Shown here piece by piece: positions 1 through 64,000 of a stretch of 64,000 nt of DNA; positions within the stretch are counted from its first letter, which is position 1, and each line of letters starts with the position of its first letter. The notes beneath the pieces were generated by a model. That model was not told the origin of the DNA, did not search any database, and saw nothing but the letters and a program-made list of their open reading frames with translations. The DNA lies in NCBI GenBank assembly GCA_023664265.1, contig JAMPFV010000001.1:98601-162600 (forward strand). The letters run 5' to 3'. The position numbers and the translations under genes were made by a program. Origin of the DNA: Roseburia sp. GTDB taxonomy: Bacteria; Bacillota; Clostridia; Lachnospirales; Lachnospiraceae.

Positions 1-447
1 TGACTCCGGCACAAAACGGTTCGCGATCCTGCCGGAACCGATAATGCCGATTTTCTGTATCTGTCTGTTCTGCTCCCGCAGCATGGTGCTGGAAATATTT
101 TTGGTTCTTTCAAGATAAACTACTTTACAGTAGTCTGACATATAATCAAACAGCCCAACCCAATCCGAACCAACCGTAAATATATCTATATGGTATTTTT
201 GAACGTCACTGATTTTCTGTCCGCCTGTTTCCTCTATAATAATCTCATCTGCAAGCCCCGTCTTCTTAACATTTTCAACCCGCGTCAGTAGGGAATCTAC
301 CACGTTAAGTTTTCCCCGCTCCATATCGTATTTCTCCGTGGTCACGCCGACGATCAGGTAATCCCCCAGAGCCTTTGCACGCTGTAGCAACCGGTAATGG
401 CCTTCATGAAAGAGGTCAAACGTCCCGTATGTGATTACTTTTATCAT
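1..447 (-). CDS. Cytidylyltransferase-like domain fused to a Gfo/Idh/MocA-type oxidoreductase (3' part outside window)
   Basis: The visible 149 codons begin with a TagD-like nucleotidylyltransferase domain: GTFDLFHEGH near residues 8-17 gives the HxGH nucleotide-binding motif, and RTKNISST at 114-121 matches the second signature of glycerol-3-phosphate cytidylyltransferases. The frame then runs without a break into a Rossmann dinucleotide motif (GxxGxGxxA, 134-142), which I read as the start of a Gfo/Idh/MocA-type oxidoreductase. The start is set by an AGGTGA ribosome site about five bases upstream. It lies 16 bp after the CDP-glycerol-transferase-like gene, so the two are probably co-transcribed. 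By family, it would make a CDP-activated polyol or sugar alcohol for a surface polymer. The substrate is not shown and the second domain is only glimpsed. Confidence 0.8.
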   Translation of the reverse strand, partial: MIKVITYGTFDLFHEGHYRLLQRAKALGDYLIVGVTTEKYDMERGKLNVVDSLLTRVENVKKTGLADEIIIEETGGQKISDVQKYHIDIFTVGSDWVGLFDYMSDYCKVVYLERTKNISSTMLREQNRQIQKIGIIGSGRIANRFVPES

Positions 448-463
448 AAATTTCACCTCGGTT

Positions 464-3016
464 TCACGACAACTTCTCCCTCACAAACCGGTGAACCTCC
501 TCACCGCAGGTTCCGTCCGTGTTTGCATTGACTCTGGAAAACGCCCTTATCTGCCGCTCCCTGTCAAACGGATTTCCGGTTATCTCCCCGTCCAAAAGAT
601 TTTTTAAGGAATTAAATGCGCTCTCGTTCAGGCAGTACTGCATACTTTCCGAGCTTTCCATAAATCCGGACTGATGCTCCTTCAGCTCCTCGCAGTCAAA
701 CACAATCTCCGTCTCTTTATATTCCTTCGTGTCAATGTTGATATCGTAAAGCCTTTTCTCCAGCGCATACCAGATTCGGCAGTCCGCCTTCCCTTTCTGC
801 AAAGCCGTGATGACGAAACCGCCCATACCGCCCGCCGCAAAATACCCGTTTCCCCCATGGTTCGTGAATGCAATCGGCGGCTCCCATTTTTCCATCTTTC
901 CGCTCTCTCTGTCCAAGGTCAGGTACATGTTTCCCCATGACGGCGAGATTACAATATGTTCCTCTCCGCTCTCCCTTGAGAATGCAATGTTTCCAAACGG
1001 CCGCTCCTCACATTTCAGCCCATAGGGCGGCCTGACCGACTGAAAGTCCTGCGGCAAATCGCCGTATTCCCGTACCTCACCCGTTTTGGGGTTCCATCGC
1101 GTAAGCACCATGCCGTTTAAGGGCAACAGCCACAGCTCGTCCCCGTCCTGCACAATGCCCTGTGTCCCCAGACCGCAGCTTGAATTACTGCTGAGCATTC
1201 TCGTCTTCAGCGTATCCATATCCATAAATAAGAATTGGTTGTCCTCGGGAGAAGCGAAAATCAATTCATTGCCGTAAATAAGCGTCCCGCCTGCCCGCCA
1301 CTCTCCGTTTACGTTTCTGATGTTAAACTGCCTTATCCCGTCAATATACCGCACCTCTTCCGTTTCCGTGTTGAAGCGGATAAGATACGGATAACGCATC
1401 GGGAGCAGGAATATGTATTTTTCGCCATACCAACAGCCGTAAAACGCCCCCGCCCGGGAAATCTCAAACCGAAACTCAATCTTCCTTATCTTCTTATTCT
1501 CTATGATCAACAGGTTCCCTGCATTGCGCGGAAGTACATATATCTTTCCTTTGATCTCCACCGCCCGCATATAATATCCGCCGCCGGAATATCCCGTCTC
1601 CAGATCCATATGGAATTTATAATGATAATCATTCTTCTCCGAGAACCACAGCTGATCATTCGGAGTAACCTGGTACCTGTCATCGCCCCACATATCGAAC
1701 GCAGGATTGAGCCACTCTCCCCGCCAGTCGTCCGCCTCGGGCAGCGTATCAATATAGTTGTTCAAAATAAACAGCGGCTTCCCCGCCACGCCGAAAAGGG
1801 AGGTGACGCTCGTCGCGGAATCCCCGATATACGCATCGCACAACGCTATGGTCTTCTCAATGTCCGGCGTATCGTCAAAGATACCCAGATCCTCCTCAAT
1901 AAACCGCCGCTTCAACGCCTCATAATACGGACGATACGGCTTCCGCATGGAATCAAAGGTGGACTCCATCAACGGGTGCGGACGCCACAACAGGCAGACA
2001 TCCTCCCTGCCCTTAAAACAGCTGAACACATACTCCATTTTTTTGAGGAACTGCGCAGTATTGCCGAGCATTCCACCAATACTGGTATTATAAAAATATA
2101 CCCTTTTACCCGCCATCTTCTCTTTCCACTCCGCGGGCGGTTCGGGCGGATTCTTGCACATTCGGATTACCCTGTCAAACTTCGGCGACCCCAGCGGCAC
2201 CAGCTTCTCCCGCTGCAGCGCAGGATCGAAGAACCGATAATATTTCTCCGCCTGCGTAATAATATAGTCAGCCTGATAGTAAGCAGGGCATGACATCTGT
2301 CCCTCCGCCATCCCGCCCGTCGTTGAATAATAAGGTATATATACTAACAGTTCTGTATTTTTTTTCAGCTCTGCGGAATAATATCTCGGATCCACGGTCG
2401 TGACAAAATTTACATTATCATATGGATTATGTATATAAATCACATCCGGCTTTCTCTGCTCCAAATCATAGGAATCATAGTGCACTACCGGCACATTCTC
2501 CGGCAGCTCTCCGCCCTCATAGTGATATGCGCCCAAGGTACCGTCACTATTCTTGTCATAATATGGTATCGGTACTACATACGCGTCGCAGTTGGGGTCG
2601 GCCTCCGCCGCCATCCAGACGCTCTCCAGAGAATCCCACATCGATGCTTTATACGGCATGAACACCATCTCCAGCCTGACCTTGATATCATTCCGGATGC
2701 TGTTATGGATTTGAATCAGTGCCTTTCGCAGCTTCTTATACAGGTTGTTCGCGCTGACAGCTTCCCCCGCGCTGAGACCCTCATGGAGCTGATACACAAG
2801 CTCACAGTACCGCTCTAAGAGGGCGATTGTTGAGAAGCCTTCGCCTTCTGTTTTCTCAATCAATTCCCCTAATTGGATCGCGCCCTCCTGGCACTGCGCC
2901 AGCAGATCCGCCGCTATGCTGTTTTTCTGTGCGTCAACCGCATTCTTAATCTCTTCGTGAGCCTGCTCAAGCAGCTTTACAAAAGCCTCTGCCTGCGCCT
3001 TCTGCGCTTTTCTCAT
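464..3016 (-). CDS. CDP-glycerol glycerophosphotransferase-like protein with a C-terminal propeller-like region
   Basis: An 850-residue protein in three parts. Residues 1-110 are helical and coiled-coil-like. Residues of about 115-430 resemble the CDP-glycerol glycerophosphotransferase fold, with WRPHP at 344-348 and a GDSATS segment at about 398-403 followed by a GKPLF strand. Residues of about 490-850 are rich in short beta repeats containing Trp, Gly and Asp, like a beta-propeller. There is no signal peptide or membrane segment. The start follows an AGGTGACAGG ribosome site. Together with the adjacent cytidylyltransferase fusion it suggests assembly of a teichoic-acid-like or polyol-phosphate surface polymer. 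The fold assignment comes from motifs, and the acceptor is unknown. The role of the C-terminal region is my inference. Confidence 0.75.
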   Translation of the reverse strand: MRKAQKAQAEAFVKLLEQAHEEIKNAVDAQKNSIAADLLAQCQEGAIQLGELIEKTEGEGFSTIALLERYCELVYQLHEGLSAGEAVSANNLYKKLRKALIQIHNSIRNDIKVRLEMVFMPYKASMWDSLESVWMAAEADPNCDAYVVPIPYYDKNSDGTLGAYHYEGGELPENVPVVHYDSYDLEQRKPDVIYIHNPYDNVNFVTTVDPRYYSAELKKNTELLVYIPYYSTTGGMAEGQMSCPAYYQADYIITQAEKYYRFFDPALQREKLVPLGSPKFDRVIRMCKNPPEPPAEWKEKMAGKRVYFYNTSIGGMLGNTAQFLKKMEYVFSCFKGREDVCLLWRPHPLMESTFDSMRKPYRPYYEALKRRFIEEDLGIFDDTPDIEKTIALCDAYIGDSATSVTSLFGVAGKPLFILNNYIDTLPEADDWRGEWLNPAFDMWGDDRYQVTPNDQLWFSEKNDYHYKFHMDLETGYSGGGYYMRAVEIKGKIYVLPRNAGNLLIIENKKIRKIEFRFEISRAGAFYGCWYGEKYIFLLPMRYPYLIRFNTETEEVRYIDGIRQFNIRNVNGEWRAGGTLIYGNELIFASPEDNQFLFMDMDTLKTRMLSSNSSCGLGTQGIVQDGDELWLLPLNGMVLTRWNPKTGEVREYGDLPQDFQSVRPPYGLKCEERPFGNIAFSRESGEEHIVISPSWGNMYLTLDRESGKMEKWEPPIAFTNHGGNGYFAAGGMGGFVITALQKGKADCRIWYALEKRLYDINIDTKEYKETEIVFDCEELKEHQSGFMESSESMQYCLNESAFNSLKNLLDGEITGNPFDRERQIRAFSRVNANTDGTCGEEVHRFVREKLS

Positions 3017-3147
3017 ATCCTGTCACCTACTATATTATCGTCATAAAAGCCATGGGACTTTACCCTTTCCGCCGGCAATCCATATCCAAGTTCTTCCATG
3101 CCCATACACTGAAAAAGACAACCGACTCAACAGTTGTCCCATCCGGA

Positions 3148-3220
3148 AGCGATAGACGGGGCTCGAACCCGCGGTCTCGACCTTGGCAAGGTCGCGCGTT
3201 ACCAACTACGCCACTATCGC
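3148..3220 (-). tRNA. tRNA-Gly (GCC)
   Basis: The minus strand folds as a complete 73-nt cloverleaf: acceptor stem GCGATAG/CTATCGC, a D arm with GTTGG, anticodon stem CGACC/GGTCG around loop TTGCCAA (anticodon GCC), a T arm with TTCGAGC, and discriminator U. CCA is not encoded. A consensus promoter lies directly upstream. Confidence 0.96.
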
Positions 3221-3247
3221 AAGCAATACATATCACAAGCAAGATAT

Positions 3248-3276
3248 ATATTACTACACTTTCACCATGATGTCAA
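3248..3276 (-). promoter_or_regulatory. Sigma-A promoter of tRNA-Gly
   Basis: Minus strand: TTGACA, a 17-bp spacer, then TAATAT. The -10 box ends 27 bp before the tRNA. Confidence 0.75.
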
Positions 3277-3278
3277 CA

Positions 3279-3340
3279 ACTTTTATTCCGCCACAATCTC
3301 TGACTTTTATTCCGACTTTTATTCCGCCACAATCTCTGAC
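3279..3340. repeat. Tandem duplication over a stop codon
   Basis: A 26-bp sequence at 3279-3304 is repeated exactly at 3315-3340 (period 36). The inner copy encodes the last residues (SEIVAE) and stop of the GH3-like gene; the outer copy repeats those codons in the 3' untranslated region. Extra TTTTATTCC units fill the gap. This looks like a local slippage duplication. Confidence 0.85.
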
Positions 3341-4614
3341 GCGTTCGCCAACACATATTTATACTTCAGGCGGTAAATGCGGCGCAGCGACTCCTGAATA
3401 CGCTCCTGCGTAATGGTACCGTCCTGCACGGCCTGCAAAACGCCCTCATAGGCCTCCTGATAGTCCTCCGGCTCCAAGAGAATGTCCGCACCCGCGTTGA
3501 TTGCCATAACCGCGGCCTCCGCAGAGCCGTAACGCCCGGTAATCGCACTGTCATTGAGCCAATCGGTAATGACCACGCCCTGAAAGCCCATCGTGTTGCG
3601 CAGCACATCCGTTATCATTGTCGCGGACAGAGAGCTCGGTATATCCGCGCCGGTCGCCCCCTGCGCGCTGACATGCGATACCATGATACAGTCCACGCCG
3701 CTCTGAATCGCCGCGTTATATATGATAAATTCACTGTTGCTCAGCTCCTCCATGGACTTCGCCTCAGCGCCCGTCCCGGGGAACTTCTGCAATACCGCAC
3801 TGACATCCGCGTCCTGCATCGCCTGTACCGCCGCGCTGACCAAGGGCGCCACCGTCGCCGCATCTGAGCCGAACACCCGGGAGCGGAGCGCCGCGTCCCC
3901 ATCCTCCGGGACAACCTCCGCCACCGGGGCGAGATTCATGTTGATGCCATAGCCCGCCAGCTTCCCCGCAATCCCCGCATAGGTCTCCTGCACCTCCGCG
4001 GCATCGGTAAGCGCCTCCGCCTCCGCCGTCGCCTCTATGCCAAAGTCCGTACTCTTTCCACACTCTCTGGACACAGCCAGAAACAGGGGATAGCCCGCAT
4101 ACGCGTTTGTGTTGGCCAGCATCGTCCGGAACTGCTCTTCTGATATGAAATTTTTCCTCGCATAGATAAGACCGCCCACCGGATGCGTCTGAATCGCCGT
4201 CTCTGTCCCCGCGCCTGCCTGTACAGCCGTCTGCACGCCCGTAATCGCCTCCGGAGAAACCATGAACATCCCGGCCACCATCTGCTCCAGTGTCATATTC
4301 TGCAGGTATCCCTCCACAAGCTCATCCAACGGGTCCAGCGCACTCGGCTCCGGTTCAGGCTCGGAATAAGGCTCGCTCGGCTCCTCTTGGAGGGCGTCGC
4401 TCCCCGGTTCATTCTCCGCATCGGACTCCGCCTCCGCCATCGCGTCGCTCACCTTCCGGTTATAATCCTCCAGATACCCCACAACCTTCTTCACGCCAAA
4501 GTATCCGCCGGTTATCACCAGTATCGCAAACACGGCAAGCACCAGATACGCCAGAATCTGATTCCGGATGCGCCTGCGCCGTCTTTTCTCTCTACTCGTC
4601 AGTTCTTCTCTCAT
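3319..4614 (-). CDS. Membrane-anchored glycoside hydrolase family 3-like protein (divergent NagZ-like)
   Basis: A 431-residue protein: a basic N-terminus, one membrane segment (about 20-45), an acidic Pro/Glu/Ser linker (about 58-95), then an extracellular GH3 N-terminal-type TIM-barrel domain. KFPGTG at 277-282 corresponds to the KHFPGHG signature and VVITDW at 347-352 to the nucleophile strand (candidate Asp351). The His residues of the usual KHFPGHGxTxxDSH segment, part of the acid/base dyad in NagZ-type enzymes, are absent. It may be an altered hydrolase or a non-catalytic wall-binding protein. It follows glyA by about 40 bp, and no strong ribosome site is visible. Family is fairly sure; activity is not. 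Confidence 0.75.
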   Translation of the reverse strand: MREELTSREKRRRRRIRNQILAYLVLAVFAILVITGGYFGVKKVVGYLEDYNRKVSDAMAEAESDAENEPGSDALQEEPSEPYSEPEPEPSALDPLDELVEGYLQNMTLEQMVAGMFMVSPEAITGVQTAVQAGAGTETAIQTHPVGGLIYARKNFISEEQFRTMLANTNAYAGYPLFLAVSRECGKSTDFGIEATAEAEALTDAAEVQETYAGIAGKLAGYGINMNLAPVAEVVPEDGDAALRSRVFGSDAATVAPLVSAAVQAMQDADVSAVLQKFPGTGAEAKSMEELSNSEFIIYNAAIQSGVDCIMVSHVSAQGATGADIPSSLSATMITDVLRNTMGFQGVVITDWLNDSAITGRYGSAEAAVMAINAGADILLEPEDYQEAYEGVLQAVQDGTITQERIQESLRRIYRLKYKYVLANASEIVAE

Positions 4615-4653
4615 AATAATTTTATACTATTCCATTTCATCAAAGGTGTCACA

Positions 4654-5892
4654 TTATATCAACGGGTATTTCTCCGTGAGCGCCTGCACCATTGTACGAG
4701 CCTTCGCTACGCCGTTCTCCTGCTCCTTAATGACAATCGCAATCGCCTCCGCAATCCTATCCATATCCTCCTCCTTCATGCCGCGGCTCGTGACCGCAGG
4801 CGTGCCAAGGCGGATACCGCTCGTGACGAACGGGGACTTGGGATCATTGGGAATCGTATTCTTGTTGCAGGTAATGTGCGCTTCATCCATAAGCTTCTCT
4901 ACCGCCTTGCCGGTCAGGTCATATGTAGTGAGGTCAACCAGCATCAGATGGTTATCCGTGCCGCCGGACACAATCTTAATGTCCCTGCCGATAAGCCCCT
5001 TGCAGAGCGCCTGCGCGTTCCTGATAATCTGCTGCTGGTATGCCTTAAAGTCCTCCCCAAGCGCCTCTTGGAAGCATACGGCTTTCGCCGCGATCACATG
5101 CATCAGCGGGCCGCCCTGAATGCCGGGGAAAATCGCCTTGTTAAAGTTATATTTCTCCGCCGCCTCCTTATTTGCAAGGATAAGGCCGCCTCTGGGCCCG
5201 CGCAGCGTCTTATGCGTTGTCGTCGTCACCACATCCGCGTACGGCATCGGGCTTGGATGCAGCCCTGCTGCCACCAGTCCCGCGATATGCGCCATATCGA
5301 CCATAAGCACCGCGCCGACCTCGTCACACACCTCCCGGAAGCGCTTAAAGTCAATGGTTCTCGCGTAGGCGCTGGCGCCCGCGATAATCATCTTGGGCTT
5401 GCACGAAAGCGCCGTCTCCCGCATCTTCTCATAGTCAAGAAAGCCGTTGTCATCCACGCCGTAAGGCACAACATGGAAATATTTACCGGACATGTTTACC
5501 GGTGAACCGTGGGTAAGATGACCGCCGTGGTCAAGATTCATGCCCATAATCGTGTCGCCCGGCTGCAAAACGGCAAACTGCACCGCCATATTCGCCTGCG
5601 CGCCGGAATGCGGCTGTACATTCGCGTAATCACACCCGAACAGCTCTTTCGCGCGCTCGATGGCGAGGTTTTCCACCACGTCCACGCACTCACAGCCGCC
5701 GTAATAACGCTTTCCGGGATACCCCTCCGCATATTTATTAGTGAGAGGGCTTCCCATCGCCGCCATAACCGCCTTGCTCACCCAGTTCTCGGAGGCAATC
5801 AGCTCAATATGGCTGTTCTGCCGCTCCTGCTCCTTCACAATCGCATCCGCTATCTGCGGATCTGCCGCTCTCACTTCATCCAATGAATACAT
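4654..5892 (-). CDS. glyA: Serine hydroxymethyltransferase
   Basis: A 412-residue PLP enzyme of the usual length. It converts serine and tetrahydrofolate to glycine and 5,10-methylene-tetrahydrofolate in cytoplasmic one-carbon metabolism. The PLP-lysine segment [14 protein letters not shown] and the folate/PLP segments ([17 protein letters not shown]) are intact over the full length. The start follows GGGAGG about ten bases upstream. It has its own consensus promoter, which overlaps the end of the upstream glycosyltransferase gene. No terminator is seen before the GH3-like gene downstream, so the two may share a transcript. Confidence 0.97.
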
Positions 5893-5977
5893 ATGTCCAT
5901 CCTACCTCCCAATCCCATTTGCCGTCATAATCTGTTTTATAAAAACGCTGATTATGGCAATTAATCAGTGCTTCCTT

Positions 5978-6006
5978 AGTATAACCGTTTTTGGCTTATC
6001 TGTCAA
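5978..6006 (-). promoter_or_regulatory. glyA promoter
   Basis: Minus strand TTGACA, 17-bp spacer, TATACT. The -35 box overlaps the stop codon of the upstream glycosyltransferase gene. About 85 nt of leader separates it from glyA. Confidence 0.75.
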
Positions 6007-7028
6007 TTAAAGTGGAAAATGCGCTGGCAGATGCGGTAACCGTCAACCGTAATCCTCCTCCCGAGCTTTCCGGGAAGATTCATCGCGTTCCCCAGCAGTC
6101 CCATCCGCATACGCGCCCACAGCATCCTGTCCTTCTCGCGAATATACTTCCACAGCTCCTTTTTCTTCTCGAGATTCTCCTCAAGTCCGGAGCGAATCAG
6201 CAGCACCGAGGAAACCGTGGTAATAATATCCAGATAGTTGCGCATATAGTTGCGCACCTTCCCGTTGGCGTGGATGCGCGGCATCTCTTCTATATAATAG
6301 TCAATCATCAGCTTATTCACCTTAATCTGCTGGTCAATGCGGCTGATCATAACCTGCTCGTTGACCGACTGATCCTCCCGCCCGATATAATAGCGGTAGA
6401 AATTGACGTCCAGATAATACATTGTCCGGACATACGGCAGCGGATTGAACACGAAAATATTGTCCACATAGAAGGTATGCTCCGGCAGCTTCAGCCCGCA
6501 TTCATGCAGCAGCTTTGTCCTGTAAATAACGGAGTGCATCAGGATATACTGCGCCACGCGGAAATGCCGCACATCTCTCCAGGTGAAAATCCGATTCTGC
6601 GGCAGGGCGTGATGGTATTTCATCACCTTCTTGCGCTTTTCCCCCGCCTTCTCATAGACGAAATTGCTGATCAACATGTCAACGGACTTCCCGTCCTTGA
6701 GCAAATCCCGCAGAAGTCCCAATATCTGCATATAAGGACCTTGACTTACCCAGTCATCGCTGTCCACAACCTTAAAATACAGCCCCGTCGCGTACTTTAT
6801 TCCGGTATTCACTGCGGCGCCGTGCCCGCCGTTCTCCTGATTGATTACCTTGATAATACTCGGGAACCGCTCCCGATATTCCTCCGCAATATCCGCGGTA
6901 TTGTCGCTCGAACCGTCGTTTACAATAAGGATTTCCACATCCTCCCCTCCCGAAAGCAGGGAGTCGATGCACTTTCTCATATATTCCGATGAATTATAGC
7001 AGGGAATCGCTATCGTCAAAAGCTTCAT
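6003..7028 (-). CDS. Family 2 glycosyltransferase
   Basis: A 341-residue GT-A fold protein. The N-terminus LLTIAIPCYNSSEYMRKCIDS and the VNDGSSDNTA nucleotide-binding strand are typical of family 2, and VVDSDDW supplies the DxD metal site near residues 88-94. The C-terminal half is helical and basic, with no clear membrane span, so it probably works at the inner membrane face on a lipid-linked or cell-wall acceptor. I chose the ATG after GGAGGAAACC; an ATG four codons earlier overlaps that ribosome site. Donor and acceptor cannot be read from sequence. The nearby surface-polymer genes suggest capsule or teichoic-acid-like glycosylation. Confidence 0.88.
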   Translation of the reverse strand: MKLLTIAIPCYNSSEYMRKCIDSLLSGGEDVEILIVNDGSSDNTADIAEEYRERFPSIIKVINQENGGHGAAVNTGIKYATGLYFKVVDSDDWVSQGPYMQILGLLRDLLKDGKSVDMLISNFVYEKAGEKRKKVMKYHHALPQNRIFTWRDVRHFRVAQYILMHSVIYRTKLLHECGLKLPEHTFYVDNIFVFNPLPYVRTMYYLDVNFYRYYIGREDQSVNEQVMISRIDQQIKVNKLMIDYYIEEMPRIHANGKVRNYMRNYLDIITTVSSVLLIRSGLEENLEKKKELWKYIREKDRMLWARMRMGLLGNAMNLPGKLGRRITVDGYRICQRIFHFN

Positions 7029-7070
7029 GGTTTCCTCCATCCCGGATATAAATATTGATGTCCGTCTGCC

Positions 7071-7634
7071 CTATCTGAGCCGGTTGCACTCGAAGCGCTC
7101 CATCGTCAGCAGGCAGTTCTTAATCTCATTATAGCGTTGCTCTATATCGCCCTCTTTTACTTCCGTATCCAGACTCACCGCCATCGTGTCAATCATCTCG
7201 TCCGTGATCCGCGGGTGCAGCATACTCAAAATCTCCAGCTTGCGCTCATAGCTGTCCGCGTCCAGAAACGCCATCAGCTCCGGCGCAAGGCCGCTCGTCT
7301 CCTCCTGCGGTTCCACCGTTTCCGGCCCACTCACCGCCTTTGCCTCACGGCGCTCTACAGATGTCTGCGCGGGCTCCGGCCCACTCAATTCCTCCGCCTC
7401 CCTGATTCGAAGCCGCTCAAAGCGGTATTTCTGCGTCTCATTCGGATATTTCCTCGTGTCCACCCTGCTCATAAACATCTCAAGAGGGCGCACATACACC
7501 TCATACGGCGCGTACAACTGCTGGTACACCACCATTTTCTCATTCGTCTCGGAATTGCGCGCCAGCGTGATAATCTGGTAGCAGTTCCCCTTAAAATGCC
7601 TGTATATCTCCTGCGGCCTTGGATAGTCCCTCAT
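7071..7634 (-). CDS. DUF1653 domain protein
   Basis: About 187 residues. The first 75 match the DUF1653 type: PRPQEIYRHFKGNCYQII, then MVVYQQLYAPYEVYVRPLEMF, a small beta-barrel domain of unknown function common in bacteria. Residues of about 90-125 are a low-complexity Glu/Pro/Ser linker, and the rest is helical. The start is the second in-frame ATG, six bases after GGAGG; the first ATG abuts the ribosome site. It lies 42 bp upstream of the glycosyltransferase gene on the same strand and may share its transcript. No function is known. Confidence 0.78.
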   Translation of the reverse strand: MRDYPRPQEIYRHFKGNCYQIITLARNSETNEKMVVYQQLYAPYEVYVRPLEMFMSRVDTRKYPNETQKYRFERLRIREAEELSGPEPAQTSVERREAKAVSGPETVEPQEETSGLAPELMAFLDADSYERKLEILSMLHPRITDEMIDTMAVSLDTEVKEGDIEQRYNEIKNCLLTMERFECNRLR

Positions 7635-7731
7635 TTTCATCCTCCATTCCTGTGTCCCTGTTAGCCATTATACCCCATTTCCGGGAATTTGTCATTTTCG
7701 CACGGCAAATATGCAAAAATTCCCGGATGCT

Positions 7732-8799
7732 CTACTCCCTTTTTGTGAACTTTGCGCTCATCAGCTCCGGCTCCTGCGCGTAGGCCACCGCCGTCTGTCG
7801 GGTGATGCGGTTCTCGCGGACCAGCCCCAGCAGCGACTCATCCATGGTAATCATTCCGGATTTCCGTCCCGCCTGAATGACGCCGGCAAGCAGCGCGGGC
7901 TTCCCCTCACGTATCACCTTCCGCACAGCCGCGTTTGCGTACATAATCTCGAGCGCGGCAATGCGCTCCTTCCCGTCCGCCGCGGGGACGAGCTGCTGTG
8001 AAATAACCGCCGCCAGCACATTCGCAAGCTGCATCCGCAGTGGATGCTGCTGATAGGGCAGAACCATCTCTATCATCCGCTCCACGGTGTTGGCCGCGCC
8101 GACCGTCTCAAGCGCAGACAGCACAAGCCGTCCCGCCTCCGCGGCCTCCACCGCGGCGTCAAGCGTCTCGATATCGCGCAGCGCGTCGATAAGGAGCACG
8201 TCAGGGTTCTCGTGGCGCGCCGCCTTTAGCGCGCTCTGATAGGATATCGAATCCACGCCGATCTCACGCTGCGTCACGACCGACTGCTTATGCTGGTGGA
8301 AATACTCAATCGGCTCCTCCAGCGTCAGGATATGCGCCTCCCTGTCACTGTTGATTCGGTCTATCATCGCCGCAAGCGTGGCAGACTTGCCGCTTCCGGC
8401 AGGTCCCGTCACCAGTATCAGGCCGCTTCTCCTCCCGCACAGCCGCGCGATAATCTCCGGCATTCCAAGCTGCTCCAAGGACGGCACAGCCGCGTCCACA
8501 AGGCGGAAGGCCAGCGCAATCGAGCCCTTCTGCTTGTAGACGTTGGCACGGCCGCGACCGCCGCCAAGGATTTCCAGCGAGAACTCAACCTCCCCGTGCT
8601 CCTCGAAATACTGCTTCTGCTTGTCGTTCATTATGTGAATCGCCATTTCCATCGTATCCGCAGGCTGCATCCGCTCGCCCCGCATAGTGCGCAAATCCCC
8701 GTTTATCCGCATTTTGGGCGGTATTCCGACTGCAATAAGGACGTCCGACGCCCTTTCCTTTTTTGCCGCCGCCAAAATCTCTCCTACCGACTGTGCCAT
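7732..8799 (-). CDS. PilT-like ATPase, solitary and with altered active site
   Basis: A 355-residue member of the PilT/PilU secretion-ATPase family: an N-terminal PAS-like domain (SDVLIAVGIPPKMRINGDL), Walker A GPAGSGKSAT near residues 128-137, an Asp-box-like TLEEPIEYFH, then PDVLLIDALRD where PilT proteins have GEMRD, and LSALETV where they have the LHT His box. Thus the catalytic Glu of Walker B and the His-box histidine are both replaced. No pilin, prepilin peptidase or other type IV pilus gene is in the window. It may bind nucleotide without acting as a retraction motor, or serve a distant pilus locus. Family sure, function open. Confidence 0.85.
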   Translation of the reverse strand: MAQSVGEILAAAKKERASDVLIAVGIPPKMRINGDLRTMRGERMQPADTMEMAIHIMNDKQKQYFEEHGEVEFSLEILGGGRGRANVYKQKGSIALAFRLVDAAVPSLEQLGMPEIIARLCGRRSGLILVTGPAGSGKSATLAAMIDRINSDREAHILTLEEPIEYFHQHKQSVVTQREIGVDSISYQSALKAARHENPDVLLIDALRDIETLDAAVEAAEAGRLVLSALETVGAANTVERMIEMVLPYQQHPLRMQLANVLAAVISQQLVPAADGKERIAALEIMYANAAVRKVIREGKPALLAGVIQAGRKSGMITMDESLLGLVRENRITRQTAVAYAQEPELMSAKFTKRE

Positions 8800-8893
8800 C
8801 CCTGTTCCACCTTCTCCTCGCTTTGTTTATATGTTCAATTCTATCATGCCCGCCACCGTTAGGCAATTCCATAATTGACGAAATTCTGACGCC

Positions 8894-8931
8894 AAACGGG
8901 AAGCGCAGCCTGTTTCCTGCACTTCCCGTTT
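8894..8931 (-). terminator. Hairpin after htpG
   Basis: 10-bp arms AAACGGGAAG/CTTCCCGTTT with a further GCAG/CTGC pairing inside, 20 bp past the htpG stop. The U tract is weak. Confidence 0.65.
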
Positions 8932-8951
8932 GATTTTCGCCTTATAAAGCC

Positions 8952-11090
8952 TTACTTCGTCAAAAGCATCATAATCTTATTGCTTCTGTTGATAAACTTC
9001 GTCATCGCCTCCGGCTGCAGCGGCGCCTGCTGCAACAGCGCCAGATCATAGAGCTGCTCGCAGATAATATCCACGTTCTCGCCCGTCTGGTTGTCCAGCA
9101 CATACTCCACAAGCTTATTGTTGGCATTCAGGATCAAGGTCTCTCCCTCTCTGCCCATCATTCCCATATCCATCCCTGGCATCGAATACATCTTCATCAT
9201 ATCCTGCATTCTGCGCGTCTCCTCGGATACGGTGATCATGGAGGCGATCTCCTTGTTCTTGAGCTTCTCGACCTTTACCGTGATATTGTCCTTCTTGACC
9301 GCCTTCTTGAACAGCTTGGATACCTCCTCGCTCTTCTTGGCCAGCTCCTCCTCGACCTTCTTGGAGTTCTTCGTCTTGAAGGTATCCGTCAGATCCGCGT
9401 CAATGCGGGAGAACTTGATGCCCTCATTCTTCGACTCGAGCTGCGATACGAAGGGCTGGTCAATCTTATCCGGAAGCACTACCGCGTCCATCTTGGCCTT
9501 CTTGAACATGTTGACATACTGGCTCTGCTGTACGAGGTCGGTGACGTAATAGATAATCTTCTCCTTCGTCTCCGCGTCCTCGGTGGGAATCTCCACATCC
9601 TCTTCCTCCCCGTCGCTGACAACCTCGGCCTCGACCTTCTCTCCGGTCTCTGCGTCCACCGCGGAAGCCTCTCCCGTCTCTGATGCCGCCTCGTCCGAGG
9701 AATCCTCCTTCTCATCCGGATCGATTTTCTTGACCTCAAGGCACTCCGGCAGAGTCAGGTACTCGCCGTCAAGGTTCTTGAAGAGGATATAGTCCGTCAT
9801 CTTCTCGCAGAATTTGTCATCCTTCAGGCAGCCGAACTTGATGAAGGGGCTGATGTCGTCCCAGTACTTCTCATAGTTCTCCTTGTCCGTCTTGCACATG
9901 CCGGACAGCTTATCCGCAACCTTCTTCGTGATATACTCGCTGATTTTTGTGACAAACCCGTCATTTTGCAGCGCGCTTCTCGATACGTTCAGCGGCAGGT
10001 CCGGACAGTCGATAACGCCCTTGAGCAGGAGCAGGAACTCCGGAATGACCTCCTTGATATTGTCCGCGATAAACACCTGATTGTTGTACAGCTTAATCGT
10101 TCCCTCGATGGACTCATACTCCATGTTAATCTTGGGGAAGTACAGGATCCCCTTCATGTTGAACGGATAGTCCATATTTAAATGGATCCAGAACAGCGGC
10201 TCCTTGTAGTCCATGAAAACCTTGCGATAGAAATCCAGATACTCCTCCTTGGTGCACTCGTTGGGATGCTTCGTCCAGAGGGGATGCGTGTCATTTAAAG
10301 GCACGGGACGCTTCTTAATCTTGAGCTTCGTCACCTTCTCCTTCGTCGGCTCCTCGCCGTCCTTGCCGGGAACCTCCTTCTCCTCCTCAAGCGTCTCTAT
10401 GACAACGTCGTCCTCCCTCTTATCCGCGGGGTCGATGGTCTCAAACTCCTCGGGCGCGTTCGCCTTCTCCAGATAAATCTCATACGGCATGAAGGAGCAG
10501 TATTTCTTGATAACCTCTCTCGCCTTGTACTCGTTACAGAACTCCAGACAGTCCTCATTGATGAAAAGCGTAATCTCCGTGCCGACCGCCGTCCTGTCGC
10601 CCTCCGTCATGGTAAACTCCGTGCCGCCGTCGCACTCCCAGTGTACAGGCGCCGCGCCTTCCTTATAGGAGAGCGTGTCGATGTGCACCTCGTCCGCCAC
10701 CATGAACGCGGAGTAAAAGCCAAGTCCGAAATGACCGATGATCTGGTCGTCGTTTGCCTTGTCCTTGTATTTTTCGATAAAGTCCGTCGCGCCGGAAAAC
10801 GCGATTTGATTGATATACTCCTCCACCTCGTCCGCGGTCATGCCAAGCCCTGTATCAATGAACTTGAGCGTCTTTGCCTCCGGATTCGCGATAATGTGGA
10901 TATCCTTCTTCACCCCTGCCGGAAATTCATACTCGCCCATCATCTCGAGCTTCTTGAGCTTTGTGATGGCATCACAGCCGTTTGAAATCAGCTCCCTGTA
11001 AAAAATATCGTGGTCTGAGTACAACCACTTCTTGATAATCGGAAAAATATTTTCGCTGTTGATTGACAAGCTTCCACGCTTCTCTGCCAT
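8952..11090 (-). CDS. htpG: HSP90-family chaperone HtpG
   Basis: A 712-residue cytoplasmic ATP-dependent chaperone. GHKL ATPase motifs are intact (ELISNGCDAITK, DTGLGMT, GHFGLGFYSAF). An acidic Glu/Asp-rich insertion sits at about residues 470-530 within the middle domain, which makes it longer than typical bacterial HtpG. The start is the ATG giving MAEKRGSLSIN, matching the family N-terminus; an ATG four codons upstream lies inside the GGAAGG ribosome site. A perfect CIRCE operator and a consensus promoter lie upstream, so HrcA control is expected. A hairpin follows the gene. Confidence 0.96.
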   Translation of the reverse strand: MAEKRGSLSINSENIFPIIKKWLYSDHDIFYRELISNGCDAITKLKKLEMMGEYEFPAGVKKDIHIIANPEAKTLKFIDTGLGMTADEVEEYINQIAFSGATDFIEKYKDKANDDQIIGHFGLGFYSAFMVADEVHIDTLSYKEGAAPVHWECDGGTEFTMTEGDRTAVGTEITLFINEDCLEFCNEYKAREVIKKYCSFMPYEIYLEKANAPEEFETIDPADKREDDVVIETLEEEKEVPGKDGEEPTKEKVTKLKIKKRPVPLNDTHPLWTKHPNECTKEEYLDFYRKVFMDYKEPLFWIHLNMDYPFNMKGILYFPKINMEYESIEGTIKLYNNQVFIADNIKEVIPEFLLLLKGVIDCPDLPLNVSRSALQNDGFVTKISEYITKKVADKLSGMCKTDKENYEKYWDDISPFIKFGCLKDDKFCEKMTDYILFKNLDGEYLTLPECLEVKKIDPDEKEDSSDEAASETGEASAVDAETGEKVEAEVVSDGEEEDVEIPTEDAETKEKIIYYVTDLVQQSQYVNMFKKAKMDAVVLPDKIDQPFVSQLESKNEGIKFSRIDADLTDTFKTKNSKKVEEELAKKSEEVSKLFKKAVKKDNITVKVEKLKNKEIASMITVSEETRRMQDMMKMYSMPGMDMGMMGREGETLILNANNKLVEYVLDNQTGENVDIICEQLYDLALLQQAPLQPEAMTKFINRSNKIMMLLTK

Positions 11091-11141
11091 AATCCTTCCC
11101 ATTCCTTTCTTTGAATAGCATTTTATATTTTTCTGTAGACT

Positions 11142-11170
11142 AGTTTAATCCCCCCATTATGAAAAGTCAA
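11142..11170 (-). promoter_or_regulatory. htpG promoter
   Basis: Minus strand TTGACT, 17-bp spacer, TAAACT, about 50 bp before the start codon. CIRCE sits just upstream of the -35 box. Confidence 0.75.
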
Positions 11171-11177
11171 GGCAAAA

Positions 11178-11204
11178 TTAGCACTCAAATGCAGTGAGTG
11201 CTAA
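11178..11204. promoter_or_regulatory. CIRCE operator (HrcA site)
   Basis: Exact inverted repeat TTAGCACTC-N9-GAGTGCTAA, the consensus operator of the heat-shock repressor HrcA. It lies between htpG and the divergently unlinked parvulin gene, seven bases upstream of the htpG -35 box. Confidence 0.95.
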
Positions 11205-11240
11205 TAATTAATACTTTGTTTAGAATTATTTTATTTTTTT

Positions 11241-12308
11241 CTAACGAAAAATCGTTTGATAGACCTCGAAAAAGCTGCTTGTCGTCACCGCACTGTCCTC
11301 GATAAAGCTCACCGATTCCCACAACTGCTGGTCAATATTTCTGGTAAGCCCCTCCACAAAGCTGGAATATTCCTCATTAAAGACTTCCTTGCGGCGCTGC
11401 TCCACAATCTTCATCTTATTTCTGTCCGTCTCCTCCCTGTCGAAGGTACTGATGCATTTGATAATATGATACCCCTGCTCCGTCTCGACAATACCGCTGA
11501 TCTCACCGGTTCCCAGATTGAACGCCGCCTCCTCAAGGACGGTCTCAACGCTGCCCTTTCCGAACGAATAGGTACCGGTTTCATCCTCGCTGTACTCCGC
11601 GATAAGACTCGTAAATTCTTCCCCGTTGCATGCGCGCCGATACGCCTCCAGCGCCCGCTGATACGCCCCGCGCCTGTCCATCTCCGAATAGGGAACCGCC
11701 TCGTTATTCTCATTCAGCGAATATGTCTTTATCAGAATATGCTGCACGGTGATTGTCCGGGCCTCGTCGTCGCTGATCTCCGGATTGATGTCCGCTATCA
11801 GATACTCATACACCTTCGCGGCCAGCGCATACTCCTCGTACATCCGGGTTATCAGCGCCTCGTCCACGCCCATCAGCGTCCTCTCCGTCTCATTTAAGGA
11901 GTCGAAATAGATTTTGGCCGCCTCCGCCGTCTTTCGAAGCTCCTCCTGCGACAGCGAGACGCCCTGTTCCTGCGCGAGCAGATTCATCGCCTTGATTCGC
12001 GCTATCCTCGCGAGCACCGTGTTCTTGATGTTTTCCTCCAGTGTCTCGCCGTTGTAAGCCGAAGCCCATATCTCTTTCCCGTAGGCCTCCTCGTACTGAT
12101 TCTTCATATTGGTCATATATACCATAATCTCCGCAAGCATACAGGAGGATTTCTCGATACGGAACACCTCGCCCTCCTCAAAGCCTGTCGTGAGCACCAC
12201 CCGCGGCCCTGTTCCGTCCCCGCCGCTTCGGAGGGTGCAGCCGCAAAGGGACAGAGACACCGCGCCTGTAATAAAACCGATTAACATCTTCCGTCTGCAA
12301 ATCCTCAT
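11241..12308 (-). CDS. Parvulin-type peptidyl-prolyl isomerase lipoprotein (PrsA/SurA-like)
   Basis: A 355-residue exported foldase. The N-terminus has basic residues, a hydrophobic stretch and a lipobox ending LCGC near residue 24, so it should be tethered to the outer face of the membrane. A helical SurA/PrsA-like chaperone region follows, then a rotamase domain (about 185-315) recognised by TVQHILIKT, a FGKGSVETVLEEAAFNL segment and GYHIIKC. It probably helps secreted proteins fold. The start follows GGAGGCAGGA. Its 3' end faces the CIRCE/htpG promoter region on the same strand, but htpG has its own promoter. No operon partner is clear. Confidence 0.88.
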   Translation of the reverse strand: MRICRRKMLIGFITGAVSLSLCGCTLRSGGDGTGPRVVLTTGFEEGEVFRIEKSSCMLAEIMVYMTNMKNQYEEAYGKEIWASAYNGETLEENIKNTVLARIARIKAMNLLAQEQGVSLSQEELRKTAEAAKIYFDSLNETERTLMGVDEALITRMYEEYALAAKVYEYLIADINPEISDDEARTITVQHILIKTYSLNENNEAVPYSEMDRRGAYQRALEAYRRACNGEEFTSLIAEYSEDETGTYSFGKGSVETVLEEAAFNLGTGEISGIVETEQGYHIIKCISTFDREETDRNKMKIVEQRRKEVFNEEYSSFVEGLTRNIDQQLWESVSFIEDSAVTTSSFFEVYQTIFR

Positions 12309-12420
12309 TCCTGCCTCCTCGCCCGCTTTTACTCATACCCGTCGGCATCTGTACCCGAATTACAATAAAATTATATATTTTTGCCGCCAAAACTGCAATA
12401 CCCTTCGTTACAGTTGCATA

Positions 12421-12449
12421 TTGTATCTGAGGGTTATTTTTGCTATAAT
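12421..12449 (+). promoter_or_regulatory. Promoter of the MBOAT/SGNH pair
   Basis: TTGTAT, 17-bp spacer, TATAAT with an extended TGn element, 47 bp before the MBOAT start. Confidence 0.65.
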
Positions 12450-12495
12450 AGATTTGAGGGTATCAATAACCTTCTTATGATTTTAGGGGGATATC

Positions 12496-13914
12496 ATGGT
12501 CTTTAGCAGTTTATCGTTTATTTTTTTATTTTTGCCGGTCTTTCTGGCTTTGTATTACGCCGCATCCCCAAACGAAAGAAACACGCTGCTCTTTGTCGGC
12601 AGTCTGGTATTCTACAGCTTGGGCGAGCCTTATTATTTGTTCCTGATTCTGATTTCGATATTTGTAAACTACTGGCTCGGACGTTTTATTGAATATTTCA
12701 GGCCCCGCCCCAAAATAAGGACATCGCTGTTTCTGTTGGCGCTGTTCTATAATTTTGGCGTGCTGCTGTTTTATAAATACATAAACTTCTTTATAGAGAA
12801 TATCAATGCGCTGCTGCAGATGGCGAATGTTGATTGGCAGTTTTACACGCTGCAGCTCACGCTCCCGCTGGGAATCAGCTTTTACACCTTCCAGATTGCT
12901 TCCTATATTATTGACGTTTACCGCGGGAAGGTGCGGGCGGACGATTCCATCGTGAATCTCGGGGCGTACCTGTGCATGTTCCCGCAGCTTATCGCCGGCC
13001 CGATTGTCGTGTATTCCGACATCAAGGAGGAGCTCAGGCGGCGCACGCTCTCCATGGAGAAGTTCGACAACGGCCTGAAGACCTTTATCGTCGGCCTTGG
13101 CTATAAGGTGATTCTTGCAAACCGCATCGGCATCCTGTGGAATGACATCTGCACCATCGGCTTTGAGAGCATCTCCACACCGCTCGCGTGGCTGGGGGCC
13201 TTTGCGTACTCCATGCAGCTCTACTTTGACTTTTGCGGCTACTCCTACATGGCGGTCGGCCTCGGCGAGATGCTCGGCTTCACGATGCCCGACAACTTCC
13301 GCCACCCGTATATGTCGAGGAGCGTCACGGAATTCTGGCGCAGGTGGCATATCACACTGGGCGGCTGGTTCAAGGAGTATGTCTACATTCCGCTCGGCGG
13401 CAACCGCAAGGGAAAGCTCCGCACGATTTTCAATCTGTTTGTCGTGTGGTTTCTGGTCGGCTTCTGGCACGGCGCCGCGTGGAATTTTATCCTGTGGGGG
13501 ATTTTTATCTTTCTCATGCAGATTATCGAGAAAAACCTGACATTGAAGTGGCTGACCCGCGAAAATATCGTGTCCCGCATTTTGTCACATGCATATATGG
13601 CGTTTTACATTCCGGTAAGCTGGATTCTGTTTGCCATAAGCGACTTTTCCGAGCTTCGTGTCTATCTGGGGCGCATGTTCCCGTTCTTCGGAATCGGAAA
13701 CGCACTCAACCCGAATGATTTTGTCACGCAGCTTATGACCTACGCGCCGTTGATTATCGCCTGCCTGATATTTTCAACGCATTACCCGGAGAAGCTCTTT
13801 GACAAAATCCGTCACAAGGGCGTCGGCATCGGCATTGCGCTGTGCGCGTTCTGGTGCGCGGTGTATTTTTTGGCTATCGGAATCAACAATCCGTTCCTGT
13901 ACTTTAGATTTTAG
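12496..13914 (+). CDS. MBOAT-family O-acyltransferase (AlgI/DltB-like)
   Basis: A 472-residue polytopic membrane protein starting MVFSSLSFIFLFLPVFLALYY with about ten to twelve hydrophobic segments. The family hallmarks are present: FPQLIAGPIV, the FDFCGYSYMAVG region, RHPYMSRSVTEFWRRWHITLGGWFKEYVYIPLGG and the WHGAAWNFILWG histidine motif. Such proteins move acyl (usually acetyl) groups across the membrane onto extracellular polysaccharides or wall polymers. The start follows GGGGGATATC. The next gene, 22 bp downstream, is an SGNH-type protein, the usual partner. The polymer that is acylated is unknown. Confidence 0.95.
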   Translation: MVFSSLSFIFLFLPVFLALYYAASPNERNTLLFVGSLVFYSLGEPYYLFLILISIFVNYWLGRFIEYFRPRPKIRTSLFLLALFYNFGVLLFYKYINFFIENINALLQMANVDWQFYTLQLTLPLGISFYTFQIASYIIDVYRGKVRADDSIVNLGAYLCMFPQLIAGPIVVYSDIKEELRRRTLSMEKFDNGLKTFIVGLGYKVILANRIGILWNDICTIGFESISTPLAWLGAFAYSMQLYFDFCGYSYMAVGLGEMLGFTMPDNFRHPYMSRSVTEFWRRWHITLGGWFKEYVYIPLGGNRKGKLRTIFNLFVVWFLVGFWHGAAWNFILWGIFIFLMQIIEKNLTLKWLTRENIVSRILSHAYMAFYIPVSWILFAISDFSELRVYLGRMFPFFGIGNALNPNDFVTQLMTYAPLIIACLIFSTHYPEKLFDKIRHKGVGIGIALCAFWCAVYFLAIGINNPFLYFRF

Positions 13915-13936
13915 TTGACTTTGGAGGTCTTGCTTT

Positions 13937-15040
13937 ATGAATAAAAGCGGCAAAGGGCCTTATGTACTGCCCTTTTTAATAGTACTGTCCACTTTTTTGT
14001 TTTCCATACTCGGAAGCTACTGGAATACATCGCACTACCACCATGACACGGCCTTTGCATCGGAGAATCTGCCCCTGGTAACCGCGATGCAGGGAGTCCA
14101 CGATAAGCTGTATCTCCCTCCGACGACGCCAAGTCAGGCCATTGTTCCCACGGCCTCCTTTGTGGCCGCCGACTTGGCAGTCATCTCCAACTCCATGGAG
14201 AACTCCTTGGAATTGGAGATGGCGAACGTCGCCGGCGCGGCCGTCCCGATGAGCCAATCCGAGATGCAGGGGCGAAGCGTTCCCGCGGAGCCGCTAACCT
14301 ACGACTTCACAACCGCCGGCGAGAATTATTTTGACAATGCCTGCTTTATCGGCGATTCCCGCACGGTGGGCATCCGGGATTACTGCGACATGGAAAACGC
14401 GACCTTCCTGTGTAAGACCTCACTCACGATTTTTGACTATGACAAGCCTAAGATTACCTTCAACGGGAAAAAGACCTCCGTCAAGGATGTCCTCTCCCAA
14501 AACCGGTTCGCCAAAATCTATCTGATGGTGGGTATCAACGAATGCGGAACCGGCACGCCGGAAAGCTTTTGCGAGGATTACCGCGCCGTTGTGGAAAACA
14601 TCCGCGAGCTGCAGCCGGACGCGCTCATCTTCATACAGGGTAATCTGTTGGTGACCAAGGAGAAATCTCAGAGCAACAGCGGCGGCATCACTAACGAGAA
14701 TATTTCCGCACGCAATCAGTTGATCGCCACGCTGGCCAATCAGCGGGACATCTTCTACATCGACATCAACGAGAGTGAATTCTGCGAGGACGGCGCGTTG
14801 GTTTCCTCCTACACATGGGATCAGGTGCATGTCAAGGCGCAGTATTACGCCATCTGGAAGAGCTTCCTGCTCGAGCACGCAATCGTCCTCAATCCGGAGG
14901 AAGCCGCGCCCCTTGCGGATTCTGCCGCGCCTCTTGCGGATTCTGCCACGCCCCCCGCGGATTCTCCACAGGAGGAGGCCACACCTTTCACCGAACCGGA
15001 TTCCGTTCCGCAGGAAGAAGGAGCTGAGGAAACGCCCTAA
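13937..15040 (+). CDS. SGNH/GDSL hydrolase-like extracellular protein, MBOAT partner
   Basis: A 367-residue protein with one N-terminal membrane segment (about 9-27) and an extracellular SGNH-type domain: [10 protein letters not shown] gives the nucleophile-Ser block (about 137-146), [10 protein letters not shown] the Gly/Asn block, and DQVHVK near 296-301 the Asp/His block. The tail is Pro/Ala/Glu-rich, with PLADSA repeated. It sits immediately downstream of the MBOAT gene with its own GGAGG site and probably completes O-acetyl transfer to a surface polymer. The last codons form one arm of a perfect palindrome, the other arm of which ends clpB; the two convergent genes overlap by 4 bp. Confidence 0.88.
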
Positions 15041-15061
15041 AGCGTTTCCTCAGCTCCTTCT
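15016..15061. terminator. Palindromic bidirectional terminator inside two coding ends
   Basis: Perfect 20-bp arms (15016-15035 and 15042-15061) around loop CCTAAA. The loop carries the stop codons of both convergent genes. U tracts on both sides are weak. Confidence 0.75.
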
Positions 15062-17643
15062 CTTACCGCCGTCAGCGTATTCTCCTCCTCATTCAATGCT
15101 ATCAGTATCGTATCGCCCGAGCGCACCGCATCCGCCAAAATCAGCTTCGCCGCCAGCGTCTCGACATATTTTTGAATATAGCGCTTCAAAGGCCGCGCGC
15201 CATATATCGGGTCATAACCGTTCTCTACGATAAACCGCTGTGCACTGTCGCTGATTCGGATGCTCAGCTCCTTGTCCGCAAGCCTTCGGTTGATATCCTT
15301 GACAATCAGCGCGATAATGTCGCTGATGTTCTCCTTGGTGAGCGGCTTGAACAGAATCGTCTCATCCAGACGGTTCAAAAACTCCGGCCTGAAATGCGCC
15401 CGCAGCTCGCCCATCACCAAATCCTGCGCCTGCTGCCCGATATTGCCGTCCGCGTCAATGCCCTCCAACAGATACTGCGCGCCGATATTCGAGGTCATAA
15501 TCAGGATGGTATTCTTAAAGTCCACCGTGCGCCCCTGCGAATCGGTAATCCGCCCGTCGTCGAGCACCTGAAGCAGGATATTGAACACGTCGGGATGCGC
15601 TTTCTCCACCTCGTCAAAGAGCACCACGCTGTAGGGCTTCCTGCGCACGGCCTCCGTGAGCTGCCCGCCCTCATCATAGCCCACATATCCGGGAGGCGCT
15701 CCAATCAGCCGTGAAACCGAATGCTTCTCCATGTACTCGCTCATGTCAATCCGCACCATATTGGCCTCGTCGTCGAACAGGGACGCGGCCAGCGCCTTGG
15801 CCAGCTCCGTCTTGCCCACGCCCGTAGGCCCCAGAAACAGGAAGGAGCCAATCGGCTTCTCCGGATCCTTAATGCCCGCCTTGGAGCGGATAATCGCCTC
15901 CGTAACCTTGGTGACGCCCTCGTCCTGCCCGATCACGCGCTTGTGCAGCTCCTCGTCCAGATGCAGGGTTTTGTTGCGCTCGCTCTCGTTGAGCTTGGCG
16001 ACCGGTATCCCCGTCCAGCGGGAAATGATCTTCGCGATTTCCTCCTCGGAGACGCTCTCATGCACCAGCGACAGCTCCCTCGTGTTGACAGTCTCCTCCT
16101 CCGCTGCCAGTTGGCGCTTCAGCTCCGGCAGTCGGCCATAGCTCAGCTCCGCCGCTTTCTCGAGATTGCCCTCCCGCTGCGCGATCTGTATCTGATTGTT
16201 CATCTCCTCAATGTCCTCGCGCAGCTTGGACAGGCGCTCCACGCAGGCTTTCTCATTGTCCCACTGCGCCTTGCGGTTGTCGAAAGCCGCCTTCTGCTCG
16301 GCCAGCTCAGCCTGAAGCGTCTCGAGACGCTCTCTGCTCAGTCGGTCCTCCTCCTTCTTGAGCGCGGCCACCTCAATCTCCATCTGCATCATCCGCCGCT
16401 GCAGCTCATCCAGCTCAGCAGGCAGAGAATCCAGCTCGGTCTTAATCATCGCGCACGCCTCGTCCACAAGGTCAATCGCCTTGTCCGGCAGGAAGCGGTC
16501 GGATATATAGCGGTTGGACAGCGCCGCAGCGCTGACCAGTGCATTGTCCATAATCTTCACCCCGTGGAACACCTCATAGCGCTCCTTTAAGCCTCTCAGG
16601 ATGCTGATGGTGTCCTCCACGGTCGGCTCATTCACGAGCACGGGCTGGAACCGCCGCTCCAACGCAGGGTCCTTCTCAATGTACTGACGGTACTCGTCAA
16701 GGGTTGTCGCGCCGATACAGTGCAGCTCCCCCCTTGCAAGCATCGGCTTGAGCATATTTCCGGCGTCCATCGCGCCCTCGGATTTGCCCGCACCGACAAT
16801 CGTATGCAGCTCGTCGATAAAGAGGAGTATCTGCCCGTCGCTGTTTTTCACATCCTCCAACACCGCCTTCAAACGCTCCTCGAACTCGCCTCTGTACTTT
16901 GCGCCCGCCACCAGCGCGCCCATATCGAGTGAAAATACCTTCTTATCCTTCAACCCCTGCGGCACATCCCCGCGGACAATCCGCTGTGCAAGCCCCTCCA
17001 CGACGGCGGTTTTCCCGACGCCGGGCTCGCCGATGAGCACCGGATTGTTCTTCGTCTTTCTCGAGAGGATGCGGATCACGTTGCGGATCTCGTTGTCGCG
17101 CCCAATCACGGGGTCGAGCTTCTGATTCCTCGCCCGCTCGACCAAGTCCTGTCCGTATTTCTCAAGCGTGTCGTAGGTCGCCTCCGGATTATCGCTCGTG
17201 ACCCGCTGATTGCCCCGCACCTCAGAGAGGGCTTTCAGAAACCGCTCACGGGTAATCCCGTACTCCCTGAAGATTTCCTTGATTTCCTTATTCGGGCTCT
17301 GGAGCATGGCGAGGAACAGGTGCTCCACGGACACATACTCGTCCCCCATGCGCTTGGCCTCATCCTCCGCGCTGATCAGCGCCTTGTTGAGATACTGCCC
17401 GATATAGGGCTGACCGCCCTGCACCTTCACCCGCTTCTCCAAGGCCTTCACCGCCCTGTCGAGGAAATAGTCCCTGTTGATCTCCATCTTCTCGACCAGC
17501 TTTAGAATCAGGCTGTCGTCGATTGTCAGCAGTGCATACAGCAGATGCTCCTGCTCCAACTCCTGATTGCCGTATTCCATGGCAAGCTTTTCGCAGGTAT
17601 TTACTGCCTCCATTGATTTCTGTGTAAATTTCTGAATATTCAT
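15037..17643 (-). CDS. clpB: ClpB disaggregase
   Basis: An 868-residue Hsp100 protein of normal length: Clp N domain, first AAA domain ([13 protein letters not shown]), a long coiled-coil middle domain (about 410-525) that separates ClpB from ClpC/ClpA, and a second AAA domain ([10 protein letters not shown]). With the DnaK system it rescues aggregated proteins. The start follows AAGGGGG, and a consensus promoter lies 53 bp upstream. I saw neither a CIRCE element nor a clear CtsR box in front of it. The C-terminus is encoded by one arm of the shared palindromic terminator. Confidence 0.97.
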
Positions 17644-17696
17644 AAGCTGCCCCCTTTTCTATAGGATGCCGTGTTTGTTTTATTTGTTCTATGGCT

Positions 17697-17724
17697 ACTA
17701 TAACACATTTTTCTCACTTGTCAA
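17697..17724 (-). promoter_or_regulatory. clpB promoter
   Basis: Minus strand TTGACA, 16-bp spacer, TATAGT. No heat-shock operator recognised nearby. Confidence 0.7.
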
Positions 17725-17794
17725 TTTAGTTTATACTATTATTATGAAATTTATTTTTGTTTTATTTTTTTGTTGAAGTATTATTTTTTGTAGT

Positions 17795-17957
17795 AGTTCA
17801 GCCATGCCATTCATGTCGGGCGTCCGCCCTATAGAAATGTTATGATGGTCTGCTTTACTTGCCTATATGGGCAAATTCGACTGACCATCATACAAACCGC
17901 CCTTAGTGAGCAAGCTCCCACGGTCAATTTGCATAATCATTTCTGCATGGCTGAACT
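17795..17957. repeat. Nested inverted-repeat element, 163 bp
   Basis: Outer arms are a perfect 13-bp inverted repeat (17795-17807 and 17945-17957). Inside lie a small GGGCG/CGCCC hairpin (17818-17829) and a 52-bp hairpin with perfect 10-bp arms (17841-17850/17883-17892) and an inner TTGCC/GGCAA stem. The 52-bp core recurs at 54614-54668. No ORF or transposase is associated. It fills most of the 416-bp gap between clpB and the next gene; the rest is AT-rich. It could be a small non-autonomous mobile element or a structured RNA. Confidence 0.8.
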
Positions 17958-18059
17958 GTGTTACATATTTTTCAGGAAAAATTGTTAATTTCGTATATTT
18001 TTTTGCCGATATATGTTAAGATAGACTTATCTCAAATTGAAAGATGGTGAGAAACAGTT

Positions 18060-18581
18060 ATGGATGCCAACACGGCCTATTTCTTAAAAAAATACTACCC
18101 GCACGTGATTAAATGGTGGTTGGTCGTTTATATTCCTGAGGTGGTGCGGATATGGCCTTCCAAGGCTGAGGAGGAGGAAGCGCTCCGCCTTGAGGCGCAG
18201 CAGCAGCCTGCTCTCGAACAGCATGACGCTGCGGACAGCGAGGCCTCTCCTATAGATAGCTCTGACAATATGATTGACGAATCGGCATACAACGCCACGA
18301 CCGGCTCCTATTCCGGCCTGTACGGGCAGAAGCCTGTGGATGCCGATACGCAGGCCGCTCTCGATGCCATTCTGAACGGCTCCAATAACCAGAACAGTGT
18401 AGACATGCTCCTCTCGGGAGGCTCCAAGACGGTTGTCCTGCCGCCCGAGCAGGATGAGATCATCGCGGAGGCCAACGCCATCTACGAGCGCCTGCTGCGC
18501 GAGGCCGCGGAGGACGAGGCGAAAAAGCGCGCCGAGATTGATGCCGCCCGCACTGCTTACGACGAGCAGAACATGGCATAG
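18060..18581 (+). CDS. Hypothetical protein
   Basis: A 173-residue protein I do not recognise. The N-terminus (residues 5-32) is aromatic and amphipathic or weakly hydrophobic (FLKKYYP, KWWLVVYIPEVV) and might lie on or in the membrane. The rest is acidic, with Gln/Glu/Ala-rich, Ser/Asn-rich and finally charged helical stretches. No cysteines or catalytic signature are visible. A GATGGTGAG ribosome site precedes the ATG, and a strong bidirectional terminator follows 48 bp downstream, so it appears to be a single-gene transcript. The 163-bp structured element lies just upstream. Confidence 0.7.
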   Translation: MDANTAYFLKKYYPHVIKWWLVVYIPEVVRIWPSKAEEEEALRLEAQQQPALEQHDAADSEASPIDSSDNMIDESAYNATTGSYSGLYGQKPVDADTQAALDAILNGSNNQNSVDMLLSGGSKTVVLPPEQDEIIAEANAIYERLLREAAEDEAKKRAEIDAARTAYDEQNMA

Positions 18582-18628
18582 GCCGTATTCTTATTTGCGC
18601 TGCCGCAATTTCTTATAGAAAGGCAAAT

Positions 18629-18652
18629 GAAAAGCACCCTGTGGTGCTTTTC
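18629..18652. terminator. Bidirectional rho-independent terminator
   Basis: GAAAAGCACC, loop CTGT, GGTGCTTTTC. A and T runs in the stem give U tracts in both directions. It serves the convergent hypothetical gene and porB. Confidence 0.9.
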
Positions 18653-18663
18653 TCGTCATATCC

Positions 18664-19599
18664 CTATTCACATCGGTTTCTGAGCGCCTCCCACCGCTTG
18701 TCAACCTCCGCCTGAAAGCGTCCGATAAGCTCCTCATTCCCCTTTTGAAACAAGTGCTTAAACCGTTTCTGCGGCCGCAGGAACTCCTCTATCGGCAGCT
18801 TTCTCTTGGGCTCATAGCTCAAGATCCATTTCCCGTCAATGACCTCGAACAGCGGCCAGTAGCAGGTCTCCACCGCCGTCCTGCAAATCTCCATCATATC
18901 GCTCGGCTCATAGCCCCAGCCCCTCGGGCAGGGGGACAGGACATTCAGAAACGCCGCCCCCGGGGTATAGATCGCCCGCTGCGCCTTTGTGTACAAATCC
19001 TTGAAGTTCGCGGTAAAGGTGCTCTGCCCCACATAGGGGACATAGTGCTCCGCGATGATGGAGGCCAAGTCCTTGCGCACCTGAACCTTGCCGTTGGACA
19101 CGGTTCCGACAGGCGTTGTCGTCGTGTCCGCATACTGCGGCGTCGCGGAGGAACGCTGCGTGCCGGTATTCATGTACGCGCCGTTGTCATAGCACACATA
19201 GACCATGTCATGCCCGCGCTCCATCGCGCCGGACAGCGACTGGAATCCGATATCGTAGGTGCCGCCATCCCCGCCGAAGGTGATGAACTTAAAGTCCTCC
19301 TTGAGCTTTCCCTTCTTCTTCAACACGCGATATGCCGTCTCCACGCCGGACAGGGTCGCCCCCGCATTCTCAAAGGCATTGTGAATATAGCTGTCCTCAT
19401 ACGCGGTAAACGGATACATGAAGGAGGATACCTCCAGACAGCCGGTCGCGTTGCCGACAACCGCCCTATCGCCCTCCTCCAAGGCTCTGAGCACCGCCCG
19501 CACAGTGATTGTGCCGCCACAGCCCGCGCACATCCGATGCCCGGGGGCCAGACGCTCCGGCTTGCTCATTACCTTCTTAAAATCATATGTATTTTCCAT
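18664..19599 (-). CDS. porB: 2-oxoacid (pyruvate) ferredoxin oxidoreductase, beta subunit
   Basis: A 311-residue thiamine-diphosphate subunit. CAGCGG near residues 24-29, NATGC and SPCPRGW supply the four cysteines that hold the proximal 4Fe-4S cluster, and FGGDGGTYDIGF with DNGAYMNTG forms the ThDP/Mg site. With the alpha, gamma and delta subunits it decarboxylates pyruvate (or a related 2-oxoacid) to acyl-CoA, CO2 and reduced ferredoxin. It is the last gene of porC-porD-porA-porB, 18 bp after porA, and is followed by a terminator. Pyruvate as substrate is the most likely reading, but a branched 2-oxoacid is possible. Confidence 0.93.
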   Translation of the reverse strand: MENTYDFKKVMSKPERLAPGHRMCAGCGGTITVRAVLRALEEGDRAVVGNATGCLEVSSFMYPFTAYEDSYIHNAFENAGATLSGVETAYRVLKKKGKLKEDFKFITFGGDGGTYDIGFQSLSGAMERGHDMVYVCYDNGAYMNTGTQRSSATPQYADTTTTPVGTVSNGKVQVRKDLASIIAEHYVPYVGQSTFTANFKDLYTKAQRAIYTPGAAFLNVLSPCPRGWGYEPSDMMEICRTAVETCYWPLFEVIDGKWILSYEPKRKLPIEEFLRPQKRFKHLFQKGNEELIGRFQAEVDKRWEALRNRCE

Positions 19600-19617
19600 G
19601 CCGTGTATCCCCCTCTT

Positions 19618-20805
19618 CTACTCCTCGCGCAAGCCGATGTACCGATACATATCCGTGACCGTGTGCGTCCTCGCCAAGACCTCCAGATTATCGTACACCG
19701 CCTCAAAATCCGCTACCGTAATATCCCTCCCGCCGAGGCCGTAAAAGTAATTGACCGTCTCCGCCTTACAGCGCGTCTGATACATCGCCGCGCGCACCTC
19801 CGCGCCAAGCGGACCGGAGGTGCCGGAGAACATCTCGCTCCTGTCCATAATCGCAACCGCCTCCACATGGGAGAGCGCCCGCGCAAGCTCCTCCTCCGGA
19901 AAAGGGCGGAATACGCGGATTTTGATCAGTCCGACCTTCTTTCCGGACGTGTTCCGGATATGGTCTACCGCCGCCTTGCAGGTGCCCGCCGCGGAGCCGA
20001 TAATGACAATCGCATACGCGGCGTCCTCCATCCTGTATTCCTCAAAAAATCCGTACTTGCGCCCCGTCATCTCCTCAAAGCGCGCCGCCACATCCAGAAT
20101 GACCTGCCTGGCCTCCAGCATGGCCTGACGCTGCCCGCGCTTCGTCTCCATATAGTAGCAGGAAACCGCATAGGGGCCCACCGCCAGCTTCTCCGCGGGA
20201 TTCAGAAGATAGTGCTGCGGCTCATACTCACCGACAAACGCCTTCACCTTGTCATCCTCCACAAGCAGGATATTCTCCACGCCGTGGCTTGTGATAAAGC
20301 CGTCCTGACAGACCATGACCGGCAGATGCACCTTCTCGTGCTCCGCAATCGGATACGCCTGCAAAAAGTTGTCATAAACCTCCTGATTCGACTCCGCGTA
20401 TATCTGTATCCATCCGCTGTCCCTCGCGCCCATGCTGTCAGAGTGGTCCGCGTTAATATTGATGGGGCCGGAAAGCGCCCGATTGACCAACGCCAGCACG
20501 ATAGGAAGCCTGTCGGAGGCCGCGACATACAGCTCCTCCCACATCAGGGCCATCCCGCACGAGGAGGTCGCCGTCAGGGCTCTCGCCCCCGCCGCGGACG
20601 CGCCGATGGTCGCGCTCATCGCACTGTGCTCACTCTCCACATGGATAAATTCCGTATCGATCTCGCCGTTTGCGATATAATTTGCCACATACTGCGGTAT
20701 TTCCGTTGATGGTGTGATCGGAAACGCCGGCATCACATCGGGATTAATCTGTTTGATCGCATATGCGACCGCTTCATTTCCTGATAACCGTTCTCTGACT
20801 GCCAT
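19618..20805 (-). CDS. porA: 2-oxoacid (pyruvate) ferredoxin oxidoreductase, alpha subunit
   Basis: A 395-residue subunit beginning MAVRERLSGNEAVAYAIKQINPD. The N-terminal domain with FPITPSTEIPQY and the ATSSCGMALMWEE segment pairs with the beta subunit to build the ThDP pocket. The C-terminal transketolase-like domain includes VGLIKIRVFRPFPEEEL. The ATG was chosen because GGAGGAA lies five bases upstream and the sequence matches the family start; the frame stays open further upstream only by overlapping porD. It sits 44 bp after porD in the por operon. Confidence 0.94.
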   Translation of the reverse strand: MAVRERLSGNEAVAYAIKQINPDVMPAFPITPSTEIPQYVANYIANGEIDTEFIHVESEHSAMSATIGASAAGARALTATSSCGMALMWEELYVAASDRLPIVLALVNRALSGPININADHSDSMGARDSGWIQIYAESNQEVYDNFLQAYPIAEHEKVHLPVMVCQDGFITSHGVENILLVEDDKVKAFVGEYEPQHYLLNPAEKLAVGPYAVSCYYMETKRGQRQAMLEARQVILDVAARFEEMTGRKYGFFEEYRMEDAAYAIVIIGSAAGTCKAAVDHIRNTSGKKVGLIKIRVFRPFPEEELARALSHVEAVAIMDRSEMFSGTSGPLGAEVRAAMYQTRCKAETVNYFYGLGGRDITVADFEAVYDNLEVLARTHTVTDMYRYIGLREE

Positions 20806-20849
20806 TTTCTTCCTCCATATGTCATTCCCAACCCGCGCCCTCCGGCGCC

Positions 20850-21152
20850 TCAGGTGTTCTCCTTCATGCTGATTGCGCCAAACGGGCAGACCTTCGCGCA
20901 GATGCCGCAGCCCTTGCAATGCTCATAATCAAAATCCTCCCTTTTGCCGTCACTTACGGGAATCGAAGAATCGGGGCAGACCGGCGTGCAGAGCAGACAT
21001 TGTTTACACTTCCCACTGTCCCATGTGGGTGTCGCTGTCCTCCACTCTCCAGTGCAAAACGACCTCGAGGTCGCCGCCTCAAATATTTTATTGCCCTCCG
21101 TTATCCGCTGCCACGGACTCTGTTCGTTAATCCTGTCCTGTATCTTCCCCAT
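20850..21152 (-). CDS. porD: 2-oxoacid ferredoxin oxidoreductase, delta (ferredoxin-like) subunit
   Basis: A 100-residue electron-transfer subunit with two 4Fe-4S motifs, CKQCLLCTPVCP and CKGCGICAKVCP, in its C-terminal half. It passes electrons from the ThDP site to external ferredoxin. The start giving MGKIQDR is preferred: GGAGG lies six bases upstream, while an ATG two codons earlier abuts GGAGG. A GNRA-type stem-loop sits just 5' of the ribosome site. It follows porC by 46 bp. Confidence 0.93.
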   Translation of the reverse strand: MGKIQDRINEQSPWQRITEGNKIFEAATSRSFCTGEWRTATPTWDSGKCKQCLLCTPVCPDSSIPVSDGKREDFDYEHCKGCGICAKVCPFGAISMKENT

Positions 21153-21165
21153 ACACATCCTCCAC

Positions 21166-21179
21166 GCCGCTTTCGCGGC
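21166..21179 (-). promoter_or_regulatory. GNRA stem-loop before porD
   Basis: In the mRNA, GCCGC-GAAA-GCGGC is a five-base-pair stem with a GAAA tetraloop, directly upstream of the porD ribosome site. It may stabilise the message or set translation relative to porC; this is inference. Confidence 0.5.
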
Positions 21180-21198
21180 TTCTATAGCAATGAATAAT

Positions 21199-21771
21199 CT
21201 AGCTCGCCTCGTGGAACGCCATCTCCAGCGCGAGCATATTGCCCGCGATAACCTCCGGCTTCTTCGCAAACTTGTGTTGGAACGAGGTCTTCATCTCCTT
21301 CAGAAATTCATTCTTATCCATCACGTTCGACACCGCTACCGCCGCCGCGAGCATGGGCGAGTTAGGATAATTCTTCCCAAGCGCCTTGAGTGAAATCTGC
21401 TTTGCGTTGATCGTGTAGACCGCGCCCTTATAACCGTGAAGATGCGCCTGCAGCTCCTCCCGTGTGCGCTCGGAATTGATGATGACCGCGCCGTTCTCCT
21501 TCAGCCCCTTTGTCACGTCGATGCTGTCAAGCAGGCTCTCGTCCACCACCACCACATAGTCCGGCTCATAGATGTTGGAATGTATCGTAATCGGGCTGCT
21601 GCTGATGCGGTTGTACGCCGTGATCGGCGCCCCCATCCGCTCCGGCCCGTACTCCGGAAAGCCCTGCACATACTTGCCCGTCTTGAACGCCACATCCGCA
21701 AGCAGCAGCGCCGCCGTCTTTGCGCCCTGCCCGCCGCGTCCGTGCCATCTGATCTCCACCGTGTCCTTCAT
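21199..21771 (-). CDS. porC: 2-oxoacid ferredoxin oxidoreductase, gamma subunit
   Basis: A 190-residue subunit with the family start MKDTVEIRWHGRGGQGAKTAA and the conserved YGPERMGAPITAYNRIS region, which contributes to the CoA-binding and interface domain. It is the first gene of the por set and follows the DHH phosphoesterase gene by about 50 bp on the same strand. I saw no separate promoter in that gap, so transcription from upstream is possible. The separate-subunit layout contrasts with the single-chain enzyme found in many Clostridia. Confidence 0.93.
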   Translation of the reverse strand: MKDTVEIRWHGRGGQGAKTAALLLADVAFKTGKYVQGFPEYGPERMGAPITAYNRISSSPITIHSNIYEPDYVVVVDESLLDSIDVTKGLKENGAVIINSERTREELQAHLHGYKGAVYTINAKQISLKALGKNYPNSPMLAAAVAVSNVMDKNEFLKEMKTSFQHKFAKKPEVIAGNMLALEMAFHEAS

Positions 21772-21823
21772 TTTATTTATACCCCTTTCTCAACACATCC
21801 CTTCGGATGCGCTCTATACAATA

Positions 21824-23326
21824 TCAAAGCCGCCGATAGAGCTTTTGGAACACGCTCTGCTCAACAATACTCACGTCCTGCGTATCCTCACAGCTCACAA
21901 CCATGTAATCCCCTGGATTGCCAAGCAGATAGGCGTCGCCCGTCTTGGACGTAAACACCTTGACCCCGCGGGAAAGCTGCCTTACCAGCACGCGCACCGC
22001 CCGCCTGCTCGTACAGGGTTGCATACGCTGTATAAAGTCCTTAAATTCATTTGTCGTCCTGTCCTTCAGCCGCGGCGTGTATTCCAGCTTAATCTCAAAG
22101 CTGCCGGAAAGCGGCTCGTAGTCCCTGTTGAACTGCTCCTCCGAAATCACCTTCACCCTGCCGCTGTCGTCAATCAGAATATACCGCTTCTCGTCAATCA
22201 GAAACTGCACATCGCCGTCGATCGTCCTGATAAAGCACTGTGTCCCCGCCGGCAATAGCGTGGACGCCTTGACAAAGCCCACCGTCTCCTGCCGTCCCTC
22301 ATACCGCTCCATCCCCGCCGTCTCTATCCCGCCCGCAGAGCCGTCAATAATATCAAAGCTCTCAAAATACTGCTTCATTTTATTGCCGAAATACGTCTCC
22401 CCGTTCAGCGCCGGATAATGCCTGTCGTATCTGCTCTTGTAGAGAAAGCCGCCCGCGCGCTCCGCATGGCCACCGCCAGAGCCGATGCCCTGCGACAGGT
22501 ACTGCGCGAACTCGCTCGCATTGACCTCCCGAATGCAGCTCCGCACGGAGAACTTGTAGCCGTCGTCCACATGATTGTAGACGACACAGGTATGTATCTC
22601 ATCCACCTGTATCAGAAAGTCGCTGATAAGCCCCAAGAGGTTTGGGTCACAGGCGTGCGTCCGGATTATCGCATAATGAAAATCCCGATTGTAGATATAC
22701 CGTATCAGCGCGATTCCCGCAATCTCAAGCTCTTTCAAAGAAAGATTGGAATTCTTCAGCAGATACATAATGCCCTTGTCAAAGGATACCGCTTCCCGCA
22801 TGTCCCTGTCAAGCGGATAATACAGCTCGGTAAACTGGCTCGTATCGCGGTAAAGCCCATAATACAGCGCCGTCCCCACCTTAATATTGTCATTGACCGG
22901 ATACCGCTCCTCCATCAGCAGCCTCCACACCAGCGTGGAGCAGCTTCCCAGATTGGGGACAATTTCGTAATCCGTCAACCCGTCCGTCGCCACCTCCTGC
23001 TGGTGATGGTCGATCACGACAACGCTCTCGGCCTGAAAGCTGGATATATTTCCCGCCCCGTACTGGCAGTCCACCGTTATCAGCAGCCCCTTGAGCGGCG
23101 CCTCCTCCGGCGCGCGGTACCGGATGGGAATCCCCAGCTTCTCCACCATCAGCCGCAGATCTGTCTTCTGTATTTTGTTCCTCCCGCTGTATATCAGCGA
23201 TACCTGCCGGATCTTTCCCTTAAAATAGCTGTACAGGGCAAAGCCGGATGCAATCGCATCCGCGTCCGGATTATCGTGTGTCTGAATTGTTATCGTATCA
23301 TAGCTCTCCAAATCCCTTAACCGCAT
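21824..23326 (-). CDS. DHH-family phosphoesterase
   Basis: A 500-residue cytoplasmic protein. The DHH domain shows THDNPDADAIASG (metal motif) and VVIDHHQQ; a DHHA1-like region carries GSGGGHAERAGGF near residues 280-292. The last 200 residues form a further domain I cannot name. RecJ/NrnA-like relatives cleave short oligonucleotides or cyclic dinucleotides, but the target here is unknown. The ATG after GGGGGAG was chosen; an in-frame GTG four codons earlier lies in the ribosome site. It lies between guaB and the por genes on the same strand. Confidence 0.88.
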   Translation of the reverse strand: MRLRDLESYDTITIQTHDNPDADAIASGFALYSYFKGKIRQVSLIYSGRNKIQKTDLRLMVEKLGIPIRYRAPEEAPLKGLLITVDCQYGAGNISSFQAESVVVIDHHQQEVATDGLTDYEIVPNLGSCSTLVWRLLMEERYPVNDNIKVGTALYYGLYRDTSQFTELYYPLDRDMREAVSFDKGIMYLLKNSNLSLKELEIAGIALIRYIYNRDFHYAIIRTHACDPNLLGLISDFLIQVDEIHTCVVYNHVDDGYKFSVRSCIREVNASEFAQYLSQGIGSGGGHAERAGGFLYKSRYDRHYPALNGETYFGNKMKQYFESFDIIDGSAGGIETAGMERYEGRQETVGFVKASTLLPAGTQCFIRTIDGDVQFLIDEKRYILIDDSGRVKVISEEQFNRDYEPLSGSFEIKLEYTPRLKDRTTNEFKDFIQRMQPCTSRRAVRVLVRQLSRGVKVFTSKTGDAYLLGNPGDYMVVSCEDTQDVSIVEQSVFQKLYRRL

Positions 23327-23375
23327 ATTCTCCCCCACGCATACGCTATGCCTGCGTCCATATTACATTAGGAAA

Positions 23376-23399
23376 CGCTGCCACAATCCGGTGACAGCG
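23376..23399 (-). terminator. Possible terminator after guaB
   Basis: Nine-base-pair stem (CGCTGTCAC with GTGGCAGCG, one wobble) followed on the minus strand by TTTCCTAAT. A weak U tract makes this tentative. Confidence 0.45.
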
Positions 23400-23437
23400 C
23401 TCTATACTATTGATCTCATCCAATTCCGGCTTACTCT

Positions 23438-24910
<1,473 letters not shown>

Positions 24911-24953
24911 TTATTAAATTATTATAAAATATTGAATAGTTTAATTGTTCAAA

Positions 24954-24982
24954 ATTATACAAGAGCGTGCACCGATTGTCAA
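24954..24982 (-). promoter_or_regulatory. guaB promoter
   Basis: Minus strand TTGACA, 17-bp spacer, TATAAT: a full sigma-A consensus. Confidence 0.85.
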
Positions 24983-24995
24983 GCATTCAAAAGGC

Positions 24996-25496
24996 TTAAT
25001 CCATAAATACTTTTCTGGGAATGATTCCCCGTATCGTCTTGACGAAATCCTCCGTGAGATTCAACTGATACTTCTGATTCCCCTCATAGTACGCCGCGTA
25101 GAGCTTCTGCTCCGGCAGATCGTTCCCCGCGCTGTAGTCGAGCGTTTTTACCTGACGGTTCCTGTAGCTGTCGAGCTGATGCGAGTTGACCGGAGCCAGG
25201 ATTTCAATCTTGCCCACATCAATCACGCAGGCCCTCTTCCTGCGGGTCTTTGCCATAATCTTGTCAATGGTAATCTCCTTGTCGAGATAGAGGTACTCAT
25301 ACTCGATATCCGTCCACTGGAAGACAAAGTAATCCAGAACGCCCAGCGCGACCGTCACGATAAAGAGAATAATATTTCCCGTGATCAACGTAAAAAAGCC
25401 TATCAGCACCGTCGGCACCAGACACAGCACCCGCGCCAGCTTCTGCTTTATATCCCGCTCCTTTTTTACCAGCAATTCCTTATAACTCTCATTCAT
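24996..25496 (-). CDS. Conserved membrane protein (DUF6106-like)
   Basis: A 166-residue protein. Residues of about 22-60 form two closely spaced membrane helices (VLCLVPTVLIGFFTLI and ILFIVTVALGVLDYFVF). The remaining 105 residues are soluble and start with YEYLYLDKEITIDKI, a pattern seen in small PH-like or DUF6106-type proteins of Lachnospiraceae. I assign the family from memory of its look, so treat it as tentative. The guaB promoter overlaps its 3' end. The start follows an AGGAAGG stretch and the gene appears to be monocistronic. Function unknown. Confidence 0.65.
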   Translation of the reverse strand: MNESYKELLVKKERDIKQKLARVLCLVPTVLIGFFTLITGNIILFIVTVALGVLDYFVFQWTDIEYEYLYLDKEITIDKIMAKTRRKRACVIDVGKIEILAPVNSHQLDSYRNRQVKTLDYSAGNDLPEQKLYAAYYEGNQKYQLNLTEDFVKTIRGIIPRKVFMD

Positions 25497-25603
25497 ACCC
25501 TATATTCCTTCCTCGTAAAGTTTTATCCTTTTAATAATATTCTTTCTCACGCCACAAATCAAGCCAATATTCAAGATTTAGAAAAAATTAATGCTCTGCC
25601 GGA

Positions 25604-25633
25604 TTGACTTTTCCCCGCGGATGTGGCTATGAT
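25604..25633 (+). promoter_or_regulatory. Promoter of the 248-residue membrane protein gene
   Basis: TTGACT, 18-bp spacer, TATGAT, about 30 bp before the start codon. Confidence 0.55.
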
Positions 25634-25662
25634 TATTTTAATATGTTTTCAGGAGGTTTTTC

Positions 25663-26409
25663 ATGGAGGTTTACAATAAAAATCGCGACCAAAACACTTC
25701 CCTGCACGACGAGATCCGCGAACAGAACGCCAAGCTCAAGGGCGCGCCGCTCAAGGAAAAGCTCGCGTATTTCAGGGAATATTATCTGAAGGGAACCCTG
25801 ATTGCCATCGCGGCCGTCGTCTTTGTCGGTTATATCGCGTACTCAATGCTGACAAGCCCCTCGGACACCGCGTTCGCCGCATACTTTTATAACGACACCG
25901 GCGATTCCTCAAACACCGCGCTGCTCGACGGCTTTGTCGAATATGCCGGCATCGACACCGCGGAGCACTCGGCCTACATCGACGCCACAATGAGCTACTA
26001 TGAATCCGAGACGCCCAACTATGACATCTACATGGGACTGGAGAAAGCTATGGCGGTCATTTCCACGGGAGAGCTTGACGTGATCGTAGGCGATGCGGCC
26101 ACGATCGACTATTTTGCCAGAGCGGAATGCATAAGCGACATCACCCAAGTCCTCCCCGAGGATCTGCTCGAGCAGTTCAAGGACAAGCTCTATTATGCCA
26201 AGGTCGGAGAGGCACAGACACCGATGCCCGTCGGCGTGTATGTCACCGACTCCCCAAAGCTGCAGGAATATTACTATTATGTGGTCGGAGAACCGATTCT
26301 GTGCTTTGTCGTCAACTCCAACAGCATGGACAACGCGGTCGCGTTCCTGCGGTATATTTATATGGAGTCAAAAACCCCGCAGCAAGCTGACGGGGCATCA
26401 AACTTGTAA
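25663..26409 (+). CDS. Single-pass membrane protein with a periplasmic-binding-like domain, unknown function
   Basis: A 248-residue protein with a cytoplasmic charged N-terminus (about 45 residues), one membrane helix (about 46-66, GTLIAIAAVVFVGYIAYSML) and an extracellular domain. The segment ISTGELDVIVGDAATIDYFAR resembles the ligand-binding half of solute-binding proteins (a pattern of testing a mass of protein at the cell surface), but no lipobox or transporter is present. The start follows AGGAGGT. Its 3' end enters a run of hairpins ending in a strong terminator. I do not recognise a named family beyond this resemblance. Confidence 0.65.
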   Translation: MEVYNKNRDQNTSLHDEIREQNAKLKGAPLKEKLAYFREYYLKGTLIAIAAVVFVGYIAYSMLTSPSDTAFAAYFYNDTGDSSNTALLDGFVEYAGIDTAEHSAYIDATMSYYESETPNYDIYMGLEKAMAVISTGELDVIVGDAATIDYFARAECISDITQVLPEDLLEQFKDKLYYAKVGEAQTPMPVGVYVTDSPKLQEYYYYVVGEPILCFVVNSNSMDNAVAFLRYIYMESKTPQQADGASNL

Positions 26410-26428
26410 CGCAACAGAGCTGCGGGGT
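26374..26428 (+). repeat. Inverted repeat spanning the stop codon
   Basis: Perfect 10-bp arms ACCCCGCAGC (26374-26383) and GCTGCGGGGT (26419-26428). The left arm can instead pair imperfectly with GCTGACGGGG at 26386-26395, so two stems exclude each other. Confidence 0.6.
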
Positions 26429-26527
26429 ATTAGACCCTCGCGGTATTCGTCAAATATCCATGCAAGCATGGCTATTTTCCTCATTACTCGCGGGAATAAA
26501 AATCATCGCTCGGCAGCGACGATTCAA

Positions 26528-26553
26528 AGGGGCGCCGGAAAACCGGCGCCCCT
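26528..26553. terminator. Strong hairpin terminator between convergent genes
   Basis: AGGGGCGCCGG, loop AAAA, CCGGCGCCCCT: an 11-bp perfect GC-rich stem between the membrane-protein gene and the PfkB-like gene. Two smaller hairpins (26458-26471 and 26506-26519) precede it. Confidence 0.85.
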
Positions 26554-26570
26554 CTCTATATATCTGTCTC

Positions 26571-27482
26571 TCAATTCCAAATCAGGCGCTTCCACTGCTC
26601 GATCTGTTCCTCCGTCATAAACCCGTTGGAGGTTCCGACAAAGCCAATCTTATAGGAGACGAACAGCAGCGCGTTCCGGATAGCCTCCTTCGCGTCGCCG
26701 GTCTTCACATAATAATGCACGAATGCCGAAAACATGGCATTGCCCGCGCCTACCGTGTTGACAATCTCGTTGGTCTTCACCGCATTGTACTCTATCACGC
26801 TGTTGTCCGCCTTGGTGTACAGGATCACGCCTTTCGCACCGATACCCACAATGATAATCTCAGGGTCGTACTTCTGCCTGCACTCGTCAATGCAGTCATA
26901 GGGCGTCCCCTCCACCTCATCATCGCTGATATACAGAATATCCGCCGCCGCAAGGAAATCCTCCTTCTGCGCGACCTTCTCCGCGCGCATACTGCGCACA
27001 TTGACCGCCAGCGGCTTCTTGTACTGCTTCGCGAGCTTGATAATCGGACGGCAGAAATTACAGTTCGATATCAGCACCATATCCTTATCCTGTATCCGCT
27101 GCTCCAGCAGATCATAGTCATAGGGCACCGTCCGAATGTCCTTCACATCCTCAAAGGTCTGCTTCTTCCCCTCGCAATACAGAATAACCGACGACGGCAT
27201 ACCGTCAAGCTTCGGAATCACATAGTCCGTGCTCAGATTGACATTCTTCACCTTGAGAAATGCCGTGATCTCCTCCTTGGACATATCCTTCGCCACCATG
27301 CTCATAAAATCCACCTTGTTCCCGAGCCATGTGAGCGCCATCGCCTCATTAAAGCCGGCGCCGCCGATCTCCGTGTCAATCATGTCCGGAATGCTCTCAA
27401 ACTGCTTATACGGAACCGGCAGCTCATTGACCTTCACAATCGTCTCATACTGTACAAAACCTGCTACCATGAACTTCCCCAT
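26571..27482 (-). CDS. PfkB/ribokinase-family protein with Asp-to-Asn at the catalytic site
   Basis: A 303-residue PfkB-fold protein. The substrate signature GGAGFNEAMALTWLG (about 40-54) and the C-terminal ATP/anion-hole segment VNTVGAGNAMFSAF are clear. In active kinases the latter reads GAGD, with Asp as catalytic base; here the codon is AAT, giving Asn. Most other family landmarks remain. The start giving MGKFMVAGF follows GGAGGGAGGAG; the frame is open for 24 codons further upstream, but without a good ribosome site. It may be a slow kinase, or a sugar-binding or regulatory relative. Confidence 0.85.
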   Translation of the reverse strand: MGKFMVAGFVQYETIVKVNELPVPYKQFESIPDMIDTEIGGAGFNEAMALTWLGNKVDFMSMVAKDMSKEEITAFLKVKNVNLSTDYVIPKLDGMPSSVILYCEGKKQTFEDVKDIRTVPYDYDLLEQRIQDKDMVLISNCNFCRPIIKLAKQYKKPLAVNVRSMRAEKVAQKEDFLAAADILYISDDEVEGTPYDCIDECRQKYDPEIIIVGIGAKGVILYTKADNSVIEYNAVKTNEIVNTVGAGNAMFSAFVHYYVKTGDAKEAIRNALLFVSYKIGFVGTSNGFMTEEQIEQWKRLIWN

Positions 27483-27671
27483 AGCTTCTCCTCCCTCCAT
27501 ATCCTTAGAATAACTTTCCTGCCATTTCTTATCACCAGTGTAACATATTTCCATTATTTTTTATATAGTTTTCTGAAAATTTAATAAATTTATTTCCCGC
27601 GCCCGCAGAATGTGTTACACTTTAGTCATTGATACGCCACACATTCCAATTCAGAAACGGAGGACTTCTCA

Positions 27672-28433
27672 ATGAAAGAACAGCTGTACACCATCCCCCT
27701 CAACGACGCCATGGCGGCGGACGATGAATGCCCGTTCTGCTTTATCGAGCAGAAGCTTGAGCAGGACCTTCTGGACTTCACCCTCGGCTCCGGCTCCTCC
27801 TACATGGAGAGCGACATCCGCGAGCGCACCGACAAGGCGGGCTTCTGCCGCTATCACTTTCTGAAAATGTTCCAGTATGGGAACACGCTCGGAAACGCAT
27901 GGATCCTAAAGACGCACTATCAGAAGATAAACGGCGAATTGTCCAATGAAGTCAAACGATTCAAGCCCGCCAAGCTCTCCTTTACCGACCGCCTCAAAAA
28001 GACAAAGGAAATCAACAACACAATGACCGCATGGGTCTGTGAAAAGCAGCAGTCCTGCTACATATGCCGGCAGTACGAGGACACCTACGCCCGCTACCTC
28101 GACACCTTCTTCCACATGTATAAGCGGGACGCCGATTTCCGCAAAAAGGTGGAGGAGAGCAAGGGCTTCTGTCTCGTCCACTTCGGAGATTTGTGTCAGG
28201 CGGCAGTGGAAAAGCTCTCGGAAAAGCAGAGCAAAGAGTTCTTCGATATGGTATTCCCCCTGATGGAGCGGAATATGCAGCGTGTCTCGGAGGACGTGAG
28301 CTGGATGGTCGAGAAATTTGACTACCGCAATCAAGACGCTGACTGGAAAAATTCCAAGGACGCCATTCAGCGCGGTATGCAGAAATTAAAGGGCGGCTAC
28401 CCCGCCGCCCCTGTCTATCAGCAAAAAAAATAA
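27672..28433 (+). CDS. Cysteine-rich conserved protein (DUF6062-like)
   Basis: A 253-residue cytoplasmic protein with repeated Cys/His pairs: CPFC at 22-25, a GFCRYH segment near 57-62, CYICRQ near 127-132, GFCLVHFGDLC near 163-173. The spacing suggests two similar halves, each with a CxxC and a FCxxH, plausibly binding zinc. This matches the look of DUF6062 proteins in Clostridia; function is unknown. The start follows AACGGAGG. It runs convergently toward the TetR gene, whose stop lies within a shared hairpin. Confidence 0.7.
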   Translation: MKEQLYTIPLNDAMAADDECPFCFIEQKLEQDLLDFTLGSGSSYMESDIRERTDKAGFCRYHFLKMFQYGNTLGNAWILKTHYQKINGELSNEVKRFKPAKLSFTDRLKKTKEINNTMTAWVCEKQQSCYICRQYEDTYARYLDTFFHMYKRDADFRKKVEESKGFCLVHFGDLCQAAVEKLSEKQSKEFFDMVFPLMERNMQRVSEDVSWMVEKFDYRNQDADWKNSKDAIQRGMQKLKGGYPAAPVYQQKK

Positions 28434-28452
28434 TCTTCTCTATGTCTTTCTT

Positions 28453-28483
28453 CTGCTGTCAGGGATTATCCCCCTGTCAGCAG
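28453..28483. terminator. Hairpin between DUF6062-like and TetR genes
   Basis: CTGCTGTCAGGG pairs with CCCCTGTCAGCAG with one mismatch. It overlaps the end of the TetR gene and probably ends transcription from the left. Confidence 0.55.
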
Positions 28484-29073
28484 AAAGTCTCCTTTATAAA
28501 GTCCAGATAACCTTTCAGCTCCCTGTAAATGCTGTCCGGCTCCGCCCCCGAGCGCGTCCGCTCCTTTATCAGCCCCTCAACCGTATAGCTTGTCAGCTTC
28601 CTGACGCGCTCGCGGCGCGCCTTATCCTCAACGCCTCGAACCTCCGTGTTCTTAATCAGTCCTGACAGCCGCTCCTGAAGCGTCTTCCCCGCCTCCATGG
28701 TCTGTAAGGCAATCTCCTCGTCGGTCTCGGCAGACGCCTTCTCTATAAACGCGGTCATAAAGGGATAGCTCTTGGAAACCCTTGTGCGCGCGAGCTCTAT
28801 CTGCCTGACCATCTCAAAAAAATCCCGCTCCGTCTCGTCAATGACCGTCGAAAGCTCCAGCAATATGTATTTCACACTGTATTCGTACACAAAAACATAC
28901 AGCCCCGCCTTGGAACCAAAGTAGTGGAACCAAAGTCCTTTGCTCACACCAACGGCTTTCACCATATCGTCCGTGCTGGCATGCTTAAAGCCGTTCTGGG
29001 AAAACACCTCCAGCGCGCCGTTGATCATACGGTCCTGCTTTTCCCTTGGCAAGTCAAAGAATTTCTCGTTCAT
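28477..29073 (-). CDS. TetR/AcrR-family transcriptional regulator
   Basis: A 198-residue regulator. The N-terminal helix-turn-helix is typical: MINGALEVFSQNGFKHASTDDMVKAVGVSKGLWFHYFGSKAGLYVFVY (split here by domain: recognition part VSKGLWFHYF). The rest is an all-helical ligand-binding domain. The start giving MNEKFFDLP has GGAGG five bases upstream. An 8-bp inverted repeat flanks its promoter and may be its own operator. No transporter or enzyme target is adjacent on the same strand. The divergent neighbour, a small membrane-anchored acidic protein, is the obvious candidate target. Confidence 0.88.
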   Translation of the reverse strand: MNEKFFDLPREKQDRMINGALEVFSQNGFKHASTDDMVKAVGVSKGLWFHYFGSKAGLYVFVYEYSVKYILLELSTVIDETERDFFEMVRQIELARTRVSKSYPFMTAFIEKASAETDEEIALQTMEAGKTLQERLSGLIKNTEVRGVEDKARRERVRKLTSYTVEGLIKERTRSGAEPDSIYRELKGYLDFIKETFC

Positions 29074-29093
29074 GCGTACCTCCATCTTTCTCG

Positions 29094-29156
29094 TTAGTTG
29101 ACTTTTATAGTCGATATTTACATATCTTAACATATTCTTAACAACTATTCAACTAA
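29094..29156 (-). promoter_or_regulatory. TetR gene promoter flanked by an inverted repeat
   Basis: Minus strand TTGAAT, 17-bp spacer, TAAGAT (29124-29152). TTAGTTGA at 29094-29101 and TCAACTAA at 29149-29156 are perfect inverted 8-mers on either side, possible operator half-sites. Confidence 0.45.
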
Positions 29157-29249
29157 AATTTAAAAAATAAATTTTTACATACGCCCTTTTCATTTCCATA
29201 AAATAGTATTAAAATGTATGTAAATATGCAATCTGAAAGGAGACCATTT

Positions 29250-29750
29250 ATGGCAAAAAAATTCGGCAAGCTCGTACTATTCAGCGCCCTTGCCGGCGCT
29301 GCCGCAGCAGGAACCTATCATTATCTTCGGAACAAAAAGAACGACACCCTGACAGATTCCGACGAGTTCGATGATTTTGATAATTTTGACGAGGACTTGG
29401 ACGACGAAGATTTTTCTTCGGAATCGACAGAAGCAAACGCGCCAAAAAACCGTCCGCATGTCTCAATCGACCTCGACAACGCAAAGGGAATTATCGGGGA
29501 AAAGGTAATAGAAACCATTGACAAGGCGAAGGAGCGGCTGGACAAAGCACAGGAATTTATCGGGGAAGTTACCGCTTCCGGCAGTGGCACGGCCTACACC
29601 GATATGGAGATGCCCGCAGCCGCCGACGAGAGCAAGCCCGAGACAGAGGAGCTTGTGAAGGAAGAGACGGCGCAGGAGGGAACCGGCGGGGAAGGACAAG
29701 ACAAAGCCGCCGATACGGAGGAGTTCTTCGACGATTCGGACGAGGAGTAA
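29250..29750 (+). CDS. Small membrane-anchored acidic protein, unknown function
   Basis: A 166-residue protein: KKFGKLVLFSALAGAAAAGTYHYL forms one N-terminal membrane segment or an uncleaved signal, followed by a strongly acidic Asp/Glu stretch (about 36-62), a short amphipathic helix (NAKGIIGEKVIETIDKAKERL, given in parts) and an acidic tail ending DDSDEE. It resembles small cell-envelope proteins of Lachnospiraceae that have no known role. I chose the ATG after AAAGGAG; an upstream ATG lacks a ribosome site. It is divergent from the TetR gene and ends at a strong hairpin. Confidence 0.7.
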   Translation: MAKKFGKLVLFSALAGAAAAGTYHYLRNKKNDTLTDSDEFDDFDNFDEDLDDEDFSSESTEANAPKNRPHVSIDLDNAKGIIGEKVIETIDKAKERLDKAQEFIGEVTASGSGTAYTDMEMPAAADESKPETEELVKEETAQEGTGGEGQDKAADTEEFFDDSDEE

Positions 29751-29755
29751 TACGC

Positions 29756-29793
29756 AACCGCGACAGCCTGCGTTCACCGCAAATGTCGCGGTT
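29756..29793 (+). terminator. Hairpin after the acidic protein gene
   Basis: AACCGCGACA pairs with TGTCGCGGTT, with an inner TGCG/CGCA stem. It starts six bases past the stop. No strong U tract. Confidence 0.65.
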
Positions 29794-29812
29794 CCCTATA
29801 AAGTCAAAAACA

Positions 29813-29848
29813 GGAGCGCGTACCCCCTTTCAAAGGGATGCGCGCTCC
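29813..29848. repeat. GC-rich hairpin before the repeat array
   Basis: GGAGCGCG/CGCGCTCC arms with an inner CCCTTT/AAAGGG stem. Confidence 0.7.
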
Positions 29849-30055
29849 AAAGCATTTAATCGCCGCCAAGCTCACATTTTGACTGCTCGAATTATTTAGG
29901 GAGAACACAAAGTGTTCTCCTAATCGCCGCTGCCAAGCTTACATTTTGAACAGCCCAAAGCATTTAATCGCCGCTGCCAAGCTTACATTTTTGACAACCC
30001 GAAGCATTTAAGGAGAACACAAAGTGTTCTCCTAATCGCCGCTTAGCGGCGATTT
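29848..30055. repeat. Interleaved direct repeats and hairpins
   Basis: A unit running AAGCATTTAATCGCCGC then CCAAGCTTACATTTT occurs in full or part at 29848-29880, 29921-29947 and 29956-29990, with fragments at 30001-30010 and 30033-30043. A perfect palindrome (GGAGAACAC, AAA, GTGTTCTCC) occurs at 29900-29920 and 30012-30032. A last hairpin ATCGCCGC/GCGGCGAT (30035-30053) runs into TTTCTTT on the plus strand. Together with the hairpins before it, this fills the 307-bp gap; no ORF or tRNA is present. Confidence 0.85.
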
Positions 30056-30057
30056 CT

Positions 30058-31230
30058 TTACTCCACGCTTATCTCCGCCGCGATGACAGCCTTCTGCGCC
30101 GCACTGCTGTTCATCCCTTCCTCCTCCATCTGCGTACAGTCCTCAAGATTGTCAAAGATAAAGACATGCAGAACCTTTATCTCTTTTCCCTGAACGGCAA
30201 AGCCCGCTCTGCCCGCCATCTCCATATCGGGATACAGACACTCCCCGTCCTGATTAAATACCACGGTATAGCACGGTTCGTAGGACCATCCGAGGATTTC
30301 AAACATCTCCGCGTCCGTCAAATCGGGGTTTTCCGAAAGCAGCTTTTCTCTTCTGTCGTCCGTCAGCTCCCGCTGTTCTCCGGGCGTTGTCACATGGACA
30401 ATAACCTGATAGGGCGATACCACGATATTGTCCAGTGCAATATCCCCGTTCTTCTCGTTCACCGCAAACGTCCTCACCTCGCTTGCGTCCACCGTAAACG
30501 GCAGGACCATATTCCAATTGCCGTCCGTCCAATGAGACGCCGAGATTTCTTCACTGTCGAACATTCTGTCGTCGTCATAGCCAAGGCCGCTTATGTCTAA
30601 GCGAAGCTCTCCGCCGCTCTCAAGCCTCTCCGAGACATCCATCTTCAACAGCCCCGCAAACGTGTGGCTGTCAATCACCTCGCCGTCAAACGTATTTCTG
30701 AGTGGCCCGGCCGGTCTCCCGTCAACGCTCCAGGTCCCATCAATGTAAAAGCCCGCGGCCGTCCTGCTGTCCGTGACCTTCATTCTCGTATAGTGCTCCG
30801 GAATATGCGTAAAATCCGCATCCTCCGCCTCAATGCACACCGTGAGGAATATCGAATACCCGTCGCAGTACACCTCCGAGGCGGTCAGCATGATGCCGCT
30901 GTCGGAGACGGAATACTCCGCGGTATCCGGATTCCCTGCGGCGTCCTCCTGTGTCAGGATGGATGCCTTATCCGCATAATCGCCGGAATATGTGACATTC
31001 CCCTCAACCTTCTCAAAAATCCTCCCGATAATCGGAAGCCTTGCCGCGAGCGCCGGATTAAAGTACCCCAGCCCGCCGATACCGATAACCGCCGCGGCCA
31101 CTGCCGCCGCAATGCCTTTGCCTAATATCCTCATTTTGCTCTTCCTCCTTCTGTGTATCCTGATTTCCGTATCATCAATCTCCGGAGCAAGGGCCTGCTT
31201 TAAGATTTGGTCCAGTCTTTCATCGGTCAT
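30058..31230 (-). CDS. DUF4179 membrane protein, likely anti-sigma factor
   Basis: A 390-residue protein with a short cytoplasmic N-terminus (about 35 residues, DERLDQILKQALAPEIDD) of the kind that binds ECF sigma factors, one membrane helix (about 36-58), then a large extracellular part beginning NPALAARLPIIGRIFEKVEG, typical of DUF4179. It overlaps the upstream sigma-factor gene by 11 bp and has its own GGAGGCGATAGG site inside that gene, so translation is probably coupled. By context it should hold the sigma factor inactive until an envelope signal arrives; this is inference. Confidence 0.85.
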   Translation of the reverse strand: MTDERLDQILKQALAPEIDDTEIRIHRRRKSKMRILGKGIAAAVAAAVIGIGGLGYFNPALAARLPIIGRIFEKVEGNVTYSGDYADKASILTQEDAAGNPDTAEYSVSDSGIMLTASEVYCDGYSIFLTVCIEAEDADFTHIPEHYTRMKVTDSRTAAGFYIDGTWSVDGRPAGPLRNTFDGEVIDSHTFAGLLKMDVSERLESGGELRLDISGLGYDDDRMFDSEEISASHWTDGNWNMVLPFTVDASEVRTFAVNEKNGDIALDNIVVSPYQVIVHVTTPGEQRELTDDRREKLLSENPDLTDAEMFEILGWSYEPCYTVVFNQDGECLYPDMEMAGRAGFAVQGKEIKVLHVFIFDNLEDCTQMEEEGMNSSAAQKAVIAAEISVE

Positions 31231-31768
31231 ATCCTATCGCCTCCAATTCTTCCTTTAACAGCTTCTTTGCTTTGCGCATCCGGCTTTTGACGGTTCCCTC
31301 CGGAAGTCCGAGTATCTCAGCTATTTCATGAATCTGCATGTCCGCCGAATAATACAGATAAATCGGTATCCTGTATTTCTCCGGCAGGGCCGCGACCAGT
31401 CTCTGAACCATGTCCGCCTCGCTCTGCCGCAGAACAATATGCTCCGGCGATGTTTCCGGTCCGTAATCGGGTATCTGCGCTTCCTCCTCAGCCTCCCTGT
31501 CCCCGCCGTCAATCGGAACCAGCCGCATCCTGTTCGCGTATTTTTTTCTTTTGTTCTTCCAGAGATAAATCGAGGTGGATAAAGCGTAGCTCTTTGCATT
31601 CTGCGCGAGGTCCAGCTTTCGCCTTTTCTCCAGCAGCTTGAGCATGGTATCCTGATACAGCTCGTCCCCGTTTTCCGCGTCTCCCGCCGTCATCCGGCAA
31701 AACCGCAAAATATCCTTTCCGCATCTCAGGACAAACAGCTCAAATTCCTCCTTATTCATGGCAGCCAT
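31220..31768 (-). CDS. ECF-type RNA polymerase sigma factor
   Basis: A 182-residue sigma-70-family protein of ECF size. Region 2 includes LYQDTMLKLLEKRRK and the DNA-melting aromatic stretch YALSTSIYLWKNKRKK; region 4 includes ALPEKYRIPIYLYYSADMQIHEIAEILGLPEGTVKSRMRKAKKLL (HTH LPEGTVKSRMRKA). The start is ambiguous: the first ATG lies only two bases after GGAGGGG, and an ATG three codons later (MNKEEF) lies about ten bases after it. It is co-transcribed with its DUF4179 partner. I could not identify an ECF promoter for autoregulation in the 190 bp upstream. Confidence 0.9.
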   Translation of the reverse strand: MAAMNKEEFELFVLRCGKDILRFCRMTAGDAENGDELYQDTMLKLLEKRRKLDLAQNAKSYALSTSIYLWKNKRKKYANRMRLVPIDGGDREAEEEAQIPDYGPETSPEHIVLRQSEADMVQRLVAALPEKYRIPIYLYYSADMQIHEIAEILGLPEGTVKSRMRKAKKLLKEELEAIGYDR

Positions 31769-31871
31769 CCCCTCCTTCTTCTTCCAAGTCCGTCCGCAAA
31801 GCTTTTTGCCCTTGCACTGATATATTGTCGCAGCCTTGGAAAAGGTTTACGGATTTTCGCAATTTCCCGCA

Positions 31872-31908
31872 AAACAAAAACAGAGAAATAACCATAACCG
31901 GTCATTTC
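31872..31908 (-). terminator. Terminator after the 144-residue hypothetical gene
   Basis: Minus strand GAAATGACC, loop GGTTAT, GGTTATTTC, followed by a TCTGTTTTTGTTTT run. It ends the HAD/hypothetical operon before the sigma-factor gene. Confidence 0.75.
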
Positions 31909-31959
31909 CCCGCCTTACACAGCTCTGCGTGATTTCCCGAATGACATCACCGGAAAGCT

Positions 31960-32394
31960 CTAAGCCTGCCCCCTCTTTTTCCATTCTTCGATAATCCGCT
32001 CTGCAATCTGTTCCATGGAAGCATCCTTGGGAAGCCCCACCAATTCAGGATAAAACAAATAATCCGAACCGCAGCCCGTATTCGCTTTCAGCCACTTCAG
32101 CCAATATCCCTGCTCGCTTTCACTCTTTTTAAGAAAAGTCAGAACCACCTCGCGAAGCTTCTCCTCCGTAACCGACTCCTCCTCTTGAGGCTCAGGCATA
32201 AGCGCGGCTCTCGCAATTTCCTCCAAGGATGTCACTGCCGAATAATGGCGGTAGTCTTCAATGTTCTGCCGCCTTCCCGTAATTTCCGTAAGCTCCTTCT
32301 CGAGCACCCTGACCTCCTCGGTAACGCCCTCCTCAGCCATAATTTCATCAGCCTTCTCAATAATCTCCATGGCTCTTTCAAGCTTTTGCTCCAT
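31960..32394 (-). CDS. Hypothetical protein
   Basis: A 144-residue soluble protein I do not recognise. The N-terminal 45 residues are a charged coiled-coil-like helix (KLERAMEIIEKADEIMAEE); the middle contains an acidic linker (PEPQEEESVTEE); the C-terminal part has ANTGCGSDYLFYPELVGLP and a final basic helix. The start follows GGAGGAAGGGCC. It lies 13 bp behind the HAD hydrolase gene, so the two are co-transcribed, and a rho-independent terminator follows. Confidence 0.7.
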   Translation of the reverse strand: MEQKLERAMEIIEKADEIMAEEGVTEEVRVLEKELTEITGRRQNIEDYRHYSAVTSLEEIARAALMPEPQEEESVTEEKLREVVLTFLKKSESEQGYWLKWLKANTGCGSDYLFYPELVGLPKDASMEQIAERIIEEWKKRGQA

Positions 32395-32407
32395 GGCCCT
32401 TCCTCCT

Positions 32408-33085
32408 TCAAACTGCTCCTTCAATCGTATCCGGAGCAAACAAAAATGCATACAGCTTCCCCACCGCATCAAAGTAAAAATCACTGTTTTGCTGCATAAA
32501 CGCCCGTATCTCCGCAATATCGTTCGCCCACCCCGCACCCGCAAAGGGCACGCCGTAAGCCTTCGCCATATCGTACCCTGGCTTGAGATCGTCCACCATC
32601 AGCATCTCGGACGGCGCAAGACCGTATTTCCCGGAGATGACCTCCAATGCGTAGGTGCTTGGCTTGCGCTGCTCCGGCGGACACTCCCACCCGAATATCA
32701 TGTCCGGCATTGGGAGTCCGTTCGCCTCGTAATCCCTCCTGATGTTAAAATCATACGAATGCGATACGACGCACACGATACCGCCCTCAGCCTTCTGGCG
32801 CTCTATCAGCGCCTTCATCCCGTCATAGGCCCGCGCCGTGTGCTTTGCCACATAATCGCGCCAACACCGCACCTCCATCTCCATCTCCGCCTCGGTCATG
32901 GCGTACCGCCGCGTACACATCTCCACAAAGCCCGGGTCAAAATTGTCCCTGAAATAATCCTCGAGAGAAATCGTCTCCCCCGGGCGCAGAAGCTTTAACG
33001 CCTCCAGAAAAGCAGGATGATGAATCGTCGCCGTACTGTCAACCACCGTATCGTCATGGTCCAGAATCAGACATTTATAGTTCAT
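32408..33085 (-). CDS. HAD-superfamily hydrolase
   Basis: A 225-residue phosphatase-type HAD protein: motif I LDHDDTVVD near residues 7-15, motif II VVSHS, motif III Lys region and motif IV EMLMVDDLKPG (about 163-173), with a helical cap domain between I and II. It probably dephosphorylates a small metabolite, such as a sugar phosphate or nucleotide. I chose the ATG that follows GGGGGATTAT; an ATG four codons upstream has GGAGG four bases before it and is also possible. The leader includes a direct-repeat region shared with the DNA after glnS. Confidence 0.87.
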   Translation of the reverse strand: MNYKCLILDHDDTVVDSTATIHHPAFLEALKLLRPGETISLEDYFRDNFDPGFVEMCTRRYAMTEAEMEMEVRCWRDYVAKHTARAYDGMKALIERQKAEGGIVCVVSHSYDFNIRRDYEANGLPMPDMIFGWECPPEQRKPSTYALEVISGKYGLAPSEMLMVDDLKPGYDMAKAYGVPFAGAGWANDIAEIRAFMQQNSDFYFDAVGKLYAFLFAPDTIEGAV

Positions 33086-33090
33086 ATAAT

Positions 33091-33259
33091 CCCCCATGCC
33101 GCCTCCAGCGGCTCAAATAAAAACGAAAAACGCTGTCTTTTGCGTTTTTCTGTGCGAAAAAGGTCTGCTTTGCAGACCATAATATATCTTAGGCAGTGTT
33201 CTTTACTGCCTTAGATATATTTTTCACACTTCCCCCATGCCGCCTTTGGCGGCTCAAAC
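33091..33259. repeat. Two 28-bp direct repeats enclosing three hairpins
   Basis: CCCCCATGCCGCC-N4-GCGGCTCAAA occurs at 33091-33118 and 33232-33259, 141 bp apart. Between them are AAAAACGC/GCGTTTTT (33126-33149), GGTCTGC/GCAGACC (33162-33178) and a 16-bp stem with one mismatch (33182-33197/33205-33220). The first copy covers the translation start of the HAD gene. Confidence 0.8.
33157..33178 (-). terminator. Terminator after glnS
   Basis: Minus strand GGTCTGC, AAA, GCAGACC, then TTTTT. It is the best rho-independent terminator in the glnS-HAD gap. Confidence 0.75.
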
Positions 33260-33294
33260 AGAAACAAAAACAGTATTAACAGCCGCTAAAAAGC

Positions 33295-35013
33295 TTACCT
33301 GGGCAGCACAAACGAGCTCTTTAAGGACACGATTCGGTTAAACACCAACGCATCCGGCTTGGAATCCTTACAGTCCACATTGAAGAAGCCCTGCCGCACA
33401 AACTGGAAACTGTCATAGGGCTTCGCATCCTTGAGCGCAGGTTCCAGATAACATTCCCTGCGCACGATGAGGGAATTCGGATTCAGGTACAGCTCTCCCT
33501 CCTCGTTGTAGATGGCCTCCTTCTCGTTGGCAAGCTCCTCGTCAATCAGGTTCTCATACAGACGAACCTCCGCCGGAACCGCCGTCTCGGCCGCCACCCA
33601 GTGAATTGTCCCCTTCACCTTTCTGCCGTCAGGGCTGTTTCCGCCCTTGGAGGCCGGATCGTAGGTACAGTGCACCTCCGCAATCCTGCCGTCCGCATCC
33701 TTCACACAGCCCGTACAGGTCACGAAATACGCGTTCATAAGGCGCACCTCATTTCCCGGGAACATTCGGAAATATTTCTTCGGCGGCTCCTCCATAAAAT
33801 CGTCCCGCTCAATGTAAAGCTCTCTGCCAAACGGAATCTCCCGCGTCCCCAGCGCCTCATTCTCAGGGTTGTTTATCCCTGTCAGCAGCTCCGTCTGACC
33901 CTCGGGGTAGTTATCTATCACCAGCTTTACGGGATCGAGCACCGCCATCATGCGCGGCCTTTTCAGCTTCAGATCCTCGCGGATGCAGTATTCCAGCATC
34001 GCATAGTCCGTGGAGGAATTGGCCTTGCTCACACCGCACAGCTCCACAAACCTGCGAATCGACTCCGGCGTAAAGCCGCGCCTGCGCAGCGCCGCGATGG
34101 ACACCAGCCGCGGGTCGTCCCAACCGTCCACAACGCCATCCTGCACCAGCTTCTTGATATAACGTTTTCCTGTGACCACATTGGTCAAATACATCTTCGC
34201 CTGCTCAATCTGCCTGGGCGGATTCGGATATTCCAGCTCCCGCACCACCCAGTCATAGAGCGGCCTGTGATCCTCGAACTCCAGCGTACAGATGGAGTGC
34301 GTGATTCCCTCAATCGCGTCCTCTATCGGATGCGCAAAATCATACATCGGATAAATGCACCACTTGTCGCCCGTGTTGTGGTGCGCCATATGGGCCACGC
34401 GGTAGATTACGGGGTCGCGCATATTGATGTTCGGGGAGGACATATCGATCCGCGCGCGCAGTACCTTCTCCCCGTCGGCGTATTTTCCTTCCCGCATCTC
34501 CTCAAACAGCCGCAGGTTCTCCTCCACGGAGCGGCTGCTGCCCGGGTCCTCCTTCCCCGCCTCCGTAAACGAGCCTCTGTATTCCTTAATCTGCTCTGCC
34601 GACAAATCGGAGACATACGCCTTTCCCTTCTTGATCAGCTTCACAGCGCCCTCGTACATCTGCTCAAAATAATCGGAGGCAAAAAACAGCCTGTCCTCCC
34701 AGTCCGCGCCAAGCCACTTCACATCCGCCTTGATAGACTCCACAAACTCGATGTCCTCCTTGGTGGGATTGGTGTCGTCAAAACGCATGTTGAACTTTCC
34801 GCCATACTCCTGCGCAAGCCCGTAATTTACCAGTATCGACTTCGCATGCCCGATATGGAGATACCCGTTGGGCTCCGGCGGAAACCTTGTATGCACCGTA
34901 TTATAAACACCCTCCGCCAAGTCCTTATCAATCATCTGCTCGATGAAGTTCCTCGATACGACTTCCTTTTCCTCCGCACCCGTCTCTTCCACACGTCTCT
35001 CTGTATCGCTCAT
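33295..35013 (-). CDS. glnS: Glutaminyl-tRNA synthetase
   Basis: A 572-residue class I synthetase that charges tRNA-Gln. The HIGH box is in [26 protein letters not shown] and the GWDDPRL segment are typical of GlnRS and separate it from GluRS. The second class I signature, usually MSKRKL, reads [10 protein letters not shown] here. The anticodon-binding beta-barrel part follows. The start lies after GGGAGGG. It is preceded by a 92-bp gap with a weak hairpin and a TTGACT-type -35 box, so it may have its own transcript. The presence of GlnRS implies direct glutaminylation. Confidence 0.96.
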
Positions 35014-35071
35014 AATTCCCTCCCGTTATCCGCTCCATGGCTAAACTGTTATTTATTTCTTAGTCAACAAC

Positions 35072-35089
35072 CCCGCTGCAAGCAACGGG
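35072..35089 (-). terminator. Possible terminator after truA
   Basis: Minus strand CCCGTTGC pairs with GCAGCGGG (one wobble), followed by GTTGTTG. Weak U tract. Confidence 0.4.
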
Positions 35090-35105
35090 CATTTCCTCGC
35101 CCCCG

Positions 35106-35879
35106 CTAATACCGCACCTCCATCAGGGCAAGGCCCTTGGCCGGCGCCAGCATCCCAGCCCGCTCACGCGCGCCGGAGGCCAGAATCTCCGCTGCCTCCT
35201 CAGGACGGCGCATACCGCTGCCGACCTCGATCAGCGTTCCCGTGATAATGCGCACCATATGATAGAGGAATCCGTCCCCACGGTAAGTCAGGCGTATCTC
35301 CTGCCCGCCGTCCGGCTCTGTTTGAAACGCCTCTATTGGAAACGCCTCTATTTGAAGCGCCTCAATCGTCCGCACCGTCGGCTTTCTTCCCTTCTTCGCC
35401 GACGTAAACGCCTTAAAGTCATGCGTTCCCGTCAGGAGCTTTGCCGCCCTGCGCATCGCTGCAATATCCAGCGGCTGCGGGTACTCATATACATATCTCC
35501 GCTCAAAAACGCACCGCTGCGCGCTGTTCCATATCCGATAGCAGTAGGTCTTGCCCTTCGCGTGCAGTCTGCTGTGAAAGCGCTCCGGCACCTCCTCAGC
35601 CGAAATCACCCCGATATCCTCCGGCAGATACCTGTTGATGTACGCCATCACCTCAGCCGCCGTCTTATCCGTGTCCAGCTTAAAGTTCGCGACCTGCCCG
35701 TACGCATGCACACCGGCGTCCGTGCGCCCCGAGCCGTCCACCTGCACCGTCTCCAATCCCGTCATTTTCCCCAGAATCGCCTCAAGCTTCCCCTGAATGG
35801 TATTCCCGGTGGAATCCTGCCGCTGCCATCCCTGATAGCGCGTCCCCTCGTATTGTAGAATAATTTTAAAATTCCGCAT
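35106..35879 (-). CDS. truA: tRNA pseudouridine synthase A
   Basis: A 257-residue enzyme making pseudouridine at positions 38-40 of tRNA anticodon arms. The catalytic Asp lies in GSGRTDAGVHA near residues 50-60, and FLYHMVRIITGTL is the conserved C-terminal block. Near residues 170-185 there is a short insert of three five-residue repeats (IEALQ, IEAFP, IEAFQ) encoded by three 15-bp tandem repeats. The start codon touches the stop codon of the upstream permease gene, so translation is probably coupled. Confidence 0.95.
   Translation of the reverse strand: MRNFKIILQYEGTRYQGWQRQDSTGNTIQGKLEAILGKMTGLETVQVDGSGRTDAGVHAYGQVANFKLDTDKTAAEVMAYINRYLPEDIGVISAEEVPERFHSRLHAKGKTYCYRIWNSAQRCVFERRYVYEYPQPLDIAAMRRAAKLLTGTHDFKAFTSAKKGRKPTVRTIEALQIEAFPIEAFQTEPDGGQEIRLTYRGDGFLYHMVRIITGTLIEVGSGMRRPEEAAEILASGARERAGMLAPAKGLALMEVRY
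35324..35368. repeat. Three 15-bp tandem repeats inside truA
   Basis: Units GAAACGCCTCTATTG, GAAACGCCTCTATTT and a diverged GAAGCGCCTCAATCG at period 15, in frame, adding five residues each. Confidence 0.8.
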
Positions 35880-37088
35880 TTATCTATCCTCTTCGCGCCG
35901 CTTTTGTTCCAACGCCCTCATGTCCTCCTCATCCAGTCTTCTGTAACGGTTGAGACGCGCTATCAGAATTTCCAGGCTGTACTTGGGCGTATCGAAAAAT
36001 CCCGCCTCATTCATGTTCACCAGAATAATGCCGAGCGGAACCGCTATCAGCATCCCGGCCACACCTGCCAGCCGATAGCCGACGAACAGCAGAAACAGCG
36101 TGGGAATCGGCTCCATTCCGATGGAATCCCCCATAATCTTCGGCTGTATCAGCTGACGCACAAGCTGTCCCACGCCCCATATCACCAGAAACCCGATAGC
36201 GCGCACATAATTCCCGCCGAACGCGGTAATAATCGCCCACGGCACCAACACCGCCCCGGTTCCGAAGAACGGAAGGAAATCCAGAAACGCCATCAGCAGG
36301 GCGATCAACAGCGCATACCGCACCTTCAGAATGCTGATTCCGACCAAAATCAGGAGATACATCCATATCTCAATGCGAAGCTGCGCCTTAAAATAGCCGC
36401 CGACCGCCTGCTTGAGACTTCGATAGAGCACCTCGTACCTCCTCCGGACGCCCTCCGATATGAACCGGTCCGCAAAGCGGGAAAGCCACTCCCTGTCGGC
36501 AATAAAGAAGTACGCAGAGAGCATACACATTATCACGGAAATGATTCCGTTGGCGATACTGCCGACCATACTGCCCATTCCCTCAAAGCTCTCGAAATCC
36601 AGCTTCCCGGGCAGACTGCTGATGGTCTCCCCCAGAATATTTCCGATATTGGTTATCGCCTCGTTGAGCTTGGGCGCAAAATTTCCGATATGCTGATTGA
36701 CAAACGTCCCGAATTTGTCAAGGTCCCGCGTCATGGAGGCCCACATCTCCGGCGCATCGACGATAAAGCCCATCATCTGCCTGAACAGGATGCTGATGGC
36801 CAGATACAACAGTCCGCTGACGGCCGCTATCGTCAGCACGATAACAACCACCGTTCCCGCCTTTCTCCTGACCTTGAGCTTACGCTCGAGAAAAAGCACC
36901 AGCGGATTCGCGATGCAGGAGATGATTCCCCCGATGATGAACGGCATAAAAAACAAAATCAGCCGCGGCACCAGAAAAATGCATAAAAGCAGTATCACCA
37001 GAGAAATTATCAGATTGACGATCAGCTTCAGATTTCCGTTTCCCGCTCCCTTTTCTTCCATTTCCAATTTCCAGCCTCCGTTTTGCAT
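35880..37088 (-). CDS. AI-2E/PerM-family membrane permease
   Basis: A 402-residue protein with about eight membrane segments in the PerM arrangement: two N-terminal pairs, a soluble amphipathic middle part, then a C-terminal group including FLDFLPFFGTGAVLVPWAI and the conserved VGQLVRQLIQPKIMGDSIGMEPI segment. Members of this family export small molecules or ions; the cargo here is unknown. The start follows AAGGGC; a second ATG nine codons later is possible. It sits between engB (13 bp upstream) and truA (abutting), in one transcript with lon. Confidence 0.9.
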   Translation of the reverse strand: MQNGGWKLEMEEKGAGNGNLKLIVNLIISLVILLLCIFLVPRLILFFMPFIIGGIISCIANPLVLFLERKLKVRRKAGTVVVIVLTIAAVSGLLYLAISILFRQMMGFIVDAPEMWASMTRDLDKFGTFVNQHIGNFAPKLNEAITNIGNILGETISSLPGKLDFESFEGMGSMVGSIANGIISVIMCMLSAYFFIADREWLSRFADRFISEGVRRRYEVLYRSLKQAVGGYFKAQLRIEIWMYLLILVGISILKVRYALLIALLMAFLDFLPFFGTGAVLVPWAIITAFGGNYVRAIGFLVIWGVGQLVRQLIQPKIMGDSIGMEPIPTLFLLFVGYRLAGVAGMLIAVPLGIILVNMNEAGFFDTPKYSLEILIARLNRYRRLDEEDMRALEQKRREEDR

Positions 37089-37101
37089 TTGCCCTTACGG
37101 C

Positions 37102-37698
37102 TTATTCCGCCTCCGGCTCCCGCAGCCTGTCGATCAGCGCATAGATTTCCTCCCTGCCCTGCTTTGACTTTGCCGAAAACGGTATGACTACCGTATCCTT
37201 GCCGAGCGCAAGCCCCTCCCGCACCATTTTCACATGCTTTGCAAGCTGCGAGCGCGTTATTTTATCCGACTTTGTCGCGATGATAATCGGCTCAAACCCG
37301 TTCGCCCGGATCCACTCATACATCTGACAGTCGTTGGCGGACGGCTCATGCCGGATGTCTATCAGCAGAAACACGGCCGTAAGCGTCTTCGACTGCCGCA
37401 GATACTTCTCCACCATTTTGCCCCACTTTTCTTTTTCCGACCGGCTGACCTTCGCATACCCGTACCCCGGCAAATCCACAAAATACAGCTCATTGTTGAT
37501 ATTGTAAAAATTTATGGTCTGCGTCTTTCCCGGCTGCGCACCGGTGCGCGCCAACGCCTTCCGGTTCATCAGCGCGTTGATCAGGGAGGATTTCCCCACA
37601 TTACTTTTCCCCGCAAACGCGATTTCCATCATATGGTTCTGCGGGATTTTGCTTGTCACCCCAATGACCGTTTCCAGACTTACGTTTTTTATTATCAT
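37102..37698 (-). CDS. ysxC: Ribosome biogenesis GTPase YsxC/EngB
   Basis: A 198-residue TRAFAC GTPase needed for 50S ribosome assembly. G1 is GKSNVGKSSLINAL near residues 30-43, G3 is DLPGYGYAK, and G4 is TKSDK. Length is normal. It lies 12 bp downstream of lon, a conserved pairing in Firmicutes, and starts after GGAGAGAGC. Confidence 0.96.
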   Translation of the reverse strand: MIIKNVSLETVIGVTSKIPQNHMMEIAFAGKSNVGKSSLINALMNRKALARTGAQPGKTQTINFYNINNELYFVDLPGYGYAKVSRSEKEKWGKMVEKYLRQSKTLTAVFLLIDIRHEPSANDCQMYEWIRANGFEPIIIATKSDKITRSQLAKHVKMVREGLALGKDTVVIPFSAKSKQGREEIYALIDRLREPEAE

Positions 37699-37710
37699 GC
37701 TCTCTCCTGT

Positions 37711-40056
37711 TCACGACCGTTTTCCCGTGCGGCGTATTTTGCGCGCAAACGCCAGCGGTATCACCTCGTCCATTGTCTCGACAAAGCAGATTTCCATTCC
37801 CGCCTTTACCTCGGGCGAAATCTCCGCGATGTCCTTCTCATTCTTTCTCGGAACCAGAACTGTTGTGATTCCCGCGCATTTTGCCGCCGTCAGCTTCTCC
37901 TTTAATCCGCCGATCGGCAGCACTCTGCCGCGCAGCGTGATCTCGCCGGTCATCGCCACCTTGGCCTTCACCGGCGTTCCCGTCATTGCCGACAACAGCG
38001 CCGTCGCCATGGTTATTCCCGCGGAGGGGCCGTCCTTGGGCACCGCGCCCTCGGGAATATGTATATGGAAATCATTCTCCTTGAAGAATTCCGGTCCGAT
38101 TTTATAGCTCGGTGCAATCGAGCGGATATAGCTGATGCCTGTCCGCGCCGACTCCTTCATCACGTCACCCATCTGTCCCGTAAGCTCGAGCTCGCCCTTC
38201 CCGGGCATGATGTTGACCTCTATCTGAAGCGTATCGCCGCCAACGCTCGTCCAAGCCAGTCCCCGCACAATGCCGACGTCGTCCTGCTCGTTTGCCATAT
38301 CAATTTTGTAGCGCGGCTTCCCCAGATATTTTCCGATATTCCGGTCCGTCACCCGCACACAGCCTGTCGGATTCTTCTGCTTTAAGAGCTCCAGCGCCGC
38401 CTTCCTGCACACCGCGCCCAGCTTCCGCTCGAGATTCCGGACACCCGCCTCGCGCGTATAATCCGAAATGATGCTCCTGAGCGCGTTATCGCTGATGGTC
38501 AGGCGCTCCCTGCTCAGGCCGTTGTTCTCAAGCTGTTTGTCCAGCAGATGCTTCTTGGCAATGTGGAACTTCTCATTCGCGGTATAGCTGCCGACCTCTA
38601 TGATATCCATTCTGTCCAACAGCGGCCTCGGAATATTCCCCGCATCATTTGCCGTCGCGATAAACAGCACTCGCGACAAATCCAGCGGTATCTCCACATA
38701 GTGGTCCCTGAAATGACAGTTCTGCTCCGGGTCGAGCACCTCCAACAGCGCGGAGGAAGTATCGCCCTTATAATCGCTGCTCACCTTGTCAATCTCGTCC
38801 AACAGCATCAGCGGATTGCTGACCCCCGCCTGCTTTAATCCGTTTGCTATGCTTCCCGGCATCGCGCCGATATAGGTCTTGCGGTGCCCGCGTATCTCCG
38901 CCTCGTCCCGCACGCCGCCAAGGCAGATGCGCACGTATTTCTTGTTGAGCGCCTCCGCTATCGCTCTTGCGATGGAGGTCTTTCCGGTTCCCGGAGGCCC
39001 TACCAGACACAGTATCGGCGCGTCCGTCTTGGTCGTAAAGCACCGGACCGCAAGGTATTCAATGATGCGCTCCTTTACCTTCTCCAGCCCGTAATGGTCG
39101 CGCTCCAGTATCTCCTCCGCCTTCGCGATATCGTTGGTATCCTTGGACACCTTATTCCACGGCAGCTCCAGAAGCGTCTCGATATAGAGCCGCTCCACGG
39201 CGCTCTCCGAGCTGGCCCCCATCACCGTCTTGAGGCGCGAGATTTCCTTCCGGATCTTCTCCTTCACGTTGCCGTCCGCCTTGAGCTTCTTCAGCGCCTC
39301 CTCATAATGCTCCACATCCGAATAGGAGTCCTTGTCTCCCAGCTCCTCCCGGATGTAATCCAACTGCTCACGCAGGATGTAATCCTTTTGATTCTTGTCA
39401 ATCTTCTCCTTAATCTTCACCGCGAGCTGTGCGCGAATCGCCGCTATCTGCGCCTCATTCATAATCAGGGCGATCAGCGCCTCGCACTGTTCCTCAATCC
39501 CCTCAAGCTCCAGTATTTCCTGCTTCCTGTCATAGGAGAACGGCGTATTGATCAAAATCTGATTCATCAGAAAGGACAGACGGTTCTCCTCGTCAAAGTA
39601 GCGTTTGAGGCTCTTGCCAATCTTGGGGAAAAAGCGCACATACGTCGCAAAGACCTCCTTGAGGGAGCGCGTGAGCGCCTCCTCCTGCTCCTCCTCCAAG
39701 GCGTCCGGGTTCTCCTCGACCTCCTCGACCACGGCGCTGAAAAAATTCCCCTCATTGTCATTGAGTTCCTCCAGTCTTGCCCTGAAAAGCCCCTCCACCA
39801 TCACGCGGTCAATATTGTTCGGGAGCTTGGTAACCTGCTTTACCACGGCTACCGTCCCCATGTGATACAGGCTGTCCCTGTCCTGCACCTCCCCGTCAGA
39901 ATCCCTCTGCGTCACCAGAAAGATATGCTGTTCCTCACTCAGCGCCTGCTTTACCGCCTCCTTTGACACATCTCTGCTCAAGTCAAAATGTATGATCATT
40001 TCCGGCAGCACCGTAAGTCCGCGAAGCGCCACCATCGGTAATTCATAGCTTTTCAT
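37711..40056 (-). CDS. lon: ATP-dependent protease Lon
   Basis: A 781-residue cytoplasmic protease: LON substrate-binding N-domain, a coiled-coil region, AAA domain with GPPGTGKTSIARAIA, and a C-terminal serine-lysine protease domain with PKDGPSAGITM (catalytic Ser). It degrades damaged and regulatory proteins. It starts after AAAGGTGGGAG, and a rho-independent terminator separates it from clpX upstream. Genes after it (engB, permease, truA) are tightly packed on the same strand. Confidence 0.97.
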   Translation of the reverse strand: MKSYELPMVALRGLTVLPEMIIHFDLSRDVSKEAVKQALSEEQHIFLVTQRDSDGEVQDRDSLYHMGTVAVVKQVTKLPNNIDRVMVEGLFRARLEELNDNEGNFFSAVVEEVEENPDALEEEQEEALTRSLKEVFATYVRFFPKIGKSLKRYFDEENRLSFLMNQILINTPFSYDRKQEILELEGIEEQCEALIALIMNEAQIAAIRAQLAVKIKEKIDKNQKDYILREQLDYIREELGDKDSYSDVEHYEEALKKLKADGNVKEKIRKEISRLKTVMGASSESAVERLYIETLLELPWNKVSKDTNDIAKAEEILERDHYGLEKVKERIIEYLAVRCFTTKTDAPILCLVGPPGTGKTSIARAIAEALNKKYVRICLGGVRDEAEIRGHRKTYIGAMPGSIANGLKQAGVSNPLMLLDEIDKVSSDYKGDTSSALLEVLDPEQNCHFRDHYVEIPLDLSRVLFIATANDAGNIPRPLLDRMDIIEVGSYTANEKFHIAKKHLLDKQLENNGLSRERLTISDNALRSIISDYTREAGVRNLERKLGAVCRKAALELLKQKNPTGCVRVTDRNIGKYLGKPRYKIDMANEQDDVGIVRGLAWTSVGGDTLQIEVNIMPGKGELELTGQMGDVMKESARTGISYIRSIAPSYKIGPEFFKENDFHIHIPEGAVPKDGPSAGITMATALLSAMTGTPVKAKVAMTGEITLRGRVLPIGGLKEKLTAAKCAGITTVLVPRKNEKDIAEISPEVKAGMEICFVETMDEVIPLAFARKIRRTGKRS

Positions 40057-40097
40057 TCAAACTCCCACCTTTTCTCTGCTCGCGCCCATGGAATCAG

Positions 40098-40125
40098 CAA
40101 AAAACACCGCCCAAAAAGGCGGCGT
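40098..40125 (-). terminator. Terminator after clpX
   Basis: Minus strand ACGCCGCC, loop TTTTT, GGCGGTGT with a TTTTTT run. Separates clpX from lon. Confidence 0.88.
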
Positions 40126-40141
40126 TATCGCTTTTATCAGA

Positions 40142-41410
40142 TTATTTCGCCTTTTTCTCACGCTCAGTATGCACTGCCTCGCGGTGTACTATGAAAGGCT
40201 GACTCGTTCCCTCTACTGCTTCCTTTGTGATCAGGCAGCTCTCTATGGTCTCGTCGGATGGTATCTCATACATAACATCCATCATAATATTCTCCATGAC
40301 GGAACGCAGTCCTCTGGCCCCCGTCTTTCTCTCCAACGCCTTCTCGGCAATCGCCTCTATCGCATCCGGTTCAAAGGTCAGCTTCACTCCGTCAAATTCA
40401 AAGAGTTTCTGATACTGCTTGATAAGCGCATTTTTAGGCTCCTTTAAGATGCGAATCAACGCCTCCTTGTCAAGTCCCTCCAGAGAAACGTTGATGGGCA
40501 CGCGTCCCACAAACTCCGGTATCAGACCGTACTTGGTCAGATCCTGCGGCGTAACTTCCTTCAAGACCTCCCCGATATCCCGTTCAGTCTTATCCGCAAT
40601 ACTCTTGTTGAAGCCGATGGACTTGCGGTCAAGCCTTGACTCAATAATCTTATCCAAGCCGTCAAAGGCGCCGCCGCAGATAAACAGGATATTTGTCGTA
40701 TCTATCTGAATCAGCTCCTGATGCGGATGCTTCCGGCCGCCCTGAGGCGGAACGCTTGCCACCGTACCCTCGACAATCTTTAAGAGCGCCTGCTGCACGC
40801 CCTCGCCGGATACGTCCCTCGTGATGGATACATTCTCACTCTTCTTGGTAATCTTATCAATCTCATCAATGTAGATGATGCCAAACTGCGCGCGCTCCAC
40901 ATCATAGTCTGCCGACTGGATAAGCTTGAGCAGAATGTTCTCCACATCCTCCCCCACATATCCGGCCTCGGTAAGCGTCGTCGCGTCCGCTATGGCAAAC
41001 GGCACATTGATAATCTTCGCCAAGGTCTGCGCGACATAGGTCTTCCCCGAGCCGGTCGGCCCAATCATAATAATGTTGCTCTTCTGAAGCTCGATATCCG
41101 AATCCTTCTCCGAAAGGACGCGCTTATAATGATTGTAGACCGCTACGGATAATACCTTCTTCGCCTCCTCCTGTCCGATTACATACTCATCCAGGAACTC
41201 CTTAATCTCCACAGGCTTGAGCAGATTAATGTCCAAGCCGGTCTCAATCCGCTCCTCCTCGTACTCCTCCTCGATAATGTCCGCACAGATATCCACACAC
41301 TCATCGCAAATATAAACACCGACAGGCCCTGCTATCAGCTTCCTGACTTGGTCCTGTGTCTTATTACAGAAAGAGCATCTTACCTTTCCATCAGTGTTTT
41401 TCCCTGCCAT
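40142..41410 (-). CDS. clpX: ATP-dependent Clp protease ATP-binding subunit ClpX
   Basis: A 422-residue unfoldase that feeds ClpP. The N-terminal zinc-binding domain has CSFCNKTQ and [11 protein letters not shown]; the AAA domain has [15 protein letters not shown] and Walker [11 protein letters not shown]; the ClpP-contacting loop and sensor regions follow. Length is normal. It follows clpP by 32 bp in a tig-clpP-clpX run, the classic order. Confidence 0.97.
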
Positions 41411-41442
41411 TACTCTTCTCCCTTACTTCTCAAATCAATACT

Positions 41443-42042
41443 CTATTCCGCCTTCTGCTCTGCCCGGTCAACAATCACACGGTCAATCAGCCCGTACTCC
41501 CGAGCCTCCTCCGCGGTTTTCCAGTTATCACGCTCCGTATCCGCCGCGACAACGTCATACGGCTGTCCGCAGTTCTCCGCGAGAATGGTATTCAGCTTCT
41601 GCTTCGTCTTCAAAATATGCTTCGCCGCAATCTCAATCTCGGTCGCCTGTCCCTGCGCTCCGCCAAGCGGCTGGTGAATCATAATCTCCGCGTTGGGCAG
41701 CGCAAGCCTCTTTCCCTTCGTACCGCCCGCCAACAGGAATGCGCCCATGCTGGCCGCCATACCGATGCAGATTGTGGACACATCGCACTTGATGTAACGC
41801 ATCGTATCGTAAATCGCCATTCCCGCCGTGACGGAGCCGCCCGGGCTGTTAATGTAAAGCTGGATATCCTTATCCGTATCCTCGGATTCCAAGAACAGCA
41901 GCTGCGCCACGACAAGGCTGGCCGTCGTCTCGTTCACTTCCTCTCCAAGGAAAATAATACGCTCCTTCAAAAGTCTTGAATAAATGTCATAAGACCGCTC
42001 CCCGCGGCTCGTCTGCTCAACGACATATGGGACTAAACTCAT
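41443..42042 (-). CDS. clpP: ATP-dependent Clp protease proteolytic subunit ClpP
   Basis: A 199-residue serine peptidase. The catalytic Ser lies in [11 protein letters not shown] near residue 98 and the His in MIHQPLGG near 123. The start giving [10 protein letters not shown] has GGAGG eight bases upstream; an in-frame ATG five codons earlier overlaps that site. It lies between tig and clpX with gaps of about 40 and 32 bp. Confidence 0.97.
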
Positions 42043-42082
42043 TAAAATTACCTCCATTCACTTCAATTGCGCAATACTGCAT

Positions 42083-43369
42083 TTATTTCTCCACGGCCTG
42101 CTCCACAACAAACTCGGCCGCCTTGCGGACACAGATGTCCTCCTTGATGGCCTTGCTCTCAAACTCGCCGACCATCTCCGTAAGCTTATCCAATTCCATG
42201 CGGTAGGCCTCCGCCATCTTCTTGAGCTCCTCCTGATATTCCTCCTCGCCCGCCTCTAGGCTCTCAGCCTTCGCAACCGCCTCCAGGACAAGGCGCGACT
42301 TGATTCTCGTCTCCGCCTGCGGCTTCATCTGTCCGAGGAAGGTCTCCCTGTCAAGCCCCGTAAACTGGAAATACTGGTCAATCGAGAGTCCCTGCATCTG
42401 AAGTCTCTGCGCGAAATCGTCCGCCATCCGGCGCTGCTGCGTCGCAATCATCGCCTCCGGAATATCCATCTTCGCCTCCGCGATAATCGCCTCGACAACC
42501 TTGTCTTCCTTCTCATTCTTCGCGTTCTCTTCCTTCTGATCGGTGAGCTGCTTCCTCACATCCTCGCGGTACTCTGCAAGGGTATCAAACTCGGAAACCT
42601 CGCTTGCGAACTCGTCATCCAGCTCCGGCAGCTCCTTCTCCTTGATCTCCCTGACGGTGCACTTGAATACCGCCGGCTTTCCTGCCAGCTCCTCCGCCTG
42701 ATAATCCTCGGGGAAAGTAACGTTCACCTCGACCTCCTTGTCAATCTCCGCGCCGATAAGCTGCTCCTCAAAGCCCGGGATAAAGGTGTTGGAACCGATT
42801 GTCAGCGGATAGTTCTCGCCCTTTCCGCCCTCGAACGCAACGCCGTCCACAAAGCCCTCAAAATCAAGCACGGTCATATCGCCGTCCTTGACGCCTCTGT
42901 CCTCTATGGAGATGGTTCTCGCATTGCTCTCCCTCTCCTTGTTGATTGCCGCATCTATCTCCTCGTCCGTGACGGTGGTGTCCGCCTTCTCGACCTCGAC
43001 GCCCTTATATTTACCAAGTGTAACCTCCGGCTTGAGGGCAACCTCCGCGGTAAAGACAAACGGCTTTCCTGCCTCCATCTGTACGACCTCAATCTTAGGC
43101 TGGGAAACAATCTCCTCCGTACACTCGTCAACAGCCTTCGCGTATGCGGTCGGAATCAGATCGTTCGCCGCGTCCTCAAAGAAAATATCCCTGCCGTACA
43201 TCTGCTCGAGCATCTTGCGGGGCACCTTGCCCTTGCGGAAGCCGGGGATGCTCAGCTTGCCCTTGCTCTTCCGGTAAGCTCTCTCGACCGCCGCCTCAAA
43301 ATCCTCCGCGGATGCTTCTATTGTAAGCTTCGCCATATTTCCCTCTAACTTTTCCACCTGTAAACTCAT
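42083..43369 (-). CDS. tig: Trigger factor
   Basis: A 428-residue ribosome-associated chaperone: the N-terminal ribosome-binding domain (FRKGKVPRKMLEQMYG), an FKBP-type isomerase domain (about 150-245, with GDMTVLDFEGFVDG) and a long helical C-terminal domain. It shields nascent chains. Two nearby ATGs are possible; the later one (MSLQVEKLEGN) fits the family N-terminus. An extended TATAAT -10 box lies at 43472-43477 on the minus strand, though no good -35 is visible. It heads the tig-clpP-clpX group. Confidence 0.95.
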   Translation of the reverse strand: MSLQVEKLEGNMAKLTIEASAEDFEAAVERAYRKSKGKLSIPGFRKGKVPRKMLEQMYGRDIFFEDAANDLIPTAYAKAVDECTEEIVSQPKIEVVQMEAGKPFVFTAEVALKPEVTLGKYKGVEVEKADTTVTDEEIDAAINKERESNARTISIEDRGVKDGDMTVLDFEGFVDGVAFEGGKGENYPLTIGSNTFIPGFEEQLIGAEIDKEVEVNVTFPEDYQAEELAGKPAVFKCTVREIKEKELPELDDEFASEVSEFDTLAEYREDVRKQLTDQKEENAKNEKEDKVVEAIIAEAKMDIPEAMIATQQRRMADDFAQRLQMQGLSIDQYFQFTGLDRETFLGQMKPQAETRIKSRLVLEAVAKAESLEAGEEEYQEELKKMAEAYRMELDKLTEMVGEFESKAIKEDICVRKAAEFVVEQAVEK

Positions 43370-43534
43370 TTGCCTCATTTCCTCCTTGCGAATAATATTA
43401 TTGCTCTATCGGTATTCCCACCGGCCTAAGCCTTTTCCGGTTCCATGTGATTTGTATACAGTCATTTTACAATTATAGCATAGGGATGGAAAAAATAAAA
43501 GATATAATTTTAAATTCTGCACAGAAAAAGAAGC

Positions 43535-43574
43535 AAAAAAGAAGCCGCGTCACTCTGTATTATGACGCAGCCTC
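43535..43574 (-). terminator. Terminator after the spore protein gene
   Basis: Minus strand GAGGCTGCGTCA pairs with TGACGCGGCTTC (two wobbles), then TTTTTT. Confidence 0.85.
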
Positions 43575-43620
43575 TCTTTCATTTCAGAAATTGTTTCGGA
43601 AATTTTATTGTTAGAAGTCC

Positions 43621-43824
43621 TTATTTGATCGACTCTTCATAGCTCTTGATCATACGTCTGACCATCTCGCCGCCGATGCTTCCGGCCTCCTTGGATGTCA
43701 AATCGCCATTATAGCCTTCCTTTAAGTTCACACCAAGCTCTGATGCTACCTCAGTCTTAAAACGGTCCATCGCCGCCTTTGCCTCAGGAACTTCTACTCT
43801 GTTTGATCTGTTCTGTGATGCCAT
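43621..43824 (-). CDS. Small acid-soluble spore protein, alpha/beta type
   Basis: A 67-residue DNA-binding spore protein. The two family signatures are clear: EVASELGVNL near residues 25-34 (containing the germination-protease cleavage type) and KEAGSIGGEMVRRMI near 45-59. In forespores it coats DNA in an A-like form and gives UV and heat resistance. The start follows GGAGGTGTAGTGAT. A sigma-G promoter would be expected, but I could not place a convincing one. It is the best evidence in the window that the organism forms spores. Confidence 0.95.
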   Translation of the reverse strand: MASQNRSNRVEVPEAKAAMDRFKTEVASELGVNLKEGYNGDLTSKEAGSIGGEMVRRMIKSYEESIK

Positions 43825-43959
43825 ATCACTACACCTCCGTAATTTTTCTTTCTTAAATTTATGGTTATCTATTTTGAAAGACAAGCTTTTTATCGCTTAT
43901 CTTAATCCTAGTATTAGCGGAGGTGTTTTTTTTATAAGTGGTATATTTTAGGAAGTTGT

Positions 43960-45039
43960 CTACTCGTTTTCGGGCGCAACTCCGTCAAAATTTCGATAAA
44001 TGCGCATAAATACTTTGACGATATCGGGGTCAAAGATAATGCCCGCGTTGGACTGGATATAGTCCAGCGCGACCTCGAGCGGCAGCGGTTCCTTATACCT
44101 GCGCTTGCTGATCATGGCGTCGAACACGTCAACCACCTTGACGATGCGCGCAGCCAGCGGAATCTCCCTGCCCTTGAGCCCCTTGGGATAGCCCGAGCCG
44201 TCCCAGCTCTCGTGATGATACCACGCAATGTCAATCGCCATATTGACAAAATCGTTGCGCTCCACGCCCTCATAGATGTCAATCAGCGTCTTCGCGCCGA
44301 TTTCCGCGTGTTCCTTCATCTGCTCGCGCTCCTCCTCGGTAAACACGTCGTTCTTGAGCAGAATCGAATCCGGCATCATAATCTTTCCGATGTCGTGCAG
44401 TCCGGAGCTGGCCTCGATCGTCTCGATAAAATCGTCGCTGATCTCATCCTCGAACTTGGGGGAGAGCTGCATCCCCGCCGCCAGAATGCGGCTGTTGTAC
44501 AGGATATGCCTGTAGTGGTTCCCGCCGACGTTTTCCTTATTCTCAATCAGCCTCGCAAACGCCGTCATAATGTTCTTCTGTTCCACGCGGTGCTTTTCCA
44601 TCTGGCGCGCCACCACAAGATTCAGATTCCGGTTATTTTCCTCCAAATCCTTCTGCATCGAATAGATCTTCAGATGCGTGGTGATTCGCATCTCTACCTC
44701 CGTCCTGTCAAAGGGCTTGGGGATGTAGTCCACCGCGCCGAGCGCAAAGCCCTTGCTCAGATCGGAGGCGGTATCCATCGCCGATATGAAAATCACGGGG
44801 ATGTCCCTCGTGTAGGGGTCCTTCTTCAACATGGAGCAGAAGGCAAAGCCGTCAATCTCCGGCATGGATATATCCGACAAAATAATCTGCGGAAGCTGCT
44901 CGCTCTCCTCCATAATCTTCAGCGCCTCCTTGACGCTCTGCGCCAAAAGCGGCTCGTAGCCCATATTTTTAATGATTTCCTCAAGAAGCAGAAGATTCAC
45001 TTCAACGTCGTCCACTATAAGTATTCTGATATTATCCAT
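43960..45039 (-). CDS. Response regulator with HD-GYP output domain
   Basis: A 359-residue two-component protein. The receiver domain (1-125) has phospho-acceptor Asp in ILSDISMPEIDG and the conserved PKPF lysine. A short coiled coil leads to an HD-GYP domain with HDIGKIMMP and HHESWDGSGYP, the metal and cyclic-di-GMP phosphodiesterase signature. Its start lies 1 bp after the sensor kinase stop codon, so the two form a translationally coupled pair. It probably lowers cyclic-di-GMP, or a related cyclic dinucleotide, when phosphorylated. Confidence 0.94.
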   Translation of the reverse strand: MDNIRILIVDDVEVNLLLLEEIIKNMGYEPLLAQSVKEALKIMEESEQLPQIILSDISMPEIDGFAFCSMLKKDPYTRDIPVIFISAMDTASDLSKGFALGAVDYIPKPFDRTEVEMRITTHLKIYSMQKDLEENNRNLNLVVARQMEKHRVEQKNIMTAFARLIENKENVGGNHYRHILYNSRILAAGMQLSPKFEDEISDDFIETIEASSGLHDIGKIMMPDSILLKNDVFTEEEREQMKEHAEIGAKTLIDIYEGVERNDFVNMAIDIAWYHHESWDGSGYPKGLKGREIPLAARIVKVVDVFDAMISKRRYKEPLPLEVALDYIQSNAGIIFDPDIVKVFMRIYRNFDGVAPENE

Positions 45040-45040
45040 C

Positions 45041-46495
45041 CTATCTCACCAATCCTTTTATCTCGCCGCGAAGCAGCTCCTTCACCTTTTCCGCGCACTG
45101 TCTCGCCTTGTCGCTGTCCGACTTGCGGATTGCCATCTCCATGCGGAAGGCCTCCCGCTGAAGCTCCTTCGAGCCGCCCGACACCAACTGCTTTATCGCG
45201 GTCGCAAAGCCCTCGGCCTTCTGCCAGTTGTCCATATCCATGCTGATATTCATCTTCTCGAGGTTCTTCTTGAGCTCCCTGACATTGATATCGCTGCCAA
45301 ACTCATACATCAAATCGTTTTCCGCCGCAATCCTGCTCGCGTTGTTCGACGCCTTCCATGTCCGAAGCAGCGACTCCTCGCCCGAGCCGCTCTGCTCCTG
45401 CCTGAGGCGGATGGTAAACGAAAAGGTGGAACCCTTCCCCGGCTGCCCGTCCGCCCAGACCTTTCCGTGCATCATCCCGACAAGCTCCTTCGTGATGACA
45501 AGGCCAAGCCCCGTGCCGCCGTACTTGCGGGTGATCGACGCGTCCACCTGCGAAAAGCTCTTGAACAGCTTATCCTTATCCTCTCTGGAAAGCCCGATAC
45601 CCGTATCGACCACCATAAAGAACAGCTCCAGCTCGTCCTCTATCCTTGTATTCAGGGAGACCTCCACGCCGACGTAGCCCTTCTCGGTGAACTTCACCGC
45701 GTTGGAAATCAGGTTGTTCAAAATCTGCGTGAGCCGCAGCTCGTCGCCGATCAGCTTGTCGGGAATATCCTCCGACACGTTCATCATAAACCGCAGACCC
45801 TTGCGCATCGCGAGCATCGTAAACATTTTCTCCATCTTGGTCATAAATTCACCGAAGGAGAATGGCTTCTCGTCCAACTGGAACTTGCCCGCCTCCAGCT
45901 TGGAAAAGTCCAAAATATTGTTGATGATTCCCTCCATTGTACTACAGCAATCGAGAATCAGTTTCAGATAATTGCTCGTCTGGAAATCCTGCTCCGTCTC
46001 CATTAAAAGCTCCGTGTGCCCCTTGATGCCGTTGACCGGCGTCCGCAGCTCGTGGGTGACGTTGGCCACAAAGGAATCTCTCGCCTTCATGGATTCCTGC
46101 ATCTGCACCGTCGTCTCCTCCACCTTGCGGATGCTCTCCTTGTAGCGCGTCATATCGACCGCCGTACAGACAGACATCTCCGCGCCGTTATAATCGACGG
46201 AGAACACCTTGATCTCCACGGGGAAACACGTCTTGTTCCTGCGGTAGATGTCCGTCTCTATCACCTGCATATCCGCGTAGCTCTTGAGAAGCTGCACACG
46301 GTTCTCGACAATCTCGAAGGTGTTTGGCATCAGCTCCCCGACATAGACTCCCCGCAGCTCCTCCGCCTTGTAGCCCGTAAGCTCCAACAGCCGCTCGTTG
46401 CAGTATTCAATACAGCCGTGCGCATCATAGCGGATAATGCACTCCTGACTGTTATTCAAGATAAAATAAAATAATTCCTCACGATTTTTCAGCAT
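45041..46495 (-). CDS. PAS-domain sensor histidine kinase
   Basis: A 484-residue cytoplasmic kinase with no membrane segment. Residues of about 10-120 are a PAS domain (IRYDAHGCIEYCNERLLELTGY in two parts). The HisKA phospho-acceptor is NVTHELRTPVNG, then an HATPase domain with NLISNAVKF, DTGIGLS and GGTGLGLVI. A C-terminal 100-residue helical tail resembles an HPt domain in size but shows no obvious phospho-accepting His. I chose the ATG after GAGGTGGAG; an in-frame GTG three codons earlier lies within that site. It is coupled to the HD-GYP regulator. Confidence 0.92.
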   Translation of the reverse strand: MLKNREELFYFILNNSQECIIRYDAHGCIEYCNERLLELTGYKAEELRGVYVGELMPNTFEIVENRVQLLKSYADMQVIETDIYRRNKTCFPVEIKVFSVDYNGAEMSVCTAVDMTRYKESIRKVEETTVQMQESMKARDSFVANVTHELRTPVNGIKGHTELLMETEQDFQTSNYLKLILDCCSTMEGIINNILDFSKLEAGKFQLDEKPFSFGEFMTKMEKMFTMLAMRKGLRFMMNVSEDIPDKLIGDELRLTQILNNLISNAVKFTEKGYVGVEVSLNTRIEDELELFFMVVDTGIGLSREDKDKLFKSFSQVDASITRKYGGTGLGLVITKELVGMMHGKVWADGQPGKGSTFSFTIRLRQEQSGSGEESLLRTWKASNNASRIAAENDLMYEFGSDINVRELKKNLEKMNISMDMDNWQKAEGFATAIKQLVSGGSKELQREAFRMEMAIRKSDSDKARQCAEKVKELLRGEIKGLVR

Positions 46496-46519
46496 GTACT
46501 CCACCTCATTATCTAACTC

Positions 46520-47077
46520 TTAATTTCCCGCCTCGTACACGACCTTCTCGCCCAGCGCGTCCGCCGTCTTGCGGTCGAGCAACGCGGCCACGATCTCAAG
46601 CCCGAAGGCGATCGCCGTCCCCATACCGCGGCTCGTTATCACATTGTCAGACCTGACAACCTTGTCATAAACAACCTCGGCGCCTTTGAGCTCCTCCTCC
46701 ATCCCGGGATAGATGCACGCCTTCCGGCCCGCCGTCAGCCCCATATGCCCGAAAATCATCGGCGCCGCGCAAATCGCGCCGATCAGCCTGCCCTTCTCGT
46801 AAAATTCCTTAATCTTGTCCGTGAGCTTTGTGCAGGCCTCAAGCCGCTTTGTCCCGGGCATTCCGCCAGGGCAGACAAGCATGTCAAGGCTGTCAAAATC
46901 AACCGAATCGATTCCCGTATCCATGGAAACGGTGATGTTATGGCTGCCTGTCACCTGCTTCTCATTGTCAATCGCAATGCATACCGCCTCAATCCCCGCG
47001 CGCCGCAGCAGATCCACCACCGTCAGCGCCTCAATCTCCTCATAGCCCGCCGCGAAAAAAATACCTGCTCTCTTCAT
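46520..47077 (-). CDS. DJ-1/PfpI-family protein
   Basis: A 185-residue class I glutamine-amidotransferase-like protein. The N-terminal GIFFAAGYEEIEALTVVDLLRRAG supplies the family Glu, and the nucleophile elbow GAICAAPMIFGHMG holds the reactive Cys near residue 105. The closest look is to the DJ-1/ThiJ/YajL branch, which handles protein or metabolite glycation and oxidative damage. The start follows AAGGAAAG. It lies 15 bp upstream of the histidine kinase gene and may be co-transcribed. Confidence 0.9.
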   Translation of the reverse strand: MKRAGIFFAAGYEEIEALTVVDLLRRAGIEAVCIAIDNEKQVTGSHNITVSMDTGIDSVDFDSLDMLVCPGGMPGTKRLEACTKLTDKIKEFYEKGRLIGAICAAPMIFGHMGLTAGRKACIYPGMEEELKGAEVVYDKVVRSDNVITSRGMGTAIAFGLEIVAALLDRKTADALGEKVVYEAGN

Positions 47078-47207
47078 ACTCTTTCCTTCTTTCCTTATAT
47101 GATATAAATTCCACAATAAAATTTTATCGTTGCATTCATTCACCGTTTATTTTAACATAATATCAGTCAAATACCAAATATTTTATCCGGAAGAAAGGAA
47201 TTTTGTT

Positions 47208-47705
47208 ATGAAAAATATGGAAATCGAGCGAAAATATACCGTAAAAAGGCTTCCGGACAATCCGGAAGCCTACCCCTGCAAGGTTATCCGGCAGGCGTAT
47301 CTGAATGTCTCCCCCGTCGTGAGAATACGCGAATCAAACGACAGCTGGTTCCTCACCTACAAGGGCGAGGGCCTGATGACGCGCGAGGAGTACAACCTCC
47401 CGCTCGACAAAGCCTCCTTCCTGCATCTGCTGGAAAAGGCGGACGGAAACATCATCTCCAAGAAGCGCTATGTGATCGCGCTGGAGCAGCCGCAGTTTCG
47501 GGCGGGCTTTACGCCGCCCCCGAATCTCTCGCTGTGCATTGAGCTGGATGTGTTTGACGCCCCCTTCGCGCCCTTGGTCATGGCCGAAGTGGAATTTCCA
47601 AGCGTCGAGGCGGCCGACGCGTTCATCCCGCCCGACTGGTTTGACGAGGACGTCACACGCAATCCCGCTTATCACAACTCCGTGATGAGCCAAAAAATTT
47701 TTTAA
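47208..47705 (+). CDS. CYTH-domain protein
   Basis: A 165-residue triphosphate-tunnel metalloenzyme. EIERKY near residues 5-10 is the ExExK signature; the barrel continues with RQAYLN, VRIRESNDSWFLTYKG, the CIELDVF strand and AEVEFPS. Relatives hydrolyse inorganic triphosphate or thiamine triphosphate, or make cyclic nucleotides. Substrate not predictable here. The start follows AGAAAGGAATTTTG; a second ATG three codons on (MEIERK) is equally near. It is divergent from the DJ-1-like gene and convergent with the antiporter gene. Confidence 0.9.
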   Translation: MKNMEIERKYTVKRLPDNPEAYPCKVIRQAYLNVSPVVRIRESNDSWFLTYKGEGLMTREEYNLPLDKASFLHLLEKADGNIISKKRYVIALEQPQFRAGFTPPPNLSLCIELDVFDAPFAPLVMAEVEFPSVEAADAFIPPDWFDEDVTRNPAYHNSVMSQKIF

Positions 47706-47729
47706 GCTGCCGAGCGAGCCTGCGTTTCT

Positions 47730-48680
47730 TTACGCGTTCACCATCAGATTTGCAAAGTACGCGGCGTACAGCGCCAGAAAGAGGATACCGTTCGCGCGGC
47801 TGAGCTTCTTACTCCTGAATACCAAAAGCCACAGGAGAAGCATCACGGCAATCGCCACCAGATTGTCCACGATAAAGGCCGACGTGTAGGCAATCGGCGT
47901 GATCACCGCGGTCGTTCCGAGCACGAAGAGAATGTTAAACAGGTTGGAGCCTACGATATTTCCCACCGCGATGTCGGTCTCCCTCTTCTTGGCCGCGATG
48001 CAGGAGGTCACCAGCTCGGGAAGCGAGGTGCCAAACGCCACAATCGTGAGCCCGATCAGACGCTCCCCCATTCCGAAGGCCTGCGCAATCGCCGTCGCCG
48101 CGTCCACCGTCACGTCGGAGCCGACAATGATCATCGCCGCGCCCAGCAGAATCAGCACCAGGGATTTCCATACCTTGTCCTTTTCGGAATCCTCCTGCCC
48201 GTTCTTCTGCGTCTCGATTTGGCTCTTGCGGGTCAGCCGTATCATATAGACAACGTCGATGATCAACAGCGCCCAGAAGATCACGCCGTCCACCCGCGTG
48301 AGCCGGCCGCCGAGCGCGCCGCACGCAAGCGGCATCACGGACACCACGAAGGTAAACGGGATATCGAAGCGGATACTGCTCGGCTTCACCGCCAGCGGAC
48401 AGATTATCGACGCAAGCCCGAGTATCAGCAGAACGTTCATAATGTTGCTGCCAAGCACGTTGCTGATCGCCAGATCAACGCTGCCCTTTATGGCGGCGCT
48501 GATGCTGATCGCGGCCTCGGGCGCGCTGGTTCCGAACGCCACAATGGTCAGACCGATAACGATATGCGGGATGCCGAACCTGTCCGCAACCTTCGACGCC
48601 CCGTCAACGAACCAGTCCGCCCCCTTCATCAGCAGGATAAATCCGACCGCGAGTAACAAAAACTGTAATGCAATTTCCAT
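47730..48680 (-). CDS. CaCA-family cation antiporter (YrbG-like), riboswitch-controlled
   Basis: A 316-residue protein with about ten membrane helices in two inverted halves. The alpha-repeat motifs are clear: VIGLTIVAFGTSAPEAAISI in the first half and LIGLTIVAFGTSLPELVTSC in the second, each followed by GNVLGSN or GNIVGSN-type loops. The family exchanges Ca2+ for Na+ or H+. A yybP-ykoY type Mn2+ riboswitch in the leader suggests that Mn2+ is a physiological cargo. The ATG follows GGAGGG; an upstream in-frame TTG is less likely. Confidence 0.93.
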   Translation of the reverse strand: MEIALQFLLLAVGFILLMKGADWFVDGASKVADRFGIPHIVIGLTIVAFGTSAPEAAISISAAIKGSVDLAISNVLGSNIMNVLLILGLASIICPLAVKPSSIRFDIPFTFVVSVMPLACGALGGRLTRVDGVIFWALLIIDVVYMIRLTRKSQIETQKNGQEDSEKDKVWKSLVLILLGAAMIIVGSDVTVDAATAIAQAFGMGERLIGLTIVAFGTSLPELVTSCIAAKKRETDIAVGNIVGSNLFNILFVLGTTAVITPIAYTSAFIVDNLVAIAVMLLLWLLVFRSKKLSRANGILFLALYAAYFANLMVNA

Positions 48681-48792
48681 GTTCAATCCCTCCTTTTATT
48701 TACGGAAATGACAATACCGTCATTTTCAGCCGTGCTCTGACAGGCGACATGCTCCGTATGATACCGGATGAAAGCCTCATTTTTCCATAGAG

Positions 48793-48930
48793 TAAAAAAG
48801 ACCTTTGACGCATCACAAGGATAACGCCAAAAGTCTCGTACTTTCACGGATACCTGAAAGATGTGTAACCACGAAAGCCGCTATGCGGCACTCGGGGTAT
48901 GTTGATTACACATAGCTAACTACTCCCTTC
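48793..48930 (-). promoter_or_regulatory. yybP-ykoY (manganese) riboswitch with terminator
   Basis: In the minus-strand leader, GGGAGTAG (48920-48927) and the downstream ATCAACATAC..CGAG block match the conserved halves of the yybP-ykoY aptamer, with a CCGC/GCGG hairpin and a GGTTACACA segment closing the element. It ends with a 13-bp terminator stem (48799-48811/48824-48836, wobbles included) and a U run. The antiporter gene begins 113 nt later. Binding of Mn2+ normally prevents the terminator in this class. Confidence 0.85.
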
Positions 48931-48942
48931 CAACTTAATTAA

Positions 48943-48972
48943 AGTTTAACACAGACTTGTAAGTCTTGTCAA
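48943..48972 (-). promoter_or_regulatory. Riboswitch/antiporter promoter with palindromic spacer
   Basis: Minus strand TTGACA (48967-48972), 18-bp spacer, TAAACT (48943-48948). The spacer holds AGACTT/AAGTCT (48953-48966), a possible repressor site. Confidence 0.65.
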
Positions 48973-49114
48973 TGAGCTTTTGCAAACAAAGTCATTCACC
49001 ACTCTTTATCATATTTATGACAAGCTTTTTTAATCAATATAATTTTTTCTCTTTCCCACCAAGAAGAAGGCCTGTAACGCTGACGATAACTACGGGCACC
49101 GCAGCTGCCGCCGG

Positions 49115-49143
49115 TTGATTCAGGTGTGATGTTGTGCTATACT
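49115..49143 (+). promoter_or_regulatory. Promoter of the 83-residue protein gene
   Basis: TTGATT, 17-bp spacer, TATACT, 43 bp before the start codon. Confidence 0.6.
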
Positions 49144-49186
49144 CCAAATTGTTACAGGCAGACAGCGCATAAGGAAGTGATTGGAT

Positions 49187-49438
49187 ATGAGCATAGCGCC
49201 AACAGATGTTTTCCTTTTATGGCACACCCATGACTTGACCGATGATTTTGGAACACATGAGGAAGCAAAATTAATTGGTGTTTTTTCCTCTGAGGAAAAG
49301 GCAAAAGAGGTAATCGACCACCTAAAAGACAAGGAGGGTTTTAGGGATCAGCCATTAGATTGCTTTGAAATACACAAGTTCAAAGTTGATCGTCCGAGTT
49401 GGGTTGATGGCTTTACTACAGTCCATTGGGCAGAATAA
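49187..49438 (+). CDS. Small conserved protein (DUF7336-like)
   Basis: An 83-residue soluble protein. The opening DVFLLWHTHDL, the SSEEKAKEVIDHL segment and the closing VDGFTTV are the pattern of small DUF7336-type proteins; that name is from memory and tentative. No catalytic residues can be assigned. The ATG follows AAGGAAGTG; an in-frame TTG two codons earlier is possible. It has its own promoter. The 174 bp after it, up to the end of the thymidine kinase gene, contains only a short open frame with no support. Confidence 0.7.
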   Translation: MSIAPTDVFLLWHTHDLTDDFGTHEEAKLIGVFSSEEKAKEVIDHLKDKEGFRDQPLDCFEIHKFKVDRPSWVDGFTTVHWAE

Positions 49439-49612
49439 TGATGAGGCGGTGGCAACGATGGTCAAAGAGTTTGAAATCCAAGGCCAAGAGCCTGAAGGTC
49501 TATACGGAAACCTACAAGCCCGACTACGCCATTAAGCTCTCTGCAAAGAACTTCGGCTTTGAATCCGGGAAAAAGACCGTCCCTCTCCATGCCGCACTTC
49601 GCATTTGCACGC

Positions 49613-50185
49613 TCATTTTACATTCGGCCCCAGTATTCCCAGCTTGAAATGCTTCCTGCACAGCGCCACATAGCTGTCGTTGGCGCCGAGAAACACCTGC
49701 TCCCCATCCCGTATAATGCCGTCCCGGTTGTATCGGGCGTTGCTTGTCGCTTTCTTCCCGCACCAGCAGACAGTCTTGACCTCATGGATACAATCCGCAA
49801 TCGTTATCAGGCGCTCGCTCCCCGGGAAGAGCTTGTTCTGAAAATCGGCGCGCAGCCCGTAGCACACCACCGGCACCTCCAGAAAGTCCACAATGTCCGA
49901 GAGAAAGTCCACCTGCTCCGCCGTCGCAAACTGCACCTCATCCACGATAATACAATCATACTCCTGAATCGCGTCCTTCGACATCTCCTGAAGCTCATGC
50001 AGCAGCACGCAGTCCATTTCCAGTCCGATGCGGGAGCGGATTTTCCGCACCCCGTCCCGACTGTCCGTCTCCGTCTTGCACAGCAGCGCCTTCTTGCCGA
50101 CCTCCTCATAATTAAAGTGTGTCATCAGGGCGTTTGCCGTCTTTGAGCTGTTCATCGCGCCATAGTAATAATAAAGCTTTGCCAT
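49613..50185 (-). CDS. tdk: Thymidine kinase
   Basis: A 190-residue type II thymidine kinase that phosphorylates thymidine in nucleotide salvage. The P-loop reads GAMNSSKTA, a Ser-for-Gly form common in related Clostridia. DEVQF gives the Walker B/lasso region, GLRADFQNKLFPGS the conserved loop, and CWCGKKA is part of the zinc site; the second Cys pair is less regular. The start giving MAKLYYYYG follows GGAGGAAAAG. An ATG 14 codons upstream would overlap the HEPN gene. It follows the HEPN gene on the same strand. Confidence 0.92.
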   Translation of the reverse strand: MAKLYYYYGAMNSSKTANALMTHFNYEEVGKKALLCKTETDSRDGVRKIRSRIGLEMDCVLLHELQEMSKDAIQEYDCIIVDEVQFATAEQVDFLSDIVDFLEVPVVCYGLRADFQNKLFPGSERLITIADCIHEVKTVCWCGKKATSNARYNRDGIIRDGEQVFLGANDSYVALCRKHFKLGILGPNVK

Positions 50186-50219
50186 CTTTTCCTCCGTTTC
50201 CGGTATTTGAGCCGCAGGC

Positions 50220-50621
50220 TCACTCATTGTCCTTCCCTCTAAGATATTTTTCCGTAGCCTGGTAGAATTTTTCCGCGTTTTCAATCTGTTCTTTCACATC
50301 TTCCCTCGACAGAACATAATAATCGTCATAGTCACTGTCGCTTCGTATGTCAAATGCTTCACTGATAATATCGGACAGTTCAACATCAAATATACCTGAT
50401 TTTATATACTGTTTGCGAAAATATGCGGACACTCCGGAATGCTTTGAAAAGTCCACACCCTCTAACGCCAACACGCTCCTCATACAGTGGAAAATCGCAT
50501 AATAAGAACGGTTAGCCGCTCCTTTGCAGTCGTTATCCGCAACCAATATTCTGGCGGACTTTATACACCGCTCCGCCTGCTCCAAACGGTAATCCGATAG
50601 TTGCCTCCACCTCTTATCCAT
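50220..50621 (-). CDS. HEPN-domain protein, likely toxin of an MNT/HEPN pair
   Basis: A 133-residue helical HEPN protein. NRSYYAIFH near residues 37-45 gives the R-x6-H motif (Arg38, His45) of HEPN ribonucleases. It overlaps the upstream nucleotidyltransferase gene by 8 bp, the arrangement of MNT/HEPN toxin-antitoxin modules, in which HEPN proteins cut RNA and the nucleotidyltransferase adds nucleotides to the HEPN protein. The start giving MDKRWRQ is supported by GGAGGGAG 12 bases upstream. Toxicity is inferred from family and context. Confidence 0.85.
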   Translation of the reverse strand: MDKRWRQLSDYRLEQAERCIKSARILVADNDCKGAANRSYYAIFHCMRSVLALEGVDFSKHSGVSAYFRKQYIKSGIFDVELSDIISEAFDIRSDSDYDDYYVLSREDVKEQIENAEKFYQATEKYLRGKDNE

Positions 50622-50964
50622 ACAGAGCAACTCCCTCCCTCCGGATATTTTGATAAAAAGGCAATATTCCCTCACTCTGTTCAAAGGTGTCCCTGTCGCG
50701 CAAAAGCAGCGATATTTCCACATCATTCTCCAATCCAATCCGACTGGCAACTCTGCTTATCTGCTTTCTGTAGCGGCAGACCTCCTCCCTTTTACAGTTC
50801 ATAATAATCATAATGTCAATATCTGATTCCCCGTCGAAATCCCCTCTGGCACAGGAACCGTATAGCACAATTTTATAGATATTCCCTCTCAACAGCTTCT
50901 TTGCTTCCTCTACTATTTCCGCTGTAATGGCATTGATTTCATTCTCACTTCTCTTTTTTAACAT
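50614..50964 (-). CDS. Minimal nucleotidyltransferase (MNT), likely antitoxin
   Basis: A 116-residue protein of the pol-beta superfamily. GSCARGDFDGESDIDIM near residues 36-52 holds the GSxARG helix turn and the DxD metal pair; VEISLL in the second half supplies the third acidic strand. It overlaps the HEPN gene downstream. By analogy with MntA/HepT pairs it would transfer AMP to the HEPN partner and silence it. The 5' region contains a 22-bp palindrome that could be its operator. Confidence 0.88.
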   Translation of the reverse strand: MLKKRSENEINAITAEIVEEAKKLLRGNIYKIVLYGSCARGDFDGESDIDIMIIMNCKREEVCRYRKQISRVASRIGLENDVEISLLLRDRDTFEQSEGILPFYQNIRREGVALYG

Positions 50965-51036
50965 ATGCCTTTTTTCCTTTCCCCGAAACTTATTGCCGTC
51001 ACATAATCACGGTATATTCATGCCCATTCGGGCGAG

Positions 51037-51058
51037 TATAATGTCTATCGACATTATA
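51037..51058. promoter_or_regulatory. Palindrome overlapping -10-like boxes upstream of the MNT/HEPN genes
   Basis: TATAATGTC, TATC, GACATTATA: perfect 9-bp arms, each containing TATAAT, one per strand. A second hairpin GAAATACT/AGTATTTC lies at about 51077-51100. Either strand could use it as a -10, but -35 boxes are poor. Confidence 0.5.
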
Positions 51059-51209
51059 TCATAAATATTGAAATATGAAATACTTCCCCGACAGTATTTC
51101 CTTCTTGGGACGTTTGTATTATACTGTTTGTATCATATTGTCTTATTATATTATATGGAAAGCAAACAAAACCACCCTTGTGCAAAACACGCACGGAAAC
51201 GAGGTATTT

Positions 51210-51713
51210 ATGGAAAACTACAGGAAACAACTGGATGCACTCTGTCAGAGCATGATGGCCTATGACGCGGGGGACGCCGCAAGAATACAACACTTCATCA
51301 AGGTGCACAGCTTCGCGGGGCTTATCGGGCGCATGGAGGGGCTGCCCCAAGAGCAGCTCGTTATTCTGGAGGCGGCCGCCTATGTGCACGACATCGGCAT
51401 CAAGCCGTCCGAGGCGCGCTACGGCGATTGCAGCGGGACGCATCAGGAGGAGCTTGGCCCCGCGCCCGCGCGGGAAATGCTGGGGCAGTGCGGCTTCACG
51501 CAGCAGCAGACGGAGCGCGTCGCCTATCTCGTGGGGCACCACCACACCTACACGGATATTGACGGCGCGGACTATCAAATTCTGGTCGAGGCGGATTTTC
51601 TTGTAAACCTCCACGAGGGAAACAGCTCCGCCGACGCCGTCCGGCACGCATACGAGACCATTTTCCGCACGGAATCAGGGAGAGACCTCTGCCGGAAAAT
51701 GTTCGGGTTGTGA
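51210..51713 (+). CDS. HD-domain hydrolase
   Basis: A 167-residue metal-dependent phosphohydrolase-type protein. VKVHSFAG (His ligand), AAAYVHDIGIKPS (HD pair near residues 57-64) and GHHHTYTD then LVEADFLVNL (Asp) give the HD metal sites. Such small HD proteins hydrolyse nucleotides or similar phosphates, but the substrate is not clear. The start follows ACGAGGT. It is divergent from the MNT/HEPN genes and convergent with the first GH53 gene. Confidence 0.87.
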   Translation: MENYRKQLDALCQSMMAYDAGDAARIQHFIKVHSFAGLIGRMEGLPQEQLVILEAAAYVHDIGIKPSEARYGDCSGTHQEELGPAPAREMLGQCGFTQQQTERVAYLVGHHHTYTDIDGADYQILVEADFLVNLHEGNSSADAVRHAYETIFRTESGRDLCRKMFGL

Positions 51714-51760
51714 CTGCCTGTGCGCCTTGTCCCGCCGATTCCATTAAGAGCTGCGTTTCC

Positions 51761-53470
51761 CTAATATACCTTTTCCAAACAAAAGGCACTCATTTTGACA
51801 CGGATAGGCGGCGCGGCAATCTTAATGCCAAAGGTCAACGGCCCCGCCTCGCAGCGGATATTTTCCAGCTCATGGATTGTCCAGTCCTCGTCCGTAGGAT
51901 GAATCGCCGTGTCCTGATACTGCTTGGGTGTCTCCATGAACATCCGCACATCCACGCCCGTGGTATCGACGCCGCGGAAGGACACCCGCAGCCGATACAC
52001 ACCCGACTCCTTGAGCTCAAGCGTCTGAGAAATCGCAAATCTAAAGTTCATCGGCGACGCCACCGTCAGCACATTTTCCGAGAGACTTACGACGGTCTCG
52101 TCACCGCTCTTTGACAGCTCCCAGCCCGAGAGGCCGTCCTGCCACTGTGGGTTGGCGGCCAGATTCGGCCTGCGCTCTATCTGCTCCACAACGCTTATAT
52201 GCGCCACGGTGCTATATTCCTCCAAGCCCTCGCCGACAAGCCGCCCTGCCGGCGTTATCTGCCCGATTTCCATCTGCTCCGGCAGGCTGTCCCACCGGAC
52301 ATCCGCCATGCGCGCCGAGCCGTCATAGTACAATACCTGTATCTGCCGCGGAAGCATTGCGGGAAGTCCCCCCCTGTCCGCGTATGCACAGACAATCTCC
52401 TTGGGGTGGTACAGCTTCGCGACCTTTTTCGGGCAGGCCTGCTCCCGCATGAAGCCAAAGGCCCTCACCGCCTCCATGACCGTGCCGTCCTCCGCCAGTA
52501 TGCCCATACTCTCGTTCCAGCCGCCGTGCCCGTCCGGCACACATAACGGCTCCCAATAGTACACGCCCTGCCCCATCTCATTCGGAAGCGACGCGACGAT
52601 ATTCATCACCATCTCCACCACCTGCCGCTGCCCCTCCGGCGTGGCAGGTATCCCCGCTATCCGCTCCTGCTCCGCGTCGATAAAGCCCCTCTCGCTCTTG
52701 CGCCACGCATGCGCCGTCTCCACAACCATAATCGGCTTCCCGAAGTCCCGTATCAGTTGCTCTGCGGTATTTTTCAAATCCATAAACGTCCCATGCCAGA
52801 ACGGATAGTACGACAGACCGATCAAGTCAAAATCCGACAGCCCCTGCGCAAAGGCCGCGTCAAACCAGTCCTTCAAAAGCCGGTACCGCCCGCCCTGATC
52901 CAAATGAATCATTATCCTCATGCGACTGTCCGCCGCAGCCTCCCTCGCCGCGCGGATTCCCGCATTGATGAGCGCCGTCATTCCCTGATAGTTCGGAACC
53001 GCCCCGTCCGGAAAGAGCAAGCCGCTTCGGATTTCATTTCCAATCTGGACGATCTGCGGGAGCACGCCCTCTTGCTTCAACGCGAGCAGCGTCTCCCGCG
53101 TAAACGTATAGACAGCCTCCTCCAGCGCCTCCCCGTGCAGCTCCTCCCAAGCCTGCGGCTTTGTCTGATTGCCGGGGTCCGCCCAGAAATCCGAATAGTG
53201 GAAATCCAGCATAAAGCTCATGTCCTGCCGCTTGATTTCCTTCGCCAGCCTGATTGTATGCGCCAGATTACAGTAGCCTTTCGCCTCCGGCACCCTCTCC
53301 GGCTCATTCCACAGCCTGAGCCGCACGGAATTGACACCGTACTTCTTTGCCAGCGCCAGCGGCTCCATCACCGTGCCGTCAAAGTCCTTTACCTGCATCC
53401 CCTCGTCCGCCCCCTGCGGAAGAAAGGACAAATCCATTCCTTTATAAAAAATCGTGTCTTTCCTCTCCAT
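51761..53470 (-). CDS. GH53 endo-beta-1,4-galactanase, cytoplasmic
   Basis: A 569-residue protein. The GH53 barrel (about 5-330) includes FHYSDFWADPG, the acid/base Glu in QIVQIGNEIRSG, GLSYYPFWHG and the nucleophile Glu in IMVVETAHAW. An Ig-like region (about 375-430) and a C-terminal beta-sandwich resembling a carbohydrate-binding module (about 440-565) follow. There is no signal peptide, so it should act in the cytoplasm on imported galacto-oligosaccharides. The start follows AGAGGAGAACAGG. A 14-bp inverted repeat in its promoter region is shared with tRNA-Leu. A second, secreted GH53 lies 3 kb away. Confidence 0.92.
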   Translation of the reverse strand: MERKDTIFYKGMDLSFLPQGADEGMQVKDFDGTVMEPLALAKKYGVNSVRLRLWNEPERVPEAKGYCNLAHTIRLAKEIKRQDMSFMLDFHYSDFWADPGNQTKPQAWEELHGEALEEAVYTFTRETLLALKQEGVLPQIVQIGNEIRSGLLFPDGAVPNYQGMTALINAGIRAAREAAADSRMRIMIHLDQGGRYRLLKDWFDAAFAQGLSDFDLIGLSYYPFWHGTFMDLKNTAEQLIRDFGKPIMVVETAHAWRKSERGFIDAEQERIAGIPATPEGQRQVVEMVMNIVASLPNEMGQGVYYWEPLCVPDGHGGWNESMGILAEDGTVMEAVRAFGFMREQACPKKVAKLYHPKEIVCAYADRGGLPAMLPRQIQVLYYDGSARMADVRWDSLPEQMEIGQITPAGRLVGEGLEEYSTVAHISVVEQIERRPNLAANPQWQDGLSGWELSKSGDETVVSLSENVLTVASPMNFRFAISQTLELKESGVYRLRVSFRGVDTTGVDVRMFMETPKQYQDTAIHPTDEDWTIHELENIRCEAGPLTFGIKIAAPPIRVKMSAFCLEKVY

Positions 53471-53526
53471 ATCCTGTTCTCCTCTGCGTGTGCATCAATA
53501 CTTCTATTCGTAGTGTTACACAGAAA

Positions 53527-53580
53527 ATTTCCGTTGTCAAACACGTTTTTCACAAGGCAAAACAGATTGACAACGGAAAT
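53527..53580. promoter_or_regulatory. 14-bp inverted repeat over divergent promoters
   Basis: ATTTCCGTTGTCAA (53527-53540) and TTGACAACGGAAAT (53567-53580) are perfect inverted copies. Each ends in a TTGACA -35 box, one facing tRNA-Leu, the other facing the GH53 gene (whose -10, AACACT at 17-bp spacing, is poor). Confidence 0.7.
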
Positions 53581-53595
53581 CCGATTTGATATAGT
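53567..53595 (+). promoter_or_regulatory. tRNA-Leu promoter
   Basis: TTGACA, 17-bp spacer, TATAGT, 11 bp before the tRNA. Confidence 0.8.
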
Positions 53596-53606
53596 AAAGT
53601 CCATAA

Positions 53607-53686
53607 GCGGATATGGCGGAATTGGCAGACGCGCCAGATTTAGGTTCTGGTGGGAGACCGTGCAGGTTCAAGTCCTGTTATCCGCA
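53607..53686 (+). tRNA. tRNA-Leu (UAG)
   Basis: An 80-nt tRNA with acceptor GCGGATA/TATCCGC, anticodon stem CCAGA/TCTGG around TTTAGGT (anticodon UAG, reading CUA), a type II variable arm (TGGGAGACCGT), T arm with GGTTCAAGTCC and discriminator A. No encoded CCA. Confidence 0.95.
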
Positions 53687-53688
53687 TC

Positions 53689-53732
53689 AACGGTGCAAAC
53701 CGAAGCGGCTGCTTCCACTTGCACCGTTTTTT
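53689..53732 (+). terminator. tRNA-Leu terminator
   Basis: AACGGTGCAA pairs with TTGCACCGTT, followed by TTTT, three bases after the tRNA end. Confidence 0.88.
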
Positions 53733-53787
53733 AAAATCATCCCCATGCCGTCCGCCTGTTTTGCACCCTCAATTAAATGCAAAATAT

Positions 53788-54525
53788 TTACGTTATGCAT
53801 ACGCTTTTATCCTTTTCGCAAATCTGATTTATATTTCCGTCTTTGATAAGGTATGCAGCCCCAAACAATGTTGTTGTTTTGTTTTCAATCACGAAATAGC
53901 TTCCGTCTTCCAGAGCATAAAATTCCCTGCCATAACTATCCGAATATGTTATATCCTCAAATAAGCGTTGTCCATCTAAAATATCGTCTTTTATGTCCTG
54001 ATAATGTGGCAGGATCATTAATTTTGTAATCCCTAATCCGGATAAAAATCTCTCATATTCCTTATCAATGCTTTCGCCCTCAAGCTCAGGCTGTGCATAT
54101 ACAATCTCTGCGCTGTTCATTGTTCCGGCGCTGATGCCTATCAAAATTCCGTCAAAATCGTTAATACGTTCTTTTAAACGTATTCTTTCAAAAAATTTGT
54201 TTTGTGTCGGAACATGTCCGCCGGCAAGTATAAGTACATCATAATCGGAAATTTTATCCACAAGCTTTTCATTTCTGTTATCGCATATATGCATTTGACT
54301 GATTGATAATCCACTCATTGGAAACGATGCTGCAAAAATGTTCATTATACTGTCATTTACTTCTATATCGTCTGCGTCTGCACTTATTATCAAAACTTTT
54401 GAGTTGTCTTTCCAATGTTTTTGTAAACTGTTTAACAGGCCATTCTCTGCGCTTAACTGAGTGGGTATTCTCGTTCCATTATTTTTGTATGAACCGCCTA
54501 TGTGACTCGTTAAATATGCAATCAT
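53788..54525 (-). CDS. Peptidase E-like (S51) family protein
   Basis: A 245-residue class I glutamine-amidotransferase-like protein of the peptidase S51 type. LILAGGHVPTQN is followed by the nucleophile elbow GILIGISAGTMNSAE, with Ser as nucleophile (near residue 122) rather than Cys. Relatives cut Asp-X dipeptides or process cyanophycin. The start giving MIAYLTSHIG follows AAGGAGAATG; an upstream ATG eight codons earlier lacks a site. It may be transcribed alone. Codon use is AT-richer than its neighbours. Confidence 0.85.
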   Translation of the reverse strand: MIAYLTSHIGGSYKNNGTRIPTQLSAENGLLNSLQKHWKDNSKVLIISADADDIEVNDSIMNIFAASFPMSGLSISQMHICDNRNEKLVDKISDYDVLILAGGHVPTQNKFFERIRLKERINDFDGILIGISAGTMNSAEIVYAQPELEGESIDKEYERFLSGLGITKLMILPHYQDIKDDILDGQRLFEDITYSDSYGREFYALEDGSYFVIENKTTTLFGAAYLIKDGNINQICEKDKSVCIT

Positions 54526-54613
54526 TACATTCTCCTTATTGTGCCCCATAATTTGATATTGCTATTCTTCTTCCTTTAATTTTTCCATAATGGAATTTGC
54601 ATTGGATTAATTC

Positions 54614-54668
54614 GTGGTGGTCTGCTTTACTTGCCTATATATGGGCAAATTCGGCTGACCATCATCAT
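54614..54668. repeat. Second copy of the palindromic core found at 17841-17892
   Basis: About 46 bases (TGGTCTGCTTTACTTGCC, TATATAT loop, GGGCAAATTCG, then CTGACCATCAT) match the 17.8-kb copy apart from two extra bases in the loop and a single A/G change. The arm differences are G-U compatible in RNA. No outer 13-bp arms are present here. It lies between the peptidase E-like and DUF2461-like genes. Confidence 0.85.
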
Positions 54669-54700
54669 AATACTTCTTACCAACGGTTTCAAGTGCATGA

Positions 54701-55387
54701 CTACCCATTCGTTTTCGTAAGGGGCAGCCGTAGTGCCTCCTTCAACATAAAATACACTTCCCTTACACTGTCAAATGCCGAAAAAATATCATTTAAAATT
54801 TCTCTCTCATAAAAAACAGCGTTGATACTTTCTTCATGTATACAGGAAATTCTTTTGCGTTCCAACCACTCTTGTAAAATAATTTCTTCTTTCGGATAAC
54901 ATGCTTTTTTATATTTTTCTCCATGAATTTCCAGCAATCCCGCTTCGTTAAAGTCCTCAATTACTTTTTTGGCATAATGCTTATTATCCAACAGATATTC
55001 TCGGATTTTATTCATTCCGCCTGCATCCGGATCATAGATAGTCAACCCATATTTATATCCGTCTAAAGAGGCGTCAAAAAAGAATCCCAATGCATTTTTC
55101 TTATTTGTGCCATACAATTTGAATCGTATGTAAAAATATTCCTTTACAGGTGTTCCGCGGCAAAAGCGTGCATCGTTATAGGCCGACGAAACACATCTCC
55201 TTTTACTGCCCAATAAATCCCTGTCAACACTGTTAAAATAATTATACCATTCAAAATACAGTTCGTCTAAAGGAATTTTCACACCTTCAAGATATAGTTG
55301 TTCATTATCCTGATACACTTTTTTACAATTTTCCCTGCGAATCAATTTATAATACATTATGGTAGACTCATTAAATCCCTGAAACAT
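54701..55387 (-). CDS. DUF2461-family protein
   Basis: A 228-residue protein beginning MFQGFNESTIMYYKLI, the usual start of DUF2461 proteins. The core has SSAYNDARFCRGTPVKEYFYIRF and FGFFFDA-type strands. No catalytic residues are assigned for the family. The AT content is higher than in the surrounding housekeeping genes. It is preceded by an approximately 155-bp gap in which I see no promoter or hairpin I trust, and followed by the palindromic repeat copy. Confidence 0.75.
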   Translation of the reverse strand: MFQGFNESTIMYYKLIRRENCKKVYQDNEQLYLEGVKIPLDELYFEWYNYFNSVDRDLLGSKRRCVSSAYNDARFCRGTPVKEYFYIRFKLYGTNKKNALGFFFDASLDGYKYGLTIYDPDAGGMNKIREYLLDNKHYAKKVIEDFNEAGLLEIHGEKYKKACYPKEEIILQEWLERKRISCIHEESINAVFYEREILNDIFSAFDSVREVYFMLKEALRLPLTKTNG

Positions 55388-55543
55388 TCTGTCCTCTTTC
55401 TATTCCCCGATTATTTCCACACCATTTGGAAAATCCCGTATAACAAGCACACATGTATTTGTGAGCTTTATGTTATTCTTTAATGGATATGCCAATCTGC
55501 CCCGTTTTTCTCCCGTTGTACAACGGACGAATTGCGCCGGCAT

Positions 55544-56161
55544 CTATTCTGACCAGTTCATCTGCTCGTTGGCAATCCCTAATTTCCTACACTCATTGCA
55601 TACATATTCTTTTTCCGTCTGATTGCCAATCTGATATTTTAAAATCTTATCCTTAAATACAATATATTTTTCATTACCTGCCTTAAAATCAACAAACCAA
55701 TTCTCACCCGAATCAGAGACAGAGCGCATGACTTTTGAAATTTGTTTTGGAAAATCTCTTATATCGCTTGTAAAAAACAACGCTGTCCAATATTTTGGTT
55801 TCCCGCCGGTATTCCACAATTCAATTTTATGAATGTGAAGGCAGTCAATAATGCTGTCATCCACAATACTTTCTTTAATTAATACGCCTTCATATAGTTC
55901 CTGTTTCTTTTTTTGAACTGCATTGCTGCCGCAGCCATGAATATCCTTCACCTCATTTAATGTCAATTCGTCTTTTAACAGAATATCCATAGATACCCGA
56001 AAAGTATCGCCCAGTATCAATAGTTTTTCTGTCTCCGGCAACGCAATGTCGGCTTCCCATTTCGATATGGATTGCCTGCTGACGTTACAGATTGCCGCAA
56101 GTTCTTCCTGCGTCATTCCATTTGCTTTTCTCAGTTCTATGATTTTTTCTGATAATTTCAT
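55544..56161 (-). CDS. XRE-family transcriptional regulator
   Basis: A 205-residue regulator. Residues 1-60 are a Cro/CI-type helix-turn-helix: [29 protein letters not shown] (recognition helix [10 protein letters not shown]). The remaining 140 residues include two CxxC-like pairs, with VCNECRKLG near the C-terminus; they suggest a ligand- or metal-binding domain I do not recognise. The ATG follows GGAGGTGTGAC; an in-frame GTG two codons earlier is possible. AT-rich codon use suggests acquisition relative to the flanking genes. Its target is unknown. Confidence 0.87.
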
Positions 56162-56233
56162 TGTCACACCTCCGTATAATTTGTATTATACAGAATAACA
56201 ATGCTTTTTACCACCAACAGGAAAGTTCTTTTT

Positions 56234-56248
56234 GGCAACCTTGGGTTG
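56234..56248. repeat. Small palindrome upstream of the XRE gene
   Basis: GCAACC/GGTTGC with flanking CTTTTT/AAAAAG pairing extends the stem to about 12 bp with one mismatch. Possible terminator or operator. Confidence 0.4.
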
Positions 56249-56250
56249 CG

Positions 56251-56282
56251 AAAAAGGACTCCGGCAAACCGCCCCGAAGTCC
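56251..56282 (-). terminator. Terminator after the lipoprotein GH53 gene
   Basis: Minus strand GGACTTCGGGGC pairs with GCCGGAGTCC around GGTTT, followed by TTTTT. A further GCAGCCGGCA/TGCCGGCTGC hairpin (56326-56359) sits between it and the gene. Confidence 0.82.
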
Positions 56283-56364
56283 CCATAAATTTCAGCTTTC
56301 TGTCAATTATCTGATAGCAGCCGGCATCGTGCCATATTTTGCACAATCTGCCGGCTGCGAAACC

Positions 56365-58428
56365 TCACCCCACCTTATTCAGCACAAAATCATCCACCGT
56401 TCCCCAGCTCTTCGCATTACACTTCATGCGCACGCCGATTGTAAGCTTCCCGTCCGTCACCTGAATCTCCGCAATCGTCGGATTCTTCCAGTCCGAGTAC
56501 GTCGTCAGCATAAACGGCTCCGTCTGCTCCCCGTCTGCGGTAACCGCATACAGCTCCATGGAGGCGTCCGCCGACAAATCACCGCCCTGCGCATAGGTGC
56601 AAAGCCGATAGGTTCCCGCCTCCAGGTCGCTAAACTCCTGCTCAATGGAAAATTCCATATCAGAGTCCTCCGACCAGAAGTGGAAGGCAATCTCTCCGCT
56701 GTACGCGTCCTCCGCCTTCACCTGATAATCCGTCGGGTTGCTGTTCCCCGCATAGGCCACCTTCCACATGGAGGTATCACTGTCCTCAAAGCTCGGGTTC
56801 TTCACAAGATTCGTCAATATCACCTCGACATGCCCCGTGACGGTCAATCCGTCCTCGAGCGTGCCCGTGATCTCATAGGTTCCGCCCGCATTCGGGTCAA
56901 TCGCGGCAAGCTGCGCCGCGTCCCAAGTGACAGCCGCCTCCTTGTTGGCGGAACGGTCGTTATAGATTACCTCCACCGTCTCCGGAAGCCTGATTTCCTC
57001 GCCCACATTGAAAGAAACGGACACATCGGGAATCGAGTCCACCGTCAGCGGCGCGGCCGAGCCGGACTGCAGGTATTTGAATACCTTGAGGGACTCCAGC
57101 GGATATCCGTCAAAGTCGAACATCGCCTGATTGTCCCAAGAGCAGCCGCCATAGTTCAGCCCCGCGTCCTCGGGGTCATAGTCCGACGCATAGCTGCTCG
57201 CCCAGCCGCTTCCGAACTCCTCCCATATCGGAGAGTTGTCCGCCGTCGCCTCGCCGACCGGAATCCACACGCCCTCCCAATAGAAGACGCCGATTGCTCC
57301 CGCCTCATTTGCCGCCGCACAGACGTCGCGGATCATGGAAGCCTGTCCCTGCACGGTCGCGGGATACCCTTCCACCAGATCGCCTATGCCGACAAGACTG
57401 TTTCCGCTGCCGTCGCCATCCTCAGAGGTATAGCAGTAAGAGGTCTCCGCAATCATAACCTTCTTGCCGTAGCGCTCCTGCAGCAGCTCGACAACGCGCT
57501 GCATGTTCTTCATGGAGCCGTCCCAGAACGGATAGTAGGACAGTCCGAGAATATCATAGTCCAGCTCCGACTCCGCCAGATTTGCCGCCAGACTGTCGAG
57601 CTGCCCCTTGTCGGTAATCCTCGTATAATGAACGACAATCTGAATGTCCCTCCCGTATTCCTTTGCTATTTCACGCACTCCGCGGCTTCCCGCATGCAGA
57701 AGCTCCGTGACATTCGCAAGCGCGGTCTCTCCCGCCATTCCATAGTTGATTTCATTTCCAATCTGTACCATCCCGACATCCACGCCCGCGTCCAGAAGTT
57801 CCGCGAGGCTCTCCTTGGTATAGGCATAGAGCGCGTCGCATTTCTCCTCACAGCTCATGCCCTCCCAAGCCTTCGGCGCGTGCTGCCGCTTGGGGTCCGC
57901 CCAGAAGTCCGAGTAATGGAAGTCAATGCACACCTTCATCCCGTACTCCGTCGCGCGCTTTCCAAGCTCGACTGCGGTCGCAACGTCATTATTGCCGCCG
58001 CCGTAGCCGTTGCCGTTCTCGTCAAAGGGGTCGTTCCAGACGCGCAGACGTATGTAATTGACGCCGGCCTCCGCCAATGTCATAAATACATCCTGCTCCT
58101 CGCCCTCATAATTATAATATTTAACGCCGCTGTTCTCTTCCACCAGCACGGAGGACGCGTCCATCCCACGGATAAAGTCGTCTGAAATATCGGGAATCGG
58201 CTCCACATAAATGCCTGCTGTCTCCGCTCCCTCTGTCGCCTCGGCTGTCTCCGAGGACGCCTCTGTCTCCGTCTCCTGCGTCTCTGTCTGTACTGCCGTC
58301 TCCTGCTGCACGGACGCCTGTGTCTCCGCCTCCTGCGGTGTGCTTCCTGCCCCGCATCCGGACAGCGCGGCGGTGCAAAGACTGACACCGACGCATAATG
58401 CCAATAGTCTTCTTCGAGCTTGTCTCAT
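56365..58428 (-). CDS. GH53 endo-beta-1,4-galactanase lipoprotein
   Basis: A 687-residue secreted lipoprotein: basic N-terminus, hydrophobic run and lipobox ALSGC near residues 20-25, a Glu/Thr-rich linker (to about 75), a GH53 barrel (about 80-450) with FHYSDFWADPK, MVQIGNEINYG (acid/base) and KVMIAETSYCYT (nucleophile), a Big_4/Ig-like domain (about 480-545) and a carbohydrate-binding-like C-terminal beta-sandwich (NPSFEDSD onward). It should cut type I galactan at the cell surface. The start follows GGGAGGAATC. A promoter and a palindrome just downstream of its -10 suggest regulation. Confidence 0.93.
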   Translation of the reverse strand: MRQARRRLLALCVGVSLCTAALSGCGAGSTPQEAETQASVQQETAVQTETQETETEASSETAEATEGAETAGIYVEPIPDISDDFIRGMDASSVLVEENSGVKYYNYEGEEQDVFMTLAEAGVNYIRLRVWNDPFDENGNGYGGGNNDVATAVELGKRATEYGMKVCIDFHYSDFWADPKRQHAPKAWEGMSCEEKCDALYAYTKESLAELLDAGVDVGMVQIGNEINYGMAGETALANVTELLHAGSRGVREIAKEYGRDIQIVVHYTRITDKGQLDSLAANLAESELDYDILGLSYYPFWDGSMKNMQRVVELLQERYGKKVMIAETSYCYTSEDGDGSGNSLVGIGDLVEGYPATVQGQASMIRDVCAAANEAGAIGVFYWEGVWIPVGEATADNSPIWEEFGSGWASSYASDYDPEDAGLNYGGCSWDNQAMFDFDGYPLESLKVFKYLQSGSAAPLTVDSIPDVSVSFNVGEEIRLPETVEVIYNDRSANKEAAVTWDAAQLAAIDPNAGGTYEITGTLEDGLTVTGHVEVILTNLVKNPSFEDSDTSMWKVAYAGNSNPTDYQVKAEDAYSGEIAFHFWSEDSDMEFSIEQEFSDLEAGTYRLCTYAQGGDLSADASMELYAVTADGEQTEPFMLTTYSDWKNPTIAEIQVTDGKLTIGVRMKCNAKSWGTVDDFVLNKVG

Positions 58429-58535
58429 AATATGATTCCTCCCTTTCCCGTTTCCGTGCGGCTCAACGAACCGCTTTCCATCTTGGATCAATGCCATAAC
58501 TGCTCCGCAATTACAGTATATTGGTGCCCTGTCAG

Positions 58536-58552
58536 TCCGGTATAATATCGGA
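58536..58552. promoter_or_regulatory. Quasi-palindrome downstream of the GH53 promoter
   Basis: TCCGGTATAATATCGGA reads nearly the same on both strands (one pair differs) and lies 7 bp past the -10 box, the usual place for a repressor site. Confidence 0.45.
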
Positions 58553-58559
58553 TAACATC

Positions 58560-58589
58560 ATTATAAAAAAATGTCATATCGCACAGCAA
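58560..58589 (-). promoter_or_regulatory. Promoter of the lipoprotein GH53 gene
   Basis: Minus strand TTGCTG, 18-bp spacer, TATAAT, about 130 bp before the start codon. Confidence 0.55.
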
Positions 58590-58700
58590 TACCGTAAAAC
58601 GATTTCAGCGGTTTTGTTTGTATCATATTCGGGATTGGGTCGGCTTCTTTTTCAAAATTGTAAGTCGGTCAAAAGTCGTATAAATATCTCCCCTCCCGCA

Positions 58701-60083
58701 TTACATAACGGCAATTTTCCTGCGGTTCATTTTCTTCATAAAGAAGACCGCCACCACTGCGGACAATGCTTCTCCAATCGGGAAGGTCAGCCATATAAGC
58801 CATGTACCCGCGGCTCCGTTTACGACAAGCCTCGTAAAAAGATAAGCGACCGGTATGACAAACAAAAACTGTCTGCAAACGGATATGACCAATGATTCCA
58901 AGCCGCCGTCCAACGCCTGAAATACTCCCTGAAACGCGATGTTCGCCCCCGCAAATATGTAGCTGATCGAGATGATGCGCATGGCGCTCACGCACAGGGC
59001 TTTTGTATTCCCCGACAGCCCAAATATTTCCGCAAACGGCTCCGCAAATATCTCCAAGCCAATCCATCCGATTGCCATGATGCCAAGCGTATATAACAGC
59101 CCATAGCGAATACCGTCCTTTACACGCTCCCTGCTCCTCATGCCGTGGCTAAAAGAAACAATCGGCGTGATGGCGTCCCGCAGTCCGAATGCGGCGAACA
59201 GGATAAACTGCTGTATCTTATAGTACAGGCCATACGCCGTCACTACATTTTCACCGATGCGGACAAAAATAACATTCAGCAGATAGGTCATTATCGACAT
59301 TAACGCCTGCGCTATGATTGCCGCAAAGCCAATCGAATAAATTCCCTTTATGATATTTCCGGAGGGCTTCATCAGACGCAGGCCGTTCTCTATTTCCCTG
59401 TTTACCCTCAGGTGCAAAATAAGCCCGCAAAGCGCGGATGCAATCTGGCCGATAACCGTTGCGTAAGCGGCGCCCCTCACCCCCATCTCCGGAAAGCCCG
59501 CCAGACCGTAAATCAGAATCGGGTCCAGTATGATGTTGACCACCGCGCCCGTAACCTGCGCAATCGTAGAATACAGGCTCTTACCGGTTGCCTGCAATAT
59601 TTTTTCATATAAGGAGAAAAACAAAATGCCAAACGACCATACGCAACAGATTTTTAAATAGTCCGCCGCCATTCGGGCCACCGCCTCGTTTTGGGTCTGT
59701 GATGCCACATACCCCTTTGTGCCAAATAGCCCGAACAATAGAAACAGGATGTAGATGACTGCCATCAGAAATACCCCGTTTCCGGCAGTTCTGCTCGCCT
59801 TTTCCCTGTCGCCCTGCCCCATGCTTCTGGCCAGCAGCGCGTTGATACCGACGCCCGTACCGACGCCCACCGCCACCATAAGCATCTGCACGGGAAAGGC
59901 AAGTGTAAGCGCGTTTAAAGCCATTTCCCCCGTATCCTTCATGTTTGCCACAAAAGCGCTGTCCACAATATTATAGACGGCCTGCAGCATCATGGAAATA
60001 ATCATCGGTATGCCCATACCTGCCATCAGCCTGTTCACCGGCATAACGGCCATTTTATTTTCTTCTTTCATCGTATGATTCAT
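58701..60083 (-). CDS. MATE-family efflux transporter
   Basis: A 460-residue protein with twelve predicted membrane helices in two six-helix halves. The first half starts PVNRLMAGMGIPMIISMMLQAVYNIVDSAFVA, a typical MATE opening (MIISMMLQAVYNIVDS). MATE proteins export drugs or metabolites using Na+ or H+ gradients. Its ATGA start overlaps the stop of the upstream cytidylate-kinase-like gene, so translation is coupled. The cargo is not predictable. It is followed by a 272-bp gap holding the GH53 promoter; I saw no clear terminator. Confidence 0.94.
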   Translation of the reverse strand: MNHTMKEENKMAVMPVNRLMAGMGIPMIISMMLQAVYNIVDSAFVANMKDTGEMALNALTLAFPVQMLMVAVGVGTGVGINALLARSMGQGDREKASRTAGNGVFLMAVIYILFLLFGLFGTKGYVASQTQNEAVARMAADYLKICCVWSFGILFFSLYEKILQATGKSLYSTIAQVTGAVVNIILDPILIYGLAGFPEMGVRGAAYATVIGQIASALCGLILHLRVNREIENGLRLMKPSGNIIKGIYSIGFAAIIAQALMSIMTYLLNVIFVRIGENVVTAYGLYYKIQQFILFAAFGLRDAITPIVSFSHGMRSRERVKDGIRYGLLYTLGIMAIGWIGLEIFAEPFAEIFGLSGNTKALCVSAMRIISISYIFAGANIAFQGVFQALDGGLESLVISVCRQFLFVIPVAYLFTRLVVNGAAGTWLIWLTFPIGEALSAVVAVFFMKKMNRRKIAVM

Positions 60084-60679
60084 TTTGTCTCACGCCCCCT
60101 GACAACCCTTACGATCAAGTCCGCCGCATTCTCAATCCCCGTGAAGCTGCTGTCAATGCACAGGTGATAATTCTGCCGCTTTCCCCATTCCTGCTCCGTA
60201 AAATATTTATAATTCAATTTCCTCTTTTTGTCCTTGTCAGCCAGTCTTTTCTGCGGCTCGACAGCGCTTTCTCCGTATTGCGTCACAATGCGCTCCGCCC
60301 GAAAAGCCTTATCCGCATATATAAATACATTCAGGCAGTCCTTTCTGCTGCGCAGTACATAATCCGCGCACCTTCCCACAATCACGCAAGGACCCTTTTC
60401 GGCAAGCGCTTCAATGACCTTCTTTTGCGCGAACCATATCCTGTCCGCATTGGACAGACCATCCAGGCCTCTTCCCAAAAACATATAGGACAGCGCGCTT
60501 GAGGTCGGCGCGTATTCGCCCTCCTTCTCAATAAACGCCTCCGCATATCCTGTCTCCTCTGCAACCTTTTCAATAAATTCCTTGTCATAACAGGGAATCC
60601 CCAGCTCTTTTGCGACCTCCCTGCCGATGGTTCTTCCGCCGCTGCCAAATTCTCTGCTGATCGTAATAATCTTTACCAT
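60080..60679 (-). CDS. Cytidylate kinase-like family protein
   Basis: A 199-residue P-loop kinase-like protein. VKIITISREFGSGGRTIGREVAKEL gives the P-loop (REFGSGGRTIG; classic Cmk has GxxGxGKG). YDKEFIEKVAEETG and the VIVGRCADYVLR strand follow, then the Arg-rich region HR-type lid (LADKDKKRKLNYKYFTEQ). These PF13189-type proteins are widespread in Firmicutes and need not phosphorylate CMP. The start follows GGAGGATATAACC. It is translationally coupled to the MATE gene, so it may prepare or sense the exported molecule; that is inference. Confidence 0.87.
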   Translation of the reverse strand: MVKIITISREFGSGGRTIGREVAKELGIPCYDKEFIEKVAEETGYAEAFIEKEGEYAPTSSALSYMFLGRGLDGLSNADRIWFAQKKVIEALAEKGPCVIVGRCADYVLRSRKDCLNVFIYADKAFRAERIVTQYGESAVEPQKRLADKDKKRKLNYKYFTEQEWGKRQNYHLCIDSSFTGIENAADLIVRVVRGRETK

Positions 60680-60846
60680 GGTTATATCCTCCTTCCAAAC
60701 ATAAAAACGCAGGCTGCCATTGCGATTACCGCAATTCCTCACACAAAAAGCGTGCAACCACAGCAGCTTCACTACTATAGATTGCACGCATTCTTTATGC
60801 CGGACTTACATCTACCGATTACACGGGTTTGTTTTTACATTTACGG

Positions 60847-60875
60847 ATTTTAGCACAACAAAAAATTTTTTGCAA
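60847..60875 (-). promoter_or_regulatory. Promoter of the cytidylate-kinase-like/MATE operon
   Basis: Minus strand TTGCAA, 17-bp spacer, TAAAAT. The 317-bp divergent gap to the next gene contains this promoter and the one for the small ORF/GNAT pair; the rest is AT-rich with no other feature I can see. Confidence 0.5.
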
Positions 60876-60931
60876 GTTTTTTGCGCAACTTTTTCCCGCT
60901 GTACCGGCATTTAGTTTTGTACCCGAATCTA

Positions 60932-60960
60932 TTGAATAATGTCAGAAAAAAACATATAAT
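60932..60960 (+). promoter_or_regulatory. Promoter of the small ORF/GNAT pair
   Basis: TTGAAT, 17-bp spacer, TATAAT, 36 bp before the GTG start. Confidence 0.65.
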
Positions 60961-60996
60961 AGTGGAAGAAAGCAACCGGAAAGGAGAAGCTGGATC

Positions 60997-61182
60997 GTGA
61001 AAGGAAAACTGATGAATGCAAAGACTTTTTCAAAGCCGAATATGGCAAACCTGCATGGAAAAATCGGGGAACAAATATTAAGGACGCTCCGCCGGCAGAC
61101 TGTAGAATCAGATGACAACATACGGAAGGCCGCTGATGAGTGCAAAGCGAGGATTCTGGCAGGCAGGTCAAATGGAAAATAA
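60997..61182 (+). CDS. Small basic protein upstream of a GNAT gene
   Basis: A 61-residue protein beginning at GTG, with AAAGGAG ten bases upstream; an ATG five codons later is an alternative. It is basic and mostly helical (LHGKIGEQILRTLRRQ, DDNIRKAADECKARIL). No known domain recognised. It overlaps the GNAT gene by 11 bp and shares its promoter. Small protein plus overlapping GNAT resembles the layout of acetyltransferase toxin-antitoxin pairs, but it lacks a clear ribbon-helix-helix, so an antitoxin role is speculative. Confidence 0.55.
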   Translation: MKGKLMNAKTFSKPNMANLHGKIGEQILRTLRRQTVESDDNIRKAADECKARILAGRSNGK

Positions 61183-61786
61183 ACTGATAGAAAATGAGAT
61201 TTTTTATTGTGAACCGCTCTTGGCAGGCGAAGACAACCTGCAAACAATCCGAAAATTCCATGTAGCCGCGGAAACAGGGTTAGGTCTTGAGATGTACTTG
61301 AAGCGGCAGGCTGTCTCCGACGAACTGACCCATGAGGCAAGAACCTATCTGGTAAAAGACAATATGACTAGTGAAATCGTCGGGTATTTTTCACTGAAAA
61401 CAGGCATGGTGGCTTCCAGGAAGAAATGGAACCCCTTCCGGTTGGAGATTGATTCCCTTCCGGCTGTTGAACTGGCAAATTTTGCCGTGAACAGTGCATA
61501 TAAGGCTGCACACAAGGAACAGACAGGGATAGGAAGCATTATCTTTCTTGACTTTGTCCTGCCAATCATAAAAATGGCTGCAGACAAGGTTGGCATTTGT
61601 ATTGTTTATATCTTTGCACTGCCGTACAATCATCTGATCAGGTATTATGAAACGTTGAACTTTAGACGTCTGGGAAAGGTTGAGGAAGCCTTCATCCACA
61701 GACATTATAAGCCGCGTTATGATGAGGGATGCATATTTATGAGCAGACCGCTATACGCAGAAGATCAGGCGACCAATATTAACTGA
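61172..61786 (+). CDS. GNAT-superfamily acetyltransferase
   Basis: A 204-residue protein of the GNAT fold. The acetyl-CoA loop is in EQTGIGSIIFLDF (pattern QxxGxG, about 130-140), preceded by the beta4 strand VELANFAVN and followed by ALPYNHLIRYYETLNFRRLG, typical of motif B. The N-terminal part has RTYLVKDN and GYFSLKTGMV strands. The substrate is unknown; it could be a metabolite, protein or aminoacyl-tRNA. The start ATG lies within the end of the upstream small ORF and probably depends on translational coupling. Confidence 0.82.
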   Translation: MENKLIENEIFYCEPLLAGEDNLQTIRKFHVAAETGLGLEMYLKRQAVSDELTHEARTYLVKDNMTSEIVGYFSLKTGMVASRKKWNPFRLEIDSLPAVELANFAVNSAYKAAHKEQTGIGSIIFLDFVLPIIKMAADKVGICIVYIFALPYNHLIRYYETLNFRRLGKVEEAFIHRHYKPRYDEGCIFMSRPLYAEDQATNIN

Positions 61787-61815
61787 CAGAGAATCCCCCT
61801 TGAAAGGACACTGCC

Positions 61816-62883
61816 ATGACCCCCAACAACATCCCCGACATGCTTGAGGCGCTCAACAGCCTCGACTCCTCCATCAAGGTACAGAACGGCGAGAGCGACT
61901 TCGGCCGCTTTTACCGCATGGACGTTCCCTTCCAGCTCACGCTGGAATACTGCAGCGGCTCCGCGCCCGAGGACTATGTGAACATCGTCACCCTGTCCTT
62001 CGAGAAGTCGCTTCTGTATCAGGAAGCGTCCGCCACGAAGAACGCCCCCTACGCCGAAGGTGCGTCGCATTTCCATGACTTTTTTGAGCTTGTGGTGGTG
62101 TTGGAGGGAAACATCATTCAGAAAATAGAAGGGAAGGATTATCTCTACACGGCGGGTTCCTGCTGCCTTATCAACCGCAGTCTGCGCCACACGGAGCGTT
62201 ATCCCTCCCGAACAAAGGTCCTGTATATCGGTCTCTCCCCCGATTTTGTCACGGGGCTTTTCGTCGCCGCGCAGACCTCCTTCGTCCCGAGCGAGAAAGA
62301 ATTCTGCGGCAGCGATATTTACCGCTTCATCACTGCGGATTTGAAGGAGCCCGGGAAACGGGCGTACCTCGACTTTATCCCCGCGTACCGGAACCGCCGG
62401 CCCGCGGCGCATCTGCACGCCATGGCCGAGGCCATGATACAGACGCTGCTCTGTCCGCAGTTTGGCGCGTACTATCGTATCTGCGGACTGCTCTGCGGCT
62501 TTCTGGGCTATCTGTCCTCACCGCGGCATTACCACTGTACCAACATCCTGCTGGACACCGGCAGCGACTTCCTGCTGTTCTCGCGCATTACGCGCCTCTT
62601 TGAGGAGAGCGATGGCCGCATGACGCGCACCGAGCTGGAAGGACTGCTAAACTACAGCGGAGACTATCTGAACCGCATTGTCAACAAGTACACCGACATG
62701 TGCCTCTACGACTACGGCATGACCTTCTGTCTGAAAAAGGTCGCGCAATGCCTGACGGAAAGCGACGAATCCATCAGCGCCATCGCCGCACGGCTCAAAT
62801 TCACCAACCGCACGCATTTCTATGCCCTGTTCAAGGAGAAATACGGCGTCACGCCGAAGGAGTACCGCAGGCTTCACTCGTAG
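61816..62883 (+). CDS. AraC-family transcriptional regulator
   Basis: A 355-residue regulator. Residues of about 85-145 form a cupin-like sensing domain (SHFHDFFELVVVLEG, SCCLINRSLRHTE). The C-terminal 100 residues carry two helix-turn-helix units, with AQCLTESDESISAIAARLKF and NRTHFYALFKEKYGVTPKEYRR, the AraC signature. It probably senses a sugar or related compound. It starts after GAAAGGACACTGCC, 29 bp beyond the GNAT gene. No adjacent carbohydrate gene on the same strand shows its target, though the GH53 genes are within 10 kb. Confidence 0.92.
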   Translation: MTPNNIPDMLEALNSLDSSIKVQNGESDFGRFYRMDVPFQLTLEYCSGSAPEDYVNIVTLSFEKSLLYQEASATKNAPYAEGASHFHDFFELVVVLEGNIIQKIEGKDYLYTAGSCCLINRSLRHTERYPSRTKVLYIGLSPDFVTGLFVAAQTSFVPSEKEFCGSDIYRFITADLKEPGKRAYLDFIPAYRNRRPAAHLHAMAEAMIQTLLCPQFGAYYRICGLLCGFLGYLSSPRHYHCTNILLDTGSDFLLFSRITRLFEESDGRMTRTELEGLLNYSGDYLNRIVNKYTDMCLYDYGMTFCLKKVAQCLTESDESISAIAARLKFTNRTHFYALFKEKYGVTPKEYRRLHS

Positions 62884-62915
62884 GATCTTTCATGTTATAG
62901 GAAATCGCGGCAGTC

Positions 62916-62941
62916 AAATGCAGGCTTGACAGCCTGCATTT
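62916..62941. terminator. Terminator between AraC and aspartate kinase genes
   Basis: AAATGCAGGC, loop TTGACA, GCCTGCATTT: perfect 10-bp arms between convergent genes, overlapping the aspartate kinase stop codon. Confidence 0.8.
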
Positions 62942-64000
62942 ACAGTTTTGTCTCGACGAAAATCGCATAGATGGCCTTGATGGCATTCTCAAAATCACTG
63001 TTGGCCACACCGATAATGATGTTCAACTCGCTTGAGCCCTGGTCAATCATTCGGACATTGATGTTTGCGTGCGCAAGCGCGGCGAAAATCCTTCCAGCCG
63101 TCCCCCGCTGCGCCTTCATACCGCGTCCGACCACCGCAATCAGCGCCAAATCCGACTGAATGTCGATGCTGTCGGGGCTTACCGCCTTGTTGATTCCGGA
63201 GAGAATGTTCTGCTCCTTGTTCTCAAACTCGGACTGATGCACCATAACGCTCAGGGTGTCGATTCCCGACGGCATATGCTCGAAGGAAATCCCGTACTCC
63301 TCAAACACCTGAAGCACCTTTCTCCCAAAGCCAATCTCGGAGTTCATCATATCCTTCTCAATCGTGATGGAGGCAAAGCCCTTCTTGCCTGCGATACCGG
63401 TAATCACATACTTCGACTTCTGGATGGTGTGCCCCACAATCCATGTCCCCTCGTCCTCCGGCGCGTTGGTGTTTCGGATATTGACGGGAATCCCCGCCTT
63501 TCTCACGGGGAAAATCGCGTCCTCATGGAGCACGTTGACACCCATGTAGGAAAGCTCGCGCATCTCCGCGTAGGTGATCATCTCGATACCCTGCGGGTTC
63601 TCGATAATGCGGGGATCTGCAATCAGAAAGCCCGAGACGTCCGTCCAGTTCTCGTATACATCCGCCTGAACCGCCTTGGCCACAATGGAGCCTGTAATAT
63701 CGGAACCGCCGCGCGAGAAAGTCTTGACCCTGCCGTCGCCCATCGCACCGTAAAAACCGGGAATAACCGCGTGCTCCACGCCCTCAAGCCGCTTGGAGAG
63801 CAGCACGTTGGTCAGCTCCGCGTCAAACACGCCCGCCTCGTTAAAGCGAATCGCCTCCGCGGGGTCGATAAACTCAAAGCCCAGATAATTCGCCATAATG
63901 ATGCCGTTCAGGTATTCTCCGCGGCTTGCGGCGTAATCGCTGCCGATTTTCTTCTTGAAGTTGTCAATAATCCTGCCAAATTCCCCCGTGAGGTCAAGGT
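62940..64000 (-). CDS. Aspartate kinase (5' part outside window)
   Basis: The visible 353 codons are the middle and C-terminal part of a monofunctional aspartokinase, which phosphorylates aspartate as the first step to lysine, threonine and methionine. SRGEYLNGIIMANYLG, TFSRGGSDITGS and the YAEMRELSYMGVNVLHEDA segment are typical of the kinase domain. Two ACT domains follow (about the last 160 residues), implying amino-acid feedback control. The frame continues in phase to the window edge, so the start codon lies outside. Confidence 0.95.
   Translation of the reverse strand, partial: LDLTGEFGRIIDNFKKKIGSDYAASRGEYLNGIIMANYLGFEFIDPAEAIRFNEAGVFDAELTNVLLSKRLEGVEHAVIPGFYGAMGDGRVKTFSRGGSDITGSIVAKAVQADVYENWTDVSGFLIADPRIIENPQGIEMITYAEMRELSYMGVNVLHEDAIFPVRKAGIPVNIRNTNAPEDEGTWIVGHTIQKSKYVITGIAGKKGFASITIEKDMMNSEIGFGRKVLQVFEEYGISFEHMPSGIDTLSVMVHQSEFENKEQNILSGINKAVSPDSIDIQSDLALIAVVGRGMKAQRGTAGRIFAALAHANINVRMIDQGSSELNIIIGVANSDFENAIKAIYAIFVETKL

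Follow-up and report, generated by a model that had tools for sequence, protein, structure and literature searches.

A P2-less yybP-ykoY-type leader, probably a manganese riboswitch, ahead of a CaCA antiporter gene in Roseburia

Which ion does a YrbG-type calcium/cation antiporter (CaCA) handle when its gene lies behind a leader that resembles a manganese riboswitch? The question is raised by a locus in a 64-kb stretch of Roseburia DNA (64,000 nucleotides in all; hereafter, the window), in which a first-pass annotation had recognised the halves of a yybP-ykoY aptamer directly upstream of such a gene. The reading that we consider probable is that a P2-less, Mn2+-sensing yybP-ykoY riboswitch, acting as an ON switch, drives a Mn2+-exporting CaCA antiporter. 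BP3410 of B. pertussis is a published case of this kind; the window case is a Firmicute relative whose aptamer has no P2.

The locus and the architecture of its leader

The protein encoded at this locus (Table 1) is a full-length member of the TIGR00367 family of E. coli YrbG, above that model's cut-off (260.6 bits against 179.65); it also matches PF01699 (236.6 bits) but stays under the cut-off of the PRK10734 equivalog model (232 versus 432 bits). Two alpha repeats are present, with the motifs GTSxPE and GSNxxN, and homology to NCX_Mj spans the full protein (E 4e-44). In two same-genus relatives (L002 and L003), the leader is kept ahead of the orthologous gene (82% and 80% identity), with variation at its P3.2 apex. 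The TTGACA and -10 elements of the promoter are likewise kept in both orthologues; the palindrome in the promoter spacer is not. This palindrome, described at first as 14 bp long and as a possible site for a second regulator, really consists of 6-bp arms around a 2-bp centre; with 21 such sites in the window and none in either orthologous promoter, a second regulator is unsupported and we have dropped it. At window 49181-49438 and 49613-50284 there are a DUF7336 gene and the thymidine kinase gene, the former running in the opposite direction and lying between the latter and the riboswitch; in another genome of the genus (G035, locus L180), a CaCA gene directly follows a thymidine-kinase-like frame, with no detectable leader.

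Table 1. Features of the antiporter locus, in window coordinates
Feature	Position	Strand	Basis or remark
YrbG-type CaCA (calcium/cation antiporter) gene, 316 aa	47730..48680	-	PF01699, TIGR00367
Ribosome-binding site AGGAGGG	48688..48694	-	sequence; 7 nt ahead of ATG 48680
Intrinsic terminator	about 48794-48837	-	MFE fold; 5' arm GAGACTTTT... doubles as 3' side of L1 and P1.1
yybP-ykoY-type aptamer, P2-less subtype	48827..48934	-	model R1, 45.8 bits, E=3.1e-9
P4 hairpin	48841..48861	-	folding and R1 alignment
P3/L3/P3.2 arm	48862..48912	-	R1 alignment, pair counts
L3 5' side AACATACC(C)	48903-48895	-	putative Mn2+-contact adenosine equivalent at 48900
5-nt linker AGCTA in place of P2	48913..48917	-	P2-bearing leaders have longer, hairpin-forming stretches
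Loop L1 5' side GGAGTA	48921..48926	-	GGGAGTAG invariant in alignments A2 and A3
P1.1 5' strand GGAAG (switch helix)	48927..48931	-	pairs with 48829-48833; R1 alignment, pair counts in 29 leaders
Promoter TTGACA-18-TAAACT, TG preceding -10	48943..48972	-	10/12 consensus positions
Palindrome AGACTTACAAGTCT	inside promoter spacer	-	absent from orthologous promoters

The GGGAGTAG and ATCAACATAC..CGAG motifs lie where they had been claimed to be, on the minus strand at 48926-48887, with the terminator after them. The leader comprises P1.1 (GGAAG/CUUUU), L1 (GGAGUA/GAGA), P1.2 (GUU/UAC, its third pair open), P3 (UGUGUAAUC/GGUUACACA), L3 (AACAUACC(C)/U) and a variable P3.2, and its fold energy is far below that of shuffled sequences (z = -4.2, 0/200). 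With the RF00080 members of known structure (L. lactis yoaB and X. oryzae yebN), it shares the L1 motif GGGAGUA..GAGA, the L3 motif AACAUAC with its invariant contact A, the helices P1.1, P1.2, P3, P3.2 and P4, a 3' strand of P1.1 held in common with the terminator, and an exporter-type gene downstream; it differs from them in having no P2, in the second pair of P1.2 (U-A, not C-G) and in the C at position 8 of L3. The Mn2+-contacting adenosine of the solved cores lies within ACA48UACU52 in X. oryzae and UCA41AUUC in L. lactis (PMC6754395); by comparison, the A at 48900 would be the equivalent of A48 and A41, respectively. Positions 3-4 of L3 read CA in all 157 leaders that we surveyed in the host's order.

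The two solved structures have a four-way junction that includes P2, whereas the window leader has a three-way junction. We did not treat P2 as defining for yybP-ykoY, because the junction helices differ widely within the order: 38 of the 157 leaders are without P2, and 79 are without P4, most mntP leaders being among the latter. An alignment of 29 leaders contains compensatory changes in P1.1, P1.2, P3, P3.2 and P4, although its summary figures (96.7% of cells paired; covariation 0.51 versus 0.19 in shuffles) lean towards this structure, since the alignment was fitted to it.

As in other yybP-ykoY leaders, P1.1 is a switch helix that competes with the terminator: GAGACUUUU, at the start of the terminator's 5' arm, doubles as the 3' strand of L1 and P1.1. 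This overlap recurs in 19 of 19 leaders examined, including CaCA leaders of several families. The same arrangement is found in L. lactis, where a P1.1 stabilised by Mn2+ blocks termination (PMC11087558), and it is from this match that we infer a Mn2+-ON switch. Without Mn2+, the GAGACUUUU strand would pair forward into the intrinsic terminator, and transcription would end before the antiporter gene. At high Mn2+, the ion would bind between L1 and L3, with the A at 48900 as a contact, and dock the two legs of the aptamer; the docked legs would stabilise P1.1, which would capture the GAGACUUUU strand, so that no terminator forms and the CaCA protein can be produced. This protein would then export Mn2+, and possibly Ca2+ as well.

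Recognition by Rfam and by clade-specific models

The covariance check that the first-pass annotation had proposed, with Rfam model RF00080, did not find the window leader: there is no match even at E<=10, let alone at the 45-bit gathering cut-off, and the orthologous leaders in L002 and L003 are without a match as well. A score below threshold had been named in advance as telling against the riboswitch, and formally that is the outcome; yet for leaders of this order the Rfam threshold is not an adequate guide. RF00080 is above its cut-off in 0 of 60 related genomes, and it gives the GDT1, mntP and OadB-like leaders of the order 20-40 bits (the best, 40.5, is below the 45-bit cut-off), even though the best-scoring of these leaders have clear E-values. 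Since the cut-off excludes the order's mntP and GDT1 leaders as well, the failure of RF00080 is uninformative here.

In its place we used an independent clade-specific model, R1, built on ten leaders that stand before GDT1/UPF0016 genes; its structure was set by hand and is well backed by paired changes. The training set includes four leaders that RF00080 itself recognises with E-values of 1e-7 to 1e-5 (L018, L019, L021 and L017), together with similar leaders; it holds no CaCA leader and no leader of the P2-less form. R1 matches the window leader with 45.8 bits and E=3.1e-9 (E-values of R1, and of the model R2 below, are rough, the calibration having been short), and this is the sole match in the 64 kb. 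In the sources covered, the same model also recovers the mntP leaders and the remaining leaders of CaCA and ATPase genes. The window leader is, through R1, homologous to accepted yybP-ykoY members, and the claim that a yybP-ykoY-type aptamer stands ahead of a YrbG-type CaCA gene holds good on this match and on that to TIGR00367. Taken with the layout of P1.1 and terminator, the sequence comparison supports the window leader as a divergent yybP-ykoY aptamer with the predicted organisation of a transcriptional ON switch.

Other known classes were considered. The Na+-I (DUF1646) and Li+-I (nhaA-I) riboswitches likewise control cation transporters, and the partners of the Na+-I class include oxaloacetate decarboxylase genes (PMC9337991); the window leader has no Rfam match to either class, nor to any other Rfam family, even at E<=10.

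Partner genes of the leaders

With R2, a broad model, leaders are detected in 151 of 392 genomes of the order. Linkage to known Mn2+ exporter families is recurrent. Of 157 leaders, 147 stand ahead of a gene for MntP, GDT1, a P-type ATPase, CaCA or an OadB-like protein. Classified by the protein downstream, with one or two reference sequences for each family in blastp, the 157 divide into P-type ATPase (57), MntP (43), GDT1 (21), CaCA (19), OadB-like (7) and others (10). The P2-less leaders among them precede CaCA, ATPase and OadB genes, and 0 of 38 precede mntP or GDT1, versus 64 of 119 P2-bearing leaders (p = 7e-11 by Fisher's test, for genomes that are not independent). A pattern scan for the P2-less form across the whole collection found 70 stretches, mostly in Lachnospiraceae and some in Treponema, with CaCA (39), OadB (9), ATPase (7) or an unclassified or cut-off gene (15) downstream. 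In a literature search that was not exhaustive, we found no earlier description of this P2-less subtype; the subtype, its breadth and its stand-alone OadB targets are what is new here.

The OadB genes (TIGR01109, the beta subunit of a sodium-translocating decarboxylase) follow yybP-type leaders at L027, L028, L115, L162, L165, L168 and L172, and again at L270, L272, L275, L282, L285, L286, L300, L308 and L331. At the five of these loci that were inspected (L270, L275, L282, L285, L286), no obvious other decarboxylase subunit adjoins, and a stand-alone OadB behind such a leader is possibly a new Mn2+-regulated transporter. A CitMHS/ArsB-like transporter gene, likewise an unexpected partner, lies behind a P2-less leader in Treponema parvum (L293:5274-6581), with similar cases in L297, L315 and L318. 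At L080, L088, L103 and L113, at L066, L085 and L148, at L147 and at L178, the downstream genes, judged by eye, do not look like exporters: they encode a conserved 456-aa protein, possibly of the radical SAM type, ABC transporters, a protein resembling chemoreceptors and a pair resembling HflK/C. At L073 and L078, two yybP-type leaders follow one another on the same strand, and a P-type ATPase gene comes right after the second.

The genome from which the window comes, 94% complete, yielded no MntP, GDT1, TerC or Nramp gene, and R2 detects no second leader there; that MntP, GDT1 and TerC were not found counts in favour of the CaCA protein as a Mn2+ exporter. The genome does hold two genes of the CDF family and two for P-type ATPases, so the CaCA protein need not be its sole Mn2+ exporter.

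Ligand and transported ion

Export of Mn2+ by a CaCA protein has a published precedent. BP3410 of B. pertussis is a CaCA Mn2+ exporter under a yybP-ykoY switch, which Mn induces and Ca does not; it lowers cell Mn and is required for Mn resistance (PMC8546581). V. vulnificus yrbG is also listed under a yybP-ykoY switch (PMC13274385). The BP3410 and window loci share a leader directly ahead of a calcium:cation antiporter gene and transcriptional control, and Mn2+ export has been demonstrated for BP3410; they differ in that BP3410 is betaproteobacterial and its leader is seen by Rfam, with an E-value of 8.5e-15 (PMC8546581). By this analogy, Mn2+ export by the window protein is plausible but, the BP3410 case having been published, not new. 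A further locus points the same way: L182 holds a leader-mntP-CaCA operon with 17 nt between the two genes.

The first-pass annotation went further, in attributing Mn2+ export to a CaCA branch as a whole. The survey of homologues that it had called for did show the leader to recur, on the same strand and 48-250 nt upstream, at 36 of 90 sampled CaCA genes (the best 30 of a protein search plus 60 picked down the list, the latter set leaving out some genes already known to bear leaders, and leaders too diverged for R2 possibly counting as absent). On the CaCA tree, however, the leaders are scattered: their presence requires 27 changes, against 34 in shuffles, and starred branches force 16 or more of these, which makes frequent loss or gain likely, and many close homologues of the window protein are without a leader. 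While export as such is plausible, a marked branch is therefore unsupported, and we rejected a distinct Mn2+ branch of CaCA. Nor can ion preference be read from the ion site. In NCX_Mj numbering, the window protein matches at T50, S51, E54, S77, N81, T209, S210, E213 and S236 and has N in place of D240; leader-bearing and leader-less members of its group have identical ion-site residues. Only in a divergent CaCA group (L076, L142, L155, L159 and L167, one starred clade) does T replace S in the first site motif and A replace S in the second, the GAN motif. Such S51T/S236A-type changes may mark a more Mn2+-specific antiporter; the group is too biased to interpret, because all its members were found through their leaders.

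How, then, do other readings of the locus fare? A chance resemblance to yybP-ykoY, in which the leader is just an attenuator or terminator and holds no aptamer, is hardly credible. The negative result with RF00080 would fit it, but the R1 match, the compensatory changes in 29 leaders, the conservation in orthologues that vary at the P3.2 apex and the recurrent placement upstream of CaCA genes together refute it in practice. It is unlikely, though to be taken more seriously, that the riboswitch genuinely senses Mn2+ while the antiporter mainly moves Ca2+; in that case Mn2+ would be a signal by proxy, or the protein would limit competition between the two ions. An ion site that resembles that of NCX_Mj except at D240, with or without a leader, would suit a Ca2+ mover, and a streptococcal ATPase under a Mn riboswitch is described, in a title cited in PMC11477304, as a Mn2+/Ca2+ transporter; against this stand the effects of BP3410 on cell Mn and Mn resistance, and the co-transcription of a CaCA gene with mntP in L182.

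The remaining alternative, which we regard as quite improbable, is that the P2-less subtype is a ligand-shifted relative of yybP that responds, for example, to Ca2+ or Na+ instead of Mn2+ and controls true Ca2+ or Na+ transporters. To our knowledge, a Ca2+-sensing riboswitch class would be new. The partners of P2-less leaders (CaCA, PMCA-like P-type ATPases and OadB) never include MntP or GDT1, and therefore leave room for another ligand; several genomes (G010, G177, G275, G321 and G418) hold a P2-bearing leader at mntP alongside a P2-less leader at a CaCA or ATPase gene; and the Breaker laboratory suspects that ligand-shifted yybP variants exist (PMC7266159). The binding core speaks against it. 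Contact A of L3 and the L1 motif are unchanged in P2-less leaders, and what chiefly sets their L3 apart from that of P2-bearing mntP and GDT1 leaders is a C in place of U at position 8; the matching position is C in the solved Mn2+ riboswitch of L. lactis, too (PMC6754395). Moreover, CaCA, P-type ATPase and OadB genes occur behind P2-bearing leaders too, and there are published Mn2+ exporters among both CaCA proteins and P-type ATPases. We thus retain Mn2+ as the probable ligand of the P2-less leader and as the probable cargo of the antiporter.

The wider meaning lies in what Rfam does not see. In this order the Mn riboswitch is largely invisible to it, with none of 60 genomes passing, and detection with a clade-specific model widens the known reach of the manganese riboswitch. 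Where single genomes hold both junction types, whether yybP variants have shifted their ligand can be put directly to the test. For the Firmicute YrbG-type CaCA proteins, which are annotated as calcium/sodium exchangers, these leaders provide a regulatory reason to examine Mn2+ export.
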